Below, piece by piece: positions 1 through 64,000 of a DNA stretch of 64,000 nucleotides. Both the position numbers and the translations under genes were made by a program. The notes under the pieces were generated by a model. The model ran no database searches and was not told the origin of the DNA. It was given only the letters and a program-made list of their open reading frames with translations. Source of the stretch: Pedobacter segetis (GTDB taxonomy: Bacteria; Bacteroidota; Bacteroidia; Sphingobacteriales; Sphingobacteriaceae); contig NZ_JAEHFY010000007.1 of assembly GCF_016623585.1 (NCBI RefSeq), forward strand, positions 1 to 64,000. Direction: 5' to 3'. Within the stretch, counting starts at the first letter, position 1. Every line of letters begins with the position of its first letter.

Positions 1-107
1 ATTTAGTTGTAGTAAACCAAATTTCTCATTTTTGATGCTTACTTTTTTATTCTTTAACTAGCAACTTGAATTAATTATTCTACTAGAAAGAAATTAGAAA
101 AATATTT

Positions 108-857
108 ATGATTCTTACATTAATATTTACTTTGTTAACAACAGGAAGTCAACTTGAACCTAATGATTCTTTAAAAAACCAAAGTTTAGAAGTGTTCTCT
201 CCAAATAAGATTTATGAATTTCAGGCTTCATATATTAATTCTAAAGGTGATACTTTAACTAAAGAGTGGATTGAATTAAAGCCATTTGGTAAGCCATGGA
301 AATTTCAAAAAACACAAACAGCATATATAGTTTATTATCATTTTACAAAAGCAGACTCATTAAAGTTTTTATCCAATTTAAATCCTGTAAGCAAAAATCC
401 AAAAAAACCGAAACCATATTTTTGGTCAAAAACTAGTGGCGAAACTGGTGCGTTGGAAAATGATACTACCCTTTGGATGCATCCATTTAGAGAAAATCAA
501 TACGTTTATACGGAAATCGCTCCCTTTCCAGAGATTAGAAAGAAATTGCTAAAAATTGATGGTGAATGGAAAAATGGTTTAGGTATATATCTTGGTTGGG
601 GAAACTTTAAGGGTAAGGTTTTTAGTACTTATACAGTTTTGAAAAAAGAGAATAGAACTTATGGCAATTTATATTTAAAAGATTGCTGGTTAATTCATGC
701 TGTTGGTAAACATAACAAATTAGGAAAGAGTTATTTAGATTTTTACTATCACCCTGAATACGGTTTTGTAGAAATGAATTATACTTTTTATGATGGTGTT
801 AAGATAAACTTTGTTTTAAAAAGTGTAACAGTAAAGAATAATGAAGTTGCAGATTAA
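108..857 (+). CDS. hypothetical exported protein at the head of a peptide-maturation locus
   Basis: I do not recognise the family. The 249-residue protein begins with a short hydrophobic stretch (about residues 1-13) that could be a signal peptide, though it lacks the usual basic N-terminus. The rest is hydrophilic, rich in aromatic residues and lysine, and looks like an extracytoplasmic beta-rich domain. It lies 18 bp upstream of the ATP-grasp maturase and reads in the same direction, so it is probably co-transcribed with the maturation and export genes. It is too long and lacks a Gly-Gly leader, so it is unlikely to be the precursor peptide itself. A role in the periplasm or envelope is an inference from the N-terminus and the context. 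Confidence 0.6.
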   Translation: MILTLIFTLLTTGSQLEPNDSLKNQSLEVFSPNKIYEFQASYINSKGDTLTKEWIELKPFGKPWKFQKTQTAYIVYYHFTKADSLKFLSNLNPVSKNPKKPKPYFWSKTSGETGALENDTTLWMHPFRENQYVYTEIAPFPEIRKKLLKIDGEWKNGLGIYLGWGNFKGKVFSTYTVLKKENRTYGNLYLKDCWLIHAVGKHNKLGKSYLDFYYHPEYGFVEMNYTFYDGVKINFVLKSVTVKNNEVAD

Positions 858-875
858 ATAAAGAGAATTGGATTT

Positions 876-1838
876 ATGATTCTTATTATTTCTGAACCGG
901 GTGATTATAGCGCTAATTGTGTGATTGAATGGCTGAAAAATTTTGAATGTAATTTTTTAAGAATAGATATATCATACGAGGATTTTAAGCAAATTGAAAT
1001 AAATATTTCAAAATTTATTTGCGAAATTTCGATTAAATTAAAGAAAGGAAAACTTCTAAACTTAAATGAAGTTAGTTTTATTTTTTATAGAAGCGGGGTT
1101 TTTAAAAAGCCATTAAAACATTATAATAATAGTTTGTTACCGCAGAGTTCTTTTAGACTTCATCATAATTTAGAATATAAAACACTGACAGATTTCTTTT
1201 ATAATGAATGTTCGAAAAAATCTATTGGTTATCTTTCAAGTAGCCCACTGAATAAGCTATTGCAATTGCAGGTAGCTTTTGAAGTTGGTTTATCAATACC
1301 AAATACAAAAGTTTGCTCTTTAAAATCAAGTTTGCATAGATTTCAAAATGGCCAACATTTACTAAATAAAGGTATTCAAGAAAATATCATATATCAAAGT
1401 GCTAATAGTACTTATTTTCAAAGAGTTACTGAAATAGATTACCATCAATTATCTGAACAGTTTTATTCATCAATGTTTCAATATCAAATTAACAAGAAAT
1501 TTGAAGTGAGATCTTTCTTTTTGGATAGTGCTTTTTATTCTATTGCAATATTTGATTGTTTTAATCCCTTAAAAACCGATTATCGGGACGGTTATGATAT
1601 TCAAAGTTATTGTCCATTTCAATTACCTCACAGTATTGAAACTAAGTTAAGGAATTTAATGAAAAAATTAAGGTTAATTTCTGGCTCAATAGATTTGATT
1701 TGTAATGAATATAATGAATTTTTCTTTTTGGAGGTTAATACACAAGGACAATATGATTGGGTTTTAAAATATGGTAATTATAACTTACACAAAAAAATAG
1801 CAGAATTTTTATATGAAAAGGAAAAGTACCATAAATAA
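876..1838 (+). CDS. gwsG: ATP-grasp peptide maturase of a grasp-with-spasm system (GwsG-like)
   Basis: This cytoplasmic enzyme belongs to the ATP-grasp ligases that modify ribosomally made peptides, as in the microviridin and graspetide families that form omega-ester or amide links. The opening (MILIISEPGDYSANCVIEWL) is typical of the grasp-with-spasm ATP-grasp subgroup. The C-terminal metal/ATP-binding segment is visible as SGSIDLIC followed by FFFLEVNTQGQYDWV near residues 265-292, with the expected Glu and Asn. The length of 320 aa is normal for the family. The gene is followed by the SPASM-domain partner and a C39 exporter, which is the usual neighbourhood. The substrate peptide is not identified in this window. 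Confidence 0.85.
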   Translation: MILIISEPGDYSANCVIEWLKNFECNFLRIDISYEDFKQIEINISKFICEISIKLKKGKLLNLNEVSFIFYRSGVFKKPLKHYNNSLLPQSSFRLHHNLEYKTLTDFFYNECSKKSIGYLSSSPLNKLLQLQVAFEVGLSIPNTKVCSLKSSLHRFQNGQHLLNKGIQENIIYQSANSTYFQRVTEIDYHQLSEQFYSSMFQYQINKKFEVRSFFLDSAFYSIAIFDCFNPLKTDYRDGYDIQSYCPFQLPHSIETKLRNLMKKLRLISGSIDLICNEYNEFFFLEVNTQGQYDWVLKYGNYNLHKKIAEFLYEKEKYHK

Positions 1839-1983
1839 TTATGAAATAGTTTCAATCTGTATAAGTCATCTTAAAGTTGTTAATTATGGCTTTAAGAATA
1901 AACTCGTTAAAAGGGTTAATAAATTTTATAATGATCATGAATTTATTTCTGAACGATTTTATAAGTCTATAATTAAACTATGA
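1813..1983 (+). CDS. possible 56-residue protein bridging the two maturase genes
   Basis: An ATG-started frame of 56 codons starts inside the last 26 bases of the ATP-grasp gene. It ends in an ATGA overlap with the SPASM-protein start (ATG at 1980, TGA at 1981-1983). The predicted peptide is basic and lysine-rich (starts MKRKSTINNYEIVSICISHL), with no signal peptide and no Gly-Gly motif. Its end-to-start coupling suggests it is either translated or serves to couple translation of the downstream maturase. It could be an unrecognised small partner, or simply an open frame in AT-rich DNA. I do not know any homologue. Confidence 0.4.
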   Translation: MKRKSTINNYEIVSICISHLKVVNYGFKNKLVKRVNKFYNDHEFISERFYKSIIKL

Positions 1984-2936
1984 ACCTATTTCCTAGTCAC
2001 TGTGTAGTTAATGGCTTTAGAAACACAGTTATTCAAAACCTTGTTCAAGGTAAATTTGAAGTAGTTAATAATGAAGATTTAAAAATTCATTTGTTACCTG
2101 AATTGCCTTTTTTAATTAATATCCCATCTCCAACATATGATATTTATGAATCACCCTCAATAATTACTAATGCAATTATTGAGGTTTCAATTTCTAACAA
2201 TCTCATCAAAAAGAAGAATCTAAATTTATTATTAAATATATTGGAAGGCTGTTTATGCAAGCATATTGTCGTAAGATTCACCACTTTTATTGATAATCAC
2301 AGACTTTTAATACTATTTAAAGAATTTAAAAAATATAATATTCATTCTGTTTGTATTTTACTAAACTACCATAAAGAATATTATAATAATGATTTTGCTA
2401 ATGCTATCAAATATTCGGGTTGCATTTATACTTGTATATTCTTTAAAAGTCCTTTTGAAAAAAATTTGGAGAATTTAATTCATTTTACCAAATCAGAATA
2501 TAAAATAACTTATAATAAAGTTTTAACAGAATTTAATTCAAATATCCCTCTTTATTTAGAAGCTCAAAAATTCAATACTTATTTCAATAAAAAGGTCTTC
2601 ATTAGTGAAACTGGTCAGATTAAGAATGCACCAGAATGTTCCCAGTCTTTTGGGAATGTTACAAATTTGAAATCTCTAAACGATTTAAAAGAAATAGTTG
2701 AAGATACAGAGTTTCAAAGATTTTGGAAGGTAAAAAAAGATAGTTGTGATATTTGTCAAGATTGTGAGTTTAGATACATGTGTGTAGATAATCGGATACC
2801 AATTATTAGGGACGATAGGACAGCTTATTTTGAAAAGGAATGTAATTATAATCCTTATATAAACAAGTGGAGGGGTGAAGAAAATTATCTTTCACTTGCT
2901 GATTTAGGTATCTTTTTAAATAACTCGAATTCTTGA
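1980..2936 (+). CDS. gwsS: SPASM-domain peptide maturase of a grasp-with-spasm system (GwsS-like)
   Basis: The C-terminus carries a SPASM-type cysteine cluster (CDICQDCEFRYMC near residues 258-270, and a further Cys about 20 residues on) that would bind auxiliary iron-sulfur clusters. The N-terminal pattern (NLFPSHCVVNGFRNTVIQN) fits the grasp-with-spasm partner protein. No CX3CX2C radical-SAM motif is visible: the nearest, CIYTC around residue 141, lacks the third Cys. The protein may therefore be a partner or recognition factor rather than a full radical-SAM enzyme. The ATG at 1980 is supported by family similarity and by the ATGA overlap with the preceding small frame. It is 318 aa and is followed 38 bp later by the exporter. 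Confidence 0.82.
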   Translation: MNLFPSHCVVNGFRNTVIQNLVQGKFEVVNNEDLKIHLLPELPFLINIPSPTYDIYESPSIITNAIIEVSISNNLIKKKNLNLLLNILEGCLCKHIVVRFTTFIDNHRLLILFKEFKKYNIHSVCILLNYHKEYYNNDFANAIKYSGCIYTCIFFKSPFEKNLENLIHFTKSEYKITYNKVLTEFNSNIPLYLEAQKFNTYFNKKVFISETGQIKNAPECSQSFGNVTNLKSLNDLKEIVEDTEFQRFWKVKKDSCDICQDCEFRYMCVDNRIPIIRDDRTAYFEKECNYNPYINKWRGEENYLSLADLGIFLNNSNS

Positions 2937-2974
2937 ACCCTACAAATTATAGCAAATTGCTTATTACTTGTTAA

Positions 2975-5203
2975 ATGATAAAAAACTGGAAATCATATAG
3001 ACAGGTTGAAAGTAAAGATTGTGGACCAGCTTGCCTAAAAATGATTTTGAAGCACTATGGTAAAAATGTTGCTCTCCCGACTATAAGGGCTTATAGCGAA
3101 ACTACTCGAAATGGATCTAATTTAACTGGAATTAGTGATGCCGCAGAAAAATTAGGTCTCAGAACATTAGGTATATCAATCAATTTTGAGAAGTTTATTA
3201 AAGAAGCACCATTACCTAATATTGTTCATTGGGAAGGGAATCACTTTGTAGTAGTTTATAAAATTAAAAATAATAAGATTTTTGTTGCCGACCCTGCCCA
3301 AGGGTTAATAAAGTATGAACCAAAAGAATTTGTAAATAAGTGGATTGGCGAAAATTTAGCCGACACTACAATTAGAGGGGTTGTATTACTATTAGAGCCA
3401 ACGATTTCATTTAAACAGCAAGACGAAAATGAAAATGAAAAAAATTCCGGCTTTAAGTTTTTAGGGATATATTTTATTCGTTATAAGCGGTTCTTCTACC
3501 AGCTTTTTTTTGGTTTAATTGCAACAAGCCTTCTGCAAGTTTTAGTCCCTTTTTTAACTCAAAGTATTGTAGATGTTGGAATTAAAAATCAGGATATAAA
3601 TTTTATATATCTTATTCTTGCAGCGCAGTTATTTGTTTTTATTGGTAAATCAAGCGTTGAGATAATAGGAGGGTGGATTCTATTACACTTGAGTACTCGC
3701 ATTAATGTCTCCCTAATTTCTGATTTCTTTTTGAAATTGATGAAATTACCAATTAGTTATTTTGATACAAGATTGACAGGGGATATTTTACAACGTATAA
3801 ATGATCATCACCGTATAGAACAACTATTAACTTCAACTTCGTTAAGTACACTATTTTCAATGGTTAACTTGTTAATCTTTGGGGTTATCTTGGCTTGGTA
3901 TAATTTAACTATTTTCTTAATTTTTCTTATAGGTTTCTGTTTGTATTTTTTTTGGATTTTCATTTTTTTAAAGAGAAGGAAAAAGCTTGATTATCAAAGA
4001 TTTTCGCAAATCAGTGTAGAGCAAAGTAAAGTAATTGAAATTATTAGCGGGATGCAAGAAATTAAATTAAATAATGCTGAACAACAAAAACGCTGGGGTT
4101 GGGAATATCTGCAAGCAAAGCTGTTTCAATTGGAGGTAAAAAGTCTTCAGTTAGATCAAGCTCAATCAATTGGTTCAAATTTTATCAATGAGCTAAAAAA
4201 TGTAATAATTACAGTATGTGCAGCAACACTGGTTATTCACGGACAACTCACTTTGGGTATGTTATTAGCTATTAGTTATATTACAGGACAACTTAACGGA
4301 CCAATACTTCAGTTAGTTGGGTTTACTCACTCTTTACAAGATGCTCGGATTTCTTTAGATCGATTATCTGAAATCCATAATAAAGATGACGAGGAAATTG
4401 AAGATCAACCAAAAATATCTGAATTAAATACTAATCAAGATTTGATTTTTAACAATGTTTCTTTTCGTTATTTAAGCTCACCAGAATTTGTTCTGAAGAA
4501 CATTAGTTGCATTATCCCAGCAAAGAAGGTAACTGCTATTGTGGGTAGCAGTGGAAGTGGAAAAACAACTCTTTTGAAATTATTACTAAAATTTTATGTG
4601 CCCACAGAGGGTAATGTTTTAATTGGTAGTACTAACCTAATTAATGTTAGTCATAAATTTTGGCGTTCTTTATTTGGTGCTGTAATGCAAGAGGGCTTTA
4701 TCTTTAATGATACCATTGCTAAAAATATCGCAGTAGGTAAGGATGAAATTGATTATTTAAGGTTGTTTGAGGCAATTAAAGTTGCGAATATTCAAGAATT
4801 TGTAGAGAGCCTTCCCCAAAACTACAATACTAAAATAGGTTCCGAAGGAATAGGGATGAGTACAGGTCAAAAACAACGTTTAATAATAGCTAGAGCAGTA
4901 TATAAAAACCCTGATTTTTTATTTTTTGATGAAGCAACTTCTGCACTTGATGCAAATAACGAAAAAATCATTATGCAGAATCTAAATCAATTTTACAAAG
5001 GAAAAACATGTATTATAATTGCTCACAGATTAAGCACAGTTAAAAATGCAGACCAAATTTTAGTGATGAATGATGGTAAAATAATTGAGACAGGCACTCA
5101 CAAAACCCTAATTGCTCAAAACGCAAATTATTTTGAATTAGTTAAAAATCAATTACAATTAGAGAACCTAGCTTCTATCACAATAGAAACAAATAATGCC
5201 TGA
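2975..5203 (+). CDS. peptidase-domain (C39) ABC exporter of a peptide product
   Basis: This 742-aa inner-membrane protein cuts a double-glycine-type leader and exports the peptide. The N-terminal C39 peptidase has the oxyanion Gln10, catalytic Cys16 (QVESKDCGPACLKM), His in HFVVVYK near residue 90 and Asp in VADPAQG near 105. A type-1 exporter membrane domain follows (about 160-460). The ATPase domain has Walker A GSSGSGKTT near residues 523-531, Walker B FLFFDEATSALD and the H-loop IIAHRLST. The ABC signature reads MSTGQ rather than the usual LSGGQ. It overlaps the HlyD gene by 8 bases and follows the maturase genes, so it is the dedicated exporter of this locus. Confidence 0.92.
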   Translation: MIKNWKSYRQVESKDCGPACLKMILKHYGKNVALPTIRAYSETTRNGSNLTGISDAAEKLGLRTLGISINFEKFIKEAPLPNIVHWEGNHFVVVYKIKNNKIFVADPAQGLIKYEPKEFVNKWIGENLADTTIRGVVLLLEPTISFKQQDENENEKNSGFKFLGIYFIRYKRFFYQLFFGLIATSLLQVLVPFLTQSIVDVGIKNQDINFIYLILAAQLFVFIGKSSVEIIGGWILLHLSTRINVSLISDFFLKLMKLPISYFDTRLTGDILQRINDHHRIEQLLTSTSLSTLFSMVNLLIFGVILAWYNLTIFLIFLIGFCLYFFWIFIFLKRRKKLDYQRFSQISVEQSKVIEIISGMQEIKLNNAEQQKRWGWEYLQAKLFQLEVKSLQLDQAQSIGSNFINELKNVIITVCAATLVIHGQLTLGMLLAISYITGQLNGPILQLVGFTHSLQDARISLDRLSEIHNKDDEEIEDQPKISELNTNQDLIFNNVSFRYLSSPEFVLKNISCIIPAKKVTAIVGSSGSGKTTLLKLLLKFYVPTEGNVLIGSTNLINVSHKFWRSLFGAVMQEGFIFNDTIAKNIAVGKDEIDYLRLFEAIKVANIQEFVESLPQNYNTKIGSEGIGMSTGQKQRLIIARAVYKNPDFLFFDEATSALDANNEKIIMQNLNQFYKGKTCIIIAHRLSTVKNADQILVMNDGKIIETGTHKTLIAQNANYFELVKNQLQLENLASITIETNNA

Positions 5204-6482
5204 AAATAATAACTTATCTCAAATTCGGTCTGAAGAAATTCAAGATATTCTTTCTAAGATTCCAACCTGGATGATAAGATGGGGTAGTTTTCTTATTCTA
5301 GGATTAATTTGCTGCGTATTATTTTTGAGTTGGCTTATTAAATATCCAGATGTCATCAGTGGTAAAGCAGTTTTTACAACGTCAAATGAACCTGCCTACC
5401 TTTATCCAAAAATAAATGGAAATATTACTAATATATTTGTACGTGAAAATCAGTTTGTGAAAAAAGGGCAAATAATCTCTGAAATAGACAACAATGTGCA
5501 AAAAGAGCAGATTGACTATCTAAATAAAAAATTAATGGAGATTGATTCTTTTCTTAAAAAAGACGGTTCAACTAATTTGGAATTTGAAAAAGAAGATGTA
5601 ACCTTAGGATCAATTCAACAAGATTATAATATTTTAAAAAGTAATATATATGATTTTAAACAATCAAAGTCACTCTATTACGATGAATCAATTGGTTTAG
5701 TAAAAAAAAATCTAAATACATATAGTAGTTTAGTTAAAATAAATAAACAAAAATTATTAATAGCGGAAAAAGAGCTCAAGAATATATCGCAGATTTTTGA
5801 AAGGAATCAAAGACTTTATAAAGAAAAAGTAATCTCAAATTTAGAATTAATTACAAAAGAAAGTAATTTGAATCAGCAATTAACTATTGTTGAAGGTTTA
5901 AAACAAGATTTATTGGAAAATCAATTAGCTTTGAATGATCTAGAAGGTCAATATAAAAAGCAAATTTTTGAAAGAAGTGAATCAAATAGAAAGCTAAAAG
6001 CATCTATTCTTTCAGAAATGAAAATCGTTAGAAATTTTATTGAAAGTTGGACTAAAAGCTACACATTTTCCGCTCCTATAGATGGCAAAATTTTCTTTAC
6101 AGAAAAGTTTTCTGTGGGCTTCAATGCAACTACTGATAAAGCTCTATTTGTAATCATACCCAATGACAGTAAGTTATTGGCAAAAGTGAAAGTATTATCC
6201 ATAAAATATGGGAAAATTGAAAAGGGTCAGAAAGTAAGATTTGAATTAGATAATTATCCTTACCAGGAATACGGTTATATTTATGGTGTTGTAAAGGATA
6301 AAAGTACTGTACCAATAGCTAATGAGTATGAATTAATTGTTGACCTTAATAATGATCTTAAAACATCGTATGGTTTGAAATTAATATACAAACCTAATAT
6401 GTTAGGTTCCGCTAATATAATTGTAGAAAATCAGCGTCTTATCGAAAAATTACTATATTTCCTTAGGAGGTCTTATAATTAA
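5196..6482 (+). CDS. HlyD-family periplasmic adaptor of the peptide exporter
   Basis: This 428-aa protein is a membrane-fusion protein that links the C39 ABC exporter to an outer-membrane channel. One membrane helix lies near residues 27-50 after a short cytoplasmic start. It is followed by a split biotinyl-lipoyl-like domain (FVRENQFVKKGQIISEID, then YTFSAPIDGKIFF) that flanks a long lysine- and glutamate-rich coiled coil (about 105-280), and a C-terminal beta-barrel region. Its start lies within the ABC gene, which implies translational coupling. No TolC-type gene is present, so the channel must be encoded elsewhere. It is paralogous in organisation to the adaptor at 49.7 kb. Confidence 0.88.
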   Translation: MPENNNLSQIRSEEIQDILSKIPTWMIRWGSFLILGLICCVLFLSWLIKYPDVISGKAVFTTSNEPAYLYPKINGNITNIFVRENQFVKKGQIISEIDNNVQKEQIDYLNKKLMEIDSFLKKDGSTNLEFEKEDVTLGSIQQDYNILKSNIYDFKQSKSLYYDESIGLVKKNLNTYSSLVKINKQKLLIAEKELKNISQIFERNQRLYKEKVISNLELITKESNLNQQLTIVEGLKQDLLENQLALNDLEGQYKKQIFERSESNRKLKASILSEMKIVRNFIESWTKSYTFSAPIDGKIFFTEKFSVGFNATTDKALFVIIPNDSKLLAKVKVLSIKYGKIEKGQKVRFELDNYPYQEYGYIYGVVKDKSTVPIANEYELIVDLNNDLKTSYGLKLIYKPNMLGSANIIVENQRLIEKLLYFLRRSYN

Positions 6483-6527
6483 ATTTATAAAATTTAGAGC
6501 AACCAAAATTATATTCAACTTTTAAAA

Positions 6528-8762
6528 TTAATATCCCTTTAAAGCAGGCGTTTCCGTTTCAGAATCAAATCTTATCACTTCTGTAATGCCTTTTACGTGT
6601 TTGATTTTTTCTATTAAATTATCCAAATGATGGGTATCGTTCACATAGATCATAATTGTGCCGTTAAAAATACCCTGATTAGAATCTACCGTGATCGATC
6701 GCATATTAACCTTAAAATCGTTAGAGATTACCTGGGTAAGGTTGTTGATCAAGCCAACTTCATCTATGCCGGTAATGCGCAAACCTGTTAAAAACGCCAG
6801 TTGTTTTTGGCTTGTCCATTTCGCCTTTATAATCCTGTAGCCAAAGCTCGACATCAATTTTGTGGCATTTGGGCAATTGGTGCGGTGTATCTTTATTCCA
6901 TCAGAAACGGTTACGAAACCAAAAACATCGTCCCCAGGAATTGGATTGCAGCAGTTAGAAAGCGTATAATCTATCTTTTGCAAATCTTCGCCAATTAAAA
7001 GAATATCGCTATCCTTGGTTTTAACCTGTTTGATCAGTCTTTGTATCTGATCATCGTCTGATTCTGAGACGGGTTTCTGTTCGATGATTTTCTCAGATGC
7101 GGCAAACTCTTTTAAATCTTTTAGATCTATCAAACCTTTGGCAACGTTGTAAAAAACATCTTGTGTAGAACCGAGTTTGAAAAAGTAGCTCAGCTTTAAG
7201 ATATTATCCGTATTGTAGGTTATCTTTAATGATTTTAGCTTACGTTCTAAAATCTCTTTACCGTCTTCGGCAATTTTTCTACGTTCTTCTTTTAATGATG
7301 ATTTTATTTTCGCCTTTGCCTTTGCGGTAACCACAAAGTTGAGCCAATCTTCTTTGGGGGCTTGTTTGCCAGAAGTGATTACCTCTACTTGATCGCCATT
7401 TTGCAGTTTGTAAGAAAGCGGTACCAGTTTGTGGTTTACTTTTGCACCAATACATTTTGCGCCCACATCAGAGTGGATCTCAAAAGCGAAATCCAAGGCG
7501 GTGGCATCTATTGGGAGCTGTATTAAATCGCCCTTTGGCGTAAAGATAAAAATCTCATCAGAGAAGAGGTTCATTTTAAACTCATCCAAAAAGTCTAGGG
7601 CGTTTGCTTCGGGGTTGCTCAACATTTCCCTTACTTTGTTTACCCATTGGTCTAAACCGCTATCGCTAGAAGATTCTTTATATTTCCAGTGTGCCGCAAA
7701 ACCTTTCTCGGCAATCTCGTTCATCCTTTGCGTACGTATCTGTACTTCTACCCATTGCCCTTTTGGGCCCATTACTGTGGTATGTAAAGATTCGTATCCA
7801 TTTGCCTTCGGCGATGATATCCAATCCCTTAGCCTATCCGGGTTAGGGCGGTAAAGATCGGTAACTATGGAATAGGCCTTCCAAGAATCTGATTTCTCAT
7901 TTTCTGGCAAACTATCCAAAATGATCCTGATGGCAAAAAGATCGTAAACCTCTTCAAACGGGATGCCTTTTTTCTTCATCTTATTCCAGATAGAATGGAT
8001 TGATTTTGGCCTGCCAACAACACTGGCCTCTAAATCAAGGTCTTTTAAGATCCGATCAATTGGCCCAACAAATTCTTTTATAAAATGCTCGCGTTCTGCT
8101 TTTTTCTCGTTTAGTTTGGTGGCGATAAATTTATAGGTCTCTGGCTCCATGTACTTCATAGAAAGATCTTCCAATTCAGATTTGATCGCATATAAACCCA
8201 AACGGTGCGCCAAGGGTGCGTATAGATAAACAGTTTCTGAGCAAATTTTTAGCTGCTTATCGCGAGGCATAAAAGCCATTGTCCTCATGTTGTGCAAACG
8301 ATCGGCAAGTTTTATTAAAATAACCCTCACATCATCCGCAAGGGTAAGCAGCATTTTTCTAAAATTTTCTGCCTGTATAGAGCTATTGGCATCAAAAACA
8401 CCAGAAATCTTGGTTAAGCCGTCAATAATTTTAGTTACCTTTTTACCAAATTCTCTCTCAATATCTTCTAAGGTGATGTTTGTATCCTCTACTACATCAT
8501 GCAAAAGGGCGCAAACAATAGAGGTGGTTCCCAAGCCTATCTCTTCGGCAGCAATTTGGGCAACAGCAATAGGATGGTAGATATATGGCTCGCCAGACTT
8601 TCTGCGCATATCCTTATGGCTCTCTACCGCCATATCAAAAGCCATCCGTATCATCTTTTTATCGCCCTTTTTTAAGGTTGATTTGCAGGCCTTTAGCAAA
8701 GCCCTGTATCTTTTCAAAATTTCCGATTTTTCAGCCTCTATATCAATTATATAATCTTTCAT
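6528..8762 (-). CDS. rsh: bifunctional (p)ppGpp synthetase/hydrolase (RelA/SpoT family)
   Basis: This cytosolic enzyme makes and degrades the stringent-response alarmone. Domain order is complete for a long Rsh protein (744 aa): N-terminal HD hydrolase with His63 and HDVVEDT near residues 88-94; synthetase with GRPKSIHSIWNKM and NGYESLHTTV; TGS domain (EIFIFTPKGDLIQLP); a zinc-finger-like Cys segment (NCCNPIPGD); and a C-terminal ACT domain. Both active-site regions look intact, so a bifunctional enzyme is expected. It is convergent with the peptide locus and divergent from the DUF4294 gene. Confidence 0.95.
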   Translation of the reverse strand: MKDYIIDIEAEKSEILKRYRALLKACKSTLKKGDKKMIRMAFDMAVESHKDMRRKSGEPYIYHPIAVAQIAAEEIGLGTTSIVCALLHDVVEDTNITLEDIEREFGKKVTKIIDGLTKISGVFDANSSIQAENFRKMLLTLADDVRVILIKLADRLHNMRTMAFMPRDKQLKICSETVYLYAPLAHRLGLYAIKSELEDLSMKYMEPETYKFIATKLNEKKAEREHFIKEFVGPIDRILKDLDLEASVVGRPKSIHSIWNKMKKKGIPFEEVYDLFAIRIILDSLPENEKSDSWKAYSIVTDLYRPNPDRLRDWISSPKANGYESLHTTVMGPKGQWVEVQIRTQRMNEIAEKGFAAHWKYKESSSDSGLDQWVNKVREMLSNPEANALDFLDEFKMNLFSDEIFIFTPKGDLIQLPIDATALDFAFEIHSDVGAKCIGAKVNHKLVPLSYKLQNGDQVEVITSGKQAPKEDWLNFVVTAKAKAKIKSSLKEERRKIAEDGKEILERKLKSLKITYNTDNILKLSYFFKLGSTQDVFYNVAKGLIDLKDLKEFAASEKIIEQKPVSESDDDQIQRLIKQVKTKDSDILLIGEDLQKIDYTLSNCCNPIPGDDVFGFVTVSDGIKIHRTNCPNATKLMSSFGYRIIKAKWTSQKQLAFLTGLRITGIDEVGLINNLTQVISNDFKVNMRSITVDSNQGIFNGTIMIYVNDTHHLDNLIEKIKHVKGITEVIRFDSETETPALKGY

Positions 8763-8846
8763 TCAATATTATGTCTTTAAAATCGTTCGATAAATAAAAT
8801 AACGAATTTAGGGTTACTTATTACTAATTTATTAATAAATAAGGTA

Positions 8847-8854
8847 TAAATTTG
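8847..8854 (+). promoter_or_regulatory. -7 promoter box (TAAATTTG) of the DUF4294 gene
   Basis: The box matches the Bacteroidota -7 consensus TAnnTTTG exactly and sits 12 bp before the ATG at 8867. It leaves almost no 5' leader. No clear -33 TTG box is seen at the standard spacing. Confidence 0.5.
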
Positions 8855-8866
8855 TATATTATTACG

Positions 8867-9466
8867 ATGAAATCGAAAGCTTTATTTCTTTTTTGTGCAT
8901 TCATTTTTACGGCTATGCTTAGCAGGGCCCAGGTTGCTTATGGCCCTAAAGATACCATTAGGGTGGCCACAACCAATTACAACGGAGAAATAATCCCTTG
9001 GGTGGTAATTGGGGAGGTTACCGTTATTGATAAAAGAACATTCAAATCTAAGGAAGATTTTGACAATTACAGAAGATTAAGGTATAACGTATTGAAAGTT
9101 TTGCCCTATGCAAGGTTTGCAGGGCAAAGGTACAGGCAATTAGAAAGGGATTTAGCTTTAACCAACGATAAAAGAAAACAAAAAGAGCTGATTAAAAGTT
9201 GTGATAAGGAAATAAAGGACTTGTTTAACGATAAAATTAAAAACCTTACCATTTCGCAAGGAGAGATTTTGATCAAATTGATTGATAGGGAAACTAATAA
9301 TAGTAGTTTTGATCTTGTGAAAGATTTAAAAGGGAATGTCCCTGCTTTTTTGATGCAGTCTGTAGCAAAAATTTTTGGCCACGATCTTAAAACAAAATAC
9401 GATGTTGACCAAGATATGGAAATAGAAGGTATTATCCACTCTGTAGGATATTACAGTTACCAATAA
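8867..9466 (+). CDS. DUF4294 exported protein
   Basis: This is a conserved Bacteroidota protein of unknown function. A clear signal peptide (MKSKALFLFCAFIFTAMLSR followed by AQ) suggests export with cleavage before the Gln. The mature part has the family's KRTFKSKEDFDNYRRLRYNVLKV-type basic helix and a charged helical C-terminal half. I chose the ATG at 8867 instead of the TTG at 8852 because the -7 box ends at 8854 and the signal peptide begins at 8867. The glutathione peroxidase gene follows after 4 bp. Confidence 0.8.
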   Translation: MKSKALFLFCAFIFTAMLSRAQVAYGPKDTIRVATTNYNGEIIPWVVIGEVTVIDKRTFKSKEDFDNYRRLRYNVLKVLPYARFAGQRYRQLERDLALTNDKRKQKELIKSCDKEIKDLFNDKIKNLTISQGEILIKLIDRETNNSSFDLVKDLKGNVPAFLMQSVAKIFGHDLKTKYDVDQDMEIEGIIHSVGYYSYQ

Positions 9467-9470
9467 AATA

Positions 9471-9983
9471 ATGATCGAAAAAAACATTTATAACTTTGAA
9501 GTTGAGAATTTAAAGGGAGAGAAAGTTAGTTTAAAAAAATACGAGGGAAAAGTGCTGATGATCGTTAATACCGCATCTGAATGTGGTTTTACCCCTCAAT
9601 TGAACGATCTTGAAGATCTGAGGAAAAATTTCGAGAACGAGAAATTTGAAATACTTGCTTTCCCGAGCAATGATTTTGGGCAGCAAGAGCCTTTAAATGA
9701 TGAGGCGATCGGTAAATTTTGCGCCATCAATTACCATACCCACTTCCCCATATTTAAAAAAACAAGGGTTAGGGGTGATTATGCCTCCCCGCTTTTTAAG
9801 TTTTTGGCCGATAAGAAGTTAAACGGTCATATCAACTCTATCCCAAGGTGGAATTTCCATAAATATATCATCAACCAAAAAGGGGAGGTGATAGATTATT
9901 TTTATTCGTTTACCAAACCAAACTCTTCCAAGGTAAAGAAGAAGATCCAAAAACTGTTGGGAAGCCTAAAAAAAACATCATGA
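9471..9983 (+). CDS. glutathione peroxidase-family thiol peroxidase
   Basis: This 170-aa protein reduces hydroperoxides. In bacteria with bacillithiol the electron donor is more likely thioredoxin or bacillithiol than glutathione. The catalytic tetrad can be seen: Cys in NTASECGFTPQ, Gln in FPSNDFGQQEP, and Trp and Asn in IPRWNFHKYI. It is a cysteine, not selenocysteine, enzyme. It overlaps the bacillithiol deacetylase gene by 4 bases (ATGA), which fits a shared thiol-redox role. Confidence 0.9.
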   Translation: MIEKNIYNFEVENLKGEKVSLKKYEGKVLMIVNTASECGFTPQLNDLEDLRKNFENEKFEILAFPSNDFGQQEPLNDEAIGKFCAINYHTHFPIFKKTRVRGDYASPLFKFLADKKLNGHINSIPRWNFHKYIINQKGEVIDYFYSFTKPNSSKVKKKIQKLLGSLKKTS

Positions 9984-10702
9984 AATTAGATTTACTCTTT
10001 ATAGTTGCACACCCAGATGATGTTGAGCTTGGTGCGGCGGGAACCATCTTAAAACATAAAAAAGAAGGAAAAAAAGTGGGTATCATAGATTTAACCCGTG
10101 GCGAATTAGGTACAAGGGGAACCGTAGAAACCCGAAAACAAGAAGCAAGCGATGCAGCTCAAATCTTAGATTTAGATGTAAGGGAAAATTTGGGGATTAA
10201 GGACGGCTTTTTCAAAAACGATGAAGAACATCAGTTAAAAGTAATTGCGGCCATAAGAAAATACCAACCAGAAATTGTTATCACCAATGCTTATGAAGAC
10301 CGCCACCCAGATCACGGTAGGGCTTGCGGATTGGTAAACGATGCTTGTTTTTTATCAGGTCTAACAAAAATAGAAACCATAGAAAATAACAATACACAAA
10401 AAGCTTGGCGACCACGATTATTGCTTCATTTAATACAGGATACCTATATTAAACCAGACATTGTGATTGATATTTCTGAGTTTATGGATCAAAAATTGGC
10501 CGCAATAAGAGCCTATAAAACCCAGTTTTTTGTAGAAGGCGTAAATATTGATGATGCCCCAACTTATATTTCTAATCCTGCTTTTATGGATTTAATTATT
10601 GGCAGAACAAGGGAATATGGCAGATCGATCCAAGTGGACCATGCCGAAGGCTTTTTAAGCAAAAAGATTTTGGGAGTAAACAGCCTATTTGATCTATTAT
10701 GA
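9980..10702 (+). CDS. bshB1: bacillithiol biosynthesis deacetylase BshB1
   Basis: BshB1 is a zinc-dependent PIG-L/LmbE-type deacetylase that removes acetyl from GlcNAc-malate in bacillithiol synthesis. The zinc-binding motifs are VAHPDDVELG at residues 9-18 and RHPDHGRA near 113-120. The segment LTRGELGTRGT is characteristic of BshB1. The length of 240 aa is normal. It is translationally coupled to the upstream peroxidase gene (ATGA overlap). bshA and bshC are not in the window. Confidence 0.92.
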   Translation: MKLDLLFIVAHPDDVELGAAGTILKHKKEGKKVGIIDLTRGELGTRGTVETRKQEASDAAQILDLDVRENLGIKDGFFKNDEEHQLKVIAAIRKYQPEIVITNAYEDRHPDHGRACGLVNDACFLSGLTKIETIENNNTQKAWRPRLLLHLIQDTYIKPDIVIDISEFMDQKLAAIRAYKTQFFVEGVNIDDAPTYISNPAFMDLIIGRTREYGRSIQVDHAEGFLSKKILGVNSLFDLL

Positions 10703-10737
10703 TCTTTGCCAAACAACAGTTTTCTTTAAGGAGCTAA

Positions 10738-10878
10738 AGATTTAATTATTTTGAGTTCGGAGTAGATAACAAAGGTTTTAGAATTATAAAGATTAATGGA
10801 GATAGCACCTATTTTTGGGCTTAAAGTATTGATGAAGTGGGTTTAAAGAATAATCTAAAAAAAAATCCTATAAAATAA
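10738..10878 (+). pseudogene. possible gene remnant in the gap after bshB1
   Basis: The gap 10703-11079 has no intact gene. One frame from 10738 reads a protein-like segment (EFGVDNKGFRIIKINGDST), is interrupted by TAA at 10822-10824, and then continues (SIDEVGLKNN) to a stop at 10876-10878. It could be a decayed gene or chance coding-like sequence. Further right, the motif acctttccttac occurs twice (near 11008 and 11042) with no clear meaning. Confidence 0.25.
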
Positions 10879-11079
10879 ATTTATTCTAAATTCTATCTGA
10901 TAATAGTAAGTTTGATAATAAGCCTTGCCTAAAGCTTATTAACAGAATTTATAAATTTGCTTCGCTAGGGCAATAAAATTATTTTATAATTCCATAAAAA
11001 AGACCTTTCCTTACGTGGAGGGTGACTTGAATTGGAGAACACCTTTCCTTACATCGAGGTAATGCGTTAATAGAAAAAA

Positions 11080-11547
11080 TCAAGCTTTCAAAAAAGGCAA
11101 GGCCGCACTGGGTACAAATTGTGAAACATCGCCTCCATATCTTAAAATATCCCGCACAATAGTAGAGCTAATTGAGGAATAACCGGGTTTACTTACGATA
11201 AAAATGGATTCTATTTCTGGGATCAGGGCATGGTTCATTTGGGCAATGGCTTTTTCATATTCAAAATCAGATACCGTTCTAATACCCCTTATCATGTGGG
11301 AAGCACCAATTTCTTTACAGAAATTTACGGTTAAGCCTTCATAAGCAATCATTTCTAGCTTTGGTTCTTCTTTAAAAACAGCTTTGATCATGTCTAAGCG
11401 TTGGGTAATGCTCATTAATGATTGCTTGGTACTGTTGGTTCCAATCCCAACGTAAATCTTATCAAATAGCGGTAAAGAACGCTTCAAAATATCAACGTGA
11501 GCTTTGGTAATAGGATCAAAAGAGCCAGGGAACAATGCTATTTTCAT
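11080..11547 (-). CDS. coaD: phosphopantetheine adenylyltransferase
   Basis: CoaD transfers AMP from ATP to 4'-phosphopantetheine, the penultimate step of coenzyme A synthesis. The 155-aa protein has the nucleotidyltransferase opening ALFPGSFDPITKAHVDIL, where the usual T-x-G-H reads T-K-A-H, and the C-terminal SISSTIVRDI motif. RGIRTVSDFEYE is also typical. It is the last gene of a minus-strand set DUF3822-rsmD-coaD, 76 bp after rsmD. Confidence 0.95.
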   Translation of the reverse strand: MKIALFPGSFDPITKAHVDILKRSLPLFDKIYVGIGTNSTKQSLMSITQRLDMIKAVFKEEPKLEMIAYEGLTVNFCKEIGASHMIRGIRTVSDFEYEKAIAQMNHALIPEIESIFIVSKPGYSSISSTIVRDILRYGGDVSQFVPSAALPFLKA

Positions 11548-11623
11548 AAAATATTAAAAAAAAATTACTGTATCGATTTTAATAAATGTAATCTAAAAAA
11601 TTGATATTGGTTCAAGTTTTACC

Positions 11624-12175
11624 TTATACCTTAAACCCTTTATTATTTTCAAAAAAACTAAATGCCGAGTAACCATAAATCCGTTTATCGCTAAAATTTG
11701 GATGATTGGATAAGTTTTGCATACTCTGATGTTCGATAATCAATAAGCCATTTTCTGTCAGTAGGTTTTTATCAAAAACAATTTGGGCTATTTCTGGTAT
11801 TGTTTTTAAACCATAAGGCGGATCGGCAAAGATCAGATCAAATTGTTCTGTTTCTTGATTTAAGTACTTAAAAACATCTGCCTTTATGGCTTTTAAATTT
11901 TTGAGTTGATGCTCTTCGGTGGTTTTTCTTAAATATTGGTAACAGCCAAAAGCTTTATCTACAGATGTAACGGTAGCTGCAAAACGTGAAGCAAATTCTA
12001 AACTGATGTTTCCGGTACCGCTAAACAGATCCAATACTTTTAGGCCATCAAACTCGATCTGGTTTTGCAAAATATTGAACAAGGCTTCCTTGGCCATATC
12101 GGTAGTTGGCCTTACGGGTAAGTTTTTAGGTGGATAAAACCTTGTTCCTTTAAGTTTTCCGCCAATTATTCGCAT
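11624..12175 (-). CDS. rsmD: 16S rRNA (guanine966-N2)-methyltransferase
   Basis: RsmD uses SAM to methylate G966 of 16S rRNA. The 183-aa protein begins MRIIGGKLKGTRF, has the SAM-binding VLDLFSGTGNISLEFASR near residues 45-62 and the catalytic DPPY motif in IFADPPYGL near 117-125. It overlaps the end of the DUF3822 gene by 10 bases. The pairing with coaD is common in Bacteroidota and other phyla. Confidence 0.93.
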   Translation of the reverse strand: MRIIGGKLKGTRFYPPKNLPVRPTTDMAKEALFNILQNQIEFDGLKVLDLFSGTGNISLEFASRFAATVTSVDKAFGCYQYLRKTTEEHQLKNLKAIKADVFKYLNQETEQFDLIFADPPYGLKTIPEIAQIVFDKNLLTENGLLIIEHQSMQNLSNHPNFSDKRIYGYSAFSFFENNKGFKV

Positions 12176-12981
12176 AAATGCAAACTTAGTAATGAAAAGA
12201 AACGGGGCATAACTGGCTGCCCTAATCCGTTGTAGAACAAGGGAAGACTATCTTGATCTGTAACTTCTGTACGGGGGAACTGCGCAACTATTTTTTTGAA
12301 AGTATCACCAAACCAATCTGTATTGCCACTTACCTTAACGGTAAGATTTGCAGGGCGCAATTTATTTTGTTGAGCGGCCAATAACGCAAAATATAAAAGT
12401 TCGTCATCGTTTTGATATTCAAAAACGTTATAAAATTTAAACCGATGATCGTTTAAGATGATGACCTCTACAAAACCCGGCTTTACGTTGATAAAAAGCT
12501 GCGGAGAATTGATCTGGCTAAAAGCAAAAGTAATACCTTGATAAAAAGGCATCAGTTGGGGGAAAATTTCTGCGTTTGGAAAGCTTGCGCCCAGTTTATC
12601 TAACAATAACTCTGGCAAAGCATAAATTACCGTTATACCAGATTTTTCTAAAGCATGGGTAAACACTTTTTCATTATCAGCTGGCTGTATGTATTTAGCG
12701 TAATTTTCTAAGTCTTTTTTGTGATAAACACCCGTGGGGATAAAAGTGAATTTTTGCGTTGGCAGGCTGATTTTGGTTTTAGAAAAATTAGCTTGTAAAA
12801 CCAGGTCGCTTAAATCGTTAAAGATAACCGATGGTTTATGTGCGATAGACTTTACGCTTTTATCTTCAGGATCAATTATCGCATAATTATAAGAATTAAG
12901 GCTAATCTCTAAATATAGATCAAGCTCTTTGGATGATAGATTTTCAAAGCCATCAACAGAAAGGATAATTTTATCGCTCAT
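12166..12981 (-). CDS. DUF3822 family protein
   Basis: This is a conserved Bacteroidota protein with an actin/ASKHA-like appearance and no assigned reaction. Members are commonly encoded beside rsmD and coaD, as here. I set the start at the ATG at 12981 (MSDKIILSVDGFENL), since a TACTTTTG -7 box lies only 6 bp upstream and an upstream start at 12990 would fall inside the promoter. No signal peptide or membrane segment is visible. Confidence 0.75.
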   Translation of the reverse strand: MSDKIILSVDGFENLSSKELDLYLEISLNSYNYAIIDPEDKSVKSIAHKPSVIFNDLSDLVLQANFSKTKISLPTQKFTFIPTGVYHKKDLENYAKYIQPADNEKVFTHALEKSGITVIYALPELLLDKLGASFPNAEIFPQLMPFYQGITFAFSQINSPQLFINVKPGFVEVIILNDHRFKFYNVFEYQNDDELLYFALLAAQQNKLRPANLTVKVSGNTDWFGDTFKKIVAQFPRTEVTDQDSLPLFYNGLGQPVMPRFFSLLSLHLCE

Positions 12982-12987
12982 ACAGAA

Positions 12988-12995
12988 CAAAAGTA
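12988..12995 (-). promoter_or_regulatory. -7 promoter box (TACTTTTG) for the DUF3822-rsmD-coaD genes
   Basis: It is an exact TAnnTTTG match on the minus strand, ending 6 bp before the ATG at 12981. The mRNA would be leaderless or nearly so. Confidence 0.55.
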
Positions 12996-13062
12996 AAAAT
13001 TTATCTGTAAACCTATGTTTACTTATTCAGTTGGATCAAGATTGTTTGTTAATCTGAGGATG

Positions 13063-13179
13063 GGTTTTGCGTTAACGATCGAAGCGGCATCCCCGCCTGT
13101 AATTCGGGCAGGCTTTTTTTCTTTTTCAGGAAAAAAGATACATCCGCAAGTTGGCGGAGTGTTAAAGCGCCCAAATAAT
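13063..13179. repeat. REP-like repeat, copy 1, with an internal insertion
   Basis: The outer parts (ttttgcgttaacgat at the left, ggcggagtgttaaagcgccc at the right) match, in inverted orientation, the element at 16185-16247. The middle of this copy carries about 50 extra bases, including a small hairpin (gcctg..., ...caggc) and a T-rich run. It lies in the 200-bp gap between the DUF3822 gene and the helicase gene. Confidence 0.7.
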
Positions 13180-13319
13180 ATTTAATGATTAATCAATTTT
13201 CTAAATTTAATAGAATCTGGAATACTATAATTCACCCATCAAATTTTCCCCTTTTAAAACGCCCAAATTATCTCCAAAAAACCAAACATCTTCCCAATAT
13301 TTTATCGAAATTTGAAACA

Positions 13320-14720
13320 ATGAGCATCGCACATGATCTAGCAAAATCTTTTCCGCATTTACCCAATCCGCAACAGCTTTATTTATTTGAGAAATTAGAT
13401 CAGTTTATGCGATTAAAGCAGGATAACTGTGTTTTTGTGTTAAAGGGATATGCCGGTACGGGTAAAACAACGGTAATCAGTACGCTCATTAAATTGCTGC
13501 CCCGATATAATTTGAAGACCGTTTTATTGGCACCAACGGGTAGGGCGGCAAAAGTTTTAGGGAACTATTCTAAAAAGGAAGCCTCTACTATCCATCGTAA
13601 AATATATAGAAAGAAAACAGCGGTTTCGCCAGATATGCACTTTAGTTTATCGCCCAATTTACATAAGGATACTTTGTTTATTATAGATGAGGCTTCTATG
13701 ATCGCGGATGAGAAAACGGATTATAGCGGCAGCAGTTTATTGGAGGATGTGATCAGTTATGTATATGAAAACCAGAACAATAACCGGATTGTTTTTATTG
13801 GCGATACGGCACAATTGCCCCCGGTTGGTTCTTTAGAAAGCCCCGCTTTGGCAAAAGATAAGCTGCAGAAGTTTAGGTTAGAGGTTTCTGAGGTAGAGCT
13901 TACGCAAGTGGTAAGGCAAGAGCAAGAATCTGGCATTTTACGCAACGCCACTACCATTAGGGAGCTGATCAGAACGGAAGAAGAATCTTTCCCAACCTTG
14001 GTAACCAGAGGTTATAAGGATGTTTACCGTATGATGGGCGATAAAATAGTAGAAGGGCTAAATTACGCTTATGATAAATACGGGATGGAGAACAGTTTGG
14101 TGGTTTGCAGATCTAACAAGGGCGCAAACATCTTTAACCAAAGCATTAGGAACCAGATTTTATGGCGTGAGGATGAAATTACGGGTGGCGATCTGGTAAT
14201 GGTTGTGAAAAACAATTATTTTTGGTTAGGCGAGGAGAAGGGCGGTTTTATTGCCAATGGCGATATTGGGAAAATAACGAGGGTAAAAAACATCCAAGAT
14301 ATGTACGGCTTTCGTTTTGCCGAAGTGCAGATCCTTTTTGCAGATATTGATGAAGAGCCTTTAACCTGTAGTGTAATGCTAGATACTTTGTATTCTGAGA
14401 CCTCTAATTTGCCCTACAACAGACAGAAAGAACTTTTTGAGGAGGTAATGAAAGATTACGAACATCTGCCTACCAAGAGGGCTAAAATGGAAGAATTGAA
14501 GAAGAACCCATATTTTAACGCTTTACAGATTAAGTTTGCATACGCGGTAACTTGCCATAAGGCACAAGGTGGGCAATGGGAGGCGGTTTTTATAGACCAA
14601 GGTTACTTAACCGAAGAAATGATCAACATAGAGTTGTTAAGATGGCTTTATACGGCAACCACAAGGGCTTCTAAAGAATTATTCTATGTAAATTTTACAG
14701 ATCTATTTTTTCCGGCTTGA
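13320..14720 (+). CDS. ATP-dependent DNA helicase, RecD2/Pif1-like
   Basis: This superfamily 1 helicase (466 aa from the chosen start) has Walker A GYAGTGKTT near residue 45, motif Ia (LLAPTGRAAKVL), Walker B LFIIDEASMI, motif III (IVFIGDTAQLPPVGS), and near the C-terminus AYAVTCHKAQGGQW and LYTATTRASKELF (motifs V and VI). This matches the Bacteroidota 'AAA family ATPase/RecD-like' group, shorter than RecD2. The frame is open back to an ATG at 13185. I prefer the ATG at 13320 (MSIAHDLAK) because the intervening 45 residues are low-complexity and the conserved part begins at FPHLPNPQQ. A role in repair or replication-fork processing is inferred from the family. Confidence 0.85.
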   Translation: MSIAHDLAKSFPHLPNPQQLYLFEKLDQFMRLKQDNCVFVLKGYAGTGKTTVISTLIKLLPRYNLKTVLLAPTGRAAKVLGNYSKKEASTIHRKIYRKKTAVSPDMHFSLSPNLHKDTLFIIDEASMIADEKTDYSGSSLLEDVISYVYENQNNNRIVFIGDTAQLPPVGSLESPALAKDKLQKFRLEVSEVELTQVVRQEQESGILRNATTIRELIRTEEESFPTLVTRGYKDVYRMMGDKIVEGLNYAYDKYGMENSLVVCRSNKGANIFNQSIRNQILWREDEITGGDLVMVVKNNYFWLGEEKGGFIANGDIGKITRVKNIQDMYGFRFAEVQILFADIDEEPLTCSVMLDTLYSETSNLPYNRQKELFEEVMKDYEHLPTKRAKMEELKKNPYFNALQIKFAYAVTCHKAQGGQWEAVFIDQGYLTEEMINIELLRWLYTATTRASKELFYVNFTDLFFPA

Positions 14721-14724
14721 TGGT

Positions 14725-15366
14725 TCAAACCATCTTTTTACTGCAAATTTTAACATAAATCGCGATCATTATCAGCACAATGATCACAAATATGGAGTTG
14801 GCGATATTTACCGATCTAAATTGTTTTCTATTATTGCCAATCGCTATTTTAGATTGCGTTTCTTTAAATTTTTGATCGGTATATAAGTTTTGGAAAACAT
14901 CAACCAATTCTCCCATGATCTTCATCCCTACGTCGCTTTTTACCAACTCAACCGTTTCTGTATTTAAACCTTGTTTTTGAAGGTTGATGATTTTATCCAT
15001 CTCTTCCATTTTCTGATTGATCAAGAAATGCAGCCTTTCAATTTCTTTGGGGTTGGATGTTGTTAGCCCATAACTTTCAGAGATTTTAAAAAACCTCTGT
15101 TTTTCTGTTTTTAACTTAAATAGAGATTTTTTGTATTGGTCTAAGTAGCTAGAATCTTTACTGATGATGTAGCCCCTTTCAAATGATTCGGCTTCTCTTA
15201 AATCTAAGATCAAACCGTTAGAGCTTTCTAAAAAATCATACTTATCTTCCCCTGTTTTAATACTAGAAGTAATATTGCCATAAGTGAAAAAAGAGAAATA
15301 AAGATAGGCCGAGGTAGATAATATTGCAGCTATAATTAATAAGTAAACAATATTTACTTTCTTCAT
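14725..15366 (-). CDS. stand-alone CHASE3-domain membrane sensor protein
   Basis: The 213-aa protein has two membrane helices (about residues 7-27 and 188-207) bracketing an extracytoplasmic helical domain. That domain carries the CHASE3 signature LREAESFERGYIISKDSSYL near residues 57-76. CHASE3 normally sits in front of histidine kinases or cyclases. Here only about 6 residues follow the second helix, so there is no output domain. It may partner with a separate kinase or be a truncated receptor. It is convergent with the helicase gene, 4 bp away. Confidence 0.65.
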   Translation of the reverse strand: MKKVNIVYLLIIAAILSTSAYLYFSFFTYGNITSSIKTGEDKYDFLESSNGLILDLREAESFERGYIISKDSSYLDQYKKSLFKLKTEKQRFFKISESYGLTTSNPKEIERLHFLINQKMEEMDKIINLQKQGLNTETVELVKSDVGMKIMGELVDVFQNLYTDQKFKETQSKIAIGNNRKQFRSVNIANSIFVIIVLIMIAIYVKICSKKMV

Positions 15367-15436
15367 AGGTAATATGCGGTATAGGGTGTGAGCAACAAAA
15401 ATAATAAAAGGTTCCGAATTTTATACTCACGAAATT

Positions 15437-16111
15437 TTATTTTATACTCTTAATTTTAAACGTAAACTTATAGCCGTTTGTGATTGCTCCTGTTGATATG
15501 TTTTTATCTACTGCGGTAACTTCCTTTTGTACCAAACCCACGTTTTTTGCGTAAGTGGCATTTACTAGGTCTTCCCTTATCAAATTCTGCTCGTCTATCT
15601 CTTTTACCACTATGGTAGAGTCAAAAGTGAGATTATTTATGGTTGCCGGGGCAATTTCATTTTCAATGGTGTAATCTTGCTCGCCAATGGTATTTTTAGA
15701 ATTGCCGTTCCAGGTGCTGCCAGCTAAAGGAGGGAAAATTATTTTTATAAATCTTTGGTTGTTAATAAATTCTTCGCCGTCACGCAATGTTTTGCTTCGT
15801 GTAAAAACTTGTTGAAATACCCAGGGCGAAACAGGACTTATTCTTTTATATCTTTCGATCCTATAGTTTAAGCCGCCTGCTAAATCATCAAAAGTATTGG
15901 TGATGCTATCTTTTAATTCAAATTTATAGTTTACGCTGGTATTGGTAAAATTACTGTAAGCAGTAGAATCAACATCGTAAATTAAAACCGCATTTACCTT
16001 TAAAGGATAAAATTCGCTTTGCAAATCTTTAGCTGGCGCATTGCTTTCTTTGGTACAAGCAATTACCAAACAGAAAATAGTTGCCAAACCTAACAGGTAA
16101 ATCTTGTTCAT
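15437..16111 (-). CDS. hypothetical lipoprotein
   Basis: A lipoprotein signal peptide with a lipobox (FCLVIAC, lipidated Cys19) is followed by a 200-residue beta-rich domain. The pattern SEFYPLKVNAVLIYDVDSTAY is seen in many Bacteroidota envelope lipoproteins of unknown function. It would be anchored in the inner or outer membrane. There is no recognisable catalytic motif. It lies upstream of the CHASE3 gene on the same strand with a 70-bp gap. Confidence 0.65.
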   Translation of the reverse strand: MNKIYLLGLATIFCLVIACTKESNAPAKDLQSEFYPLKVNAVLIYDVDSTAYSNFTNTSVNYKFELKDSITNTFDDLAGGLNYRIERYKRISPVSPWVFQQVFTRSKTLRDGEEFINNQRFIKIIFPPLAGSTWNGNSKNTIGEQDYTIENEIAPATINNLTFDSTIVVKEIDEQNLIREDLVNATYAKNVGLVQKEVTAVDKNISTGAITNGYKFTFKIKSIK

Positions 16112-16184
16112 TGCTACTAATTTAAGATAAAAACGGAGAATTTGGTCTATTAATCTATTTTGGAAAATATTTTGATTAAACTAT

Positions 16185-16247
16185 TTATTTGGGCGTTTTA
16201 ACACTCCGCCAGCTGGCGGATGCCGTTTCTATCGTTAACGCAAAAAC
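16185..16247. repeat. REP-like palindromic repeat, copy 2
   Basis: This 63-bp element contains a strong hairpin (catccgccagctggcggatg as its reverse complement) flanked by tttgggcg and cgttaacgcaaaaa. It abuts the mnmA stop codon and could fold at the 3' end of that transcript. It is the inverted partner of the element at 13063-13179. Confidence 0.75.
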
Positions 16248-17335
16248 TAAACTAAAAATCCACCACCCAATAAATCATTTCCCTCATAAAATACCGCCGA
16301 TTGTCCCGGAGCAATCCCAGAAACTGCATGGTGGAAATTAACTTTCATATTGCCGCCAATTTGATGGATATGGCTCACAGCTCCAGCGTCTTTATAACGT
16401 ATTTTGGTTATCGCTTCTAAAGGTTCTGTGATAGATTCATACTTAATCAGGTTAACGTCTCTAACTAAAGCTTCTGTTCTTTGCAATTCGTCTTGTGTTC
16501 CTAATACTACCGTATTGCTTTCTGGCAAAATTTGGGTAACAAACATGGGGTGGCCAAATGCAATACCCAAACCTTTTCTTTGGCCGATGGTATAAAATGG
16601 ATAACCTTTATGTTTGCCAACTTTGGTGCCGTCTGTCAAAACAAAATCGCCGCCATCAACTTCTTTTTCTAAGTTTGGTACACGGTGTTTTAAGAAAGAG
16701 CGATAATCGTTTTCTGGCACAAAGCAAATCTCATAGCTTTCGCTTTTATTGGCCAACTCTTGCTGGCCCATATCCAAAGCCATTTGCCTAATCTCTGGTT
16801 TAGAGAAAGAACCCAAAGGAAAACGGGTTCTTGCCAAGTTTTCTTGCGATACGCCCCAAAGCACATAAGATTGATCTTTGTTCTCATCTTTGCCCTTAGA
16901 GATTACATATCTACCATTATCTTGTTGGCGGATGTTGGCATAATGCCCTGTTGCAATAAATTCGCAATCAAGCTTATTTGCTCTTTTTAGCAAAGCATCC
17001 CATTTAATGTGCGTATTACACAACACACAAGGGTTTGGGGTTCTACCAGCTAAATATTCATCCACAAAATTATCTATCACAAAATCGCCAAACTCATCAC
17101 GTATATCCAAGATGTAATGTGGCATTCCATAACCAACGGCCAATGAACGGGCATCGTTAATAGAATCCAGGCTGCAACAACCTGTTTCTTTTGAATTTGA
17201 ACCAGAAGAAGCATAATCCCAGGTTTTCATGGTCAGTCCAATTACCTCATAACCTTGCTCATGCAACATTACGGCAGCAACAGAGCTATCCACACCACCG
17301 CTCATTGCCACCAAAATTCTTCCGTGTTTACTCAT
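16247..17335 (-). CDS. mnmA: tRNA-uridine 2-sulfurtransferase
   Basis: MnmA adds sulfur at C2 of wobble uridine 34 in tRNA-Lys, -Glu and -Gln. The 362-aa protein has the PP-loop SGGVDSSVAAVML near residues 13-25, a catalytic cysteine pair with Cys in NPCVLCNTHIKW near 101-112 and SYEICFVPENDY near 200, and the conserved GQRKGLGIAFGHPMFV. Length and motifs are normal. It has its own -7 box just upstream and is followed by the REP-like element. Confidence 0.95.
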   Translation of the reverse strand: MSKHGRILVAMSGGVDSSVAAVMLHEQGYEVIGLTMKTWDYASSGSNSKETGCCSLDSINDARSLAVGYGMPHYILDIRDEFGDFVIDNFVDEYLAGRTPNPCVLCNTHIKWDALLKRANKLDCEFIATGHYANIRQQDNGRYVISKGKDENKDQSYVLWGVSQENLARTRFPLGSFSKPEIRQMALDMGQQELANKSESYEICFVPENDYRSFLKHRVPNLEKEVDGGDFVLTDGTKVGKHKGYPFYTIGQRKGLGIAFGHPMFVTQILPESNTVVLGTQDELQRTEALVRDVNLIKYESITEPLEAITKIRYKDAGAVSHIHQIGGNMKVNFHHAVSGIAPGQSAVFYEGNDLLGGGFLV

Positions 17336-17355
17336 CTTTAGTTCTTAAAACGCTG

Positions 17356-17363
17356 CAAAGATA
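17356..17363 (-). promoter_or_regulatory. -7 promoter box (TATCTTTG) of mnmA
   Basis: It is an exact TAnnTTTG match 20 bp before the mnmA ATG. The rest of the 319-bp gap 17336-17654 holds no other gene that I can support. Confidence 0.55.
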
Positions 17364-17654
17364 ATTTTTAATTTTTGGATAGGGAAGGTAGGGCGGTCAG
17401 TAGGTTGTAAGAAATTTAAGTTGAGAGGTGAAGAATTTTTAAAAAAAAACAAAACCCATTAAATCAATAAAGCATGAAGAAGTGAAGGGAAATTAAGCTC
17501 ATCCTTACCAAATAGCATTTCATTTTTTCTTCATGGCTTAACGGTAAAGCATCAAGAAAACTGCCGAAATTAGAATTATAAAGTAACTTGAATTGATATA
17601 ATTTGATGTTTCCTATAAGTTAAATTACATTATTAATCAAATAGTTAAATTGTT

Positions 17655-18257
17655 TTATTTTATTAATAACTTTAGTTCTGGTGGTAAATCTTCAAATACA
17701 TCTATATCAGATAAAACAGGCGTTGTAGCGTGTTGAATATTTAGAGATTTTAAAATTTTTACCGTATCATCATATACTTTTTCGGTACTCCAAGCAACAT
17801 CAGAAAATATAGGTTTAACCATTTTATTTAAACCTAAAAGGTAATAACCACCGTCTTTAGCGGGGCCAATAACCACGTCTTTGCTTTTCAACATCTCAAA
17901 TGCGTTCTCTATAATGGTTTGGTCAAGTTCATAACAATCTGAACCAACTATTAAAACGCTTTCATATCCTTTTAAAAAAAGCTGCTCAAAAGCATCTTCC
18001 ATACGGCCGCCTAAATCGCTTTCTTTTTGGTAAGCCGTTTGGTAAATATCATCCCCCCAGGGCATTTTATTAGATGACACCTTGTCATAAAATAAAAATT
18101 TATCACAATTTAAGTTTTTAGTAATCAGGTTTGTATGGTTTAATAGTTCTTTATAAACTTTAAGTGCGTTCTCGTTTCCAACGGTTGCTGCTAAACGTGT
18201 TTTAGAACGGCCCAATTCTGGGTATTTAAGAAATATGATGATGGCTTTTTTACTCAT
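17655..18257 (-). CDS. TIGR04282-type glycosyltransferase (arsenosugar biosynthesis family)
   Basis: This is a small GT-A-fold nucleotidyl/glycosyl-transferase of the DUF2064 family. Visible motifs are LKYPELGRSKTRLAATVG near the N-terminus, GGRMEDAF, VGSDCYEL (the DxD-like metal site) and VIGPAKDGGYYLLGL. Families with this domain act in arsenosugar synthesis, but the other arsenosugar genes are not seen here, so the substrate is open. The ATG at 18257 (MSKKAIIIFL) is chosen over the extension to 18284. Confidence 0.75.
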   Translation of the reverse strand: MSKKAIIIFLKYPELGRSKTRLAATVGNENALKVYKELLNHTNLITKNLNCDKFLFYDKVSSNKMPWGDDIYQTAYQKESDLGGRMEDAFEQLFLKGYESVLIVGSDCYELDQTIIENAFEMLKSKDVVIGPAKDGGYYLLGLNKMVKPIFSDVAWSTEKVYDDTVKILKSLNIQHATTPVLSDIDVFEDLPPELKLLIK

Positions 18258-18331
18258 TTTATAAATATGTATTTTAATTATCAATCGCCTATTTAGGTTT
18301 TGCTTTCTGTATTTAGCTTTTCTTTAAAATA

Positions 18332-19447
18332 TTAAATATCCAAATCTTCAAATAAATTCAATTGTCTAAATGTGATGATGTCATTTTCTTCGTTGTAAAA
18401 ATTAGAAAGCGTAACTCCTAAAAGCCTAACTTTTTTTTCTTCTAGATCTAGTTTTTCCAAAAGCTCAACCGCAGTTTCAAAAATGGTTTTTTTGTCTGTT
18501 ATGTAATTTAAAAAAGTATGGCTTCTGGTAATTTGAGAGAAATCGTTAAACTTTACTTTTAGTGTCAAGGTTTTTCCCTCTTTATTTTTAGAGGTCAGCC
18601 GATCGTAAACTATAGAAGATAATTTCTCAAGTTCTTTTTTTAAAACTATTAGATTGTCAATGTCGTTTTCAAATGTATCTTCTGCCCCAATAGATTTTGA
18701 AATCCTGTTCGCATTAACAGGTCGGTCATCAAAACCTCTTACAATTTGATAAAAAAACCTTCCGGTTTTACCAAAGTGCTTTTGCATTTCGTTTTCTGAT
18801 AGTTTCTTTAGATCAGAACCATAAAATAAACCTAGGTTTTTCATTTTAAGGGCGGTTACTTTTCCAACGCCAAAAAATTTCTCTACTGGCAAAGCTTCTA
18901 TAAAAGGAATTATTTTAGAGGGACCAATAAAGGTAAGCCCATCGGGTTTATTCATGTCTGAGGCAATTTTTGCGATAAATTTATTAACTGAAACCCCAGC
19001 GGAAGCAGTCAAATTTAATTCTTTTTTAATAGCCTCTTTAATGGCCTTGGCAATATCAATGGCAGAGCCAATTCCCATTTTATCATCGCTCACATCCAGG
19101 TAAGCTTCATCTAGAGATAAAGGTTCGATTAAATCTGTATAGCGATTAAAAATTTCCCTGATCTTTAGCGAAACTTCTTTATAGGCCTCAAACCGTGGTT
19201 TGGTAAATAATAAATGCGGGCAAAGCTGTAGTGCCGTTTTTGACGACATGGCAGACTTAACCCCAAATTTCCTAGCTTCATAACTTGCCGTTGCAACTAC
19301 ACCTCGTCCGTCTGGCGAACCACCAACAGCCAAGGCTTTACCTCTAAATTCTGGGAAATCCCGTTGTTCTACAGAAGCATAAAAGGCATCCATATCAATA
19401 TGGATTATTTTTCTATTGGGTTTATCTTCAGCAGCGTCTATCATCAA
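18332..19447 (-). CDS. dinB: DNA polymerase IV (Y-family translesion polymerase)
   Basis: This 371-aa error-prone polymerase bypasses DNA lesions. Catalytic carboxylates are in IIHIDMDAFYASVEQ (near residues 14-28) and SLDEAYLDVS (near 104-113). The YEARKFGVKSAMSS finger segment and the helix-hairpin-helix KFFGVGKVTALKM are present. The C-terminus (ITFRQLNLFEDLDI) contains QLNLF, which matches a beta-clamp-binding peptide. It overlaps the DUF6122 gene by 4 bases (ATGA). Confidence 0.94.
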   Translation of the reverse strand: MMIDAAEDKPNRKIIHIDMDAFYASVEQRDFPEFRGKALAVGGSPDGRGVVATASYEARKFGVKSAMSSKTALQLCPHLLFTKPRFEAYKEVSLKIREIFNRYTDLIEPLSLDEAYLDVSDDKMGIGSAIDIAKAIKEAIKKELNLTASAGVSVNKFIAKIASDMNKPDGLTFIGPSKIIPFIEALPVEKFFGVGKVTALKMKNLGLFYGSDLKKLSENEMQKHFGKTGRFFYQIVRGFDDRPVNANRISKSIGAEDTFENDIDNLIVLKKELEKLSSIVYDRLTSKNKEGKTLTLKVKFNDFSQITRSHTFLNYITDKKTIFETAVELLEKLDLEEKKVRLLGVTLSNFYNEENDIITFRQLNLFEDLDI

Positions 19448-19821
19448 AAATTTAAAAAACTAAACAAATCATGGATTTTGGAAGCCATAAAACAATCATG
19501 ACAATGAGAAAAAGTCCAAAAGCAATCTAATAGATCGGTAAAAATGTGCAGCACTAATCCAAGAGCTATTATTTTGATGATTTTTTTAGGATAAAAAAGC
19601 AACAGGACATATAATACGATTGCAAAAAAGGAGTGAAGCGGATGGAAACCGATACTGCACCTATCAGCTTCAAAAATAGGATTTGCTAAAAGATGATCTA
19701 AATCTATCAACATGGTTGATAACAATATTAAATACACTTTAACCCAGTTCTTTCTAAAAAAAGAGTATGCAACAATTGCCGGAAAAATAAAGTGTAGCGA
19801 ATAATGCACCAAAAACTGCAT
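19444..19821 (-). CDS. DUF6122 family membrane protein
   Basis: This 125-aa integral membrane protein has about four hydrophobic segments. It has His/Asp-rich conserved spots (MLIDLDHLLANP, GFHPLHSFFAIV, HIFTDLLDCFW) typical of the LexA-binding/metal-dependent hydrolase-like DUF6122 group. Function is unknown. It is translationally coupled to dinB and is divergent from the B12 locus. Confidence 0.7.
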   Translation of the reverse strand: MQFLVHYSLHFIFPAIVAYSFFRKNWVKVYLILLSTMLIDLDHLLANPIFEADRCSIGFHPLHSFFAIVLYVLLLFYPKKIIKIIALGLVLHIFTDLLDCFWTFSHCHDCFMASKIHDLFSFLNF

Positions 19822-19854
19822 TTAACAAAGGTTACAAATAATCTTGAAATTATA

Positions 19855-19884
19855 ATTGAAATACAAACTTAATTTCTACTTTTG
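19855..19884 (+). promoter_or_regulatory. promoter of the B12 operon
   Basis: The -7 box TACTTTTG (19877-19884) is an exact TAnnTTTG match. An upstream attg at 19855-19858 gives a -33 box at near-standard spacing (18 bp). Transcription would start just before the riboswitch. Confidence 0.65.
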
Positions 19885-19891
19885 CGGGCGT

Positions 19892-20056
19892 TATGGTTCT
19901 CTACTTCGGTAAAGATTAAAAGGGAATAAGGTGTAAATCCTAAACTGTCCCGCAGCTGTAAGCTCTATAACTGTTTTTCATTCTTAAAGTCACTGTTTGC
20001 TATCTGGCAGATGGGAAGGCAGAAAAACAGGGAGTAAGTCAGAATACCTGCCAAAA
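19892..20056 (+). promoter_or_regulatory. cobalamin (adenosylcobalamin-type) riboswitch
   Basis: The conserved elements appear in order: tatggttct, aaagggaataaggtgtaaat, ctgtcccgcagctgtaag, gtcactg (B12-box region), gggaaggcag and agtaagtcagaatacctgcc. It lies directly after the promoter and 110 bp before the TonB-dependent receptor. This is the standard arrangement for repressing B12-uptake genes when the vitamin is abundant. The mechanism (terminator or start-site masking) cannot be fixed by eye. Confidence 0.95.
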
Positions 20057-20166
20057 CACATAATATTCATAGCTTTCGCGGATTGAAGCTTTTGGGTGTA
20101 GATAATCTCTATGTTTTAGAGTATTTCCATTCTATTTTTTTCTCCGTAGGCTTCATATTTTAATTG

Positions 20167-22149
20167 ATGAAAATTAAATATTGTCTATTCTTTTTTAGTT
20201 TTTTACTTGTTTTAACCAGCTTAAATTCTTTTGCCCAAATAGATTCTTTGCAAAAAGTTGAGGAGGTAAAAGTTAAAAGCTCATCAAAAAAAACGAGTTT
20301 AAGGGCAACGCAAACAATAGATTCTGCTTCGTTTTTAAAAACAAGTTCTTACAATGTTGCCGATGCCATCAGAAATTTTGCAGGTGTAAACATTAAAGAT
20401 TATGGCGGAATTGGGGGTTTAAAAACGGTTTCTGTGCGTAGTTTAGGCGCAAACCATACTGGTGTACAAGTTGATGGTATCAATTTAGGGGATACACAAA
20501 CCGGGCAAATAGATTTAGGGAAATTGATGTTGGATAATGTGGAGTCTATTTCGCTTTATTTGGCACAACCCGATGATTTATTGGCCAACGCCCGTTCGTT
20601 TTCATCTGCCAGTTTGATTGTTATCAAAACAAAAAAACCTTTGTTTGATTTGGGCAGAACCAATAAATTAATGCTTAAATATACGGGGGGGGCTTTTGGT
20701 TTGGTTAATCCTGTTATCCAATACGATCAAAAAATTAACAGCAATTGGGCGTTTAACCTAAATACCACGCTGCAAAAGGCAACAGGCGATTATAAATTTA
20801 AAGTGATCGGGGATGGATCTGATACGTTATCTACAAGGAGAAACGCAAAAATAAACGCTTTACAGTTTGATGGCGGACTGAGGGGGAAAATTGGAAAAAC
20901 CGGTTTATTGGAGGTTAGGGCAAATTATTATGATTCTGAAAGAGGTTTGCCAAATGCGGTAATCTTTTATAACCCAACAGGTAGCCAAACCTTATGGGAT
21001 AAGGATTTTTATGCCCAAGCAAAATACAGTCGGGATTTTGGCGCAAAATGGAAAATATTGGCGAGTGGAAAATTCTCCAGAAATTACACTCGGTACAACG
21101 ACCCAGATTATCTGAACCAGAATGGAGAATTGGATAATAGATATACCCAAAAAGAATATTATCAATCGGTTGCAACCACTTACCAACCCATTAAAGATTT
21201 AACATTTAATTACGCTGCCGATTTATTTTTTACTACGCTTTATACCAATCTTTTTCAGTATGCTTACCCTACCAGAACTAGCTTATTGCAGGTTGTTGGA
21301 GGTAAATATCAATTAAAGAAATTCACTTTTGAAGCAAATGTTTTAAGTACTTATATCAAAGAGAAAGTTAAAACAGGTAGAAAATCGCCAGAAAGACTGA
21401 TCTTTAATCCTACTTTTTCATTGGCTTACCAAGCAAACCAGAATTTAACTTTAAGAGCATTTTATAAGGATATTTTTAGGTATCCAACTTTTAACGATTT
21501 GTACTATACCAATTTTGGGAACAGAAAGTTGGATCCAGAAAAAACGAAGCAGTATAACGCGGGCTTTGTTTACAACAAATTTACCACTTCAAAACTCAAT
21601 TGGTTTTCTATCAGTACCGATGTTTATTATAATCAAATCAATGATAAAATTATTGCTTTGCCCAACAAAGATTTATTTATCTGGACAATGTACAACATCG
21701 GGAAAGTAGAAATATTGGGTGTAGATTTTACCAGTAAATTCAATTATCAAATCAATCAAAAAGCAAAAATAGAAGCTAATATCAATTATACCTATCAATC
21801 TGCTTTAGATAAAACCGACCCTACATCATCTGTTTATAACAATCAAATTCCTTATACGCCCCAACATACCATCGCATTTAATGCTGGTTACCAACAAAAA
21901 AGTTGGGGTGTATTTTACAATCAGATCTTCTCTTCTGGCAGGTATTATTTGGGAGAAAACCAGCCACAATATTTTGTGAAAGGTTTTTCGGTTAGCGATG
22001 TATCTATAAATTGTAAAACAACATTATATCATCAACCCATCAGCCTTTCGGCAGAAGTGAACAATATTTTTAACCAGAATTATTCTATTATCAGAAGCTT
22101 CCCAATGCCTGGGACTTCTTTAAGATTAACAATTAAAACAACTATATAA
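20167..22149 (+). CDS. btuB: TonB-dependent cobalamin receptor, BtuB-like
   Basis: This outer-membrane receptor imports B12 using TonB energy. The 660-aa protein has a signal peptide ending near FAQ, a TonB-box-like start (VEEVKVKSS), and a plug domain with SSYNVADAIRNFAGVNIKDYGGIGGLKTVSVRSL and VQVDGINLGD. A beta-barrel follows and ends in an aromatic-rich terminal strand (SLRLTIKTTI). The start is the ATG at 20167 rather than the TTG at 20164. Placement after the cobalamin riboswitch fixes the likely substrate. Confidence 0.9.
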   Translation: MKIKYCLFFFSFLLVLTSLNSFAQIDSLQKVEEVKVKSSSKKTSLRATQTIDSASFLKTSSYNVADAIRNFAGVNIKDYGGIGGLKTVSVRSLGANHTGVQVDGINLGDTQTGQIDLGKLMLDNVESISLYLAQPDDLLANARSFSSASLIVIKTKKPLFDLGRTNKLMLKYTGGAFGLVNPVIQYDQKINSNWAFNLNTTLQKATGDYKFKVIGDGSDTLSTRRNAKINALQFDGGLRGKIGKTGLLEVRANYYDSERGLPNAVIFYNPTGSQTLWDKDFYAQAKYSRDFGAKWKILASGKFSRNYTRYNDPDYLNQNGELDNRYTQKEYYQSVATTYQPIKDLTFNYAADLFFTTLYTNLFQYAYPTRTSLLQVVGGKYQLKKFTFEANVLSTYIKEKVKTGRKSPERLIFNPTFSLAYQANQNLTLRAFYKDIFRYPTFNDLYYTNFGNRKLDPEKTKQYNAGFVYNKFTTSKLNWFSISTDVYYNQINDKIIALPNKDLFIWTMYNIGKVEILGVDFTSKFNYQINQKAKIEANINYTYQSALDKTDPTSSVYNNQIPYTPQHTIAFNAGYQQKSWGVFYNQIFSSGRYYLGENQPQYFVKGFSVSDVSINCKTTLYHQPISLSAEVNNIFNQNYSIIRSFPMPGTSLRLTIKTTI

Positions 22150-22154
22150 CAATC

Positions 22155-23210
22155 ATGAAAACAAACAAAACCATTTTTAAATTATTAGCTTTTGCCATTG
22201 CGGCAAGCACCATCTTTAGCTGTAAAAAAGATGAAAATACAGCATTACCACCCGTAAGAGCTGGTTTATATATTTTGAACGAGGGCGGTTTCCAATCAAA
22301 CAACGCCAGTTTAAGCTATTATAATCTGGATACCAAAACAACAACAGCAAATTACTTTGCTCAAAAAAATAAGCGAGGCTTGGGAGATACGGGAAACGAC
22401 ATAAAAGTATATGGCTCTAAAATGTACATCGTTGTAAGCACTTCTAACACTTTAGAGGTTGTAAACCCCAAAACCTCAGAGAGCATCAAGCAGATCGGTT
22501 TTACCAACAAAGGTGTTGGTAGGCTTCCCAGAAACATTGTTTTCAATAAAAATAAAGCCTTTGTTTCTTCTTACGACGGGACGGTTGCAGTGATAGATAC
22601 CTCCAGTTTGGCTGTAGAAAAATTTATTGCAGTAGGCAGAAACCCAGAACAAATGGCCATTGCAAATAACAAACTTTATGTGGCAAATTCTGGTGGTTTA
22701 GATCCCGTTTTTGATAATACAATTTCTGTTATAGATTTGAATAGCTTGGTTGAGGTTAAAAAAATCACTACCGTTTCAAACCCAACCGAATTAGTTTCTG
22801 ATGCCTCTAGCGGAAAAATTTATATAAGAAGCCCTGGCGATTATGACCAACAATTGGCATCATTAACCATTATTGATAGCAAGACAGATGCGGTTATTTC
22901 TAATAAACCTTTTGAAGGAAAACTGATGAAAATTGTAGATAATATTGGTTATTTTGTATTTAACAATGGGATAAAATCTTATGATTTAAAATCTGATGCG
23001 GTTTTAAAGAGTAATATCATAACAGACGGAACTACTTTTTCATACGCTTATGGCTTTAATTATGACGCAGTTAATAAAGATTTTTTTGTTTGCGATGCAA
23101 AAAATTTTATTGGCAACGGGGAGGTTTCTTGCATAGGTTTAGATGGAAAATTAAAATATAAAATTATTGCCGGTGTAAACCCTAATAATGTAATATTTTT
23201 AAACAAATAA
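22155..23210 (+). CDS. beta-propeller lipoprotein, BtuG-like B12-binding protein
   Basis: The 351-aa protein starts with a lipoprotein signal (lipobox FSC, Cys23) followed by an acidic KKDEN stretch, like the surface-export signals of Bacteroidota lipoproteins. The rest consists of YncE-like propeller repeats (for example KVYGSKMYIVVSTSNTLEVV, KAFVSSYDGTVAVIDTSSL, KLYVANSGG). In Bacteroides, BtuG is a surface beta-propeller lipoprotein that captures B12 and hands it to BtuB. This gene sits 5 bp after the receptor under the same riboswitch, so the same role is a strong inference. Confidence 0.8.
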   Translation: MKTNKTIFKLLAFAIAASTIFSCKKDENTALPPVRAGLYILNEGGFQSNNASLSYYNLDTKTTTANYFAQKNKRGLGDTGNDIKVYGSKMYIVVSTSNTLEVVNPKTSESIKQIGFTNKGVGRLPRNIVFNKNKAFVSSYDGTVAVIDTSSLAVEKFIAVGRNPEQMAIANNKLYVANSGGLDPVFDNTISVIDLNSLVEVKKITTVSNPTELVSDASSGKIYIRSPGDYDQQLASLTIIDSKTDAVISNKPFEGKLMKIVDNIGYFVFNNGIKSYDLKSDAVLKSNIITDGTTFSYAYGFNYDAVNKDFFVCDAKNFIGNGEVSCIGLDGKLKYKIIAGVNPNNVIFLNK

Positions 23211-23263
23211 GAGTTTTTTTATTACCTAAAAGAATTGCTATTTTTACGCATCAATAAAAAATT

Positions 23264-23842
23264 ATGTCCTTAAAAAATTTAAACGTTAGAAGTTGGGTTA
23301 TTTTTTTCATCATCCTTGCGGCTACCGCTACCAGATTTATCCCCTTAACAGGAAATGTAGCTTGGTTTAATTTTACGCCAGTTGGTGCCATTGCGTTATT
23401 TGCAGGTACCTATTTTCAAAATAGGTGGAAGGCATATTTAGCACCCTTAATGCTTTTGTTTATCAGTGATATTTTTATCAACCATGCTTACACAGGTACC
23501 TGGAATTTGTTTTACGGAGGTTTCCAATGGATTTATTTAAGTTTCGCCATTATGGTATTTATTGGTTCACTGATTAAGAAAGTAAACGTAGGTTCGGTAT
23601 TTTTGGCTTCAATTGCCGGGGTTTTTGTTCATTGGATCGTTACCGATATTGAACCTTGGTTAGCTGGTACCCTATACAATAAAGACATTACTGGTTATTA
23701 CCAATCTTTAGTTGCTGCTATCCCTTTCGAAAGAAATTTATTGTTAGGTAACTTGGTTTTTGGTGCTTTACTATATGGGGCTTTTGAATTGGCAAAATCT
23801 AAATTTGGCATTTTAAAAACAAATAAAGAATTGGCTTATTAA
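23264..23842 (+). CDS. DUF6580 membrane protein in the B12 operon
   Basis: This 192-aa protein has about five or six membrane helices and the conserved openings ATATRFIPLTGNVAWFNFTP and GAIALFAGTYFQNRW. The compact fold resembles an S-component of an ECF-type importer. It is 53 bp after the BtuG-like gene and is the last gene in the riboswitch-controlled set. A role in moving cobalamin or a precursor across the inner membrane is an inference; no BtuCDF genes are nearby. Confidence 0.75.
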   Translation: MSLKNLNVRSWVIFFIILAATATRFIPLTGNVAWFNFTPVGAIALFAGTYFQNRWKAYLAPLMLLFISDIFINHAYTGTWNLFYGGFQWIYLSFAIMVFIGSLIKKVNVGSVFLASIAGVFVHWIVTDIEPWLAGTLYNKDITGYYQSLVAAIPFERNLLLGNLVFGALLYGAFELAKSKFGILKTNKELAY

Positions 23843-23863
23843 ATTTTAATTTCAAAATAATTT

Positions 23864-23983
23864 GAGAGGCTGTCTCAAAAATCTCAATTGTGATATTGAG
23901 TAGAGTCGAAATGTGTTATAACACAATCTAAAATGACTTCGAATCCGCTCCTGCCCGACAAAGTTGATAATTTGAGACAGTCC
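23864..23983. repeat. 120-bp element with terminal inverted repeats (MITE-like)
   Basis: The ends are ggctgtctcaaa (23868-23879) and tttgagacagtcc (23971-23983), an inverted repeat of ten perfect bases. The interior includes a short Asn/Ser-poor non-coding stretch (gagtagagtcgaaatgtg). It lies just after the B12 operon and could act as its transcription terminator. Elements with these gacag/ctgtc ends occur in many copies in related genomes, which is recalled knowledge and was not checked. Confidence 0.6.
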
Positions 23984-24080
23984 TTTTTTATTGAATAAGC
24001 TTTTGAAAAAAAAATTGGAGATTAAAATTATAGCGTTAATCGCTAACACAATTTATCCAATAAAGAATATAAATTTTAAT

Positions 24081-24491
24081 CTAATTGATCGATAATTTAT
24101 AGTAAGCATACAAAGAATACAAATATCTAAGCGCTTCTGTGATCAACAAGAAATAATACCAATTGTATTGGAATGTATGGTTATTTACGGGTGGTTGAAA
24201 CCCCATGTAATAGGCTAAATAGCTCAAGAAATCAAAACTATAATAGCTGAATGCTATCTTAAAAGGAATTAAGATAAACGAAAAGATCAAACCTGTTTTA
24301 GGCTTAAGAAACAGAAAGCATGCGGTAATTAAAAATAATAGTAAAATAAGGTTTTCCCATAAAGCTGCTACCTTTATTGCGGTAGCAAAAGGAAATTTAA
24401 AGGTGCTTATTAGGTAATTGAACTTAGGGCAGATAAAGATTAAAAAAGTAATCGCATCTAAAATGCCAAACAATTTTAATCCCCATTTCAT
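24081..24491 (-). CDS. hypothetical four-helix membrane protein
   Basis: The 136-aa protein has about four hydrophobic helices and many aromatic residues, with no catalytic motif. It starts directly after the SRPBCC gene stop on the same strand. I do not recognise a family and cannot assign a function. Confidence 0.55.
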   Translation of the reverse strand: MKWGLKLFGILDAITFLIFICPKFNYLISTFKFPFATAIKVAALWENLILLLFLITACFLFLKPKTGLIFSFILIPFKIAFSYYSFDFLSYLAYYMGFQPPVNNHTFQYNWYYFLLITEALRYLYSLYAYYKLSIN

Positions 24492-24887
24492 TTACATAAC
24501 AGCTTTAGAAAGTGCTTCTGTTTGGTGATCTACTAATTTTTGAAGCGGCCCGCTAGCCAACATTTTCATCATCATGTTTAACTCTGCAGAAACCAAGAGC
24601 GTGGCCAAAGTTTGATGGTCGCTTTGCAAAAGGGTCCATTTCATTTCAATTTGAAAAGGAGCTTCTTCGGATGGTAAAATGGTTATTTGCTCGTTGGGTG
24701 TTTTAGAAGAAATTTTTAAAGCTAGTTTGGCCATATTCTGTATGGTAAATCTTGCTTCATCGGCAGTGCTGCTCCAATTATAAATATTTTCGGGCATCAA
24801 TTGCTGATGGTTGTTCAAATCGCCTAAAAAAGCATAAACCTTCTCTATAGGTTGGTTTAGGGTAACTTTACTTTCAAAAACGGTCAT
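24492..24887 (-). CDS. SRPBCC-family (START-like) protein
   Basis: This 131-aa protein has the helix-grip/START-like pattern: it begins MTVFESKVTLNQPIEKVYAF, then LGDLNNHQQLMP, and ends in a long helix (MKMLASGPLQKLVDHQTEAL). Such proteins bind small hydrophobic ligands. The start at 24887 is chosen because it lies 2 bp after the pyrE stop. Function is not known. It forms a unit with pyrE upstream. Confidence 0.7.
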   Translation of the reverse strand: MTVFESKVTLNQPIEKVYAFLGDLNNHQQLMPENIYNWSSTADEARFTIQNMAKLALKISSKTPNEQITILPSEEAPFQIEMKWTLLQSDHQTLATLLVSAELNMMMKMLASGPLQKLVDHQTEALSKAVM

Positions 24888-24889
24888 TC

Positions 24890-25549
24890 TTAATGGTTTT
24901 GTTCTATTTGATTTCCCCAATCACTTGGGCTTCTTCTCCAATCGTTCAATAGATCAACGTCAGATTTTTGTACAAAATTATGTTCTGCAGCATAATCTAT
25001 CAATGCGGCGTAATTAGATAAGGTAACAAACCTACATTTTGCTTCTGCAAAGTTTTCTGTGGCGATATCAAACCCATAAGAAAAAATGGCTACCAAACCA
25101 GCTACTTCATAGCCAGCATCGCGTAAGGCTTTAACGGCCTGTAAACTGCTTTTCCCGGTGGATATTAAATCTTCTATCACAACTACACGCTGCCCTGGGT
25201 TAATTTCTCCTTCAATTAAGCTTTGTGTACCGTGTTCTTTAGCTTTAGAACGAACATATATAAATGGTAAACCTAGTTCTTGAGCAACTAAGGCACCTTG
25301 TGGGATACCCGCGGTTGCCACGCCGGCTATCACACTTGCAGAACCAAATTCTTCTTGAATAAGCTCTGAAAGCTTCTGGCGAATATATGTTCTGATGGTT
25401 GGATGCGAAAGCGTAACACGATTATCGCAGTAAATTGGAGACTTCCACCCAGAAGCCCAAGTAAAAGGATTAGCAGGTTGCAATTTAATTGCTTTTATTT
25501 GCAACAAAAATTCAGCAATTTTCTGTTCAATCTCACTATTATTGTACAT
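24890..25549 (-). CDS. pyrE: orotate phosphoribosyltransferase
   Basis: PyrE makes orotidine 5'-phosphate from orotate and PRPP. The 219-aa protein has the PRPP-binding motif VVVIEDLISTGKSSLQAV near residues 116-133 and the family's PANPFTWASGWKSPIYCDNR near 24-43. The start is the ATG at 25549, which is 4 bp after a TATTTTTG -7 box, so translation would be leaderless. Its start codon shares two bases with the start codon of the divergent NUDIX gene. Confidence 0.94.
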   Translation of the reverse strand: MYNNSEIEQKIAEFLLQIKAIKLQPANPFTWASGWKSPIYCDNRVTLSHPTIRTYIRQKLSELIQEEFGSASVIAGVATAGIPQGALVAQELGLPFIYVRSKAKEHGTQSLIEGEINPGQRVVVIEDLISTGKSSLQAVKALRDAGYEVAGLVAIFSYGFDIATENFAEAKCRFVTLSNYAALIDYAAEHNFVQKSDVDLLNDWRRSPSDWGNQIEQNH

Positions 25550-26150
25550 GGCGCAAAAATACAATATTTATATCAACCAAAAATGTTTAATTATAACTTC
25601 TAACAAGCCCAATGGGGCTTTTGGCCATCAACTTATTGATGATCAACACTTTGATTTTTTAACATTTTATAAAGCTTTGGGCAATAATCCCAATGCCAAA
25701 TACTACCTAATTTGCGAGGATGCTAAAAATACTTTTAAAACTTTAAAAAGTAAACTAAGAGTTATTGAGGCGGCCGGTGGCTTGGTACATAGCGATGAGG
25801 ATAAATACCTTTTTATCAAAAGAAATGGGAGGTGGGATTTACCGAAGGGCAAATTGGAACCTAACGAAAAAAAGAAAGATGCTGCCGTAAGGGAGGTAGA
25901 AGAGGAGTGTGGTCTAAAGATTAGGAAATTGGGCGATAAGCTTTTAAAGACTTACCATGTATATGAGATTAAAGGGAAACCGGTTTTAAAAGTATCGCAT
26001 TGGTATGCGATGGAAGCCAAATCTAAACAAAAACTGGTCCCACAATTGGAAGAAGGCATTACCGAAGTAAAATGGTTTAAAAAAGAGGATTGGGGAATTA
26101 TAAGAGCAAATACTTACGCCAATATTATGGATGTGATCGATGAGGATTAG
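25548..26150 (+). CDS. NUDIX hydrolase
   Basis: The 200-aa protein has an N-terminal Bacteroidota-type extension (MAQKYNIYINQKCLIITSN). Its NUDIX box (GKLEPNEKKKDAAVREVEEECGL) is near residues 101-123, with the REVEEE metal ligands intact. The preceding RWDLPKG fits. The substrate is not predictable by eye. The ATG at 25548 faces the pyrE ATG with a CATG overlap. No clear promoter is seen upstream, so it must lie within pyrE. Confidence 0.85.
   Translation: MAQKYNIYINQKCLIITSNKPNGAFGHQLIDDQHFDFLTFYKALGNNPNAKYYLICEDAKNTFKTLKSKLRVIEAAGGLVHSDEDKYLFIKRNGRWDLPKGKLEPNEKKKDAAVREVEEECGLKIRKLGDKLLKTYHVYEIKGKPVLKVSHWYAMEAKSKQKLVPQLEEGITEVKWFKKEDWGIIRANTYANIMDVIDED
25554..25561 (-). promoter_or_regulatory. 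-7 promoter box (TATTTTTG) of pyrE
   Basis: It is an exact TAnnTTTG match on the minus strand, lying 4 bp upstream of the pyrE ATG and inside the first codons of the NUDIX gene. Confidence 0.55.
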
Positions 26151-26190
26151 GCTTTGATCAAAAATAATTTCACGTTTATAAATTGGCTTT

Positions 26191-26236
26191 AACCAAAAAA
26201 TCCCCATCGTTGATATTCGATGGGGATTTTTTGGTT
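26191..26236. terminator. bidirectional intrinsic terminator
   Basis: A perfect 19-bp stem (26191-26209 with 26218-26236) with an 8-base loop has A and T runs at its outer ends. It lies between the convergent NUDIX and yidC genes, so it can stop transcription in both directions. Confidence 0.92.
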
Positions 26237-26253
26237 AGAAGGTGTTTATATTT

Positions 26254-28044
26254 CTATTTTTTGTTCTGTTGTTGTTGGCGCATCATATCTTCCATCTTTT
26301 TCTGCCAGCCGCTCTGTTTCTTTTTGGTCTCTGGCTTTTTCTTGTTTTCTTGTATTTGTGCGTGTATCTTATCATCATCTACAAACCTCCTGATAAAATA
26401 TTGTTGCGAAAAAGTAAGGATGTTGGCACAGAAATAATAATAATTTAAACCTGCCGGGTAGCTATTTAAAACACCAAAGAAGATAAGCGGAGTAATGTAG
26501 CCTATGTATTTCATCTGGCCCTGGGCACCAGAAACCTGATTATTAAAATAGGTGTAAACCAAGGTAGAAATAGTCATTAAGATACACATTAAACTAATAT
26601 GGTTTCCTAAAATGGGCAAATTAACGCCAAGTTTAAAGAAATCATCATAGGTTGATAGATCATGCATCCATAAAAAACTTTCATGCCTTAACTCAAATAA
26701 ATTTGGGAAAAAGTAAAAGAAAGCGAGTATAAACGGCATTTGGAAAACCATGGGCAAACATCCGCCCAAAGGGTTTACCCCGGCTTGTTTATATAGCTTC
26801 AGATATTCTTGTTGTACCAAAGCTTGGTTGCCCTCGCCAACTTTTTTCTTTATCTCATCCATTTCGGGTTTTAGAACCCTCATTTTTGCCATGGATAAAT
26901 AAGATTTGTAGGTAAAAGGGAATAAAACCGATTTTAAGATTATCGTTAACAATAAAATGATCAATCCGTAGCCTAGGCTTAAGCTTTCAAAGAAATTGAA
27001 GATGGGCAATACCAAAAACCTGTTGATCCATTTCAAAGGCCCCCAACCCATTTTAACCATTTTCTCTAGATCATGGCCTTGATCTTTTAATTGGCTAAAC
27101 TTGTTAGATCCAAAATAAAAGCTCATGTCATAACTGTTGATCTCTTGGTTTTTATATGGCAAGCTCAATTTTGCGCCGTAAGCTTTTACCGCAGAACTGT
27201 CTGGCAAAGTAGCTATCTTAACTTCGGCTTTGCTAAAACCGTCTTTTGGGAACAAAGCAGCAGAAAAAAAGTGTTCTTTAAATGATACCCAATTGGTTTT
27301 ACCTTTATCTAAAAATTTATCCTCATCTTTATGCTCGCTCAAATAATCAACCGTTCCATCTGCATTTTGGAAGTAGGTTGTAGAACCCATCCTCTCATTT
27401 TTGATGTCTTTTTCTTGTTGTAACAGCTTTGTGTTCCAATCTAAGACCAAAGTATTGTTGGTAATGATATTCTGGAAACCCTTAACATCTGCCTTAAACC
27501 CAACCTGATAAGCTTCTGGTGCTAAGGTGTAGGTATATTCTACAGAGGAGCTATCTGGGTTAAGCAGTTTCATAACTACCTTGCCGTTGCTAGCTTCTAC
27601 CTTTTTAAAATAATTATTGGTTGTATTTGCAACTGCATTTACGCCTTTATATTCAAACCCAAAATTTGTTTCATCTGGGTTAAACAAGATAACCGGCTTA
27701 CCTTGGTAGGTGGTTTCTCCTTTTACCTGTACACTTGCAATTTTACCGCCTTTGTTAGAGATACTGATTTTTAGGTTTTTATTTTCTAAAACCGTGAATT
27801 CTTCTTTGGTAGATGCAATGTTTTGTGCCGCCGTATCTAAATTGTTTTTTGTGCCGGTAATTTCAGCCTTTGTTTGCGTTGTTAAGGTATCTTTATTTGT
27901 TACGCCGATGTTTTTTGCCCTAGCTAAAGAGTCTTGTAGCAATTGTTCTTTTTTTACTTCCTCTGATGATGGCTTTAAAAGAAAGGTTGATCCAACTAAT
28001 ATAACTAATATCAGGAATAAACCTGTAAACGTATTTCTATCCAT
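26254..28044 (-). CDS. yidC: membrane protein insertase YidC
   Basis: YidC inserts proteins into the inner membrane alone or with SecYEG. The 596-aa protein has an N-terminal membrane anchor (MDRNTFTGLFLILVILVG), a large periplasmic domain (about 80-330), and a C-terminal core of about five helices with NPLGGCLPMVFQMPFILAFF. The C-terminal tail is basic (KKPETKKKQSGWQKK, RQQQQNKK), which favours ribosome binding. It lies 31 bp after pyrG on the same strand. Confidence 0.95.
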   Translation of the reverse strand: MDRNTFTGLFLILVILVGSTFLLKPSSEEVKKEQLLQDSLARAKNIGVTNKDTLTTQTKAEITGTKNNLDTAAQNIASTKEEFTVLENKNLKISISNKGGKIASVQVKGETTYQGKPVILFNPDETNFGFEYKGVNAVANTTNNYFKKVEASNGKVVMKLLNPDSSSVEYTYTLAPEAYQVGFKADVKGFQNIITNNTLVLDWNTKLLQQEKDIKNERMGSTTYFQNADGTVDYLSEHKDEDKFLDKGKTNWVSFKEHFFSAALFPKDGFSKAEVKIATLPDSSAVKAYGAKLSLPYKNQEINSYDMSFYFGSNKFSQLKDQGHDLEKMVKMGWGPLKWINRFLVLPIFNFFESLSLGYGLIILLLTIILKSVLFPFTYKSYLSMAKMRVLKPEMDEIKKKVGEGNQALVQQEYLKLYKQAGVNPLGGCLPMVFQMPFILAFFYFFPNLFELRHESFLWMHDLSTYDDFFKLGVNLPILGNHISLMCILMTISTLVYTYFNNQVSGAQGQMKYIGYITPLIFFGVLNSYPAGLNYYYFCANILTFSQQYFIRRFVDDDKIHAQIQENKKKPETKKKQSGWQKKMEDMMRQQQQNKK

Positions 28045-28075
28045 TTCGTGATTTTCTAATCTCCTTTATCAAAAA

Positions 28076-29689
28076 TTAATTTTTCTTTTTTGTGTTTTCT
28101 AAGCAAGCGGCGACAAATTTAACAAAAAGTGGGTGAGGATTGGCTACTGTTGATTTTAATTCTGGGTGGAATTGTGCAGCAACAAAAAACGGATGGTTTT
28201 TTAACTCTACTATTTCTACCAAATTATTATCCGGATTAATGCCCGAAGCTATCATGCCGCCATCTTCATATTGTTTTAAAAATTTGTTGTTAAACTCATA
28301 ACGGTGTCTGTGGCGTTCAGAAATTTTTGATTTACCATAGATATTAGCGGCCTTTGTACCTTTTTTAAGCTCGCAAACATAAGAACCTAATCTCATTGTG
28401 CCGCCTTTTAGGGTAATTTTTTTCTGATCTTCCATCATAGAGATCACGGCTCCTTTCTCTTCTTGGTCCATTTCTGTACTGTGTGCATTTTTAATTCCCA
28501 ATACGTTTCTACCATATTCTATCACGGCACACTGCATCCCTAAACAGATCCCAAAAAAAGGAATCTTGTTTTCCCTAATGAATTGAATAGCAATGATCTT
28601 ACCTTCGATTCCTCTGTTGCCGAAACCTGGGGCAACTAAAACGCCATCTAAATGGCCTAATTTAGTTTGGACGTTTTCTGGCGTAATACCCTCAGAATGT
28701 ATGCACTCTACCCTTACCTTGCACTCGTTTTGTGCGCCGGCATGTATAAATGCCTCGGTTATTGATTTGTAGGCATCTGGCAGCTCTACATATTTACCAA
28801 CCAAACCTATCTTGGTTTCTGATGTCGGGTTTTTTAGCCTGCCCAAGAAATCTTTCCAATGATCTAAGTTCGGTTCGTTTTTTAAGGGCAATTTTAATTT
28901 TGATAATACGGTTCTATCCAATTGTTCTTTCAACATCAATAACGGAACATCGTAAATCGTTTTTGCATCAACAGATTCTACAACTGCGTTAAGGTTAACG
29001 TTACAAAACAAGGCGATCTTTTTTCTTAATTCTTGTGATATATGATGCTCTGTTCTGCAAACCAGAATATCTGGTTGTATGCCGTATTCTAACAACATTT
29101 TTACCGAGTGCTGCGTGGGTTTTGTTTTTAACTCTCCGGCCGCCGCTAAAAAAGGCACTAATGTTAAATGTATAACAATGGCATTGTTAGAACCTACTTC
29201 CCATTTAAACTGGCGAACAGCTTCTACAAAAGGAAGAGACTCTATATCGCCAACGGTACCACCAAGCTCTGTAATAACAATATCATACTGTCCGTTTTGG
29301 CCCAAAAGGCTCATGTTGCGCTTAATTTCATCTGTAATATGTGGCACAACTTGTACCGTTTTACCTAAATAAGCACCTTCTCTTTCTTTATTGATTACGT
29401 TTTGGTAAATCCTTCCGGTGGTAATGTTGTTTGCTTGCGATGTTGGTACGTTTAAAAAGCGCTCATAATGGCCTAGATCCAAATCTGTTTCGGCGCCGTC
29501 TTCTGTTACATAACATTCGCCATGCTCATAAGGATTGAGTGTTCCCGGATCGATATTGATATAAGGGTCAAATTTTTGGATGGTTACGGTGTAACCCCTG
29601 GCTTGTAAGAGTTTGGCTAATGATGCGGAAATAATACCCTTCCCTAAAGACGATGTAACGCCTCCCGTAACAAAAATATACTTGGTCAT
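28076..29689 (-). CDS. pyrG: CTP synthase
   Basis: PyrG converts UTP to CTP with glutamine. The 537-aa protein has the synthetase opening [19 protein letters not shown], the [15 protein letters not shown] motif, and a C-terminal glutamine amidotransferase domain with the nucleophile Cys in FFGICLGMQ near residue 385 and a catalytic His in AAQFHPEL near the end. A -7 box lies about 70 bp upstream, so the leader is long enough for control by nucleotide levels, but no leader structure was recognised. Confidence 0.96.
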
Positions 29690-29760
29690 GATGGATTTAA
29701 CTATTAAATGCTTAAAGAAGATGCTTAAAATCTACTTTTTAAAGCTATTTGTACGGGGTT

Positions 29761-29768
29761 CAAAAGTA
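29761..29768 (-). promoter_or_regulatory. -7 promoter box (TACTTTTG) of pyrG
   Basis: It is an exact TAnnTTTG match on the minus strand, about 72 bp before the pyrG ATG, leaving a 5' leader of roughly 65 bases. Confidence 0.5.
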
Positions 29769-29886
29769 GGGTTTTTATTTAACTCTATATTACTTGTTGA
29801 GAAAATAGATTGCTGTGGAAAAGGAAATGTTACATAGAACAGACTTCAAGCGGTGTTTTCAGATGATCGGATTGATTAAAATGTTT

Positions 29887-29894
29887 TAGTTTTG
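29887..29894 (+). promoter_or_regulatory. -7 promoter box (TAGTTTTG) before the gene at 29.9 kb
   Basis: It is an exact TAnnTTTG match, 4 bp before the ATG at 29899, which again implies a leaderless message. Confidence 0.5.
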
Positions 29895-29898
29895 CAGC

Positions 29899-30330
29899 AT
29901 GAGTGAAATCTATAAAAGTCTGTTATTAAGGTATCAAAATTATTTTTTAGAGTTTTATCAGTTATTAGAAGATAAAGAGGCCACAAAACCAAAAGATCTG
30001 TCTAAAGCGGTTATGGTTAAGGGTTTTTTTGAAAGTTTACCAGAATTTGATGCCAATTTTGAGATAGAAATGTCTATCGCTACCCAGATGGAAGGCTTGA
30101 AAAGCGTTTGGACAGCGCAATTTAACGAAGATGGCTTTAGTGTGCGTTCTTATACCCTAGATGGTTTGGATGAGTTAAACGAGTGGTTTTTCCATTACCA
30201 TGATGATATTAAAGAATACGAAGGCAACCTGTTTACCGATGGGGATTGGGACCTGTTTTTAGAGGAAATAGCAGAGATAGACAACCAAGGTTTAAAAGAT
30301 GTTGAGATAGATTTTGTTTTTAATAATTAA
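29899..30330 (+). CDS. hypothetical acidic cytosolic protein
   Basis: The 143-aa protein is strongly acidic with no signal or membrane segment. It has repeated short motifs of Asp/Glu and aromatic residues (WFFHYHDDIKEYEG, DGDWDLFLEEIAEID). I do not recognise a family. A near-leaderless promoter lies just upstream, and it is convergent with the DUF2254 gene. Confidence 0.6.
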   Translation: MSEIYKSLLLRYQNYFLEFYQLLEDKEATKPKDLSKAVMVKGFFESLPEFDANFEIEMSIATQMEGLKSVWTAQFNEDGFSVRSYTLDGLDELNEWFFHYHDDIKEYEGNLFTDGDWDLFLEEIAEIDNQGLKDVEIDFVFNN

Positions 30331-30376
30331 GAAAACAAAGTATGGATAGCTAAATGGCAAGCATGGGTTGTGTGTT

Positions 30377-31597
30377 TTAAAATATGTTTTCTGCCGATTT
30401 TTCTTTCACAAGCCTTAAAAGTTTTTTTATGTTTTCATTTTCTGCAATCGAGGATAATTGGGGGAGCAACAGCAATAATTCTTTTTGTACCATCCTATCG
30501 TTTTTGCCATAATCCCATATTGGGATGATGGTTTCCAAAAAGATATGGTCAAAGCTTAATTCTTCTGAGATTATCCTTGCTTTACCATCTTTATTGGTAA
30601 TGATGGTTTTAGAAAAATGTGCGATACGGTAAGCATATAATTCAAATAGCGAACGTAAACTTATAATTGCCGTACCAGGATCGTTAATTCCGGGGCTTAA
30701 GGCTTTTAAGGCAATTTCTGTAAGCTGCCTAAAGCCGTAAAAATAATTTTCTTCAATAGATTCTGATTTATGGAGAAACAGGCACTCGGCTATTTTTACT
30801 TTTACGTCTTGGGCTAAATCAACATCAACATTTGCGATAACCATGTTTTTTAACAATGGGGTGCCAGGTACTGCCACAATATCAACCATGCAGTTATGTT
30901 TATCGCATAAATGCAAAAGGCTATTTTTATCATAACCTTCATAAATGCCAGAAACTAACGCCTTTATTTTGAATTTTTGGTCTAAATTGATCGTAACCGC
31001 TGTGGTTTCTTCTAAAGGGCAGGCATCTTCCATTATCTCTAAGGTATTATCGTAAATCTTCTTGATAATTACGTTGTATTTTACGCTCTGGGTAATGTAA
31101 TGCAGAAAATATATGAACAAGAAAATATCGGAAATGGTGATGATGATGAGCAAATAAATGCTTAAAGAAGGGATATATAGCCCAGAATTAATATCCCTAA
31201 TGGTGCTCAATAAAAAAAAAGCATAAACAATGGTACCAATGTATATGCCCAAAACAATCTGTTGAAACCTATTACCGATAAGCTTATCCAAAACCCTGTT
31301 GCTCATTTGTGATGCTGCTTGGTTTAAAACGATCATCACCATAGAAAAACTGAAAACAGCTAAAGAAATAATACCTGCGGCAATAGAAGAAATTATGCTT
31401 CTAGCGGTTGTTGCATCCTTAATGTTAAGCCAATCTATAACAGATTTAAAATGTTTCCCTTGAGATGAAAAGTCAAAAGCCATCATCCCGATGGCTAATA
31501 TCAAGAATAACAGACCAATAAGGGCGGGATAAAAAGAAATACTATTTAGGATATTATGGTATCGGTTTAAAAACCAAAATTTTAATTTACTTAACAT
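30377..31597 (-). CDS. DUF2254 membrane protein
   Basis: This 406-aa inner-membrane protein has four helices in the first 170 residues (for example FYPALIGLLFLILAIGMMAF and IAAGIISLAVFSFSMVMIVL) and a cytosolic or periplasmic C-terminal domain. The segment ARSIISSIAAGIISLAVFSF and the ALSPGINDPGTAI stretch match DUF2254, whose role is unknown. It is probably transcribed alone: the next minus-strand gene upstream ends 65 bp away. Confidence 0.8.
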   Translation of the reverse strand: MLSKLKFWFLNRYHNILNSISFYPALIGLLFLILAIGMMAFDFSSQGKHFKSVIDWLNIKDATTARSIISSIAAGIISLAVFSFSMVMIVLNQAASQMSNRVLDKLIGNRFQQIVLGIYIGTIVYAFFLLSTIRDINSGLYIPSLSIYLLIIITISDIFLFIYFLHYITQSVKYNVIIKKIYDNTLEIMEDACPLEETTAVTINLDQKFKIKALVSGIYEGYDKNSLLHLCDKHNCMVDIVAVPGTPLLKNMVIANVDVDLAQDVKVKIAECLFLHKSESIEENYFYGFRQLTEIALKALSPGINDPGTAIISLRSLFELYAYRIAHFSKTIITNKDGKARIISEELSFDHIFLETIIPIWDYGKNDRMVQKELLLLLPQLSSIAENENIKKLLRLVKEKSAENIF

Positions 31598-31662
31598 ATC
31601 TTTTAATGAAATAAATGATAAGCAATAATTTATCCAAACAAGTTATGGTTGTTAATTTAAAC

Positions 31663-34377
31663 CTATTGTCTTAATTCATAAGTATAAACAGCCCTGCCTA
31701 TGTTCCCGTTGGCATCGATCCCTTCAATGGTAATCTTGTAGGGGCCTTTATCATCACTGTTGTAAAACTCAAAACTTCCTTTTCCATCTTTATCTGTGAT
31801 AACGTAAGGATTCCAATAAATAGTGGTGCGGTTATCTTGTGCTTGCAAGCTAGTTCTTGGGCCGGCAAATTTAGGGGTATAAAATTCTCTATCTGCAGAA
31901 TATCCCCTGGGCTTATAGGTTAACACGTTAGTAGGCCCAAAAAGGTCTTTTAATTGTTCTTTTGTAACCGGCGTTTTCTTCAATTCTTTCATATTTATAG
32001 AAACTACGCCGCTGGTTCCATTTAATTTATTGATGCCAGTGAGGCCGTCGTTATTAAAAACCTCTATATTATCAATGGCCTTTGGATCTAAACTAGCAAG
32101 ATAATTAACATCTACCTGTAAGCCGTTTACATAAATTTCTATCGGTACCTTTAAACCTTGGTTGTATGTTTTTGAAAGATAGAGTTGTTGATCTTGGTAA
32201 GTAAGGCCGGCTGCGCTTAAGCAATTAACCAAAAGGTTACAACCTTGAAATTGCGCCCCGTCTAATTGCCTATCGGCTATTGGGCTTAAACCTGTTAAAG
32301 CAGGATAGTTGGAATGGTCGATTTTTTTGGTGGCGGCAGCTTTAACTACAACTTCTCTTAACAAAAATGCGCTCTGATGCTCAATTTTGCTGCTTTTTAG
32401 ATAAGTTTCCAATGCGCTATCGATATTTAGAACATCATCTGCAGAATTGATGTTTTTATAAATTGAGGGGAAGGCTTCCCCATCTACGTTTATCCTTAAA
32501 TTTTTTGAATCGAGGTTGTTTCTGGCATTGATTACCACTTCTGAAGAATCTTTAAATATGAGGTTTTCAAATTTAAAATGGCCTTCTTTATCTGTGGTAC
32601 CGGTGGTGTTAAAGTACTTATCTGGTATTTGAAACAATATTCTCCCGTTTTGTAAGGGAAGCCCATCGTTTTTTCTAATTGTGCCACTAATGGTTAGGCT
32701 GTTTTCTGGAAATGCAACAATATTTGGAGATTTATCTGCTGCTACGTCTTTATAAACAAACTTTACATAGCCTTGGGTAAGCATCAGGTTATCTAGGTCT
32801 GTTATTTTTTTAGGGCCAACATTTTTAAAGTAATAGTTGGGTTTTTCTATGTAACCGGCTAAATCAGAATTTAGCAAGAAATAACTCAGAATGGTTGTGG
32901 CCTTATCATCGTCATAAGGTACTTTTGCCTCGTTAATAACAGAAACTGCATAATTTCCAGCTGTCATATCCAAACCTCCGGAAGTTTGGATGCTCATTTT
33001 AATTTTAGACCGACTTTTATATGCAGGTAAATCTGGCCTAAGGGTTATCTTCATATCGTCTTTTCTTTGGATAAAAGTTAATCTTTCGCTCAAAGGTTCA
33101 AAGGCTTGGTTTAATAAGGATATTTGTAAAATGCCCGTAGGGAGTTTATCAACCGGGATGTTAATATTAAAATCTTTTACTCTTACAATGCTTTGTGCCG
33201 CATAAAACAAAGTTTTGCTGTTTTGGGCCGCAATATAAAATAACTGATTTTTATTGTTCTCTAAATAAGCATCGTTAGCTTTTATATGTATGTTAAGGCT
33301 ATCTTTTTTTATTTCTGTTGAAAGGGTAATGCCGTTGCTTTTAACGTTTGGCAGGGGCAGGGTTTTTTGTTTTCCGTTAGGGAATTTAACATTTGCAAAA
33401 TACTTTCTATCCTTTTTAGGGGTCATTTCAAAATTTCCTATACCAACGTGGCTTGGGCTTATAGTGGCTATTTCAATGCCTTGATCATCAACAATTTTAC
33501 CGGTAAAGTTTGCCCCTAAGCCATCAGATCTTTGTGCTTTAAAAGCTACTTTGGTGGTTATGCCGTCTATTAGATCCCCACCTTCTGGGAAAAACTGTAA
33601 GTCGTACTCTAAAATTGCGGTTTTTAGCGGGAAAGTTGCCATTAAGGTTCTATTATCGCCTGCATCTAAAGAAGTTGTTAGGGTGCCGGTATTTAGCGCA
33701 ACTTTATTATCGGTATTAAAATTGAAAAAAACCTCTCCCTTGGCATTGGTGGTTTCACGTCCTCTAGCCACACGTTCATAATCGGCAGTTACTTCCCAAT
33801 TTACTTTCTTATCTGCCAAAACTTTACCGTACTCGTCTTTAAATATTATTTTGGTCTTAACGTTTTGAGATTTATCGTTTATGCTACCATCAAAATTAAT
33901 CTGTGTGATCAAAGTTTTACTAAGTGCATTGCCAATCACAATATTTTTTTTAAAAAAATAGGCTTCCCCAAAGTTAAGCATCCATTTTGTGTAGGCCCTT
34001 AAATGATAGTTTCCTTCTTTAAAATTAGGATAAGGCAATAGGAAGCTGCCTTTGCCAACGCTATTTTTTATGGGGATTTTCAGGCTTTCTACAACAGAAT
34101 CTTTTTGGTTTATTAGATCTACGTACAATATTTTACTGATGGGAGATGGCAAATGGTTTTCTAAGGTAACATAAGCCTTAAACCATATCGTATCGCCAAC
34201 GGCATAATAAGGTTTATCAAAACTTAAATAAGTTTTTTCTGATGGGAAATCATAAGATTGCTTCGCCTTTTTATCGGCCAACTCTTTTAAAGTAATATTT
34301 TTAGTTTGGCTAAACCCACTAAAAGAGAGGATAATTGTTGGTATTAATATAAAAAAGAAGACTTTAAAGTTGTTCAT
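31663..34377 (-). CDS. exported MG2-like protein with a TonB plug domain
   Basis: The 904-aa exported protein has a signal peptide (about 1-24, FSGFSQ), a macroglobulin-type MG2 domain (KTYLSFDKPYYAVGDTIWFKA near residues 48-68), several Ig-like and carboxypeptidase-regulatory-like segments (about 180-660), and a TonB-dependent-receptor plug-like domain (LREVVVKAAATKK to SGVVSINMKEL, about 697-845). No receptor beta-barrel follows. This combination is frequent in Bacteroidota but its role is unknown; adhesion, envelope integrity or protease trapping are possible. Confidence 0.72.
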   Translation of the reverse strand: MNNFKVFFFILIPTIILSFSGFSQTKNITLKELADKKAKQSYDFPSEKTYLSFDKPYYAVGDTIWFKAYVTLENHLPSPISKILYVDLINQKDSVVESLKIPIKNSVGKGSFLLPYPNFKEGNYHLRAYTKWMLNFGEAYFFKKNIVIGNALSKTLITQINFDGSINDKSQNVKTKIIFKDEYGKVLADKKVNWEVTADYERVARGRETTNAKGEVFFNFNTDNKVALNTGTLTTSLDAGDNRTLMATFPLKTAILEYDLQFFPEGGDLIDGITTKVAFKAQRSDGLGANFTGKIVDDQGIEIATISPSHVGIGNFEMTPKKDRKYFANVKFPNGKQKTLPLPNVKSNGITLSTEIKKDSLNIHIKANDAYLENNKNQLFYIAAQNSKTLFYAAQSIVRVKDFNINIPVDKLPTGILQISLLNQAFEPLSERLTFIQRKDDMKITLRPDLPAYKSRSKIKMSIQTSGGLDMTAGNYAVSVINEAKVPYDDDKATTILSYFLLNSDLAGYIEKPNYYFKNVGPKKITDLDNLMLTQGYVKFVYKDVAADKSPNIVAFPENSLTISGTIRKNDGLPLQNGRILFQIPDKYFNTTGTTDKEGHFKFENLIFKDSSEVVINARNNLDSKNLRINVDGEAFPSIYKNINSADDVLNIDSALETYLKSSKIEHQSAFLLREVVVKAAATKKIDHSNYPALTGLSPIADRQLDGAQFQGCNLLVNCLSAAGLTYQDQQLYLSKTYNQGLKVPIEIYVNGLQVDVNYLASLDPKAIDNIEVFNNDGLTGINKLNGTSGVVSINMKELKKTPVTKEQLKDLFGPTNVLTYKPRGYSADREFYTPKFAGPRTSLQAQDNRTTIYWNPYVITDKDGKGSFEFYNSDDKGPYKITIEGIDANGNIGRAVYTYELRQ

Positions 34378-34704
34378 CAGTTTGTATTGTAAGATCTTAA
34401 ATTTAGTTTTAAAATTAAAAAAAACGATTTTTAAAAAACGATTTATACTTTTTTAACATTTAAAACAGATTATCGCATTTGTGGATTAACGAGCATCTTT
34501 CCAAAGGTTTATAGATAAGTTTGATTTAAAGGTTATATCCATCTATAAAGGGATGTTGGTCAATACCAGCCGTTTAGTTGATTGATGGGTATTAAAAATC
34601 TTGATCTTGGGTTCCAAAAAGTAAAACACATCATAAAATGTGTCAAAAATCGTGTTTTTTCTTTCTCTAATGCCTTAATGTTAAAGGTTGAGTTATTTAG
34701 CCAA
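34378..34704. other. intergenic stretch without a recognised gene
   Basis: I see no coding or RNA gene in this 327-bp gap. A one-mismatch -7 box (TAAATTTA) on the minus strand could drive the MG2/plug gene. AT-rich runs (aaaaaacg...) occur but no terminator hairpin with a T tail is clear. Confidence 0.4.
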
Positions 34705-36024
34705 CTATTCTTTATAATTGAACCATTTAGCTAACTCTTTATAGGTTACTTTTTTACCGTACATTAAAATGCCAACTCTGTAAATTCTAGATGCTACCCA
34801 AGTTGTAAAAACAAAACCGATCACTAGTAAAACCATTGATAAAGCAATTTGCCATCCCGGTACACCAAACGGAATGCGAATCATCATGGCAATTGGAGAG
34901 GTAAACGGGATCATAGATAACCAAAATGACAATTGGCTATCGGGGCTATTTACGATTACGTTCATCCCTAGGATAAATGTAAATATCAGCGGAAGCGTAA
35001 TGGGCAACATAAATTGTTGGGTTTCTGTCTCATTATCAACAGCGGAACCAACAGCGGCAAATAATGCACTATACAAAAGGTAACCTCCTAAAAAATAAAA
35101 GAAAAATGTAGAGAGAATGTAAGTAAAATTGATGGTACCTGCGGCTTGTAAAAAATCTTGGACCTTGTTATTTGATGAAGCGGCCTTTACCACTTCTTGA
35201 TTTTGCGAACTATGGCTAGTTTGTTCTATTTTAGCTTTGCCATCATCGCTTTTAGAGAAATAACCAGATGCGAAGGTAGAAAGCCCCGTACTCAAGATGA
35301 TCCAAAGCAAAAATTGGGTAAGGCCAACGGCACCAATCCCTAAAATTTTGCCTAGCATCAATTGAAAAGGTTTAACGGAAGAAACGATTACCTCAATGAT
35401 CCTATTTGTTTTTTCTTCTATTACGCCACGCATTACCTGTGCGCCATAAATGAATAAAGAAAGATAGATCAAAAATGCGCTGATAAAACCAACAATAAAC
35501 GTTGCGCCAATGCTGGCATCTTTTTCTCCATCGGCTGTTAATTGTTTGGCACTGATAGAAATTTTTTGTTTAGAACTGTTTAACACCGAGGTATCAATCC
35601 CTGCGGCAATCAGTTTCTTATTTCTTAAAATGGTTTCCATTTGGTTTTCTATATCGTCAACAACGGCAAAACCCGGTTTCTTCTCAGAAACTATCTCGGT
35701 ATTGCCTGTTGAAGAATAATCTGAGGGGATATAGAGCAAATAGCTATTGTCTTTTTTTCTGATGTCTTTTTTTGCTTGTTCATAACCGCCTTTTAAATAA
35801 CTAAAATTTAGGGTAGATGTATTGCTCAGCTGATTTTCAAAAATGCCTGATTTATCCAAAACTTTAAAATCTTTTACATTATCATCGCCCTTTTTTGTTA
35901 AGTAGCCAACAAAAAATATCATCGCGATAAATAACGAAGGCACCAAAAAAGTCATGATCAAGAAAGATTTCTTTTTTACACGGCTCAAATATTCTCTTTG
36001 TATAATGAGGAAAACTTTATTCAT
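34705..36024 (-). CDS. NatB-like ABC-2 transporter permease
   Basis: The 439-aa membrane protein has an N-terminal basic helix (REYLSRVKKKSFLIMTFLVP) and a large extracytoplasmic loop. It has about five C-terminal helices, with ALFAAVGSAVDNETETQQFMLP typical of NatB/YhaP-type sodium or drug exporters. It lies 7 bp after its ATPase partner and is translated with it. The substrate cannot be predicted. Confidence 0.82.
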   Translation of the reverse strand: MNKVFLIIQREYLSRVKKKSFLIMTFLVPSLFIAMIFFVGYLTKKGDDNVKDFKVLDKSGIFENQLSNTSTLNFSYLKGGYEQAKKDIRKKDNSYLLYIPSDYSSTGNTEIVSEKKPGFAVVDDIENQMETILRNKKLIAAGIDTSVLNSSKQKISISAKQLTADGEKDASIGATFIVGFISAFLIYLSLFIYGAQVMRGVIEEKTNRIIEVIVSSVKPFQLMLGKILGIGAVGLTQFLLWIILSTGLSTFASGYFSKSDDGKAKIEQTSHSSQNQEVVKAASSNNKVQDFLQAAGTINFTYILSTFFFYFLGGYLLYSALFAAVGSAVDNETETQQFMLPITLPLIFTFILGMNVIVNSPDSQLSFWLSMIPFTSPIAMMIRIPFGVPGWQIALSMVLLVIGFVFTTWVASRIYRVGILMYGKKVTYKELAKWFNYKE

Positions 36025-36031
36025 GATATGC

Positions 36032-36934
36032 TTAGTTTAACTGTTTAACTTTTTCAATAAATATCTCGTTAATGGTGGGTATCACCTCTTCCAAATAGGT
36101 AATACCAGTAACCGGTATTAGCTCTAAAAGTACATCGTTGGTGTTAAAACCTTCATTCAATTTAATCTTTAACTTTTCGCCTTCATCTGTTTTTTCTGCC
36201 GAGATTAAATTAAAGGTTTTAAGGTTAGAGTCATCAAAAGCTTTATTGGTCTCTAAGAAAAAGGTGTTATTTCTGTATGCGTTTTTGATAGATTTCACAC
36301 TCCCATCCAATATCTTGTGAGATTTATGCAGCAAAGCGATGTGGTTGCAGAGCAGCTCTACGGATTCCATCCTGTGGGTAGAAAAAATAATGGTAGAACC
36401 TTTTTTGTTCAATTCTAAAATCTCGTCTTTGATGATTTCTGCATTTACAGGGTCGAAACCAGAGAAAGGTTCGTCTAAAATAATGAGCTCTGGCTCATGT
36501 AAAACCGTAGCCACAAACTGTACTTTTTGCTGCATACCTTTAGAAAGATCTTCCACTTTTTTCTTCCACCAATCCTGCATCGCCATCTTCTCGAACCAGA
36601 ATTTGATTCTTTTACTGGCTTCTGATCGGCTTAAGCCTTTCAATTGAGCTAGATAGAGCATCTGTTCGCCAATTTCCATTTTTTTGTAAAGCCCGCGTTC
36701 TTCTGGTAAGTAACCAATTTTATTGATGTGGCTTTGGTTCAGTTTTTCCCCGTTAAAAAATATCTCGCCATCATCTGGCCCGGTTATTTGATTGATGATC
36801 CTGATCAAGGAAGTTTTACCGGCACCGTTTGGCCCAAGCAAACCAAAAATAGTCCCTTTTTCTACTTCTAGGCTTACATTATCCAAAGCCCTATGTTTGG
36901 CATATTCTTTAATTATACGGCTAACTTTTAACAT
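36032..36934 (-). CDS. NatA-like ABC transporter ATP-binding protein
   Basis: The 300-aa ATPase has Walker A GLLGPNGAGKTSLIR near residues 31-45, signature LSKGMQQKVQFVAT, Walker B LIILDEPFSGFD, and the H-loop IIFSTHRME. It has the C-terminal extension found in DUF4162-type NatA subunits. It pairs with the permease at 34705-36024. Confidence 0.88.
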   Translation of the reverse strand: MLKVSRIIKEYAKHRALDNVSLEVEKGTIFGLLGPNGAGKTSLIRIINQITGPDDGEIFFNGEKLNQSHINKIGYLPEERGLYKKMEIGEQMLYLAQLKGLSRSEASKRIKFWFEKMAMQDWWKKKVEDLSKGMQQKVQFVATVLHEPELIILDEPFSGFDPVNAEIIKDEILELNKKGSTIIFSTHRMESVELLCNHIALLHKSHKILDGSVKSIKNAYRNNTFFLETNKAFDDSNLKTFNLISAEKTDEGEKLKIKLNEGFNTNDVLLELIPVTGITYLEEVIPTINEIFIEKVKQLN

Positions 36935-37323
36935 AAAAATTGTTTTGTTTAACTATTAGAGACAAAATCTGTAAAATAATTACAATATAAACAGGTTCTA
37001 AGATAATTTTGGAATTAAAACATAAAATATTTCTTGCCCATGTAACAAAGATTGGAATTAATTGCCGAAATATTTTCTGAACCCTAAATTTAAGAAAGAA
37101 ATGTTTTGCTGCTTTTAAAATTGTAAATGATGGTTTATTTACCGTTTAGAAACCTAAAAATTAGCTTTTTTAACATAATATTGCTGTTGATGCCCTATGT
37201 GTGAATTTATACTTTAGCATTCTTATCGTTAAGAATCAACAATTTAAAAAATTTAGGCATTCAAATATTCATCGCGATAAAAAACATTTATATTAACTTC
37301 GTTTTAAGCATAACCATCAAATT
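36935..37323. other. intergenic stretch upstream of an ABC pair and a sigma factor
   Basis: In this 389-bp gap I find no gene. It must hold the divergent promoters of the ABC operon and of the sigma factor gene, but only weak, imperfect -7 boxes are seen (a taacttcg near 37297). Confidence 0.4.
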
Positions 37324-37884
37324 TTGCAGAAAATCCATAAAGACCAATATTTTTTAGAAGGCTTAATAAGTAATAACCATAAGGTTGTTCAAGAAATCTA
37401 CGCTAAATTCTCAGATAAAATAAAGCGTCATATTTTAAACAATAATGGCTCTGTAGATGATGCGGGAGATGTTTTTCAAGAATGTTTGATAGACCTTTAT
37501 AACCAAGCCAAATATAAAGACCTTAAGTTAAGTTGCCCTTTTGAGCCTTTTTTTTTACTGATGTGCAAAAGGAAATGGTTAAACGCACTAAAGAAAAAAG
37601 CAATTATACCGGTAACAAATAATGAGGAAGATTTATTAAACATTAGTGAGGATGTATTTTTACAGGCAGAAGAGTTGGAAGCACAACAAGAACAATCAGA
37701 ATTATATCTAAAGATGTTTCAAAAGCTTTCAGAACGTTGCCAAGAAATCATTTCCTTATCGCTTACAGATCAACATCAAGAAAAAATTGCCGAAGATCTG
37801 GGCGTAACTTATGGCTATTTGAGGAAGAAAAAATCGGAGTGCATGGCCTCATTAATTTTAATGATCAGAAAGGAGCAAGGATAA
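37324..37884 (+). CDS. RNA polymerase sigma-70 factor, ECF type
   Basis: The 186-aa protein has sigma region 2 (DAGDVFQECLIDLYNQAKY near residues 45-63) and region 4 (QKLSERCQEIISLSLTDQHQ, then KIAEDLGVTYGYLRKKKSE near 158-176). No ATG is available in the right place: the frame opens with TTG at 37324 and the next Met is at residue 80. The start is therefore probably TTG. It is followed after 3 bp by the TPR membrane protein, a common regulator pair in Bacteroidota. Confidence 0.78.
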   Translation: MQKIHKDQYFLEGLISNNHKVVQEIYAKFSDKIKRHILNNNGSVDDAGDVFQECLIDLYNQAKYKDLKLSCPFEPFFLLMCKRKWLNALKKKAIIPVTNNEEDLLNISEDVFLQAEELEAQQEQSELYLKMFQKLSERCQEIISLSLTDQHQEKIAEDLGVTYGYLRKKKSECMASLILMIRKEQG

Positions 37885-37887
37885 ACC

Positions 37888-38616
37888 ATGGAAAACCAGA
37901 ATTTAGAAAATATAATCCGTTACGTTAACGGGGAGATGCAAGCTAACGAAAAGGAGGTTTTTGAACAAGAATTGGCCACAAACATCAATTTGAAAGAAGA
38001 TCTATTACTTTATTTAAACGTAGATAAAACCTTAAGGTCAGAATTTTCTAATAACAAAACCGACCGAGCGTTCAAAGAAAATTTAGTCAGCTTAAACCAA
38101 CAATATTTTAAAGCAGAACAAAAACCTACGGCCAAAATCATCAAAATAAATAGGCTGTGGTATGCGGCGGCAATTTTAATAGTTGGTTTGTTGATTTGGG
38201 CACCTTGGAACCATGATATTTATGATAAATATGCCGATACTGAAATGGTTTCTTTTGCAGAAAGGGGAGCGGTAAACCAAGATAATTTACAGGCTGCAAC
38301 CGATGCTTTTAATGCTAAAGATTTTAATAAAGCAAAAGGATTACTACAGCCATTGGTAAAAGAAAACCCCGATGATGATATGCTAAAGTTCTATTTAGGG
38401 CTTACTCAATTCCAAACAAAAGAATATGAAAAAGCAAAAAGTAATTTTACAACAGTAAACAAAAGAGCATCTATTTTTAAATACGATGCAGCCTTTTACA
38501 TGGCCTTAACTTATCTTAAACAAGATAATAAAGCAGAAGCAAAAGTTTGGTTAAATAAAATCCCAAAAGATAGCGATGAGCATCAAAAAGCTAAAGACAT
38601 ACTGGATAATTTGTAA
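37888..38616 (+). CDS. TPR-containing membrane protein paired with the sigma factor
   Basis: The 242-aa protein has an acidic N-terminal domain (MENQNLENIIRYVNGEM...) that looks like an anti-sigma cytosolic region, one membrane helix near residues 90-107 (LWYAAAILIVGLLIWAPW) and a C-terminal set of TPR-like repeats outside (AFNAKDFNKAKGLLQPL, DDMLKFYLGLTQFQ, KYDAAFYMALTYL). It lies 3 bp after the ECF sigma gene, so a role as its anti-sigma or sensor is likely. No zinc-finger Cys/His motif is seen. Confidence 0.7.
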   Translation: MENQNLENIIRYVNGEMQANEKEVFEQELATNINLKEDLLLYLNVDKTLRSEFSNNKTDRAFKENLVSLNQQYFKAEQKPTAKIIKINRLWYAAAILIVGLLIWAPWNHDIYDKYADTEMVSFAERGAVNQDNLQAATDAFNAKDFNKAKGLLQPLVKENPDDDMLKFYLGLTQFQTKEYEKAKSNFTTVNKRASIFKYDAAFYMALTYLKQDNKAEAKVWLNKIPKDSDEHQKAKDILDNL

Positions 38617-38675
38617 TATAATAAGTCGTTAAAAGGCTTTTTTAAACAAAAAACTTACCCCAAAAAACCTATTAA

Positions 38676-38740
38676 TTGATGATTATCGTAATTTTCTCTT
38701 ATTTTTGCACCTCACAAAAAACACCCATTTGTATGGGTGT
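38676..38740 (+). promoter_or_regulatory. thrS promoter with 5'-leader hairpin
   Basis: A -33 box (ttg, 38676-38678) and -7 box TATTTTTG (38700-38707) are 21 bp apart. The hairpin acacccat ttgt atgggtgt (38721-38740) follows at the expected 5' end of the leader, about 40 bases before the ATG. It could protect the mRNA or regulate the thrS-infC-rpmI-rplT set. Confidence 0.55.
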
Positions 38741-38780
38741 GAATTAATAAATTTTTAACAACTTATAAATCATATCGTAG

Positions 38781-40709
38781 ATGATTAAAATTACCCTCCC
38801 TGATGGTTCAATAAGGGATTATGAAAAAGGAACCAATGCGCACCAAATTGCGCTTTCTATCTCAGAAGGTTTAGCCCGTAACGTTTTAGCTGCCGAAGTA
38901 AACGGAAAAATAGTTGATTCTTCCCTCCCAATAGAAGAAGATTCTTCTGTAAAATTACTCACTTGGAACGATACCAACGGGAAATCTACCTTTTGGCATT
39001 CATCTGCGCATTTATTGGCAGAAGCCTTAGAGGCTTTATACCCGGGAACAAAATTTGGTATTGGGCCAGCAATAGAAACAGGCTTTTATTACGATGTTGA
39101 TTTTGGCGACAGGGAATTTTCTTCCGATGATTTTAAAAAGATAGAAGATAAAGTACTAGAATTAGCTCGTACCAAATCAGAATATAAAAAGGAAGCTGTT
39201 TCAAAAGCAGATGCCATAAAGTATTTTGAAGAAAAAGGTGATGAATACAAACTGGATTTGATCAAAGATTTAGAGGATGGAAAGATAACTTTCTACACCC
39301 AAGGTAACTTTACCGATCTATGCCGTGGCCCACACATCCCCAATACAGGTTTTATTAAAGCCGTAAAACTGATGAATGTTGCCGGTGCCTATTGGCGAGG
39401 AGACGAAACACGTAAGCAACTAACCCGTATTTACGGGGTTACATTCCCTAAGCAAAGTGAACTGACAGAATATCTTCACATGATTGAAGAAGCTAAGAAA
39501 CGTGATCATCGTAAGTTAGGAAAAGAATTAGAGCTTTTTACTTTTTCAGAGAAAGTAGGGATGGGCTTACCAATGTGGTTGCCCAAAGGCACAGCTTTAC
39601 GAGAAAGATTGGTTGGTTTTTTACAAAAAGCACAGCAAAAAGCAGGCTATGAGCAAGTAATCACGCCACACATTGGGCATAAAAATTTATATGTAACTTC
39701 TGGCCATTATGAAAAATATGGTGCAGATGCTTTTCAGCCGATTAAAACACCACAAGAAGGAGAAGAGTTTTTCTTAAAGCCCATGAACTGCCCTCACCAT
39801 TGTGAAATCTATAAATTTAAACCGCGATCTTACAAAGATTTGCCAATCCGTTTGGCAGAATTTGGTACAGTTTACAGGTATGAGCAAAGTGGCGAATTGC
39901 ATGGCTTAACCCGTGTAAGGGGATTTACCCAAGACGATGCGCATTTATTCTGCAGACCAGATCAAGTAAAAGAAGAGTTTAAAAAAGTGATTGATTTAGT
40001 GCTTTATGTGTTTAAGGCACTAGGTTTCGAGAATTACACAGCTCAGGTTTCTTTGCGTGATCCACAAAATAAGACTAAATATATTGGTTCTGATGAAAAT
40101 TGGGAACTAGCAGAAAAATCTATAATTGAAGCCGCCGAAGAAAAAGGTTTACCAACCGTTGTTGAGTTAGGTGAGGCTGCTTTTTATGGCCCAAAACTAG
40201 ATTTTATGGTTCGCGATGCTTTAGGTAGAAAATGGCAATTAGGAACCATACAGGTAGATTATAATTTGCCAGAGCGTTTTGAGCTAGAATATACAGGTAG
40301 CGATAATCAAAAACACCGCCCGGTAATGATACATAGAGCGCCATTTGGTTCGCTAGAGCGTTTTGTAGCCGTATTGATAGAACATTGTGCAGGTAATTTC
40401 CCGTTATGGCTTACCCCAGAGCAATTTATAGTTTTACCTATATCAGAAAAATATGAAGAATATGGTAAAAATGTTTTGGATTCGTTAAATAATTCCGATA
40501 TTCGCGGCTTGATTGACTTCCGTGATGAGAAGATTGGTCGGAAAATTAGAGATGCCGAAGTCAAGAAAATTCCTTTTATGCTTATTATAGGAGAGAAAGA
40601 GATGCAAGATGGTACAGTTTCTGTAAGAAAGCATGGCGAAGGTGATATAGGGGTATTGAGTATTGAGGAGTTTAGCAATCATCTTCAAAAAGAAATTTTA
40701 ATTAACTAA
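38781..40709 (+). CDS. thrS: threonyl-tRNA synthetase
   Basis: ThrRS charges tRNA-Thr. The 642-aa protein is of full length: TGS domain (1-60), editing domain with [11 protein letters not shown] and YRGxxx-type residues (about 70-240), class II catalytic core with the zinc ligands in [11 protein letters not shown] near residue 333 and [14 protein letters not shown] in the anticodon domain. It heads the translation operon and has a leader hairpin. Confidence 0.97.
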
Positions 40710-40723
40710 AAGGGAGGACAATC

Positions 40724-41278
40724 ATTAGACCAAAATTGAATCCGAATAGAAGCAGAAGAACCACAGAACCAGCTCATAATATCAATAAGCGTATTAGGGC
40801 AAAGGAAGTAAGGGTAGTAGGCGAGGATATTGAGCAGGGAATTTACCCAATTGAAAAAGCGTTGGCTTTGGCAGACGAGCTAGATCTTGACCTAGTTGAG
40901 ATTTCTCCAAACGCAAACCCACCGGTATGTAAGATTGTTGATTACAACAAGTTTGTTTATGAGCAGAAGAAAAAGCTGAAAGAAATTAAGGCCAATGCAA
41001 AGCAAACCGTAATTAAGGAAATCAGATTTGGGCCTAACACCAATGATCATGATTTCCAGTTCAAATTGAAACATGCAGTCTCATTCTTAGAGAATGGGGA
41101 AAAAGTGAGGGCTTATGTACACTTTAAAGGAAGAGCCATAGTTTATAAAGAGCAAGGAGAGATTTTATTATTAAAATTCGCACAAGCTTTAGAAGACGTG
41201 GGAAAAGTAGAGCTATTACCTAAATTGGAAGGTAAGAGAATGTTCTTAACAGTTGCGCCTAAAACAGGAAAAAATTAA
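40724..41278 (+). CDS. infC: translation initiation factor IF-3, probable AUU start
   Basis: IF-3 binds 30S subunits and proof-reads the start codon. The protein (184 aa from ATT) has the [10 protein letters not shown]-type linker and a basic C-terminal domain ([18 protein letters not shown]). No ATG is in frame. ATT at 40724 is preceded at a 6-base gap by gggagg, a strong Shine-Dalgarno, rare in this genome. TTG at 40736 has no such signal. An AUU start for infC is known in Escherichia coli, where IF-3 controls its own translation. It follows thrS. Confidence 0.88.
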
Positions 41279-41308
41279 TATAAACAGGTTAAAACAAAAA
41301 GCATAATT

Positions 41309-41509
41309 ATGCCAAAAATGAAAACCAATTCTAGTGCTAAAAAGCGTTTTTCGCTTACTGGAACAGGTAAAATCAAAAAAAAGGGTGCCTTCAAAAGTCA
41401 CATCTTAACAAAAAAATCTACCAAGCAAAAGCGTAACTTAACTAAAACCAGCTATGTATCTGATGGCGATTTAGGAAACGTACAACGTATGCTTTGCATC
41501 GGAAAGTAA
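41309..41509 (+). CDS. rpmI: 50S ribosomal protein L35
   Basis: The 66-aa basic protein begins [20 protein letters not shown] and has the [21 protein letters not shown] tail typical of L35. It lies between infC and rplT, the conserved order in bacteria. Confidence 0.96.
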
Positions 41510-41584
41510 TTATTTATTAACCAGGGATTGGGTCTAAGTATCAGTTGAAATATTGATCACCTCTTACCAAAAAACAATTAAATT

Positions 41585-41929
41585 ATGCCACGTTCGGTTA
41601 ACGCAGTAGCGTCAAGAAGAAGAAGAAAGAAAGTCCTAAATATGGCCAAAGGCTATTGGGGATCAAGAAGCAAGGTTTTTACCATTGCAAAAAATACTGT
41701 TGAAAAAGGTTTACAATATGCCTTTAGAGATAGAAAAGTTAAGAAAAGAGAATTCAGAGGTTTATGGATTCAGCGTATCAACGCTGCTGCCCGTGAGCAT
41801 GGAATGTCTTATTCTCAATTTATCGGAAAAGTTGCCGGTAAAAACATCGGCTTAAACCGTAAGGTTTTGGCAGATTTGGCAATGAACCATCCAGCTGCTT
41901 TTAAAGCAATTGTTGATGCGGTAAAATAA
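41585..41929 (+). CDS. rplT: 50S ribosomal protein L20
   Basis: The 114-aa protein begins [20 protein letters not shown] and has [21 protein letters not shown], both typical of L20. L20 often represses its own operon by binding the mRNA leader; no such leader structure is verified here. It is the last gene before a terminator. Confidence 0.96.
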
Positions 41930-41950
41930 ATAAAAGGCTGTTTTAGGTAT

Positions 41951-41982
41951 AAAAAAGGAACCCAATTTGGGTTCCTTTTTTT
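41951..41982 (+). terminator. intrinsic terminator after rplT
   Basis: A 13-bp stem (aaaaaaggaaccc / gggttccttttttt) with a 5-base loop ends in a T run. It closes the thrS-infC-rpmI-rplT set. Confidence 0.92.
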
Positions 41983-42052
41983 GTTAGGGTTTTCCCCAAA
42001 CTACTATTTATCAATAATGTTCGATTTCATGGTAATTCCTAATGTAATATTA

Positions 42053-42071
42053 GTTAACAAATTTTGTTAAC
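42053..42071 (+). promoter_or_regulatory. 19-base palindrome upstream of the DUF2851 gene
   Basis: gttaacaaattttgttaac is a perfect palindrome apart from its centre base and lies 19 bp before the ATG at 42090. It could be an operator, or overlap the promoter. Confidence 0.35.
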
Positions 42072-42089
42072 TTTTCTTTAAATTTATCT

Positions 42090-43370
42090 ATGCCATCATC
42101 AGAAGCTATCCTCCATTTTATTTGGAATTACAAGATGTTCAATCCCTTGGGTTTAAGAACCACCAATGGGGAAGTTTTGCAGATCATCAGCACAGGAATT
42201 CACAATAAGGATGCTGGGCCAGATTTTCATCAATCAAAGATCAAGATTGGGGAGACTATATGGGCAGGAAACATAGAGATCCATTTAAAATCATCCGATT
42301 GGTTAAAGCACCATCACGATGTGGATAAAGCTTATGACAATGTGATTTTACATGTGGTATGGGAATATGATGTGGATATAAAAAGAACAGACGGCACTAT
42401 CATCCCGGTTTTGGAGCTAAAGGATATCATCGATAAAAAGATAATCGATAACTATGATTTACTAAGGCAAAACAATTATTGGATACCCTGCGAAAACCAG
42501 TTGCCAAGCGTTGATAATTTTACCAAACAACAAGCTTTGGATAGGATGATGATGGAAAGACTGGAAGATAAGGCCAACATCATAAAAGAAATCTATCAAT
42601 TTAACAAAGGTAATTGGGAAAATACCTTTTATATCACTTTAGCAAAAAGCTTCGGTTTTAAAGTAAATAATTTGCCATTAGAGATTTTAGCCAAACAACT
42701 ACCGCAGAATATTTTGGCTAAGCACAAAAATAGTTTTTTACAGATCGAAGCATTGATCTTTGGCGTTTCTGGGTTATTGGATAAATATTTTATAGATGAT
42801 TATCCAAATAAACTTAAAGTAGAATATGGTTTTCTTCAAAAAAAATACCAACTGAATAATTTAGAGCCCAGTTTATGGAAATTTTCTAAAACCCGCCCTG
42901 ATAATTTCGCTACCATTAGATTGGCGCAGTTTGCTGCTTTAGTTTTTAAATCTTCTCATTTATTCTCAAAAATCATCGAAATAAAGGATAGAGCAAATTA
43001 CTTTCAGTTGTTTGAAGATCTGCAAGTCAGTACTTATTGGAAAAACCATTACCTGTTTGATAAATTGGTGGATGATAAATCTGTTAATGTTGGCAAATCT
43101 AGTATCCAAAATATACTGATTAATGCAATTGTGCCATTATTGTTTTTTTATGGTAAGCAAGTTGGGAATAAACAATTTATTGATAGGGCTTTAGATATTT
43201 TAGAAAATATCCCACCAGAAAACAACGTTATCATTAAAGGATTAAAAGAAAGGGGCTTGTTGTTAAGTAATAGTTTTGATAGCCAAGCGGCAATCCATTT
43301 GAAAAAAAATTATTGTGATCAAAAAAAATGTTTAAATTGTGGAATTGGTTTAAAAATACTTAGCGCATAA
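42090..43370 (+). CDS. DUF2851 family protein
   Basis: This 426-aa conserved Bacteroidota protein has the family start FIWNYKMFNPLGLRTTNG and the NIEIHLKSSDWLKHHHDVD motif near residues 70-88. It also has a Cys cluster (CDQKKCLNCGIG) at the C-terminus that could bind a metal. The function is unknown. It is 4 bp upstream of the PspC gene and probably co-transcribed with it. Confidence 0.82.
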   Translation: MPSSEAILHFIWNYKMFNPLGLRTTNGEVLQIISTGIHNKDAGPDFHQSKIKIGETIWAGNIEIHLKSSDWLKHHHDVDKAYDNVILHVVWEYDVDIKRTDGTIIPVLELKDIIDKKIIDNYDLLRQNNYWIPCENQLPSVDNFTKQQALDRMMMERLEDKANIIKEIYQFNKGNWENTFYITLAKSFGFKVNNLPLEILAKQLPQNILAKHKNSFLQIEALIFGVSGLLDKYFIDDYPNKLKVEYGFLQKKYQLNNLEPSLWKFSKTRPDNFATIRLAQFAALVFKSSHLFSKIIEIKDRANYFQLFEDLQVSTYWKNHYLFDKLVDDKSVNVGKSSIQNILINAIVPLLFFYGKQVGNKQFIDRALDILENIPPENNVIIKGLKERGLLLSNSFDSQAAIHLKKNYCDQKKCLNCGIGLKILSA

Positions 43371-43374
43371 CACC

Positions 43375-43596
43375 ATGTTAGATCGTATTTTGATTTTCTT
43401 TGAGCGTTACTCTTTTGGGGTTTGCACCTACCTAGGGGAAAAGTTTAAGATTTCGCAGACTAAAATCAGGTTGTTTTTTATCTATACCTCTTTTTTGGCC
43501 GTTGGTTTCCCTTTGGTATTCTATTTCTTTGCGGCTTTCTTTTTGGATATTAGAAACTATATCAAAAAAATAAGATTTCAGTTTAAAGAGATTTAA
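43375..43596 (+). CDS. PspC-domain membrane protein
   Basis: This 73-aa protein has the PspC-like pattern GVCTYLGEKFKISQTKIRLFFIY and two hydrophobic segments. PspC proteins sense envelope stress in enterobacteria. The short Bacteroidota versions have unknown function. It starts 4 bp after the DUF2851 stop and overlaps the convergent ankyrin gene by 4 bases. Confidence 0.75.
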   Translation: MLDRILIFFERYSFGVCTYLGEKFKISQTKIRLFFIYTSFLAVGFPLVFYFFAAFFLDIRNYIKKIRFQFKEI

Positions 43597-44243
43597 GCGC
43601 TCAAAATATCTGCTATTTCTGTAAACCCTTTTTCATTGGCAAGATCGGCGGGTAATTTACCACCTTCCATTCTGTTATCTACTTTAGCCCCTTTTTCTAA
43701 CAGTAAAATTATTAATTCTACATTTCCGTTTTGGGCTGCAGAATGCAAAGGGGTAACACCAGAACTTTGCGAAACATTAATTAGGGCATGGTTTTCGATC
43801 AGCATTTTTGCGATACTTAAATTGTTTATCGCAATAGCAGAATGCAACGGGAAAACATTAAACCCGTTATTTGAAGGTAGGTTAACATCGGCCCCTTTTA
43901 AAACAAGGTATCGGGCAACTTCTTCTTTCCCAAAATAACAAGCCAAGCCCAAGGCCGTAAAACCATCTTCAGAATAATCGTTTATCTTTTCAGGATCTGT
44001 AAATAGGAGATGGGCAACCTCGTCAAATTTCCCAGATGCCGAAGCCTCAAAAAGATTGATATCTTTTGAGAACTCTAATATCACCTTTGTAGCGTTTGCT
44101 TTATGAAAATAGCAAGAAAGCATTAAAGGCGATACGCCGTGGGATGTTTGCAGTTTTAACAAAGAACTATCTTTATTTAAAAGATCCCGCAAGGCATTCT
44201 CATCATCTTTTATAATTAATTCTTCTAAATCGTTAGGGAGCAT
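43593..44243 (-). CDS. ankyrin-repeat protein
   Basis: The 216-aa cytosolic protein has about five ankyrin repeats, for example GFTALGLACYFGKEEVARYL and SGVTPLHSAAQNGNVELIIL. Repeats of this type mediate protein binding. No other domain is visible. It is convergent with the PspC gene. Confidence 0.85.
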   Translation of the reverse strand: MLPNDLEELIIKDDENALRDLLNKDSSLLKLQTSHGVSPLMLSCYFHKANATKVILEFSKDINLFEASASGKFDEVAHLLFTDPEKINDYSEDGFTALGLACYFGKEEVARYLVLKGADVNLPSNNGFNVFPLHSAIAINNLSIAKMLIENHALINVSQSSGVTPLHSAAQNGNVELIILLLEKGAKVDNRMEGGKLPADLANEKGFTEIADILSA

Positions 44244-44321
44244 TACTCTAAATTAAAACAATAATCGCAATATTAAGTATTTGATAAAATAATTTGCCCA
44301 ATTAATTTTTATTTATCAAAA

Positions 44322-44353
44322 AACCCTAATTCAAAATTAATCGAATTAGGGTT
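44322..44353 (-). terminator. intrinsic terminator on the minus strand
   Basis: An 11-bp stem (aaccctaattc / gaattagggtt) is followed on the minus strand by a T run. It lies upstream of the ankyrin gene start, so it would stop transcription coming from the left side of ftsK, not from the ankyrin gene. The gap 44244-44635 otherwise holds a possible short frame and the ftsK promoter. Confidence 0.6.
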
Positions 44354-44525
44354 AACCATCAAAACCTAAAACATCATGAAAATAAATCCAAAATGAATTA
44401 TATCAATTAACGAGAAATATCAAAAAATGGATTTTTAACGATTATTCGATTTTCGACAATCGATAACGGATGATAAAAAACTGTGCTTTAGATATTTAAT
44501 GATTTTGTTGCTTTTTTGCCAACCA

Positions 44526-44603
44526 TCAAATCTTTCTCATACGTTTAGGTACCTCTGTTAAAATCTCAATTAAAACAATTATTTTTAGCATCAAGCTAAG
44601 CAT
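44526..44603 (-). CDS. possible 25-residue peptide in a short minus-strand transcript
   Basis: A frame of 25 codons (starting MLSLMLKIIVLIEILTEVPK, ending RMRKI) lies between the ftsK promoter and the minus-strand terminator at 44322-44353. It has a hydrophobic half and a basic tail like small membrane peptides. A transcript is suggested only by the terminator; no clear promoter is seen. It could be chance. Confidence 0.2.
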   Translation of the reverse strand: MLSLMLKIIVLIEILTEVPKRMRKI

Positions 44604-44608
44604 TAATT

Positions 44609-44616
44609 TATATTTG
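44609..44616 (+). promoter_or_regulatory. -7 promoter box (TATATTTG) of ftsK
   Basis: It is an exact TAnnTTTG match 19 bp before the ftsK ATG at 44636. Confidence 0.5.
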
Positions 44617-44635
44617 TTGGGTAAATTATTAACGA

Positions 44636-47182
44636 ATGCCTGTTAGAGGAAACCAGTTTAAAAAAAACACCTTAAGGGAAGATGCACTAGAAGGAGCATC
44701 GCAACCCTTTAAGAAAAAAGTAAGTGAAAAAAGAGAAGGATTACCGAAATTCAACTTCAATAACGACAGGGCAATAAAGATTTTTGGCTTGTTTCTGCTG
44801 TTGCTGGCCATTTATTTTTTAGTATCGTTCACATCTTATCTTTTTACTTGGCAAGATGATCAAAGCTATGTTATAGATGCCAATGGAGGTTGGAGCAATC
44901 TTTTTAAAACTACGGCAGAGTTAAAATCTAATGGTGTATTAAACCCAAACATCCAAAACTGGACGGGTAAACTAGGTGCTTTGCTCTCTCATCAGTTTAT
45001 GTATGAATGGTTTGGTTTGGCCTCTTTTATTTTTGTGTTTGTTTTCGTTATCATAGGGTATAGGTTGCTTTTTAAAGTGAAACTTTTATCAATACATAAA
45101 ACCTTGGCGTACAGTTTTTTCTTGTTGATATTTATCTCTGTTACTTTAGGTTTTTTCCATTCTTTTATTGGAGATTATCCACATTATATAGAAGGAGAAT
45201 TTGGTTATTTCTCTAACCTTTTATTACAAGCACAAATTGGTTCTACAGGGGCTGCGGTTCTATTGGTTTTTGCAGGTTTAACTTGTTTGATCATTGCTTA
45301 TAACATAGATTTTAAGCTGCCAGAAAGAAAGCCTAAACCTATCACAGAGCATTTTTTAGAGGATGATGATGATATGATTGAGGATGAAGAGGAAGATGTT
45401 TTAGAGGATGATGAAAGCCAATCTTTAGAAGATCTTCAAAAAAACAGGTTGGTTAATAGGCCAACTTTAACCACCAACTCATTTGAGGTTGAAAACACCT
45501 TAGAGAAAGAAGAGCCGGTCTCTAGGGCCAAAGATGATTTTGATGAAGTTGTTAATAACATCAGTAAACCATCACCTAAGATAGAGGACCAAGAAGATTT
45601 GGCTTTAACGATAGAAAAAACAGAAGAAGAAGCCAAAGCAGATGAATTGGTAGAACAATTTGGGGCGTTTGACCCAACTTTAGAATTATCATCTTACAAA
45701 AACCCAACATTAGAGCTTTTGGAACAATATGGCTCTGGTAAAATATCGGTAGATACTTCAGAATTAGAGAGCAATAAAAATAAAATTGTTGAAACGCTCA
45801 ACAATTATAATATAGAAATAGATAAAATAAAGGCCACCATTGGCCCAACGGTAACGCTTTATGAAATTATACCGGCACCAGGTGTTAGGATTTCTAAAAT
45901 CAAGAATTTAGAAGATGATATTGCCTTAAGTTTGGCCGCACTGGGCATAAGGATAATTGCACCAATGCCGGGTAAAGGTACAATTGGTATCGAAGTGCCA
46001 AATTCTCATCCCGAAATGGTTTCTATGCGCTCTATCATCGCAACAGAAAAATTCCAGAACACCACTATGGATTTGCCCATTGCTCTGGGTAAAACTATTT
46101 CTAACGAGGTTTTTATCGCCGATCTTGCCAAAATGCCGCATATGTTGGTAGCGGGTGCAACTGGGCAGGGTAAATCTGTTGGTATCAACACTATTTTAGT
46201 TTCGTTGCTTTATAAAAAACATCCATCACAATTAAAGTTTGTATTGGTAGATCCAAAAAAGGTAGAACTTTCCTTATTTAAGAAAATAGAAAGGCATTTT
46301 TTGGCAAAGCTTCCGGGCGAAGATGATGCCATCATCACGGATACCAAAAAAGTGATCAATACCCTAAATTCTTTATGTATAGAAATGGATCAACGTTATG
46401 ATCTACTTAAAGAGGCCGGAGTTAGGAATTTAAAAGAATACAATGAGAAATTTATAAAAAGAAAGCTTAACCCAAATAACGGACATAGGTTTTTGCCTTT
46501 TATTGTTTTAGTTATAGATGAGTTTGCCGATTTGATGATGACAGCAGGTAAAGAAGTGGAAACACCCATTGCCAGGTTAGCGCAGTTGGCTAGGGCAATT
46601 GGTATCCATTTAGTTTTGGCAACTCAAAGGCCATCTGTAAATATCATCACAGGAACAATTAAAGCCAACTTTCCTGCTCGTTTGGCCTTTAGGGTAACTT
46701 CCAAAATAGATTCGAGAACTATTTTGGATAGTGGTGGTGCAGATCAATTGATCGGAAAAGGAGATATGCTTTTATCAACAGGCAGTGATTTGATTCGGTT
46801 GCAATGCGCATTTGTAGATACGCCCGAAGTGGATCGTGTTACCGATTTTATTGGCGAACAAAGAGGATATGCCTCTGCTTATGAATTGCCAGAATATGTT
46901 GGTGATGATGGCGATGGTGGAAGTGTAAAAGATTTTGATCCAAACGATAGAGATGCAATGTTTGAAGATGCCGCCCGTTTAATAGTGATGCACCAGCAAG
47001 GTTCTACGTCTTTAATCCAGCGAAAGCTGAAATTGGGTTATAATAGGGCCGGTAGAATTATTGATCAGCTAGAAGGTGCGGGGATTGTGGGCCCGTTTGA
47101 GGGAAGTAAGGCAAGGGAAGTGCTTATTCCGGATGATTACTCATTGGAACAGTTGTTGGATGAATTGAACAAAAAGGATTAA
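44636..47182 (+). CDS. ftsK: DNA translocase FtsK/SpoIIIE
   Basis: FtsK moves chromosome DNA through the division septum. The 848-aa protein has four N-terminal membrane helices (about 50-215), a very acidic linker (EDDDDMIEDEEEDVLEDDES near residues 240-260), the RecA-like motor with Walker A AGATGQGKSVGINT near residue 503 and Walker B LPFIVLVIDEFADL, and a C-terminal winged-helix gamma domain (TSLIQRKLKLGYNRAGRII) that reads polar DNA sequences. It is 1 bp upstream of the lolA-like gene. Confidence 0.95.
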   Translation: MPVRGNQFKKNTLREDALEGASQPFKKKVSEKREGLPKFNFNNDRAIKIFGLFLLLLAIYFLVSFTSYLFTWQDDQSYVIDANGGWSNLFKTTAELKSNGVLNPNIQNWTGKLGALLSHQFMYEWFGLASFIFVFVFVIIGYRLLFKVKLLSIHKTLAYSFFLLIFISVTLGFFHSFIGDYPHYIEGEFGYFSNLLLQAQIGSTGAAVLLVFAGLTCLIIAYNIDFKLPERKPKPITEHFLEDDDDMIEDEEEDVLEDDESQSLEDLQKNRLVNRPTLTTNSFEVENTLEKEEPVSRAKDDFDEVVNNISKPSPKIEDQEDLALTIEKTEEEAKADELVEQFGAFDPTLELSSYKNPTLELLEQYGSGKISVDTSELESNKNKIVETLNNYNIEIDKIKATIGPTVTLYEIIPAPGVRISKIKNLEDDIALSLAALGIRIIAPMPGKGTIGIEVPNSHPEMVSMRSIIATEKFQNTTMDLPIALGKTISNEVFIADLAKMPHMLVAGATGQGKSVGINTILVSLLYKKHPSQLKFVLVDPKKVELSLFKKIERHFLAKLPGEDDAIITDTKKVINTLNSLCIEMDQRYDLLKEAGVRNLKEYNEKFIKRKLNPNNGHRFLPFIVLVIDEFADLMMTAGKEVETPIARLAQLARAIGIHLVLATQRPSVNIITGTIKANFPARLAFRVTSKIDSRTILDSGGADQLIGKGDMLLSTGSDLIRLQCAFVDTPEVDRVTDFIGEQRGYASAYELPEYVGDDGDGGSVKDFDPNDRDAMFEDAARLIVMHQQGSTSLIQRKLKLGYNRAGRIIDQLEGAGIVGPFEGSKAREVLIPDDYSLEQLLDELNKKD

Positions 47183-47183
47183 A

Positions 47184-47837
47184 ATGAAGAAATTATATGT
47201 AATGATGTTGGGCTTGTTTATGTTAACAGGCTTAGTTAATGCTTTTGCCCAATCAGATCCTGATGCAAAGGCAATATTAGCGGGGGTGAGCAAGAAATAT
47301 AGGTCTTATAATGTTGTTAGGGCAGATTTTACCTATACATTAAAAAACCCGCAGGCCAATTTAAACGAATCTCAGGATGGGACTTTGCTAGTTAGATCTG
47401 CCCAAAACAAATACAAGGTTGAGGTTGGCGGCCAAGAATTGATTTCTAACGGGCAGGTACAATGGACTTATTTGAAAAACGATAACGAAGTCCAGATAAG
47501 CGAGATTGATAATAGTTCTGATGCCTTAAACCCCGCCAAGATATTTACCATTTATGAAAAAGGTTTTAAATACGTTTATTTGGGAGATACCAAAATAGCA
47601 GGTAGGGTTTACCAAAACATTGAGTTGGCACCATTGCAAAATAGGTCTTTTTCTAAAATTAAGTTGAGGATAGATAAGGTTAACAAACAGATTTCAAATA
47701 TAGTGGTGAACGATAAAAACGGTAATGTTTATACCTATAACATCAAAAGTTTTACGCCAAACGTAAAAGTTACCGATACTACTTTTTCTTTTGATCCCAA
47801 GGCCCATCCCGGTGTTGATGTTGTAGATCTGAGGTAA
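47184..47837 (+). CDS. LolA-like outer-membrane lipoprotein carrier protein
   Basis: The 217-aa exported protein (signal peptide with cleavage near NAFAQ) has the LolA-type beta-fold pattern: a hydrophobic pocket region (RADFTYTLKNPQANLN...), EVGGQELISNGQVQWTYLKN and SKIKLRIDKVNKQISNIVV. In Bacteroidota such proteins carry lipoproteins across the periplasm. It is directly downstream of ftsK, an arrangement seen in other Gram-negative bacteria too. Confidence 0.85.
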   Translation: MKKLYVMMLGLFMLTGLVNAFAQSDPDAKAILAGVSKKYRSYNVVRADFTYTLKNPQANLNESQDGTLLVRSAQNKYKVEVGGQELISNGQVQWTYLKNDNEVQISEIDNSSDALNPAKIFTIYEKGFKYVYLGDTKIAGRVYQNIELAPLQNRSFSKIKLRIDKVNKQISNIVVNDKNGNVYTYNIKSFTPNVKVTDTTFSFDPKAHPGVDVVDLR

Positions 47838-48023
47838 TTTGATAAATCATTCCAATCGTATTGTATCATTCCGTTAGCCAGCTGGCTAATCGGGATTTTA
47901 ATAGCATGGAGATTTGTATTGTTGCTGATTATGCTTAGTTATTAAATACAATAGATGGCGGGCAGAATGAAATGTTAAAACATAATTCAAAAAATCTAAT
48001 CTTTTTTCGCAAATTTGAATCAA

Positions 48024-48299
48024 ATGGGCATCTCCTTTACTAACCATACCTTAGAGAAACTAGAACAACTGCTTAAAGAAGTGGGTTTTAAAGTAAGGTA
48101 CGAAAAAGGAAATTTTAAAACAGGATCATGCCAGTTAGAAAGCAGCAAGGTTATAGTTGTCAATAAATTCTCTAATTTAGAGAACAAGATCATTTCTTTA
48201 ATAGAATTGATCAAAAATATAGATTTAGATGTTTCTATCATCGGCGAAAAGCAAAAGGCATTTTATTATTCATTAAAGCAAACGGAAATCACATTTTGA
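48024..48299 (+). CDS. hypothetical small cytosolic protein upstream of the MBL hydrolase
   Basis: The 91-aa protein starts at ATG 48024 (MGISFTNHTLEKLEQLLKEV), preferred to the TTG at 48015. It has no signal or membrane segment. Its TGA overlaps the TTG start of the next gene (ttga), so the two are translationally coupled. I do not recognise a function. Confidence 0.65.
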   Translation: MGISFTNHTLEKLEQLLKEVGFKVRYEKGNFKTGSCQLESSKVIVVNKFSNLENKIISLIELIKNIDLDVSIIGEKQKAFYYSLKQTEITF

Positions 48300-49057
48300 A
48301 AGTTACTTTTTTAGGAACCGGAACTTCACAAGGTGTGCCCGTAATTGCTTGTAATTGTGATGTTTGCCAATCATTAAACCCAAAAGATAAACGCTTAAGG
48401 AGCAGTATTTTAATAGAATCTAAAGAGAAAACCATCGTTATTGATACTGGCCCAGATTTTAGGCAGCAAATGTTAAGGCAAAACGTACAAAAACTAGATG
48501 CCGTAGTATTTACCCATGCCCATAAAGATCATATTGCAGGTTTAGATGATATTAGGGCATTCAATTTTAAGCAGAAAGCGGCGATGGATATTTATGCAAC
48601 CTCTGCGGTGCAAGAAGCCTTAAAGGTAGAGTTCCATTATATCTTTTCCGATTATAAATATCCGGGCATACCGCAGGTAAATTTGCACACCATTCATCAT
48701 CAAGATTTTAACGTAGGCGATATTAAACTGAAACCCTTGGAAGTGATGCACTTTAAGCTCCCGGTACTGGGTTTTAGGATAAATGATTTTACTTACATTA
48801 CCGATGCTAAAACCATCAGCGATAGCGAACAAGAAAAAATTAATGGAAGTAAAGTATTGGTAATCAATTCGCTACAAAAGGAAAAACACATTTCGCATTT
48901 CACGTTTGAAGAGGCTATTTTATTTGCACAGAAAATAGGGGCAGAGAAGACCTATTTTACGCACATAAGCCATAAATTAGGAAAGCATATTGATGTTTCA
49001 AAAGAACTCCCTGCCGCAATTGAGCTAGCTTACGATGGTTTATCTTTTGAAATCTAA
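48296..49057 (+). CDS. metallo-beta-lactamase-fold hydrolase
   Basis: This 253-aa enzyme has the MBL zinc motif THAHKDHIAGLDD near residues 74-86 and an upstream Cys pair (CNCDVC) found in the PhnP-like group. It starts MKVTFLGTGTSQGVP with TTG at 48296, overlapping the stop of the previous gene, since no nearby ATG fits the family start. A role in phosphodiester or cyclic phosphate hydrolysis is possible for PhnP-like proteins. Confidence 0.87.
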   Translation: MKVTFLGTGTSQGVPVIACNCDVCQSLNPKDKRLRSSILIESKEKTIVIDTGPDFRQQMLRQNVQKLDAVVFTHAHKDHIAGLDDIRAFNFKQKAAMDIYATSAVQEALKVEFHYIFSDYKYPGIPQVNLHTIHHQDFNVGDIKLKPLEVMHFKLPVLGFRINDFTYITDAKTISDSEQEKINGSKVLVINSLQKEKHISHFTFEEAILFAQKIGAEKTYFTHISHKLGKHIDVSKELPAAIELAYDGLSFEI

Positions 49058-49196
49058 AATTAGCTTTTTTCTTATTTTATTTAGTTCATTTACTATTTTA
49101 ATATAGATCTACCATGTTTTTTACCTAAATTAAAGAATTGATTTATAGTCGGTTCCTTAGTGGTATGGTTTTAGATTAATCTATAAAAAACTACCT

Positions 49197-49652
49197 ATGC
49201 TATCTGTTAATTTTATCATCCTTTTATTGATTTCATGTTTGCCTATTCAATCTCTGCCTCAAAAAATAGATGAAGATGCAATTGTTGGTAAATGGATGAG
49301 CACTGAAAAAAATGTTGAAGTAGAGGTTTATAAAGTTAACGATGAATTTAGGGCAAAAGTAGTTTGGTTTGATGATACTGATGATTTAAGTCGCCCAATG
49401 GAAACTAGGAAAGATCTGAATAACCCTGATAAAAAGCTTAGGGACCATAAAATATTAGGTATGAATGTGCTTAAAAACCTGAGATTTAACCCAGAAAACG
49501 ATAGATGGGAAAACGGTATTATTTATGATGCCAATAGTGGCAGGCATTTTAGTTCAGTAGTGTATTTTAATGATGATGGTTTGCTAGAGGTTAAAGGTTA
49601 TTGGAAATTCGAGTTTTTATGCCAAACCGTAGCGTTTAGAAGGGTTTATTGA
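49197..49652 (+). CDS. DUF2147 exported protein
   Basis: This 151-aa protein has a signal peptide (about 1-21, IQSLPQ) and the DUF2147 pattern DEDAIVGKWMSTEKNVEVEVY, then HKILGMNVLKNLRFNPEND, WENGIIYDANSGRHF and GYWKFEFLCQTVAFRRVY. Some members of the family are linked to lipid or sugar-ester binding but no reaction is established. It is convergent with the HlyD gene. Confidence 0.8.
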   Translation: MLSVNFIILLLISCLPIQSLPQKIDEDAIVGKWMSTEKNVEVEVYKVNDEFRAKVVWFDDTDDLSRPMETRKDLNNPDKKLRDHKILGMNVLKNLRFNPENDRWENGIIYDANSGRHFSSVVYFNDDGLLEVKGYWKFEFLCQTVAFRRVY

Positions 49653-49672
49653 TCGTTCATTCTTCTTCATTA

Positions 49673-50992
49673 TTATTGCTCCAAAACATATTTTAAATTA
49701 TCAAATAACCGCTGTATAAACCTTCTGTCATTGGTAACGATTTCTGCAACGCCTTTGCTTTCAAATTTAAAATCCAGTTTTTTGCCATAGTTTGTTTTTA
49801 AACCATTTGGAAAATTTACGGTAACTAAATAGGTTTCAATATTTCCATTTTCTGCCTTTTCTAAATTCGTAGTTAAGGAGATTGATTCTATTTTGCCTCT
49901 TAAAGAACCGAATTCCATATACGGATAGTTATCTAATTTCACGATAACTTCTTGCCCTATTTTTAGCTTTCCAGAACCATTAGCAGGTATTAATACTTGC
50001 CCATATGTTTTGTCGTTAGTTGGAACAATGGTAAATACTTGTTCGCCACTCTGCACAAACTGATTCTCTGTGTAGAATTTCAGAAACTGCACTCTCCCTT
50101 TAAACGGAGCTTTAAAAACATATTTTTGCTCCCAGATTTTTATATTGTCTTTTAAATCATTATATGCAGAAATAAAAGCAATACGCAATTGGTTTCCTTT
50201 CTCAGGATTTTGGATACTCAACTCTTGGATTTTTCCAACTGTTTGCTGAGTTGCTTGTTTAGCCTGGATTAAATTATTGCTGGCACTTTGTACAGCATCT
50301 TTGCTGTTGAGGTAGTTGACTTCTGCCTTATCAAACTCCGACTCACTGATCACTTTTTGAATCAATAATATCGAATCTCTTAAATAGAATTTTTTAGCAT
50401 AGCCTAATGTTCTTTTGGACATCTCAAGTCTATTTGATAGCGTAGTAACAGCATCTTTTTGCTCTTTAATCAATGCGTTCAAATTTTCTTCTTGCTTATC
50501 GTAATAATGGTCTTGCTGGTAATTTAACAAATCTTGCAGCGCATTATAAAAAGCATAATATTTGATGTTCAGTTCTCCAATCGAAAAATCATGCGGAAGG
50601 TTTTCTTTAATTATTTTGATGTCAGATTTAATGGGGTTATACAGGTCTAACAGACTGTCAATTTTTGTTACTGCAAAGGGAGAAGTTGCGTTTTCTATAT
50701 AAGCAATAATTTGCCCCTCTTTAACCTCTTCCATAGAAGAAACATTAAGCAGTTTTAGTTTACCGTTACTATTAGCTACCAATTTAATTGGAGACACATT
50801 GGAATTGATGGTAATTTGCCCTTGCAATATATCTGGATATTTGGCCAGCCAGCCAAAAGTGAGCAATAATATAAAAATGAAGGTAACGATAAGCCCTATC
50901 CATAATCCAAATTTTGTCGGCATCCGCTCAATAATATGCTGCACCTGTTCTGTACGTTGGTTCTGATGAAATTTTGATGAATCGTTTTCCAT
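49673..50992 (-). CDS. HlyD-family adaptor of the second C39 exporter
   Basis: The 439-aa protein has one membrane helix (about residues 32-51, LWIGLIVTFIFILLLTFGW), a lipoyl-like motif (LLNVSSMEEVKEGQIIAYIE), a long coiled-coil region (about 130-275) and a beta-barrel end with VFKAPFKGRVQFL. It lies 45 bp after its ABC gene on the same strand. It would bridge the exporter to an outer-membrane channel encoded elsewhere. It is a paralogue of the adaptor at 5196-6482. Confidence 0.88.
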   Translation of the reverse strand: MENDSSKFHQNQRTEQVQHIIERMPTKFGLWIGLIVTFIFILLLTFGWLAKYPDILQGQITINSNVSPIKLVANSNGKLKLLNVSSMEEVKEGQIIAYIENATSPFAVTKIDSLLDLYNPIKSDIKIIKENLPHDFSIGELNIKYYAFYNALQDLLNYQQDHYYDKQEENLNALIKEQKDAVTTLSNRLEMSKRTLGYAKKFYLRDSILLIQKVISESEFDKAEVNYLNSKDAVQSASNNLIQAKQATQQTVGKIQELSIQNPEKGNQLRIAFISAYNDLKDNIKIWEQKYVFKAPFKGRVQFLKFYTENQFVQSGEQVFTIVPTNDKTYGQVLIPANGSGKLKIGQEVIVKLDNYPYMEFGSLRGKIESISLTTNLEKAENGNIETYLVTVNFPNGLKTNYGKKLDFKFESKGVAEIVTNDRRFIQRLFDNLKYVLEQ

Positions 50993-51037
50993 TATTTTGC
51001 AGGAATTTTATAAGTTTTTTATGCTTTATGGTAAATT

Positions 51038-53296
51038 CTATGACAAGGCTAAAGGAGTGTTTGGGGAAACTGCAGAGGTTAAATCCAATTGAGATTGAAC
51101 CAACTGAAAGTATCTGCCTTTTTTCTCCATTAAAGTTTGATGGTTGCCAATTTCTACAATCATACCGTTTTGCATTACTACAATCTGGTCTGCTTTTTTA
51201 ATGGTGCTTAATCTGTGGGCAACCACTATAACGGTTTTTTCTTTAAATACCTTGTCTAATGCCTGAGTGATTTTTTGTTCGTTTATAGTATCCAAGCTAT
51301 TAGTAGCTTCATCAAAAAAAAGATAATCTGGGTCTTTATATAATGCTCTTGCAATTAAAATCCTCTGTTTTTGTCCACCACTTAAACCACGCCCTTGTTC
51401 GCCCATTTTGGTTTGGTAACCTAATGGCAAAGCTTCTATCTCTGCGGAAATGTTAGCGGTATCCAAAGCTTTTTTTAGTTTGGCATAATCAATTTTTTCA
51501 TCATCTAAAACCACATTGTTAAGTATGGTATCGTTAAAAATTTTACCGTCCTGCATAACTGCGCCACATTTGTTTCGCCATTGGCGTAAACTGATATTGT
51601 TAACGTTCATATTGCCCATCTGTATTTCTCCGTAGGAAGGCTTATATAAACGGAGTAATAATTTTAGTAAAGTTGATTTACCGCTTCCGCTATCGCCAAC
51701 AATTGCGGTAACTTTACCTTCTGGAATCATCAACCTTATTCCTTTCAAAATTAAAGCTCCTGCTGGCGTATATTGAAAACTTACGTTATTTAATATTAAG
51801 CTTTTGTTTTCTGGTAATTGTATAGGGTTATCCCCAACACTTTGATGCTCATCTTCTAATTGATGGATTTCATTTAAGCGTAAAAAAGAAATTTTTGCAA
51901 ACTGAAAAGAGGTAATGAACTGAATAAATTGCACCACAGGTGCGTTAAGCATCCCGATAATAAATTGGGTAGATATCATTATCCCAAAAGTCATTTCCCC
52001 GTTTATTACCGCTTTGGCACAAAAAAAGGTAATAAACAAATTTTTTAAGTTGTCTATAAACTGTGCACCTAGGTTTTGAATATTGTTTACGTTTAAAACC
52101 CGCAAATTTACTTTGTACAAACGGGCTTGTATATCCTCCCATTTCCAACGTTTTTGCTTTTCGTAATTGTTAATCTTAATATCCTGTATGCTCCCAATAG
52201 TTTCTACCCAATAGCTTTGGTTTTTACTTACCAATTCAAAATATTCCCAATCCAGTTTTTTTCTTAATCTTAAAAAAGCCAGTACCCATAACACGTATAA
52301 TATACTCCCAGTTAAAAATATAGCAAAAATGATGGTATTATAGATGAGCAGGATAACACCAAATACCAAAAATGTTAAGGTAGAAAACACCATGTTTAAG
52401 GAATTGTTCATAATAAAGCTCCTTATCCGCTCATGGTCTTGCGCCCTTTGCAAAATATCCCCAGTCATTTTGTTCTCGAAAAAAGTGATGGGTAACAGCA
52501 TTATTTTTATAAGATAGTCAGAAATAAGGGCAATGTTTATACGGGCGGTAATGTGCATCAAAATCCAATCTCGCACCAAGTTGCTCAATAATATGCTTAC
52601 ATATATGGCTACGTTGGCAATCAATAAAATATTGATAAAATCTATATCATGGGTTTGTATGCCCACATCTATTACCGCTTTGCTAATGAACGGCAAAAAG
52701 CCTTGCAAAATGGTAACTATCAGCATTACCATAAACAAGTTGACAAAGCTTTTTTTATAGGGCGTAAAATAATTCAAAAAGTGGGTAAAGGTTTTTTGCT
52801 GGTTATTTTTTTCTTCTGCTTGCTTTTCATAAAAATCTGCCTGTGGGTTTAGTGCCAATAAAATTCCCTTTGCTTTATTGGTGGCTGTATTTTCATGTTT
52901 TATCCATTTCTCACAAAAATCATCTGCTTCAAATTTTAACAGGCCTTTAGCTGGGTCTGCTACATAAATTAAACCGTCTGTATCTCCGTTTTTTTTAAAA
53001 GTAGGCTTGGTTTTATAAACTACTACAAAATGGCTGTTATCCCAATGGGCAATGGCGGGTAATGGTATTTTTGTTAACAGCTCCTCTTTTGTGCACTTTA
53101 AGGAAAGCGAACGCAAGCCAATGTTTTCTGCTGCATGGCTAAGGTCTAAAAAGGATACGCCTTCCTTGGTAATGCCACATTTATCCCTTAAAAACTGGAG
53201 GGTATAAAATTTACCATAAAACTTGGCTATCATTTTTAAACAGGCTGGCCCACAGTCCATCATGTCCATTTGCCTATCTAAAGGGAATGTTTTCAC
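51038..53296 (-). CDS. peptidase-domain (C39) ABC exporter for a double-glycine peptide
   Basis: This 752-aa protein cleaves Gly-Gly leaders and exports the peptide. The C39 domain has Gln9, catalytic Cys15 (QMDMMDCGPACLKM), His in HFVVVYK near residue 88 and Asp in VADPAKG near 110. The membrane domain spans about 170-460. The ATPase has Walker A GDSGSGKST near residue 532, canonical signature LSGGQ, Walker B YLFFDEATNSLD and H-loop VVAHRLST. It is divergent from the precursor gene at 53480, sharing a 183-bp promoter region. Confidence 0.93.
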   Translation of the reverse strand: MKTFPLDRQMDMMDCGPACLKMIAKFYGKFYTLQFLRDKCGITKEGVSFLDLSHAAENIGLRSLSLKCTKEELLTKIPLPAIAHWDNSHFVVVYKTKPTFKKNGDTDGLIYVADPAKGLLKFEADDFCEKWIKHENTATNKAKGILLALNPQADFYEKQAEEKNNQQKTFTHFLNYFTPYKKSFVNLFMVMLIVTILQGFLPFISKAVIDVGIQTHDIDFINILLIANVAIYVSILLSNLVRDWILMHITARINIALISDYLIKIMLLPITFFENKMTGDILQRAQDHERIRSFIMNNSLNMVFSTLTFLVFGVILLIYNTIIFAIFLTGSILYVLWVLAFLRLRKKLDWEYFELVSKNQSYWVETIGSIQDIKINNYEKQKRWKWEDIQARLYKVNLRVLNVNNIQNLGAQFIDNLKNLFITFFCAKAVINGEMTFGIMISTQFIIGMLNAPVVQFIQFITSFQFAKISFLRLNEIHQLEDEHQSVGDNPIQLPENKSLILNNVSFQYTPAGALILKGIRLMIPEGKVTAIVGDSGSGKSTLLKLLLRLYKPSYGEIQMGNMNVNNISLRQWRNKCGAVMQDGKIFNDTILNNVVLDDEKIDYAKLKKALDTANISAEIEALPLGYQTKMGEQGRGLSGGQKQRILIARALYKDPDYLFFDEATNSLDTINEQKITQALDKVFKEKTVIVVAHRLSTIKKADQIVVMQNGMIVEIGNHQTLMEKKGRYFQLVQSQLDLTSAVSPNTPLALS

Positions 53297-53397
53297 AGAT
53301 GATTAAATTTTTTTAAATAATTTGGAAAATAAAAAATTCTTATTTAATTTTAACGTAAATATAGATGAAAAATGAAGTTAATATTAATCTAAGAGCA

Positions 53398-53412
53398 TTT
53401 TTTTTTTTTTTT
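53398..53412. repeat. 15-base homopolymeric T tract in the divergent promoter region
   Basis: A run of 15 T lies between the exporter gene and the precursor gene. Slipped-strand mispairing at such a tract could change promoter spacing and turn expression on or off. Whether it does so is not shown. Confidence 0.7.
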
Positions 53413-53479
53413 GAGTTAACATTAGCGTTTTTAGACTATTTAAACCAAAATATAAATTAATCCATTAACAATTAAATTT

Positions 53480-54019
53480 ATGAAAAGCAAAGCTAAATTG
53501 GCATTTGAAATGCTGGAGCAAGAAATTGAATTGATGAGTAGTGGCGAATTGGAAAATTTTATTGGTGGGAGTGGGATATATATAGATGGAGCAATAATAG
53601 ATATAGACCAATATGGACACACTGTAGTTAGTTATGATGGTGGATGCAGTTATAGTAACTTAGGTGGTAATGTGACTTTTTATGGGAGTAGTAATACGGG
53701 TGGGTCTTATGATGGGTGGGATGCAATGAGCTTAATGATAGCCTCGGGAGGCACAGCGGCAACTTGGGCTCAATATGCTGCTGAAGTAGGTCTAGGTAGT
53801 GATGCCGCAGCGGGCTTCATTTCTGCAAGTCGATATTTTGTATATGCTGACATAGGATATAACGGATACGAATTATTAAGTGGAAATGGGAGTTGGGAGG
53901 ACGCAGGTCAAATAGCTTTAGCAGGAGCGGTTATAGCTTCAGGCGGTTCTCTCGCTTTTGTTCTAGGTACAGGATTAGCAGGTTGGGAGCTTTATGAATA
54001 TTATAGAGACCATCAATAG
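53480..54019 (+). CDS. secreted peptide precursor with double-glycine leader (bacteriocin- or RaxX-like)
   Basis: The 179-residue protein has a leader (MKSKAKLAFEMLEQEIELMS, then SGELENFIGG) ending in Gly29-Gly30, the site expected for the C39 exporter encoded next door. The mature part (about 149 aa) has a Tyr/Asp-rich start (Tyr34, Tyr45 and Tyr52 near Asp) and a Gly/Ser/Ala-rich middle. Its C-terminal half is hydrophobic and Ala/Gly-rich (for example IALAGAVIASGGSLAFVLG), able to form membrane helices as in large pore-forming microcins. It has one Cys only, so lanthionine or disulfide types are unlikely. An antimicrobial or signalling role is inferred. Confidence 0.75.
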   Translation: MKSKAKLAFEMLEQEIELMSSGELENFIGGSGIYIDGAIIDIDQYGHTVVSYDGGCSYSNLGGNVTFYGSSNTGGSYDGWDAMSLMIASGGTAATWAQYAAEVGLGSDAAAGFISASRYFVYADIGYNGYELLSGNGSWEDAGQIALAGAVIASGGSLAFVLGTGLAGWELYEYYRDHQ

Positions 54020-54025
54020 TTTATT

Positions 54026-54439
54026 ATGACGATAAAAAAATATTTATTGATATGTTATTTTGTGTTTTATAATTACTATAGAAAAAAAGATAACAAATAT
54101 GATAAAGAAAACAAAAACACTTGGTTGAGTGCTTTGATTGTTACAATGCTTCCCTTTACTATCGTCAATTTAACTTTATTTTTCTTTTTATTAAACTACC
54201 TTGGAATTTTTATTCCAGGAATTATTCAAGTTTTAATTTTAATATTTCTATCACATAGGATATTTTCCAATTTACTATTTAAAGTTTATGAGGTAAATAA
54301 ATACGAAGGTGTTTCCCAACAAACAGAGATTGAACTTAACAAATATTCTATATTTTACCCTATATGTTTTTATGCTATTAGTATTATATTTTTTTTGATT
54401 GCAACCTATTTAAGAAATGGTTATATTATTAAAAGTTAA
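54026..54439 (+). CDS. small membrane protein, immunity candidate
   Basis: The 137-aa protein has about three hydrophobic segments (for example IVTMLPFTIVNLTLFFFLLN and YSIFYPICFYAISIIFFLIA) and a lysine-rich start. It begins 6 bp after the precursor gene, so it is co-transcribed. Small membrane proteins in this position are often self-immunity factors. I know no family and the role is an inference. Confidence 0.6.
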   Translation: MTIKKYLLICYFVFYNYYRKKDNKYDKENKNTWLSALIVTMLPFTIVNLTLFFFLLNYLGIFIPGIIQVLILIFLSHRIFSNLLFKVYEVNKYEGVSQQTEIELNKYSIFYPICFYAISIIFFLIATYLRNGYIIKS

Positions 54440-54544
54440 GGTCATAGAATATTTTTATAATAAAATTTCGTAATCGATCAACAGGACAAGTTCACTATAT
54501 TGAGGGATACAGGGTTGCTATGGGAAGGAAAAGGGATTTTTTTT

Positions 54545-54733
54545 ATGAGTATATCAACTTACTGCGGGGCAGGATGGGATGCAATAAATGTGATTCGAAC
54601 TGGTGCGTCATATAGTCCTAATGGATTATTGGTGGGAGGTCTGCTTGCAATTATGGATCCTGTTTACCAGCAATAGCTGAATAATTACGTATTTAATTCG
54701 GGTGCTTACATGGGAGCTTCTGATCATCAATAA
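54545..54733 (+). pseudogene. decayed second precursor-like gene
   Basis: A frame from ATG 54545 reads CGAGWDAINVIRTGAS and LLVGGLLAIMD, is stopped by TAG at 54674-54676, and continues in the same frame to SGAYMGASDHQ and TAA at 54731-54733. The GWDA motif and the C-terminal ...DHQ match the intact precursor at 53480 (GWDAMSL, YRDHQ). No leader is recognisable. Upstream (54482-54544) the frame is also open but has no precursor features. It looks like a broken paralogue; the rest of 54440-54735 holds no other gene. Confidence 0.55.
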
Positions 54734-54735
54734 AA

Positions 54736-55116
54736 ATGAAGTTACATGCTAAAAAAGTTGACAATTATCACTATATATGGATTTTGTCAACTTTAATTAT
54801 CTCAATAGTAAATTATTCCCCATTAGAGTTAGGGTATTATTTTTATTTGAATTTAATACCTTTGATATTAGCAACAATCTATTTTAGAATTAAGGGTAAA
54901 AATATTTTTTCTACCAACAATAATTGGAGGATTTTAGATATTATAATTTTTATTATTTCACTTAATTTAATTCCAAAATTTTTCAATTTTATTTTCCCTA
55001 ATATCTATATTAATAAGATTGATAGGATTACTTTCAATATAATATTTATTTTAGTATATATAGTATTTGTTAATAGATTTATTGTAAAAAAGCCGATCAA
55101 CTATAACTTAATTTAG
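54736..55116 (+). CDS. small membrane protein, second immunity candidate
   Basis: The 126-aa protein has about four hydrophobic segments (IWILSTLIISIVNYS, YYFYLNLIPLILATIYF, ILDIIIFIISLNLIP, FNIIFILVYIVFVNRF) and a lysine-rich start. It begins 2 bp after the decayed precursor. Its placement repeats the precursor-plus-membrane-protein pair at 53480-54439. It may protect against the lost second peptide or still serve the intact one. Confidence 0.6.
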   Translation: MKLHAKKVDNYHYIWILSTLIISIVNYSPLELGYYFYLNLIPLILATIYFRIKGKNIFSTNNNWRILDIIIFIISLNLIPKFFNFIFPNIYINKIDRITFNIIFILVYIVFVNRFIVKKPINYNLI

Positions 55117-55153
55117 TTTGATAGTACATCTAGTAAAAAAAAACTCTAAATCA

Positions 55154-56113
55154 ATGCCTCAAACTACTGTACTAATTCCCACGTATAATTGTGGTAAATA
55201 TATTTTAGAAACCATTAATAGCATACTACAACAGTCTTATCAAGATTATGAAATATTAATAATTGATGACGGAAGCACAGATAAAACCTCAGAAATAGTA
55301 TCTAGTATAAAAGATAACCGTATAGTTTATTTAAAGCAAAGCAAAAATTTAGGTATAGTTAAGGCATTGAACCTAGGGATCAAAATCGCTAATGGAAAAT
55401 ATATAGCCCGGATAGATGCAGACGATATTATGTTGGGAGACAGGCTGCAAAAACAAATTAATTTTTTAGAGCAAAACTTAGATTATGGAATGGTTGGTGG
55501 AGGTTGTCAAGTAATAAATGAAAAGGGTGTATTTCAGAGAAAACTAGAAATAACTACAGAAAACGATATCTTAAATATTGGCCTTTTATTTCGGAATCAA
55601 TTTACACATTCTGCAATAACTATGCGTACACAGTTAGCTAAAAAATTGAAATATCAGCAAAAATACATCTATTGTGAGGATTTTGATTTGTGGACACGTT
55701 TTGCAGAGATTTCTAAAATTGCCAATCTACCTTATTATTTTGTTTCTTATAGGTGGTACTCAGATAACACTTGTCATACAAAACAAAAGGAGTTAAGAAC
55801 AGCTTTGGCATTACTATTCGCCAGAGAGCTGGATAAATTAAAAATTAACTACAGCCCAGAAGAATTGATGATGCAAATGGCCGTAAATTTTGGCTTGGGT
55901 TATAAATTGTTTGTACAAAAAAACAAGCTTCAACAATTAAAAGATTGGCATAATAAGATATTTGAATCAGAAGTATTGAAAAATAGATTTGACGCAAAAG
56001 CTATTACCCATTTCAGGAATAATGTTTTGCCTCAAATAGCAGGATATCCCGTATTAAAAAAGGGAGACCATATAGAAAATAATCAGTTAGAAAATTATTT
56101 CAGTAATTTATAA
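55154..56113 (+). CDS. family 2 glycosyltransferase
   Basis: The 319-aa GT-A enzyme has the N-terminal VLIPTYNCGKYILETINSIL, the nucleotide-binding IIDDGSTDKT near residues 37-46 and the metal-binding RIDADD near 86-91. CEDFDLWTRFAEI near 178-190 is the usual acceptor-side motif. I start at ATG 55154 (MPQTTVLIPTYNC); a TTG at 55118 would add a poorly conserved 12 residues. There is no membrane segment, so it acts in the cytosol. The next gene starts directly after its stop. Substrate unknown: a peptide (as in glycocins) or a surface glycan. Confidence 0.88.
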   Translation: MPQTTVLIPTYNCGKYILETINSILQQSYQDYEILIIDDGSTDKTSEIVSSIKDNRIVYLKQSKNLGIVKALNLGIKIANGKYIARIDADDIMLGDRLQKQINFLEQNLDYGMVGGGCQVINEKGVFQRKLEITTENDILNIGLLFRNQFTHSAITMRTQLAKKLKYQQKYIYCEDFDLWTRFAEISKIANLPYYFVSYRWYSDNTCHTKQKELRTALALLFARELDKLKINYSPEELMMQMAVNFGLGYKLFVQKNKLQQLKDWHNKIFESEVLKNRFDAKAITHFRNNVLPQIAGYPVLKKGDHIENNQLENYFSNL

Positions 56114-57256
56114 GTGGTTAAAGTTAAAGCTATTTGGTTTTTCGGTTTATCCGCTTCGGGCAAAAGCACCGTCTCAAAAAAACTGTTTGAAGATTTTACA
56201 AAGAACAACATTAAATGCGCTCTTTTAGATGCTGATGAAATCAGGAACGGATTAAACAAAGACTTGGGTTTTTCTATTGAAGGTAGGCAGGAAAATATAA
56301 GAAGAATTGCAGAGTTATGTAAGTTGTTAATCAGTAATAATATCATCCCCATAGTTTCTGCAATTACTCCTTTACATATCCATCGAGATTTAGCGATTCA
56401 AATTATTGGTAAGGATAATTTAGTTTTCATATACACTAAATGCCCATTAATAATATGCCAAGCCCGTGACCCTAAAGGTTTGTATAAAAAAGCAAAAGCA
56501 GGGGAAATTAAAAATTTCACTGGTATTTCAGATGTATTTGAAGAACCAAATGAAACTATACAATTTGTAGAAACCCAATCAAAGGCCATTGAAGAAACTT
56601 TTAGAGATGTTCAAGCTATATTAAAAAAAGAGTTTACCAAATCCAATTCAAACTATTCCATTGCACCATATATCAAACATCAATGCTTATTTGTGCATAT
56701 ACCTAAATCTGGGGGAATATCTATAAATAGAAGTCTATTTTGTAATTTAGGCACTGGGCATACACCTATTTGGCAATTTCAAAAACAGCTTGGCGAACAA
56801 GCGTTTAATAATTTCTTTAAATTCACTTTTGTAAGAAACCCTTGGGATAGGTTGGTATCCGCTTTTTTGTTTTTAAAAAAAGGAGGACTTAATGAAGCGG
56901 ATAAACTATGGAGCGAGAATAATTTAAAGGATTATCATGATTTTGAATCTTTTGTGAAGAATTGGGTAAACGAGAAAAACATCTTCAGCTATGTACATTT
57001 TATACCCCAACATTATTTTTTGTGCGTAAACGGAAGCAAACCTTTGGTAGATTTTATTGGTAAATATGAAAATATTGAAATCGATTTTAAATATGTAGCA
57101 GATAAATTAAATATAAAAGCACCACTTCAAAAATTAAACGTAAACGAAACTAAAAATCATTATTCTAATTATTATAATGAGGAAACAATATCGATTGTTA
57201 AAGATGTTTACAAGAGAGATATTGAATTGTTTGATTATAGTTTTGATTATTCATAA
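56114..57256 (+). CDS. APS kinase fused to a sulfotransferase
   Basis: This 380-aa protein joins two enzymes of one pathway. Residues 1-175 are an APS kinase, which phosphorylates adenylyl sulfate to PAPS: P-loop GLSASGKST (11-19), DADEIRNGL (39-47), LGFS...GRQENIRR and ARDPKGLYKKAKAGEI. Residues about 190-380 are a sulfotransferase of the Sulfotransfer_2 type: 5'-phosphate loop VHIPKSGG near 194-201 and 3'-phosphate motif FVRNPWDRLVSAF near 238-250. PAPS could be used without release. Translation starts at GTG directly after the glycosyltransferase stop. It is cytosolic; acceptor unknown. Confidence 0.9.
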   Translation: MVKVKAIWFFGLSASGKSTVSKKLFEDFTKNNIKCALLDADEIRNGLNKDLGFSIEGRQENIRRIAELCKLLISNNIIPIVSAITPLHIHRDLAIQIIGKDNLVFIYTKCPLIICQARDPKGLYKKAKAGEIKNFTGISDVFEEPNETIQFVETQSKAIEETFRDVQAILKKEFTKSNSNYSIAPYIKHQCLFVHIPKSGGISINRSLFCNLGTGHTPIWQFQKQLGEQAFNNFFKFTFVRNPWDRLVSAFLFLKKGGLNEADKLWSENNLKDYHDFESFVKNWVNEKNIFSYVHFIPQHYFLCVNGSKPLVDFIGKYENIEIDFKYVADKLNIKAPLQKLNVNETKNHYSNYYNEETISIVKDVYKRDIELFDYSFDYS

Positions 57257-58122
57257 TGTTTAATCCAACATTTATAGAATCAGAGATAGAAAAAAACCAG
57301 CAAGCAATAATTGCACTTTCAAAGGAAGCGCCAAATATTTTATTGGAACCCATAACTATTGGGGGAGGAAACATAGAACATTATTATCATTTTATTTTTG
57401 ATTTAATGTTGCCCTTAAGTTTATTAATCAAAGCAACCAATCCAAATGTTGTTTTCCATCTTCATCAATTCGGCTTGTTTACAAATTATGCGGTAGAAAT
57501 TTTTAAAAACCGAATACATATAATTCAAACAAATACTAACCTCCTTGAAGGAAAGAAAATGAATTTATTGGGGATGAATCCTAATAACATAAATATCCTA
57601 AAATTCCCTTATCAAATCTTAAAGCAGACTATTTTTTCTGCACTTAAAATTAAATCGTCAAACAAACCCAATAAAATATTGCTTATAGAACGACTTCCAC
57701 CGGACCCCTATTTTTTAAACGACGCTAAAATAAAAGGTTCTGGTACTTCCAGAAGATCTATACAGAACCATCATGAGCTAAAAGAGCTTCTCAAATTAAA
57801 AATAAAGCCATCTTACGTTTTCGAAAATATACAGTTAGAGAAAATGTCTTTTAAAGAACAAATTCAAGCATTTGAGTCTTCTGTGATTGTTATAGGTCAA
57901 CATGGAGCAGGTTTGGCTAATATTCTTTGGATGCAAGAGAAATCAACGGTGGTTGAGTTCGGTTTTGAAAATAAAACCCATTTTGAAAGGTTAAGTGTTG
58001 TAAAAAATCATGATTACTTTGGGATTAATCACATAGAAAGCCACATTACAATTGATTGTTCAGAATTTTTCAATTTGTTCTCTAACGATTTTATCATAAC
58101 TAAATATTTTTTAAACGATTGA
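57256..58122 (+). CDS. GT61-type (DUF563) glycosyltransferase
   Basis: The 288-aa protein has the GT61 features NIEHYYHFIFDLMLPLS near residues 38-54 and IVIGQHGAGLANILWM near 213-228. It is cytosolic, with no signal or membrane segment. Its ATG shares one base with the stop of the APS kinase-sulfotransferase gene (TAATG), so the two are translated together. A role in building the same sulfated product is likely. GT61 enzymes act on glycans or glycoproteins; the substrate here is unknown. Confidence 0.82.
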   Translation: MFNPTFIESEIEKNQQAIIALSKEAPNILLEPITIGGGNIEHYYHFIFDLMLPLSLLIKATNPNVVFHLHQFGLFTNYAVEIFKNRIHIIQTNTNLLEGKKMNLLGMNPNNINILKFPYQILKQTIFSALKIKSSNKPNKILLIERLPPDPYFLNDAKIKGSGTSRRSIQNHHELKELLKLKIKPSYVFENIQLEKMSFKEQIQAFESSVIVIGQHGAGLANILWMQEKSTVVEFGFENKTHFERLSVVKNHDYFGINHIESHITIDCSEFFNLFSNDFIITKYFLND

Positions 58123-58134
58123 TTTTCTTAATAT

Positions 58135-58482
58135 TCACTCATTCATCATACTTAAAAAGAAAAAACCTCCTAAAACGTACATTACTCCATCATAAAAATC
58201 TCCCACATATCTTGGATTTTTCATTGGCAAATAAATTTCAAAAACAATAATTAAAGCTATGATAATGATTAAAATATTCCATTTAGATAGTTGATGATCA
58301 GGTTTTTGCAAAATAAAGCGCATCCACCACAAACATAATTGAGCTATAATTGGAACGGCTAATAGATCTATTAAATAGAATTGGATTGGCCAGTAGAAAT
58401 AAAGGCCCTGCTTTGTACATATAAAAACAATTAACCAAATAAGGCTAAAAATCATCAACCATCTGTTTAAAAGCGTTTTCAT
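58135..58482 (-). CDS. hypothetical membrane protein
   Basis: The 115-aa protein has about four hydrophobic segments and the loop LPMKNPRYVGDFYDGVMY. The start is ATG 58482, 1 bp after the stop of the zinc-ribbon gene (TAACATG). I recognise no family. It is convergent with the GT61 gene and probably unrelated to it. Confidence 0.6.
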   Translation of the reverse strand: MKTLLNRWLMIFSLIWLIVFICTKQGLYFYWPIQFYLIDLLAVPIIAQLCLWWMRFILQKPDHQLSKWNILIIIIALIIVFEIYLPMKNPRYVGDFYDGVMYVLGGFFFLSMMNE

Positions 58483-58483
58483 G

Positions 58484-58798
58484 TTAAGTGCTAAGCATCC
58501 CAATAAGCCAAAGTAAAAATGCCATAAAAGCAATCAAAGCCGCCTGTGCAAAAACAAATGCTCTTCTAAATTTTCTCAGGTATTTTTTTGCAAATGCCGT
58601 AAACTTGCCATCTGTTGGCTTAACAAAAAAAATGTCGCTCTCTTCTTTTACCTCTTCGCTGAGTTTGTTTTCCAATTGCTTTATAAAAACATCATTTTGC
58701 AAAAACTCGTTACAATAGAGGCAGCGATCGTAGGTTTCGCCTCGCCATAAAGTCCATTTTTTGCAATGCGGACATTTTATCTCTCTTTTAACGCTCAA
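58484..58798 (-). CDS. zinc-ribbon membrane protein
   Basis: The 104-aa protein has a four-cysteine zinc ribbon at the N-terminus (CPHCKKWTLWRG, CLYC) and one hydrophobic helix at the C-terminus (AQAALIAFMAFLLWLIGM). It is probably cytosolic-facing and tail-anchored. Function is unknown. It is coupled to the downstream membrane gene. Confidence 0.65.
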   Translation of the reverse strand: MSVKREIKCPHCKKWTLWRGETYDRCLYCNEFLQNDVFIKQLENKLSEEVKEESDIFFVKPTDGKFTAFAKKYLRKFRRAFVFAQAALIAFMAFLLWLIGMLST

Positions 58799-58871
58799 TT
58801 AAATAAAGTTCTTGTTCGTGATTTTTTTTATACTTTTATTCTCAATAAACATTGGGTTTTAACATCAAATA

Positions 58872-60176
58872 ATGGAAATCAAAAATAATAAAAAGACAAT
58901 TAGGGCCTGGGCCATGTTTGATTGGGCAAACTCTGCCTATAACCTCGTAATTACCTCTACCATATTCCCTGCTTATTATACCGCAATTACTACTACAAGC
59001 AATAATAACGACAAAGTGTTTTTCTTTGGGTTTAAATTTGTGAACACGGCACTTTCTAATTATGCCTTGGCCGTGGCTTATCTGATTATCGCTTTTCTTA
59101 CGCCTATTTTAACCGCAACGGCAGATTATCGTGGTAACAAGAAAACCTTTATGATGGTTTTTACCTGGATTGGGGCTTTGGCTTGCGCCGGATTATATTT
59201 TTTTAGACTAGAAACTTTAGAACTAGGTGTGGTTTTATTTGCAATAGCTGCAATTGGTTATTGTGGGGGGATTGTTTTTAGTAACTCTTATTTACCGGAA
59301 ATTGCAACCTTAGATCAGCAGGATAAAGTGAGTGCAAAAGGTTTCGCTTACGGCTACATAGGTAGCGTAATTTTACAAATTATCTGTTTCGTTTTTGTGT
59401 TGATGCCCGATACTTTTGGCATTACAGATGCTTCTTTCCCTGCCCGATTATCGTTTTTATTGGTTGGGATTTGGTGGATCGGGTTTTCTTATATCCCATT
59501 TATGGTGTTGCCAAAAGCAAGCCCTAATTATGATAAGCTCGATAAAAAGAAGGTTGGTAGTGGTTTTGGAGAATTAAAGAAAGTATGGCAACAAGTAAAG
59601 TTGATGCCTGTTTTAAAATCGTTCTTATTGGCATATTTTTTCTATGCCATGGGCGTACAAACCATTATGTTGGTTGCCGCAAATTTTGGCGAGAAGATTT
59701 TACATTTAGGCACTTCTAAGTTGATCGCCACCATTTTGATCATACAATTGGTAGCGATTATCGGTGCTTATTTAATGTCTAAACTTTCTGAGATTTACGG
59801 TAATCTTAAAGTGCTTATTTTTGTGGTAATACTTTGGATCGGCGTTTGTGCTGCTGCTTATTTTATTGCCAATGAATATCAATTCTATATTTTGGCAGCG
59901 GTTGTTGGTTTGATCATGGGCGGCATACAATCTCTTTCTAGATCAACATTCTCTAAATATGTACCAGAAGGTACGCCAGATACCGCTTCGTTCTTTAGCT
60001 TTTATGATGTAACCGAAAAATTGGCTATCGTTGCGGGTTTGTTCAGTTTCGGCTTTGTTGAGGAACTGACCGGTAATATGAGAAATAGTGCATTAGGTTT
60101 AGGTTTGTTCTTTATAATAGGTTTGGTTTTACTTTTTACCACTTTGAAAAAAGAAAACCAAACCAAGCTTTTTTAA
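58872..60176 (+). CDS. MFS transporter, UMF1 family
   Basis: The 434-aa protein has about twelve membrane helices and the UMF1 start RAWAMFDWANSAYNLVITSTIFPAYY. It also has GGIQSLSRSTFSKYVPEGTP near residues 346-365, the usual mid-transporter motif. The transported compound is unknown; the group is related to Atg22 amino-acid effluxers of fungi. It is transcribed alone. Confidence 0.88.
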   Translation: MEIKNNKKTIRAWAMFDWANSAYNLVITSTIFPAYYTAITTTSNNNDKVFFFGFKFVNTALSNYALAVAYLIIAFLTPILTATADYRGNKKTFMMVFTWIGALACAGLYFFRLETLELGVVLFAIAAIGYCGGIVFSNSYLPEIATLDQQDKVSAKGFAYGYIGSVILQIICFVFVLMPDTFGITDASFPARLSFLLVGIWWIGFSYIPFMVLPKASPNYDKLDKKKVGSGFGELKKVWQQVKLMPVLKSFLLAYFFYAMGVQTIMLVAANFGEKILHLGTSKLIATILIIQLVAIIGAYLMSKLSEIYGNLKVLIFVVILWIGVCAAAYFIANEYQFYILAAVVGLIMGGIQSLSRSTFSKYVPEGTPDTASFFSFYDVTEKLAIVAGLFSFGFVEELTGNMRNSALGLGLFFIIGLVLLFTTLKKENQTKLF

Positions 60177-60250
60177 ATTGATGCTATCAAAATTAAGCAG
60201 CGGGCAAAAACAGGTTTTGTTGCATATTTAAAAGCAAAAGAAATTGAAAT

Positions 60251-60400
60251 TTAAGCTGCACCCCTAATAATTGCCAATAAAATCGCAATAACCGCAAGAA
60301 CTAATAAAACATGAATAATTGCTCCTAAAGAATATACAAAAAAGCCCAATAACCAACCGATAACCAGCACAACTGCAATAATATAAAGTATAGATCCCAT
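60251..60400 (-). CDS. lmo0937-family small membrane protein
   Basis: The 49-aa protein (start ATG 60400, MGSILYIIAVVLVIGWLLGF) has two hydrophobic helices. It matches the lmo0937 family of short membrane proteins, often stress-induced. The longer frame to 60460 is not supported by the family. Confidence 0.75.
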   Translation of the reverse strand: MGSILYIIAVVLVIGWLLGFFVYSLGAIIHVLLVLAVIAILLAIIRGAA

Positions 60401-60612
60401 AATTTTTAATTTTTGGTTTAACAATATGGCTTTCGCCGATAATATTCCAAACACAAACATTATGCCTTTTTAATTTTTTATACATTAGGCCACTTATCGT
60501 CTATCATAAATAATGATGTTTTAATAAGATATTTGATTAATTTAACTTTCTAGATGTTTGAATTTTAGGGCATTTTTGCCTTTAACAAGTTTTAATAAAA
60601 ATCATTTACAAT

Positions 60613-61029
60613 ATGAACTGGTGGATTTACGCATTATTAGCTGCTTTTTTTGCTTCCCTTACCGCTATTTTTGCTAAAATCGGGGTTACCAATGTTAATA
60701 CAGATTTGGCTACCGCAATAAGAACGGTAATTATTCTGTTGTTGGCTTGGGCGATAGTGATCAGTAGAGGTGAACTGCGAGGAATTGGAGCATTATCTAA
60801 ACATAACCTGATATTTTTGGTGTTATCTGGTGTTGCTACCGGCCTATCGTGGATATTTTATTTTAAAGCTTTGCAAATGGGAAAAGTATCTATGGTTGCA
60901 CCAATAGATAAGATGAGTGTGGCACTAACCATTATACTTTCTGTTTTGTTTTTAAATGAGACTTTAACTATAAAAACAGCTATTGGAGCAGTTTTTATTA
61001 TTATTGGAACCGTAGTTCTCATTCTTTAA
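60613..61029 (+). CDS. single-domain EamA-family transporter
   Basis: The 138-aa protein has about five membrane helices and one EamA unit, half of the usual ten-helix transporter. It has the loop YFKALQMGKVSMVAPIDKMS typical of these proteins. Single-unit EamA proteins work as dimers. The substrate is unknown. Confidence 0.82.
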   Translation: MNWWIYALLAAFFASLTAIFAKIGVTNVNTDLATAIRTVIILLLAWAIVISRGELRGIGALSKHNLIFLVLSGVATGLSWIFYFKALQMGKVSMVAPIDKMSVALTIILSVLFLNETLTIKTAIGAVFIIIGTVVLIL

Positions 61030-61071
61030 TCTTTAGCCGATTTCAATAATGTATCATTATAAGATTAATAA

Positions 61072-62040
61072 TTAAGCCAGATGTATAATTGCAAATAATG
61101 CCACTGAGGCAATTACTGCCCAAAGTATAACACCTTGTATCAAAGGTTTAATTCCAACCGACTTTAAAACTGCTCTTGATAAGCCCGCACCAATCAGAAA
61201 CAAGGTAACCGTTAAACCTATTTTCGCTATTTGAACAATAAAAGGAGAGAAACCTTGAACCACGGGAATGAAAGTGTTAGCGATCATTGCTAAAACAAAC
61301 AGACCTATAAAGTATGGGATTTTGATTTTCTTAGATCTATTTTTAAAAATAAAAGTAGTTGCAAAAGCGATTGGGATTATCCATAAAGCCCTTGTTAATT
61401 TTACGGTTGTTGCAATTTGTAAAGCAGTTGCACCGTATTTATTTGCTGCGCCAACAACAGAACTTGTATCGTGTATGGCAATGGCGCACCATAATCCAAA
61501 CTGGGTTTGAGATAAATTAAAGTAATGGCCAATAATTGGGAATATAAATAATGCGATAGAATTTAAGATAAATACAGTTCCCATGGCTACAGAGATTTGT
61601 TTTTCTTTTGCTTGCATCACGGGAGAAAGTGCTGCAATGGCACTACCACCGCAAATAGCGGTTCCGGCAGAGATTAAATAAGATGTTTTCTGCTCTATTT
61701 TTAAGAACTTTCCTAATGATAATCCTAAAATTAAGGTTCCAAATATGGAGAAGATAGTAAAGATTACACCTTCTTTCCCTGCTTGTATAGCGCTAAAAAT
61801 ATTCATCCCAAAACCTAAACCCACCACAGAAAATTGAAGTAAAATACTAGTTGCTTTTTGGTTTAGATGAATAAATGGATGGCCGATGGTTTGTGCCGTG
61901 ATTAAACCTAAAAAAAGTGCCAATGGTGGAGAAACCCAAGGACTTAAACATAAAACCAATAAAACAATAAAAATGATTTCTTTGAAGGTATAATTAAATT
62001 TTAAGCCTTTATTTCTCTGTTGATCTACTAAACTTTCCAT
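61072..62040 (-). CDS. YeiH-family putative sulfate/sulfite exporter (UPF0324)
   Basis: The 322-aa membrane protein has about ten helices. It has the family motifs LGLITAQTIGHPFIHL, AGTAICGGSAIAALSPV and ALWCAIAIHDTSSVVGAA-like residues near 190-208. The family is annotated as a putative sulfate exporter; transport of sulfite or sulfate is not proven. The LysR gene directly upstream on the same strand is the usual regulator partner. Confidence 0.83.
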   Translation of the reverse strand: MESLVDQQRNKGLKFNYTFKEIIFIVLLVLCLSPWVSPPLALFLGLITAQTIGHPFIHLNQKATSILLQFSVVGLGFGMNIFSAIQAGKEGVIFTIFSIFGTLILGLSLGKFLKIEQKTSYLISAGTAICGGSAIAALSPVMQAKEKQISVAMGTVFILNSIALFIFPIIGHYFNLSQTQFGLWCAIAIHDTSSVVGAANKYGATALQIATTVKLTRALWIIPIAFATTFIFKNRSKKIKIPYFIGLFVLAMIANTFIPVVQGFSPFIVQIAKIGLTVTLFLIGAGLSRAVLKSVGIKPLIQGVILWAVIASVALFAIIHLA

Positions 62041-62117
62041 TATTTATTTTCTTTTGTTGGTACAAATTTCGATAAATAAATAGCTGTTTTTGAATACTAA
62101 AAAGTGATATTATATAA

Positions 62118-63008
62118 CTATAAGTTATGGGTTAAAGCGAATTTTTTAAACACAGTAGCCAAAGAATTTATTTGTCCTTGTGGTTCTATAAAGTAAAATG
62201 GTCGTTTTATAATGAAGTTTTTTATATCGATTATTTTTAACTCGTTGTTTTTTAGTTCTTTAATAATAGCGTGGATAGAAATAAACGCAATACAAGAACT
62301 GTGTGCCAAGTAAGATTTGATACTTTCTATGCTTCCCAATTGCATCTCTATATTCAAATCATCCATTTTAATATGATGTTTATTGAGAGCATGTTCTATT
62401 ACTTCTAATGTGCCAGAACCAGTTTCCCTTATCAATAATGGATAATTTTTTAAATCTTCGATTTTTAAAGTGTCTTTTTTTAGGGTTTCATCTTTGGCAT
62501 TAACAGTTAACACCAATTCATCTTTTAAAAATTCTTGATAATTGATTTGGACATTTTTATTATGTCCCTCTACAATTCCCAATTCGATTTCTTTGTGTAG
62601 CAAAGCTTTTTCAATTTGTTCTGTATTGCCAGAAATCAGTTGGACTTTAACATCTTTAAATTTGTGGTGAAAATCTGCTAAAATAGGAGGGATGATGTAT
62701 TGTGAAATGGTAGAACTAGCCCCAATCCTTAAAATGCCGCTATGTTTTTCGGCTAAAATATTCATTTCAAATTCCAGGTTTCTATATAGTTCAAAAATCC
62801 TTTCGGTATAACTTAACAAAACATCCCCCGCAGGGGTAAGGTTAATTCTATTTCCATTTCTTTCAAAAAGTTGGAGCTTAAAACCTGCTTCTAACTCTTG
62901 AATGTGCTTGGTAACGGCAGGCTGACTTATAAATAGCTCTTTAGCTGCTTTGGTAAAATTTAACCTTTTAGCAACCGTATGGAAAACTTTTAATCTAAAA
63001 TCGAACAT
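62118..63008 (-). CDS. LysR-family transcriptional regulator
   Basis: The 296-aa regulator has an N-terminal winged helix (LKVFHTVAKRLNFTKAAKEL, FISQPAVTKHIQELEAGFKL) and a C-terminal effector domain. The domain resembles those of CysB/YeiE-type regulators of sulfur and other anions. It lies 77 bp upstream of the yeiH-like gene on the same strand, so it probably controls it. The effector is unknown. Confidence 0.9.
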   Translation of the reverse strand: MFDFRLKVFHTVAKRLNFTKAAKELFISQPAVTKHIQELEAGFKLQLFERNGNRINLTPAGDVLLSYTERIFELYRNLEFEMNILAEKHSGILRIGASSTISQYIIPPILADFHHKFKDVKVQLISGNTEQIEKALLHKEIELGIVEGHNKNVQINYQEFLKDELVLTVNAKDETLKKDTLKIEDLKNYPLLIRETGSGTLEVIEHALNKHHIKMDDLNIEMQLGSIESIKSYLAHSSCIAFISIHAIIKELKNNELKIIDIKNFIIKRPFYFIEPQGQINSLATVFKKFALTHNL

Positions 63009-63041
63009 TTAGGAATTTGAAATGAAAGTTAATATTCAAAT

Positions 63042-63578
63042 TTAGTTAATGGTTTCATCAATAGTACCACAAGTATCCATTTTCTCGCCCAAAAATGGAT
63101 TTTTGACCTCTTTGGTTGAGCTTAACCAATAAGACCCATTTTTATACATTGGGCAAGTTATTTTATAAAACTTTTGTGATGGGTCAATTACTTTTGTAAC
63201 GATGTAAATATCCTCGCTCAACATTTTAAAATGTTCACGCTGATGCTCAATTTTATCGGCATTTTCTCCAATATGCTCTGCGTTTTCTATCGCATCAGAT
63301 TTAATTTTATCATAAGCAGATTTTTGTTCTGCATTCAATTTTGATTCGTCTAATGAACCAAAACTCTCTTTTAAAGCCTTTCCGGCATCGGCTGCTTTCG
63401 CACCATCATCATTTGCTAAAGCATCGCCAATGGCTAAGTAATTGGCCATAATTGGCGATTTTATTGCTACACTTTTCCCTGTGTTTGCTGATGTATTGCT
63501 TTCAGATTTCTTATCTGTTTGGTTACAAGCCGAAATCATGATTGTCGCTAAGGCCATTGTTAAAATTGATTTTTTCAT
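63042..63578 (-). CDS. DUF3347 lipoprotein
   Basis: The 178-aa protein has a lipoprotein signal (lipobox ISAC, Cys18) and a four-helix-like middle. The C-terminal metal-site pattern KITCPMYKNGSYWLSSTKEV and KNPFLGEKMDTCG matches the DUF3347 group, found with copper/heavy-metal efflux genes. None of those genes are in the window. It would face the periplasm. It is probably co-transcribed with the LysR gene (33-bp gap). Confidence 0.8.
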   Translation of the reverse strand: MKKSILTMALATIMISACNQTDKKSESNTSANTGKSVAIKSPIMANYLAIGDALANDDGAKAADAGKALKESFGSLDESKLNAEQKSAYDKIKSDAIENAEHIGENADKIEHQREHFKMLSEDIYIVTKVIDPSQKFYKITCPMYKNGSYWLSSTKEVKNPFLGEKMDTCGTIDETIN

Positions 63579-63601
63579 TTTTATAAGTCATTAGTTAATT
63601 A

Positions 63602-63760
63602 GTCATTGGTTCATTAGGCTTTTGATAGTTGATTAAGTATTGGTTCATTAGGCTTTTGATAGTCTATTAGGCATTAAATAGTTCATTAGTCATTGGTTCA
63701 TTAGGCTTTTGATAGTCTATTAGGCATTAATTAGTTCATTAGTCATTGGTTCATTAGTCT
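63602..63760. repeat. tandem repeats, about 53-bp unit
   Basis: About three imperfect copies of a unit containing gtcattggttcattaggctt and tgatagtctattaggcatta follow each other. The copies touch without unique spacers. They lie upstream of the DUF3347 gene. Confidence 0.75.
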
Positions 63761-63777
63761 TATTATATGGAAATTAG

Positions 63778-64000
63778 ATTTAGTTCCCATTTAATAAGGT
63801 CTTGCTTCTTGCTTCTTGTATCTCATTTAGTTCCCATTAAATAAGGTCTTGAATCTTGATTCTTGAATCTCATTTAGTTCCCGTTAAATAAGGTCTTGAA
63901 TCTTGATTCTTGAATCTCATTTAGTTCCCGTTAAATAAGGTCTTGATTATTGATTCTTGTATCTCATTTAGTTCCCATTAAATAAGGTCTTGATTCTTGA
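63778..64000. repeat. tandem repeats, about 47-bp unit, reaching the window edge
   Basis: About five imperfect copies contain ttagttcccattaaataagg and tcttgattcttgaatctcat. Copies vary at a few bases (cccgtt/cccatt, tcttgaatcttg/tcttgattattg). The array continues beyond the window end. No gene is present from 63579 to 64000. Confidence 0.8.

Follow-up and report, generated by a model that had tools for sequence, protein, structure and literature searches.

The locus analyzed here raises the question of how vitamin B12 crosses the inner membrane in a genome that encodes surface proteins for its capture and in which no BtuC-family permease was found. It lies within a 64,000-nt stretch of the Pedobacter segetis genome (assembly GCF_016623585.1, contig NZ_JAEHFY010000007.1, positions 1 to 64,000 of the forward strand), hereafter called the window. 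A sequence-only reading had proposed a compact operon composed of a cobalamin riboswitch, a BtuB-like receptor, a BtuG-like lipoprotein and a DUF6580 membrane protein, the last taking the place of BtuCDF as an inner-membrane carrier of cobalamin or a precursor. DUF6580, PF20221 and IPR046487 were named in no paper that we found, and none was found that gives this family a role. We consider it likely that the operon serves B12 uptake and that DUF6580 is a solitary inner-membrane carrier of whole cobamides, replacing BtuCDF non-orthologously over much of the phylum.

Organization and control elements of the operon

All four elements of the proposed operon were recovered on a single strand, with gaps of 5 nt between BtuB and BtuG and 53 nt between BtuG and DUF6580, and they constitute a single B12-uptake operon. 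The features are as follows:

19856..19884, plus strand: promoter-like TTGA-N17-TACTTTTG (from the sequence; suggestive only)
19877..20069, plus strand: cobalamin riboswitch aptamer RF00174 (106.1 bits, E 1.5e-25)
20167..22149, plus strand: BtuB1-type TonB-dependent cobalamin receptor (Pfam; 8blw_A, BtuB1, E 5.6e-135)
22155..23210, plus strand: BtuG-type surface lipoprotein (8blw_B, BtuG1, E 5.3e-67; PF16819, DUF5074, 59.3 bits; N-terminus from the sequence)
23264..23842, plus strand: DUF6580 (PF20221, 178.9 bits), membrane protein of predicted S-component fold (AlphaFold2), proposed solitary inner-membrane cobamide carrier

The riboswitch assignment was confirmed, as the RF00174 score far exceeds the gathering score of 31.5 bits and the match covers model positions 1-189 of 189. 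It was the sole RF00174 match found in the whole (99.8%-complete) genome. Bacteroidota promoters follow the pattern TTG/TAnnTTTG, of the -33/-7 type, which the site at 19856-19884 fits. The promoter had been called strong; its strength is not established, because the window contains 8 instances of this pattern versus 4.08 expected (8 occurrences were reached in 3 of 100 shuffles). Scanning of the operon for sigma-70 promoters gave 13 sites versus 17.2 in shuffles, i.e., no excess. Since the region 20060-20180 folds only slightly better than its shuffles (z -1.71), no expression platform is claimed for the riboswitch.

The receptor and the surface lipoprotein

The receptor ORF (20164-22149) is open from a TTG at 20164, the ATG at 20167 being the likelier start. 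Its product carries TonB receptor and plug domains (PF00593 and PF07715), and its nearest solved relative is BtuB1 of Bacteroides thetaiotaomicron (8blw_A), which bears out the BtuB-like assignment; all 10 PDB sequences matched were B12 receptors or a TonB receptor of the BtuBG series. With 85.5 bits, the protein falls far below the cut-off of the NCBIfam BtuB equivalog TIGR01779 (599.7). This model was built for the E. coli-type BtuB, from which the BtuB1 type is distant.

The adjacent lipoprotein matches 8blw_B (BtuG1, the partner of BtuB1 in 8blw_A) over residues 35-351, and its N-terminus, as read from the sequence, shows a lipobox TIFS/C with the cysteine at position 23, followed by KKDEN. 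A lipobox cysteine and lipoprotein export signal are described as a BtuG feature in PMC6143338. Judged by its sequence, therefore, the protein is a predicted BtuG: a beta-propeller homologous to a solved BtuG, encoded beside BtuB and bearing a lipoprotein export signal. It is much shorter than the solved BtuG1 (351 versus 663 aa), and the extra part of the latter is, according to PMC10404256, a BtuH domain. The sequence-only reading had regarded BtuG as known from gut Bacteroides; this has to be corrected, as PMC6143338 already treats it as characteristic of the phylum Bacteroidetes and counts 114 homologues. The BtuB and BtuG of this locus are thus ordinary, and DUF6580 is what is new.

Predicted fold of DUF6580

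The DUF6580 protein of the window has 192 aa, scores well above the PF20221 cut-off of 27 bits, and was modeled by AlphaFold2 with a mean pLDDT of 90.8 and a pTM of 0.88. Two confident AlphaFold models of DUF6580 proteins were compared with known structures using VIA-align and Foldseek. For both models, the top VIA-align match was B12-bound BtuM (Z 13.5 over 164 residues and Z 13.9 over 167 residues), a Z near 13 for helical bundles being at the edge of the meaningful range of this tool. All rows down to Z 9.0 and 9.5 were S-components or cobalt/nickel relatives, including the Ni/Co-type S-component 4m58 (Z 9.0 and 9.5) and CbiM (5x3x_M, Z 9.2), and the next row followed at Z 6.6 and 6.5; BtuM led the Co/Ni chains by about 4 Z units. 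Foldseek gave probabilities of up to 1.00 with weak best E-values (0.13 and 0.035), a folate S-component occupying the first row and BtuM ranks 3 and 7. In these models, DUF6580 has the predicted S-component fold, and the match is clear of unrelated folds. CbrT is a B12-specific S-component; it was not among the VIA-align rows, and DUF6580 may still resemble it. At the sequence level, a profile of 65 DUF6580 sequences retrieved no S-component from the PDB sequences at E up to 10 (BtuM itself was covered only as a PDB sequence).

A conserved cobalt ligand was sought in an alignment of 40 sequences, and no invariant Cys or His column was found. The best Cys column (position 148) is filled in 24 of 40 sequences and a His column (position 28) in 31 of 40; the protein of the window has neither, and it contains no cysteine at all. 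The invariant polar residues are R24, N36, D69, Y91, and Y138, all of which fall in the half that, following the S-components, was taken to face the periplasm. Conserved columns as a whole show no significant excess in that half (20/106 versus 12/86, p 0.44).

Distribution of DUF6580 and of the BtuC family in Bacteroidota

No match to FecCD (PF01032), the family of BtuC, was found in the genome of the window. To place this in the phylum, 296 Bacteroidota genomes were surveyed (DUF6580 counted above its cut-off, FecCD as strong at E < 1e-50). DUF6580 occurs in 119 of them and strong FecCD in 192; in raw counts that ignore kinship, 101 genomes have DUF6580 only, 174 strong FecCD only, 18 both, and 3 neither, whereas about 62 with neither would be expected under independence. 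The two distributions are nearly complementary, the class with both rising from 18 to 35 if 18 weak FecCD matches are counted. At the family level, DUF6580 was present in 24 families, and the other 26 have FecCD and lack DUF6580. Within the mixed families f14 and f23, the members lacking DUF6580 all possess strong FecCD (1/1 and 6/6, respectively). In the order of the window, 122 of 123 riboswitch genomes carry DUF6580; five matches to FecCD were obtained in the one that does not (G136). Individual genomes depart from the general picture: G282 (family f24) has the riboswitch and misses both DUF6580 and FecCD, G053 has FecCD 9.3 kb from a riboswitch and DUF6580 elsewhere, and no riboswitch was detected in the DUF6580 genomes G262, G313, and G074.

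No EcfT/CbiQ (PF02361) match was found in the genome of the window, so an S-component encoded there would act alone; as neither FecCD nor EcfT was found, DUF6580 probably does so. The predicted fold would also suit an S-component of a true, ATP-using ECF transporter, docking on an EcfT/EcfA module encoded elsewhere, and PF02361 is indeed present in 8 of the 119 DUF6580 genomes. Even these eight do not demonstrate coupling, since CbiQ, a part of cobalt transporters, falls within PF02361 as well, and the family was not found in the remaining 111, so that any ECF module would have to be unrecognisable. ECF-dependent transport is therefore disfavoured, and we regard it as improbable.

Demand for B12 and the transported substrate

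The genome of the window encodes three B12-binding-domain matches and a PduO-type adenosyltransferase, and CobS was not found in it; with B12 enzymes present and no CobS, the bacterium needs whole cobamides. It also retains two signal-less, BtuF-like proteins of the BtuF family, a point against the proposed role of DUF6580. PMC6461909 reports cobamide-dependent enzymes in 96% of Bacteroidetes and predicted cobamide producers in 0.6%.

A precursor as cargo, left open by the sequence-only reading, is disfavoured, as no CobS was found that could complete one such as cobinamide. More broadly, DUF6580 could move another substrate under B12-riboswitch control, i.e., cobalt, cobinamide or a lower-ligand base (in a CblT-like manner). 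The fold shared with 4m58 and CbiM is compatible with this, and control of cobalt uptake systems by B12 riboswitches was inferred earlier (PMC2667541). However, without CobS none of these compounds could be built into a cobamide by the bacterium, predicted cobamide producers are rare in the phylum, DUF6580 complements the BtuC family, and BtuM matches distinctly better than the Co/Ni chains. Transport of cobalt, cobinamide or a lower ligand is thus disfavoured, being in our estimation rather improbable.

Linkage of DUF6580 to riboswitches and B12 genes

Of the 106 DUF6580 genes that could be assessed in the family of the window, 95 have a cobalamin riboswitch no more than 10 kb away, and 90 of these 95 are downstream of it on the same strand. 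The gene just upstream of DUF6580 matches BtuB or BtuG in 72 of 80 named loci, a B12-box-like motif precedes the first gene in 60 loci, and an Rfam riboswitch was confirmed in 8 of 9 loci of this set that were scanned. The BtuB partner is of two different kinds, either the BtuB1 type with BtuG or the E. coli type. Eight loci lack a BtuB or BtuG match directly before DUF6580, one of them being truncated by the contig end; where Pfam was run, the neighbours were fucosidases in L141, a decarboxylase together with an aspartokinase-like kinase in L165, and a metallopeptidase in L131. Outside this family, 18 of 60 assessable genes were near a riboswitch among the matches listed, and 61 more were not assessable; in the genomes G267, G345, G387, and G397, DUF6580 is directly behind or between riboswitches, and in five f23 loci that were read its neighbours are not B12 genes. 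A location mainly outside B12 loci, named by the sequence-only reading as counting against its proposal, is therefore contradicted within the family of the window and found in part beyond it. As a yardstick, FecCD genes were near a riboswitch in 7 of 50 cases among the matches listed, a rough figure, because the family includes siderophore permeases and the 50 cases are part of a longer list; a missing riboswitch linkage is thus not unusual.

In a further alternative, DUF6580 would serve the membrane in some unrelated way and would simply share a transcript with BtuB in Sphingobacteriaceae-like genera, its complementarity with FecCD reflecting a few deep lineage splits. This would agree with the weak linkage and B12-unrelated f23 neighbours outside the family, with counts that ignore kinship, and with FecCD being present also in 26 of the 123 DUF6580 genomes of the order. 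It is hardly probable, given that two different types of BtuB precede DUF6580, that in other families the gene has a riboswitch on either side, that no more than 2 of 288 riboswitch genomes are without both DUF6580 and FecCD, and that FecCD itself is so seldom near a riboswitch.

Proposed role of DUF6580

The distribution relative to FecCD, the linkage to riboswitches and BtuB in the family of the window, and the predicted S-component fold with BtuM on top together support the view that DUF6580, instead of BtuCDF, acts as the cobalamin carrier of the inner membrane. From these data we infer its substrate, the direction of transport and the absence of an energy source. At low cobalamin, the riboswitch would permit expression of the operon; surface BtuG would capture the cobamide and hand it over to BtuB, which would bring it into the periplasm. 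DUF6580 would then move the complete cobamide through the inner membrane, possibly by binding it on the periplasmic side, toppling in the membrane and releasing it inside, where adenosylation (by the PduO-type enzyme) and binding by MetH and mutases may trap it.

Evenly poised, in our judgement, is the broader proposition that solitary S-component-type B12 importers working without ATP comprise, besides BtuM, a distinct second family represented by DUF6580, that DUF6580 binds cobamides without the cysteine chemistry of BtuM, and that in about 40% of the sampled Bacteroidota species (119/296) B12 passes the inner membrane mainly through it, accumulation relying on adenosylation, B12 enzymes and perhaps the signal-less BtuF-like proteins, which would have been recruited as a sink for B12 in the cytoplasm. 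If so, B12 import in a large share of the phylum would be attributable to one named gene family, the importer could be spotted by genome annotation in species now seeming to lack one, and a second solitary family with a different binding chemistry would be available for studying the ATP-free movement of a large vitamin.

Comparison with known B12 transport systems

The locus resembles BtuB1-BtuG1 of B. thetaiotaomicron (8blw; PMC10404256) in that BtuG adjoins BtuB with a riboswitch in front, and differs from it in that its BtuG lacks the fused BtuH domain and DUF6580 comes next. With the ECF S-components FolT, ThiT, BioY, and RibU, DUF6580 has the predicted fold in common, whereas no EcfT was found in the genome of the window. 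DUF6580 would do the work of BtuCDF, the B12 ABC importer, at the same step of the pathway; in contrast, the genome lacks FecCD/BtuC, and DUF6580 is one small protein.

BtuM (8ovv, 8c7p; PMC6072759) is a known solitary B12 transporter, mostly of Proteobacteria. DUF6580 is predicted to share its S-component fold and parallels it in size (about 22 kDa), in occurring where no ECF module is found, in its association with BtuB and in having hosts that lack BtuCDF; PMC6072759 notes that many Gram-negative B12 auxotrophs have BtuB and no BtuCDF, and that E. coli has no ECF module. DUF6580, on the other hand, is found in Bacteroidota, often with BtuG and a cobalamin riboswitch, and offers no counterpart of the invariant cobalt-ligating cysteine of BtuM. 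As this cysteine is missing and the profile of DUF6580 sequences retrieved no solved S-component, DUF6580 is probably a separate family that works like BtuM.

Operon in the window and B12 use of P. segetis

DUF6580 (PF20221, IPR046487), a membrane protein proposed here as a solitary inner-membrane cobamide carrier, is encoded in the window within the following operon:

19877-20069, + strand, cobalamin riboswitch (Rfam match 106.1 bits)
20167 (ATG) to 22149, + strand, receptor gene (BtuB), downstream of the riboswitch
22155-23210, + strand, lipoprotein gene (BtuG), behind the receptor gene
23264-23842, + strand, DUF6580 gene, third behind the riboswitch

The closest solved relative of the receptor is BtuB1 of B. 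thetaiotaomicron (E 5.6e-135), and that of the lipoprotein, whose N-terminus carries a lipobox (cysteine at Cys23) and then the residues KKDEN, is BtuG1, the partner chain in the same PDB entry (E 5.3e-67). Judging from these relatives, the first two genes encode a BtuB and a BtuG of the ordinary kind; the pair is known from earlier work on Bacteroidetes (PMC6143338 and PMC10404256). The matches bear out the sequence-only reading of a riboswitch-led operon with BtuB-like, BtuG-like and DUF6580 genes. Its riboswitch was the only one of the cobalamin type found in a search of the genome (3.84 Mb, 72 contigs, 99.84% complete).

Divergently from the operon, a small DUF6122 (PF19617) protein is encoded at 19444-19821 (- strand). 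Just behind the DUF6580 gene, TTTGAGACAGCC (minus strand, 23868-23879) faces TTTGAGACAGTC (plus strand, 23971-23982), with 91 bases between them. The two may bound the remnant of a small insertion sequence, or a MITE; at least two such facing matches occurred in 14 of 100 shuffles, and the pair at 23868-23982 may thus be due to chance.

Three matches to the B12-binding domain were found in the genome, and reading of the frames assigned them to MetH, a MeaB-fused mutase and a stand-alone B12 domain adjoining an enoyl-CoA hydratase. A PduO-type adenosyltransferase is also present, and no match to CobS was found in the genome. From this gene content, P. segetis uses B12 and probably must take up whole cobamides. 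No match to FecCD (PF01032, the permease family of BtuC) was found in the same genome, which therefore has no recognisable BtuC; at the genome level, this supports the earlier suggestion that DUF6580 stands in place of BtuCDF. Despite the lack of a FecCD match, two BtuF-family (PF01497) proteins, both without an evident signal peptide, are encoded:

contig C11, 229077-229862, L185, matching mostly heme-binding proteins
contig C1, 6533-7123, L186, matching E. coli BtuF structures (E about 3e-13)

They are possibly cytoplasmic cobamide- or metal-binding proteins and, speculatively, a role as a cytoplasmic B12 sink would fit.

Distribution of DUF6580 and FecCD

Among 296 genomes spread over the phylum, DUF6580 was present above the cut-off in 119 (one match below it was left out), the cobalamin riboswitch in 288 and FecCD in 210, with strong matches (E < 1e-50) in 192 of the latter.

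Co-occurrence of DUF6580 and FecCD (numbers of genomes)
All 296, strong FecCD: both 18; DUF6580 only 101; FecCD only 174; neither 3
288 with riboswitch, strong FecCD: both 18; DUF6580 only 99; FecCD only 169; neither 2
All 296, 18 weak FecCD matches added: both 35; DUF6580 only 84; FecCD only 175; neither 2

If the genes were independent, about 62 of the 296 genomes would be expected to have neither, versus the 3 observed; these counts are raw and uncorrected for phylogeny, and much of the pattern may be carried by a few deep events. Of the weak FecCD matches, 17 of 18 fall in DUF6580 genomes. At the family level, 24 families contain DUF6580, and the remaining 26 have FecCD without it. In the mixed families f14 and f23, strong FecCD occurs in every member without DUF6580 (1/1 and 6/6, respectively). 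The only phylum-set genome of f1 without DUF6580 (G001) carries FecCD and no riboswitch, and the sole such member of f24 (G282) has a riboswitch but neither gene.

Within the order of P. segetis (151 genomes, one family throughout), DUF6580 was found in 123 genomes, the riboswitch in 123 and both in 122; in the one genome that has a riboswitch but no DUF6580, G136, five matches to FecCD were found. FecCD is present too in 26 of the 123 DUF6580 genomes, and in genome G053 it lies 9.3 kb from a riboswitch, with DUF6580 located elsewhere; therefore, some species may have both systems. The 28 genomes without DUF6580 belong, among the matches listed, to genera g2 and g12; 27 of them are also without a detected riboswitch and 22 have FecCD genes. 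It may be that control of B12 uptake by a riboswitch, or the uptake itself, has been lost in these genera.

Linkage to the riboswitch and BtuB

In the order set, 106 of 126 DUF6580 genes were assessable for linkage (a riboswitch at most 10 kb away, among the matches listed), and 95 of the 106 were linked on this measure; 90 of these lie downstream of the riboswitch on the same strand, mostly at 2.2-2.7 or 3.4-3.8 kb. Outside the family, 18 of 60 assessable genes were linked among the matches listed (61 more were not assessable). The anticipated association across genomes thus holds within the family and is much weaker outside it. As a yardstick, a cruder form of this measure gave linkage for 7 of 50 FecCD genes, among the matches listed.

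Across 80 named loci, mostly of Mucilaginibacter or close kin of P. segetis, the gene order is BtuB-BtuG-DUF6580 in 38 and BtuB-DUF6580 in 31, three loci are truncated upstream of BtuG, and eight show neither BtuB nor BtuG (one of them truncated at a contig end). In 60 of the 80, a B12-box-like motif lies ahead of the first gene, and the Rfam riboswitch was confirmed in 8 of 9 loci scanned (locus L165 being the miss). In the two BtuG-less loci tested, BtuB is of the E. coli type (best match 3rgm, E 3.9e-39 and 6.5e-35), so that DUF6580 accompanies two kinds of receptor.

Four of the 18 linked genes outside the family lie directly behind, or between, riboswitches. At three phylum-set loci (G267:C8, G345:C320 and G387:C6), DUF6580 stands between two same-strand cobalamin riboswitches with scant room for another gene, and is a lone gene under its own switch. 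By reading of frames, a TonB receptor adjoins DUF6580 in two f34 loci and a BtuG-like frame lies near it in one f22 locus; no B12 genes were found among its neighbours in the f23 loci read.

Predicted fold

AlphaFold2 models were obtained for the window protein (65 sequences; mean pLDDT 90.8, pTM 0.88) and for L173, a homologue 42% identical to it (47 sequences; mean pLDDT 91.9, pTM 0.87). With VIA-align, the top match of both was BtuM with cobalamin (window: 8ovv, Z 13.5, 164 residues, rmsd 3.8; L173: Z 13.9, 167 residues, rmsd 3.8), the S-components 4huq_S (Z 13.6) and 7nnt_C (Z 13.5) being level with BtuM for L173. All rows down to Z 9.0 (window) and 9.5 (L173) were S-components or Co/Ni relatives, the next row standing at 6.6 and 6.5, respectively. 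Foldseek returned the same fold with a probability of up to 1.00 and weak E-values (best 0.13 for the window and 0.035 for L173); folate S-components came first, and BtuM third and seventh, respectively. A search of the PDB sequences with the DUF6580 sequence profile found no S-component.

The NCBI name for DUF6580-type proteins is presumably 'putative transport protein'. No mention of DUF6580, PF20221 or IPR046487 was found in the literature searched, most subscription journals and all preprints being outside its reach, and a term search of the main text of an S-component survey (PMC11109136) found neither PF20221 nor 'DUF'.

Proposed mechanism and comparison with BtuM

At low B12, the riboswitch would relieve the operon, BtuG would capture B12 and BtuB would pass it to the periplasm. 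DUF6580 would then bind it from the periplasmic side and topple, as proposed for BtuM (PMC6072759), and the B12 released inside would be trapped by adenosylation and B12 enzymes. The substrate, direction and energy source of DUF6580 are what we infer in this scheme.

BtuM, according to PMC6072759, is a solitary B12 carrier that needs no ECF module to function in E. coli; its invariant cysteine, required for function, ligates cobalt. DUF6580 resembles it in predicted fold, size, genomic context and absence of EcfT (PF02361), which was not found in the P. segetis genome and occurs in 8 of the 119 DUF6580 genomes. Unlike BtuM, DUF6580 has no invariant cysteine among 40 sequences from the phylum (best Cys column 24/40; none in the window protein), the residues conserved in all 40 being R24, N36, P61, D69, Y91, G101, Y138, G144, P154 and G172. 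In the same alignment, two common residues that are absent from the window protein are possible lineage-specific cobalt ligands: His at 28, within the first periplasmic loop (31/40), and Cys at 148, ahead of the last helix (24/40). With fold, size, context and lack of EcfT shared, but the invariant cysteine missing, we judge that DUF6580 would function like BtuM, yet outside the BtuM family.

What the first reader, a model, noticed from the sequence alone, without database searches (positions are those of the whole stretch)
49673..58122. Candidate rax-like sulfated-peptide (or sulfated glycan) system with built-in PAPS synthesis
Seen: a C39 exporter and HlyD adaptor are divergent from a double-glycine precursor (mature Tyr34, Tyr45 and Tyr52 lie near Asp residues). 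Downstream in one direction are small membrane proteins, GT2, an APS kinase-sulfotransferase fusion and GT61; the last three genes are coupled with 0 to -1 bp spacing. Known: the Xanthomonas rax system has the same functions in separate genes: RaxB (C39 exporter), RaxA (adaptor), RaxX (Gly-Gly peptide, sulfated on Tyr), RaxST (sulfotransferase) and RaxP/RaxQ (PAPS synthesis). Inference: this locus may make a sulfated, perhaps glycosylated, exported peptide in a Bacteroidota. The weaker alternative is that the GT/sulfotransferase genes build a surface glycan unrelated to the precursor.
Basis: partly seen in the sequence, partly recalled or inferred. Interest (0 to 1): 0.85.

Follow-up and report, generated by a model that had tools for sequence, protein, structure and literature searches.

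The report
Exported toxin-like protein with sulfation-glycosylation kit
A Bacteroidota bacterium carries a gene set that appears to export a bacteria-killing protein and to decorate it first with sugars and sulfate, using an enzyme fusion found in no other genome examined; the sugar-adding enzyme belongs to a lineage that sits beside this kind of exporter in related species, so decorating exported toxins may be an undescribed habit of the family.

Summary
The genes are as described, with small corrections. The precursor is not RaxX-like: it is a 179-aa double-glycine protein whose C-terminal domain recurs in related genomes beside the same exporter, followed by an immunity-like membrane gene. 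The GT2 is not an ordinary capsule gene: in a tree of 31 homologues, all nine rows with a C39 exporter nearby fall in one 14-row part; the 17 rows outside it have none, nor do eight hits from other families. The sulfotransferase half is carbohydrate-type (nearest solved structure heparan sulfate 6-O-sulfotransferase, not tyrosylprotein sulfotransferase). None of its 80 closest relatives is fused to APS kinase or beside a C39 exporter. The fusion carries the genome's only APS kinase, and the genome's sulfate reductase looks like an APS reductase, so PAPS seems made only for this locus. Best reading: a secreted antibacterial protein carrying a sulfated glycan. No modification has been shown, sulfotransferase and GT61 are tied to the cargo only by operon coupling, and the window's precursor lacks the Ser/Thr-Ser/Thr-Gly motif enriched in GT-linked cargo. 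New variant of a known kind (glycocin-like logic, whole-protein cargo, added sulfation).

The parts
49673..50992 (-). HlyD-type periplasmic adaptor of the exporter
   Evidence: Pfam HlyD_3 1.5e-14; partner of C39 in related loci
51038..53296 (-). C39 peptidase-containing ABC exporter, clade A (59-82% identity to relatives that carry large Gly-Gly cargo)
   Evidence: Peptidase_C39 9.7e-30, ABC_tran, ABC_membrane; family search
53480..54019 (+). Gly-Gly precursor, 179 aa: leader MKSKAKLAFEMLEQEIELMSSGELENFIGG, then a Gly/Ser/Thr/Tyr-rich spacer, then a hydrophobic Gly/Ala-rich C-terminal domain; probable antibacterial protein
   Evidence: homologous C-terminal domain in L081-L086 and L153; leader profile E 8e-14, the window leader being one of the seeds
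54026..54439 (+). 137-aa membrane protein, probable cognate immunity protein (mem1)
   Evidence: same place in related loci; alignment z about 5 against the L081 and L084 partners
54463..54730 (+). probable remnant of a second, frame-broken toxin gene (includes ORF 54500-54676); weak evidence
   Evidence: stops in every frame; piece STGQVHYI matches NTGRVHYV in the G066 precursor, 1.2% of shuffles as good; two other pieces do not match
54736..55116 (+). 126-aa membrane protein, orphan immunity-like (mem2)
   Evidence: alignment z = 7.0, 0 of 1000 shuffles, against the 114-aa gene after the G066 precursor
55154..56113 (+). GT2 glycosyltransferase of the exporter-linked lineage (ORF opens at TTG 55118; ATG 55154 preferred)
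   Evidence: Pfam Glycos_transf_2 2.4e-37; tree; alignment A3
56114..56632 (+). APS kinase domain of the fusion
   Evidence: PF01583 5e-48; TIGR00455 above its cut-off; only APS kinase in the genome
56633..57256 (+). Sulfotransfer_2 (carbohydrate-type) domain of the fusion, both PAPS-binding motifs intact (FVHIPKSGG, FTFVRNPWDR)
   Evidence: PF03567 6e-20; alignment A1; profile hit to heparan sulfate 6-O-sulfotransferase 8.3e-5
57256..58122 (+). GT61 glycosyltransferase
   Evidence: PF04577 1.2e-21; no close relative in 240 family genomes

Best explanation
The locus makes, protects against and exports an antibacterial protein of 149 residues after leader removal, and decorates it with a short sulfated glycan before export. 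Steps: the Gly-Gly leader marks the precursor; in the cytoplasm GT2 adds a sugar to the Ser/Thr/Gly/Tyr-rich spacer; GT61 adds a further sugar; the APS kinase half turns APS into PAPS and the sulfotransferase half sulfates the sugar; the C39 exporter cuts off the leader and with HlyD exports the product. Mem1 is its immunity protein; mem2 and the decayed stretch are left from a second toxin pair. Shown by sequence: the gene set, the leader, the precursor family with its paired membrane gene, the lineage-level tie between GT2 and the exporter, the carbohydrate-type sulfotransferase, the single APS kinase. Inferred: that the precursor is the acceptor, that all three enzymes act on it, the order of steps, and antibacterial activity.
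For: GT2 tree: all 9 rows with a C39 exporter nearby fall in one 14-row part (3 of the other 5 are fragments or contig ends, 2 are intact without exporter); 0 of 17 rows in the other part; 0 of 500 label shuffles as clustered. Eight profile hits from other families have none either. The nearest intact GT2 (G217, 52%) sits beside an exporter whose Gly-Gly cargo is a lysozyme-domain protein, an expected antibacterial enzyme. Locus L087 has the same divergent layout with a GT4-GT2 fusion and a nucleotidyltransferase in place of the window's cassette. Cargo in GT2-lineage loci is rich in [ST][ST]G (31 observed, 9.5 expected) and cargo of GT-free loci is not (10 against 12.1). Precursor/immunity pairing recurs and is repeated in tandem in L086. 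Sulfotransferase is carbohydrate-type, as expected if it acts on a GT product. Only APS kinase in the genome; CysD and CysH are present on contig 44 and CysH has the CC...CxxC...C cysteines of APS reductases, so PAPS is not otherwise needed.
Against: No modification has been observed. The window's own precursor has no [ST][ST]G, and that motif was chosen after looking at the data. The sulfotransferase and GT61 have no exporter-linked relative; they could be passengers from a glycan locus. Many related exporter loci have no such GT (16 of 35 clade-A loci do). The precursor's fold model is poor (pLDDT 43), so its toxin nature rests on the family pattern only. Fold comparison of the GT2 gives only generic GT-A hits.
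Confidence: 0.5

Rival explanations
1. The GT2 glycosylates the exported protein, but the APS kinase-sulfotransferase and GT61 act on something else (a surface glycan or lipid) and are passengers in the operon.
For: Sulfotransferase relatives lie in capsule and polysaccharide loci or alone, 0 of 80 beside a C39 exporter; GT61 has no exporter-linked relative.
Against: The three genes are joined at 0 and -1 bp downstream of the toxin/immunity genes; no recognisable polymerase, flippase or initiating transferase is among the genes read around them.
Confidence: 0.2
2. The GT/sulfotransferase cassette modifies the producer's own surface glycan so that the toxin no longer binds it: a second layer of self-immunity.
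For: The cassette follows directly on an immunity-like gene (mem2), which ends 37 bp before GT2.
Against: The GT2 lineage goes with very different cargo (lysozyme, hydrophobic toxin, unknown enzymes), which would hardly share one receptor; cargo composition differs with GT presence.
Confidence: 0.13
3. A Rax-like system: the sulfotransferase sulfates Tyr34/45/52 of the precursor directly and the GTs are secondary.
For: Gene functions match (C39 exporter, adaptor, Gly-Gly peptide, PAPS synthesis, sulfotransferase); Tyr34, Tyr45 and Tyr52 lie near Asp.
Against: Carbohydrate-type sulfotransferase (PF03567; nearest solved structure heparan sulfate 6-O-sulfotransferase), whereas RaxST is modelled on TPST2; precursor size and domain differ; GTs are tightly coupled.
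Confidence: 0.08
4. The GT/sulfotransferase genes build an unrelated surface glycan next to a toxin locus by accident.
For: GT2, Sulfotransfer_2 and GT61 are families common in polysaccharide loci.
Against: The GT2 lineage is tied to C39 exporters, while GT2s outside it are not.
Confidence: 0.09

Closest known systems
Glycocins (sublancin, glycocin F, thermoglycocin)
   Same: Glycosyltransferase gene beside a peptidase-containing ABC transporter and a leader-bearing precursor; antibacterial product (PMC12457901)
   Different: Glycocins are small peptides with nested disulfides; here the precursor is 179 aa with a single Cys and an immunity-like membrane gene, plus GT61 and a sulfation enzyme
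Cdz contact-dependent bacteriocin of Caulobacter
   Same: Type I secretion of a hydrophobic Gly/Ala-rich toxin with a small membrane immunity protein (PMC5380434)
   Different: The window cargo has no GxxxG repeats, has a Gly-Gly leader and is accompanied by GTs and a sulfotransferase
Xanthomonas rax system (RaxX, RaxST, RaxA, RaxB, RaxP/RaxQ)
   Same: C39 exporter, adaptor, Gly-Gly precursor, sulfotransferase and PAPS synthesis in one pathway (PMC6637879)
   Different: Carbohydrate-type sulfotransferase fused to APS kinase, GTs present, large toxin-like cargo with immunity-like genes
Stand-alone Sulfotransfer_2 enzymes of glycan loci in bacteria
   Same: Closest relatives of the sulfotransferase domain (up to 51% identity)
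   Different: Those are not fused to APS kinase and not beside a C39 exporter

Membership tests
Rax sulfated-peptide system | C39 exporter plus adaptor with an adjacent Gly-Gly precursor | tested here: met
Rax sulfated-peptide system | tyrosylprotein-type sulfotransferase | tested here: not met
   PF03567; best solved-structure profile hits are heparan sulfate 6-O- and 2-O-sulfotransferase, no TPST; RaxST is modelled on TPST2
Rax sulfated-peptide system | short (about 60 aa) RaxX-like precursor | tested here: not met
   179 aa with a conserved hydrophobic C-terminal domain; RaxX itself was not aligned
Rax sulfated-peptide system | sulfate on tyrosine | not testable with these tools
   needs mass spectrometry
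Glycocin | glycosyltransferase beside a C39 peptidase-transporter and a leader-bearing precursor | tested here: met
Glycocin | small core peptide with two nested disulfides | tested here: not met
   149-aa mature part with one Cys
Glycocin | sugar on Ser, Thr or Cys of the core | not testable with these tools
   needs mass spectrometry
Cdz-type secreted toxin | type I exporter and small membrane immunity gene | tested here: met
   (immunity inferred by position and homology)
Cdz-type secreted toxin | extended GxxxGxxxG glycine zipper | tested here: not met
   C-terminal domain has GxxxA spacing but no GxxxG (read from the sequence)
Exporter-linked GT2 lineage (defined in this work) | groups with GT2s that lie next to clade-A C39 exporters | tested here: met
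   tree: window with G217 and two remnants, support 98/95

The most novel reading that the evidence does not exclude
A family-wide, undescribed secretion strategy in which large Gly-Gly proteins with interchangeable toxin domains (lysozyme, membrane-active, unknown) are glycosylated by a dedicated GT2 lineage and sent out through a C39/HlyD exporter, with one lineage adding sulfate by a self-sufficient APS kinase-sulfotransferase: a sulfoglycosylated bacterial toxin.
Probability: 0.35. Interest if true: 0.82.

Novelty: new variant of a known kind. Interest (0 to 1): 0.62.

Why it matters
A sulfated glycan on a secreted bacterial toxin would be new as far as the open papers searched here show, and the GT2-exporter linkage turns a single odd locus into a testable family with interchangeable cargo. 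Large Gly-Gly cargo with dedicated glycosylation would extend the glycocin idea from small peptides to whole proteins. The fusion is a one-gene route to sulfation in a cell that otherwise seems to make no PAPS, which is also a useful biotechnological part.

Tried and rejected
The search for related loci with the fusion alone found nothing, and a viral-contig scan with the sulfotransferase part found nothing. APS kinase-sulfotransferase fusions were sought in 300 family genomes, 395 phylum genomes, plasmids and phages: none; the rhizobial hits that span both halves are adjacent separate genes. A search of the GT2 profile over other families gave generic GT2s; the eight best lie in loci without a C39 exporter. 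A TonB-box-like motif (E[VI]x[IV]) in many cargo spacers: 11 of 30 cargo against 3.6 expected from shuffles, but not significant against other ORFs of the same loci (Fisher 0.12); kept as a lead only. The precursor structure was too poor to search. GT61 gave no informative relatives. A Bacteroidota promoter consensus before the precursor was not found. The count that clade-A loci carry more GTs than clade-B loci (16/35 against 2/19) is partly circular, because the GT panel came from clade-A loci, and is not used as evidence.

Full report
WHAT IS THERE. Reading right from a divergent junction at 53.3-53.5 kb: Gly-Gly precursor (179 aa), a 137-aa membrane protein 6 bp later, a 297-bp stretch with stops in all frames, a 126-aa membrane protein, GT2, an APS kinase-sulfotransferase fusion (380 aa) and GT61; the last three joined at 0 and -1 bp. 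Reading left: the C39 peptidase-ABC exporter and the HlyD adaptor. The catalytic motifs of the fusion look intact: the kinase P-loop GLSASGKST, and both PAPS-binding motifs of the sulfotransferase, whose invariant residues are kept. GT2 probably starts at ATG 55154.

THE PRECURSOR IS A TOXIN-LIKE PROTEIN. Searching 200 family genomes with the precursor found relatives of its C-terminal half. They are 198-417 aa proteins, mostly with a clear Gly-Gly leader, beside a C39/HlyD pair 68-74% identical to the window's exporter where the contig allows. They share a conserved hydrophobic C-terminal domain ending in a WELYE-like motif (alignment A2). Each is followed by a 133-149 aa membrane gene; in L086 the pair is repeated in tandem. 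The window's mem1 aligns with those genes well above shuffles (z about 5 for L081 and L084), and mem2 aligns with the gene after the G066 precursor (z 7.0, none of 1000 shuffles). This is the pattern of toxin/immunity pairs, and mem2 with the decayed stretch is what an orphan immunity gene after a dead toxin looks like, though the identity of the decayed stretch is weakly supported. Function is inferred; no toxin activity is shown. The predicted structure is helical but of low confidence.

THE GT2 IS LINKED TO THE EXPORTER. A GT2 search of 300 family genomes returned a group above the generic background, many of them GT4-GT2 fusions of about 720 aa. Up to 20 kb around the best 30 hits were read. 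Nine rows including the window have a clade-A C39 exporter 0.5-4.4 kb away (window, G217, G136, G151, G192, G259, G142, G282, G066). In an IQ-TREE tree of 31 rows these nine all lie in one 14-row part (0 of 500 label shuffles as clustered). The other five rows of that part are a fragment in G217, a broken copy in G180 beside toxin-like fragments, one at a contig end in G250 beside a Gly-Gly cargo, and two intact genes without exporter (G202, and G231, which is sister to five exporter-linked rows). None of the 17 rows in the other part has a C39 exporter; those read gene by gene lie in glycosyltransferase-rich polysaccharide loci, and eight profile hits from other families also have none. Fisher's exact test gives 3e-7 for 9/0 against 0/17 and 1e-5 for 9/3 against 0/19; related rows are not independent, so these are guides. 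This goes against the 'unrelated surface glycan' reading of GT2. Neighbouring modification genes vary: GT32, GT14, a second GT2, GT4, nucleotidyltransferase, LanC-like, erythromycin-esterase-like. Cargo varies too: the G217 cargo is a Gly-Gly leader on a lysozyme domain (Phage_lysozyme 5e-42). Cargo of GT2-lineage loci is enriched in [ST][ST]G over its own shuffles (31 against 9.5) and GT-free cargo is not (10 against 12.1; Mann-Whitney 0.003). That motif was chosen post hoc and the window's precursor has none, so it supports the family more than this locus.

THE SULFATION MODULE. The fusion's kinase half is an ordinary APS kinase (nearest solved: human PAPS synthetase kinase domain). The sulfotransferase half is carbohydrate-type: Pfam Sulfotransfer_2, and a profile of 13 relatives finds heparan sulfate 6-O-sulfotransferase first (8e-5), 2-O-sulfotransferase next (0.09, weak), and no tyrosylprotein sulfotransferase. 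RaxST, by contrast, is modelled on TPST2 (PMC6637879). Of the 80 best relatives kept from a scan of 84,980 species none has an APS kinase fused and none is beside a C39 exporter; no fusion was found in 300 family genomes, 395 phylum genomes, plasmids or phages. The genome's only APS kinase is this fusion. Its sulfate assimilation genes (CysD and a CysH with CC...CxxC...C cysteines, contig 44) look like the APS-reductase route, which needs no PAPS (established knowledge of the two reductase types). A cell that otherwise seems to make no PAPS thus carries a one-gene PAPS-plus-sulfotransferase unit in this operon.

MOST LIKELY MECHANISM. GT2 primes a sugar on the spacer of the precursor, GT61 extends it, the fusion sulfates it, and the exporter clips the leader and secretes the product, with mem1 protecting the producer. 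The link of GT2 to exported cargo is supported at lineage level; that sulfotransferase and GT61 act on the same cargo is inferred from gene coupling only. The main rivals are passenger action on a surface glycan, and surface modification as extra immunity.

KNOWN SYSTEMS. It works most like a glycocin (GT + C39 transporter + leader precursor) but fails the small-peptide and disulfide criteria; it shares the toxin/immunity/type I export plan of Cdz but not its glycine zippers; it shares a part list with Rax but fails the sulfotransferase-type and precursor tests. Eight text searches of open papers did not turn up a described sulfated or glycosylated large Gly-Gly protein system in Bacteroidota; the library does not hold most subscription journals, so this is weak evidence of novelty.

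Noticed in passing
window 2975-6482 (+): A second C39 peptidase-ABC exporter (46% identity to the first) followed by an adaptor-like gene and preceded by three small genes in a low-GC stretch (26-29%): another peptide-export locus in the same window.
   Followed up: no
window 53398-53412: A run of 15 T between the divergent exporter and precursor genes, about 70 bp before the precursor start; a candidate phase-variable tract.
   Followed up: no
cargo proteins in L081, L083, L084, L139, L153: Many Gly-Gly cargo spacers carry a short E-V-x-V/I motif (e.g. LDEVVIVG, IEEVVVIG) resembling TonB boxes, which would suggest TonB-dependent entry; enriched over shuffles but not significantly over other ORFs.
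   Followed up: partly
L132 11085-11663 (-): A Gly-Gly leader in front of a complete phage-type lysozyme domain, beside a C39 exporter and a GT2-GT2 protein: an apparent C39-exported cell-wall hydrolase.
   Followed up: partly
L140 4737-5639, L164 3831-4823: LanC-like proteins next to GTs and C39 exporters with large Gly-Gly cargo; role unknown.
   Followed up: no
L148-L150: Three genomes with about 81% identical exporters share a Gly-Gly protein of about 307 aa, a GT4-like gene and a 1054-aa gene: a separate, conserved sub-type.
   Followed up: no
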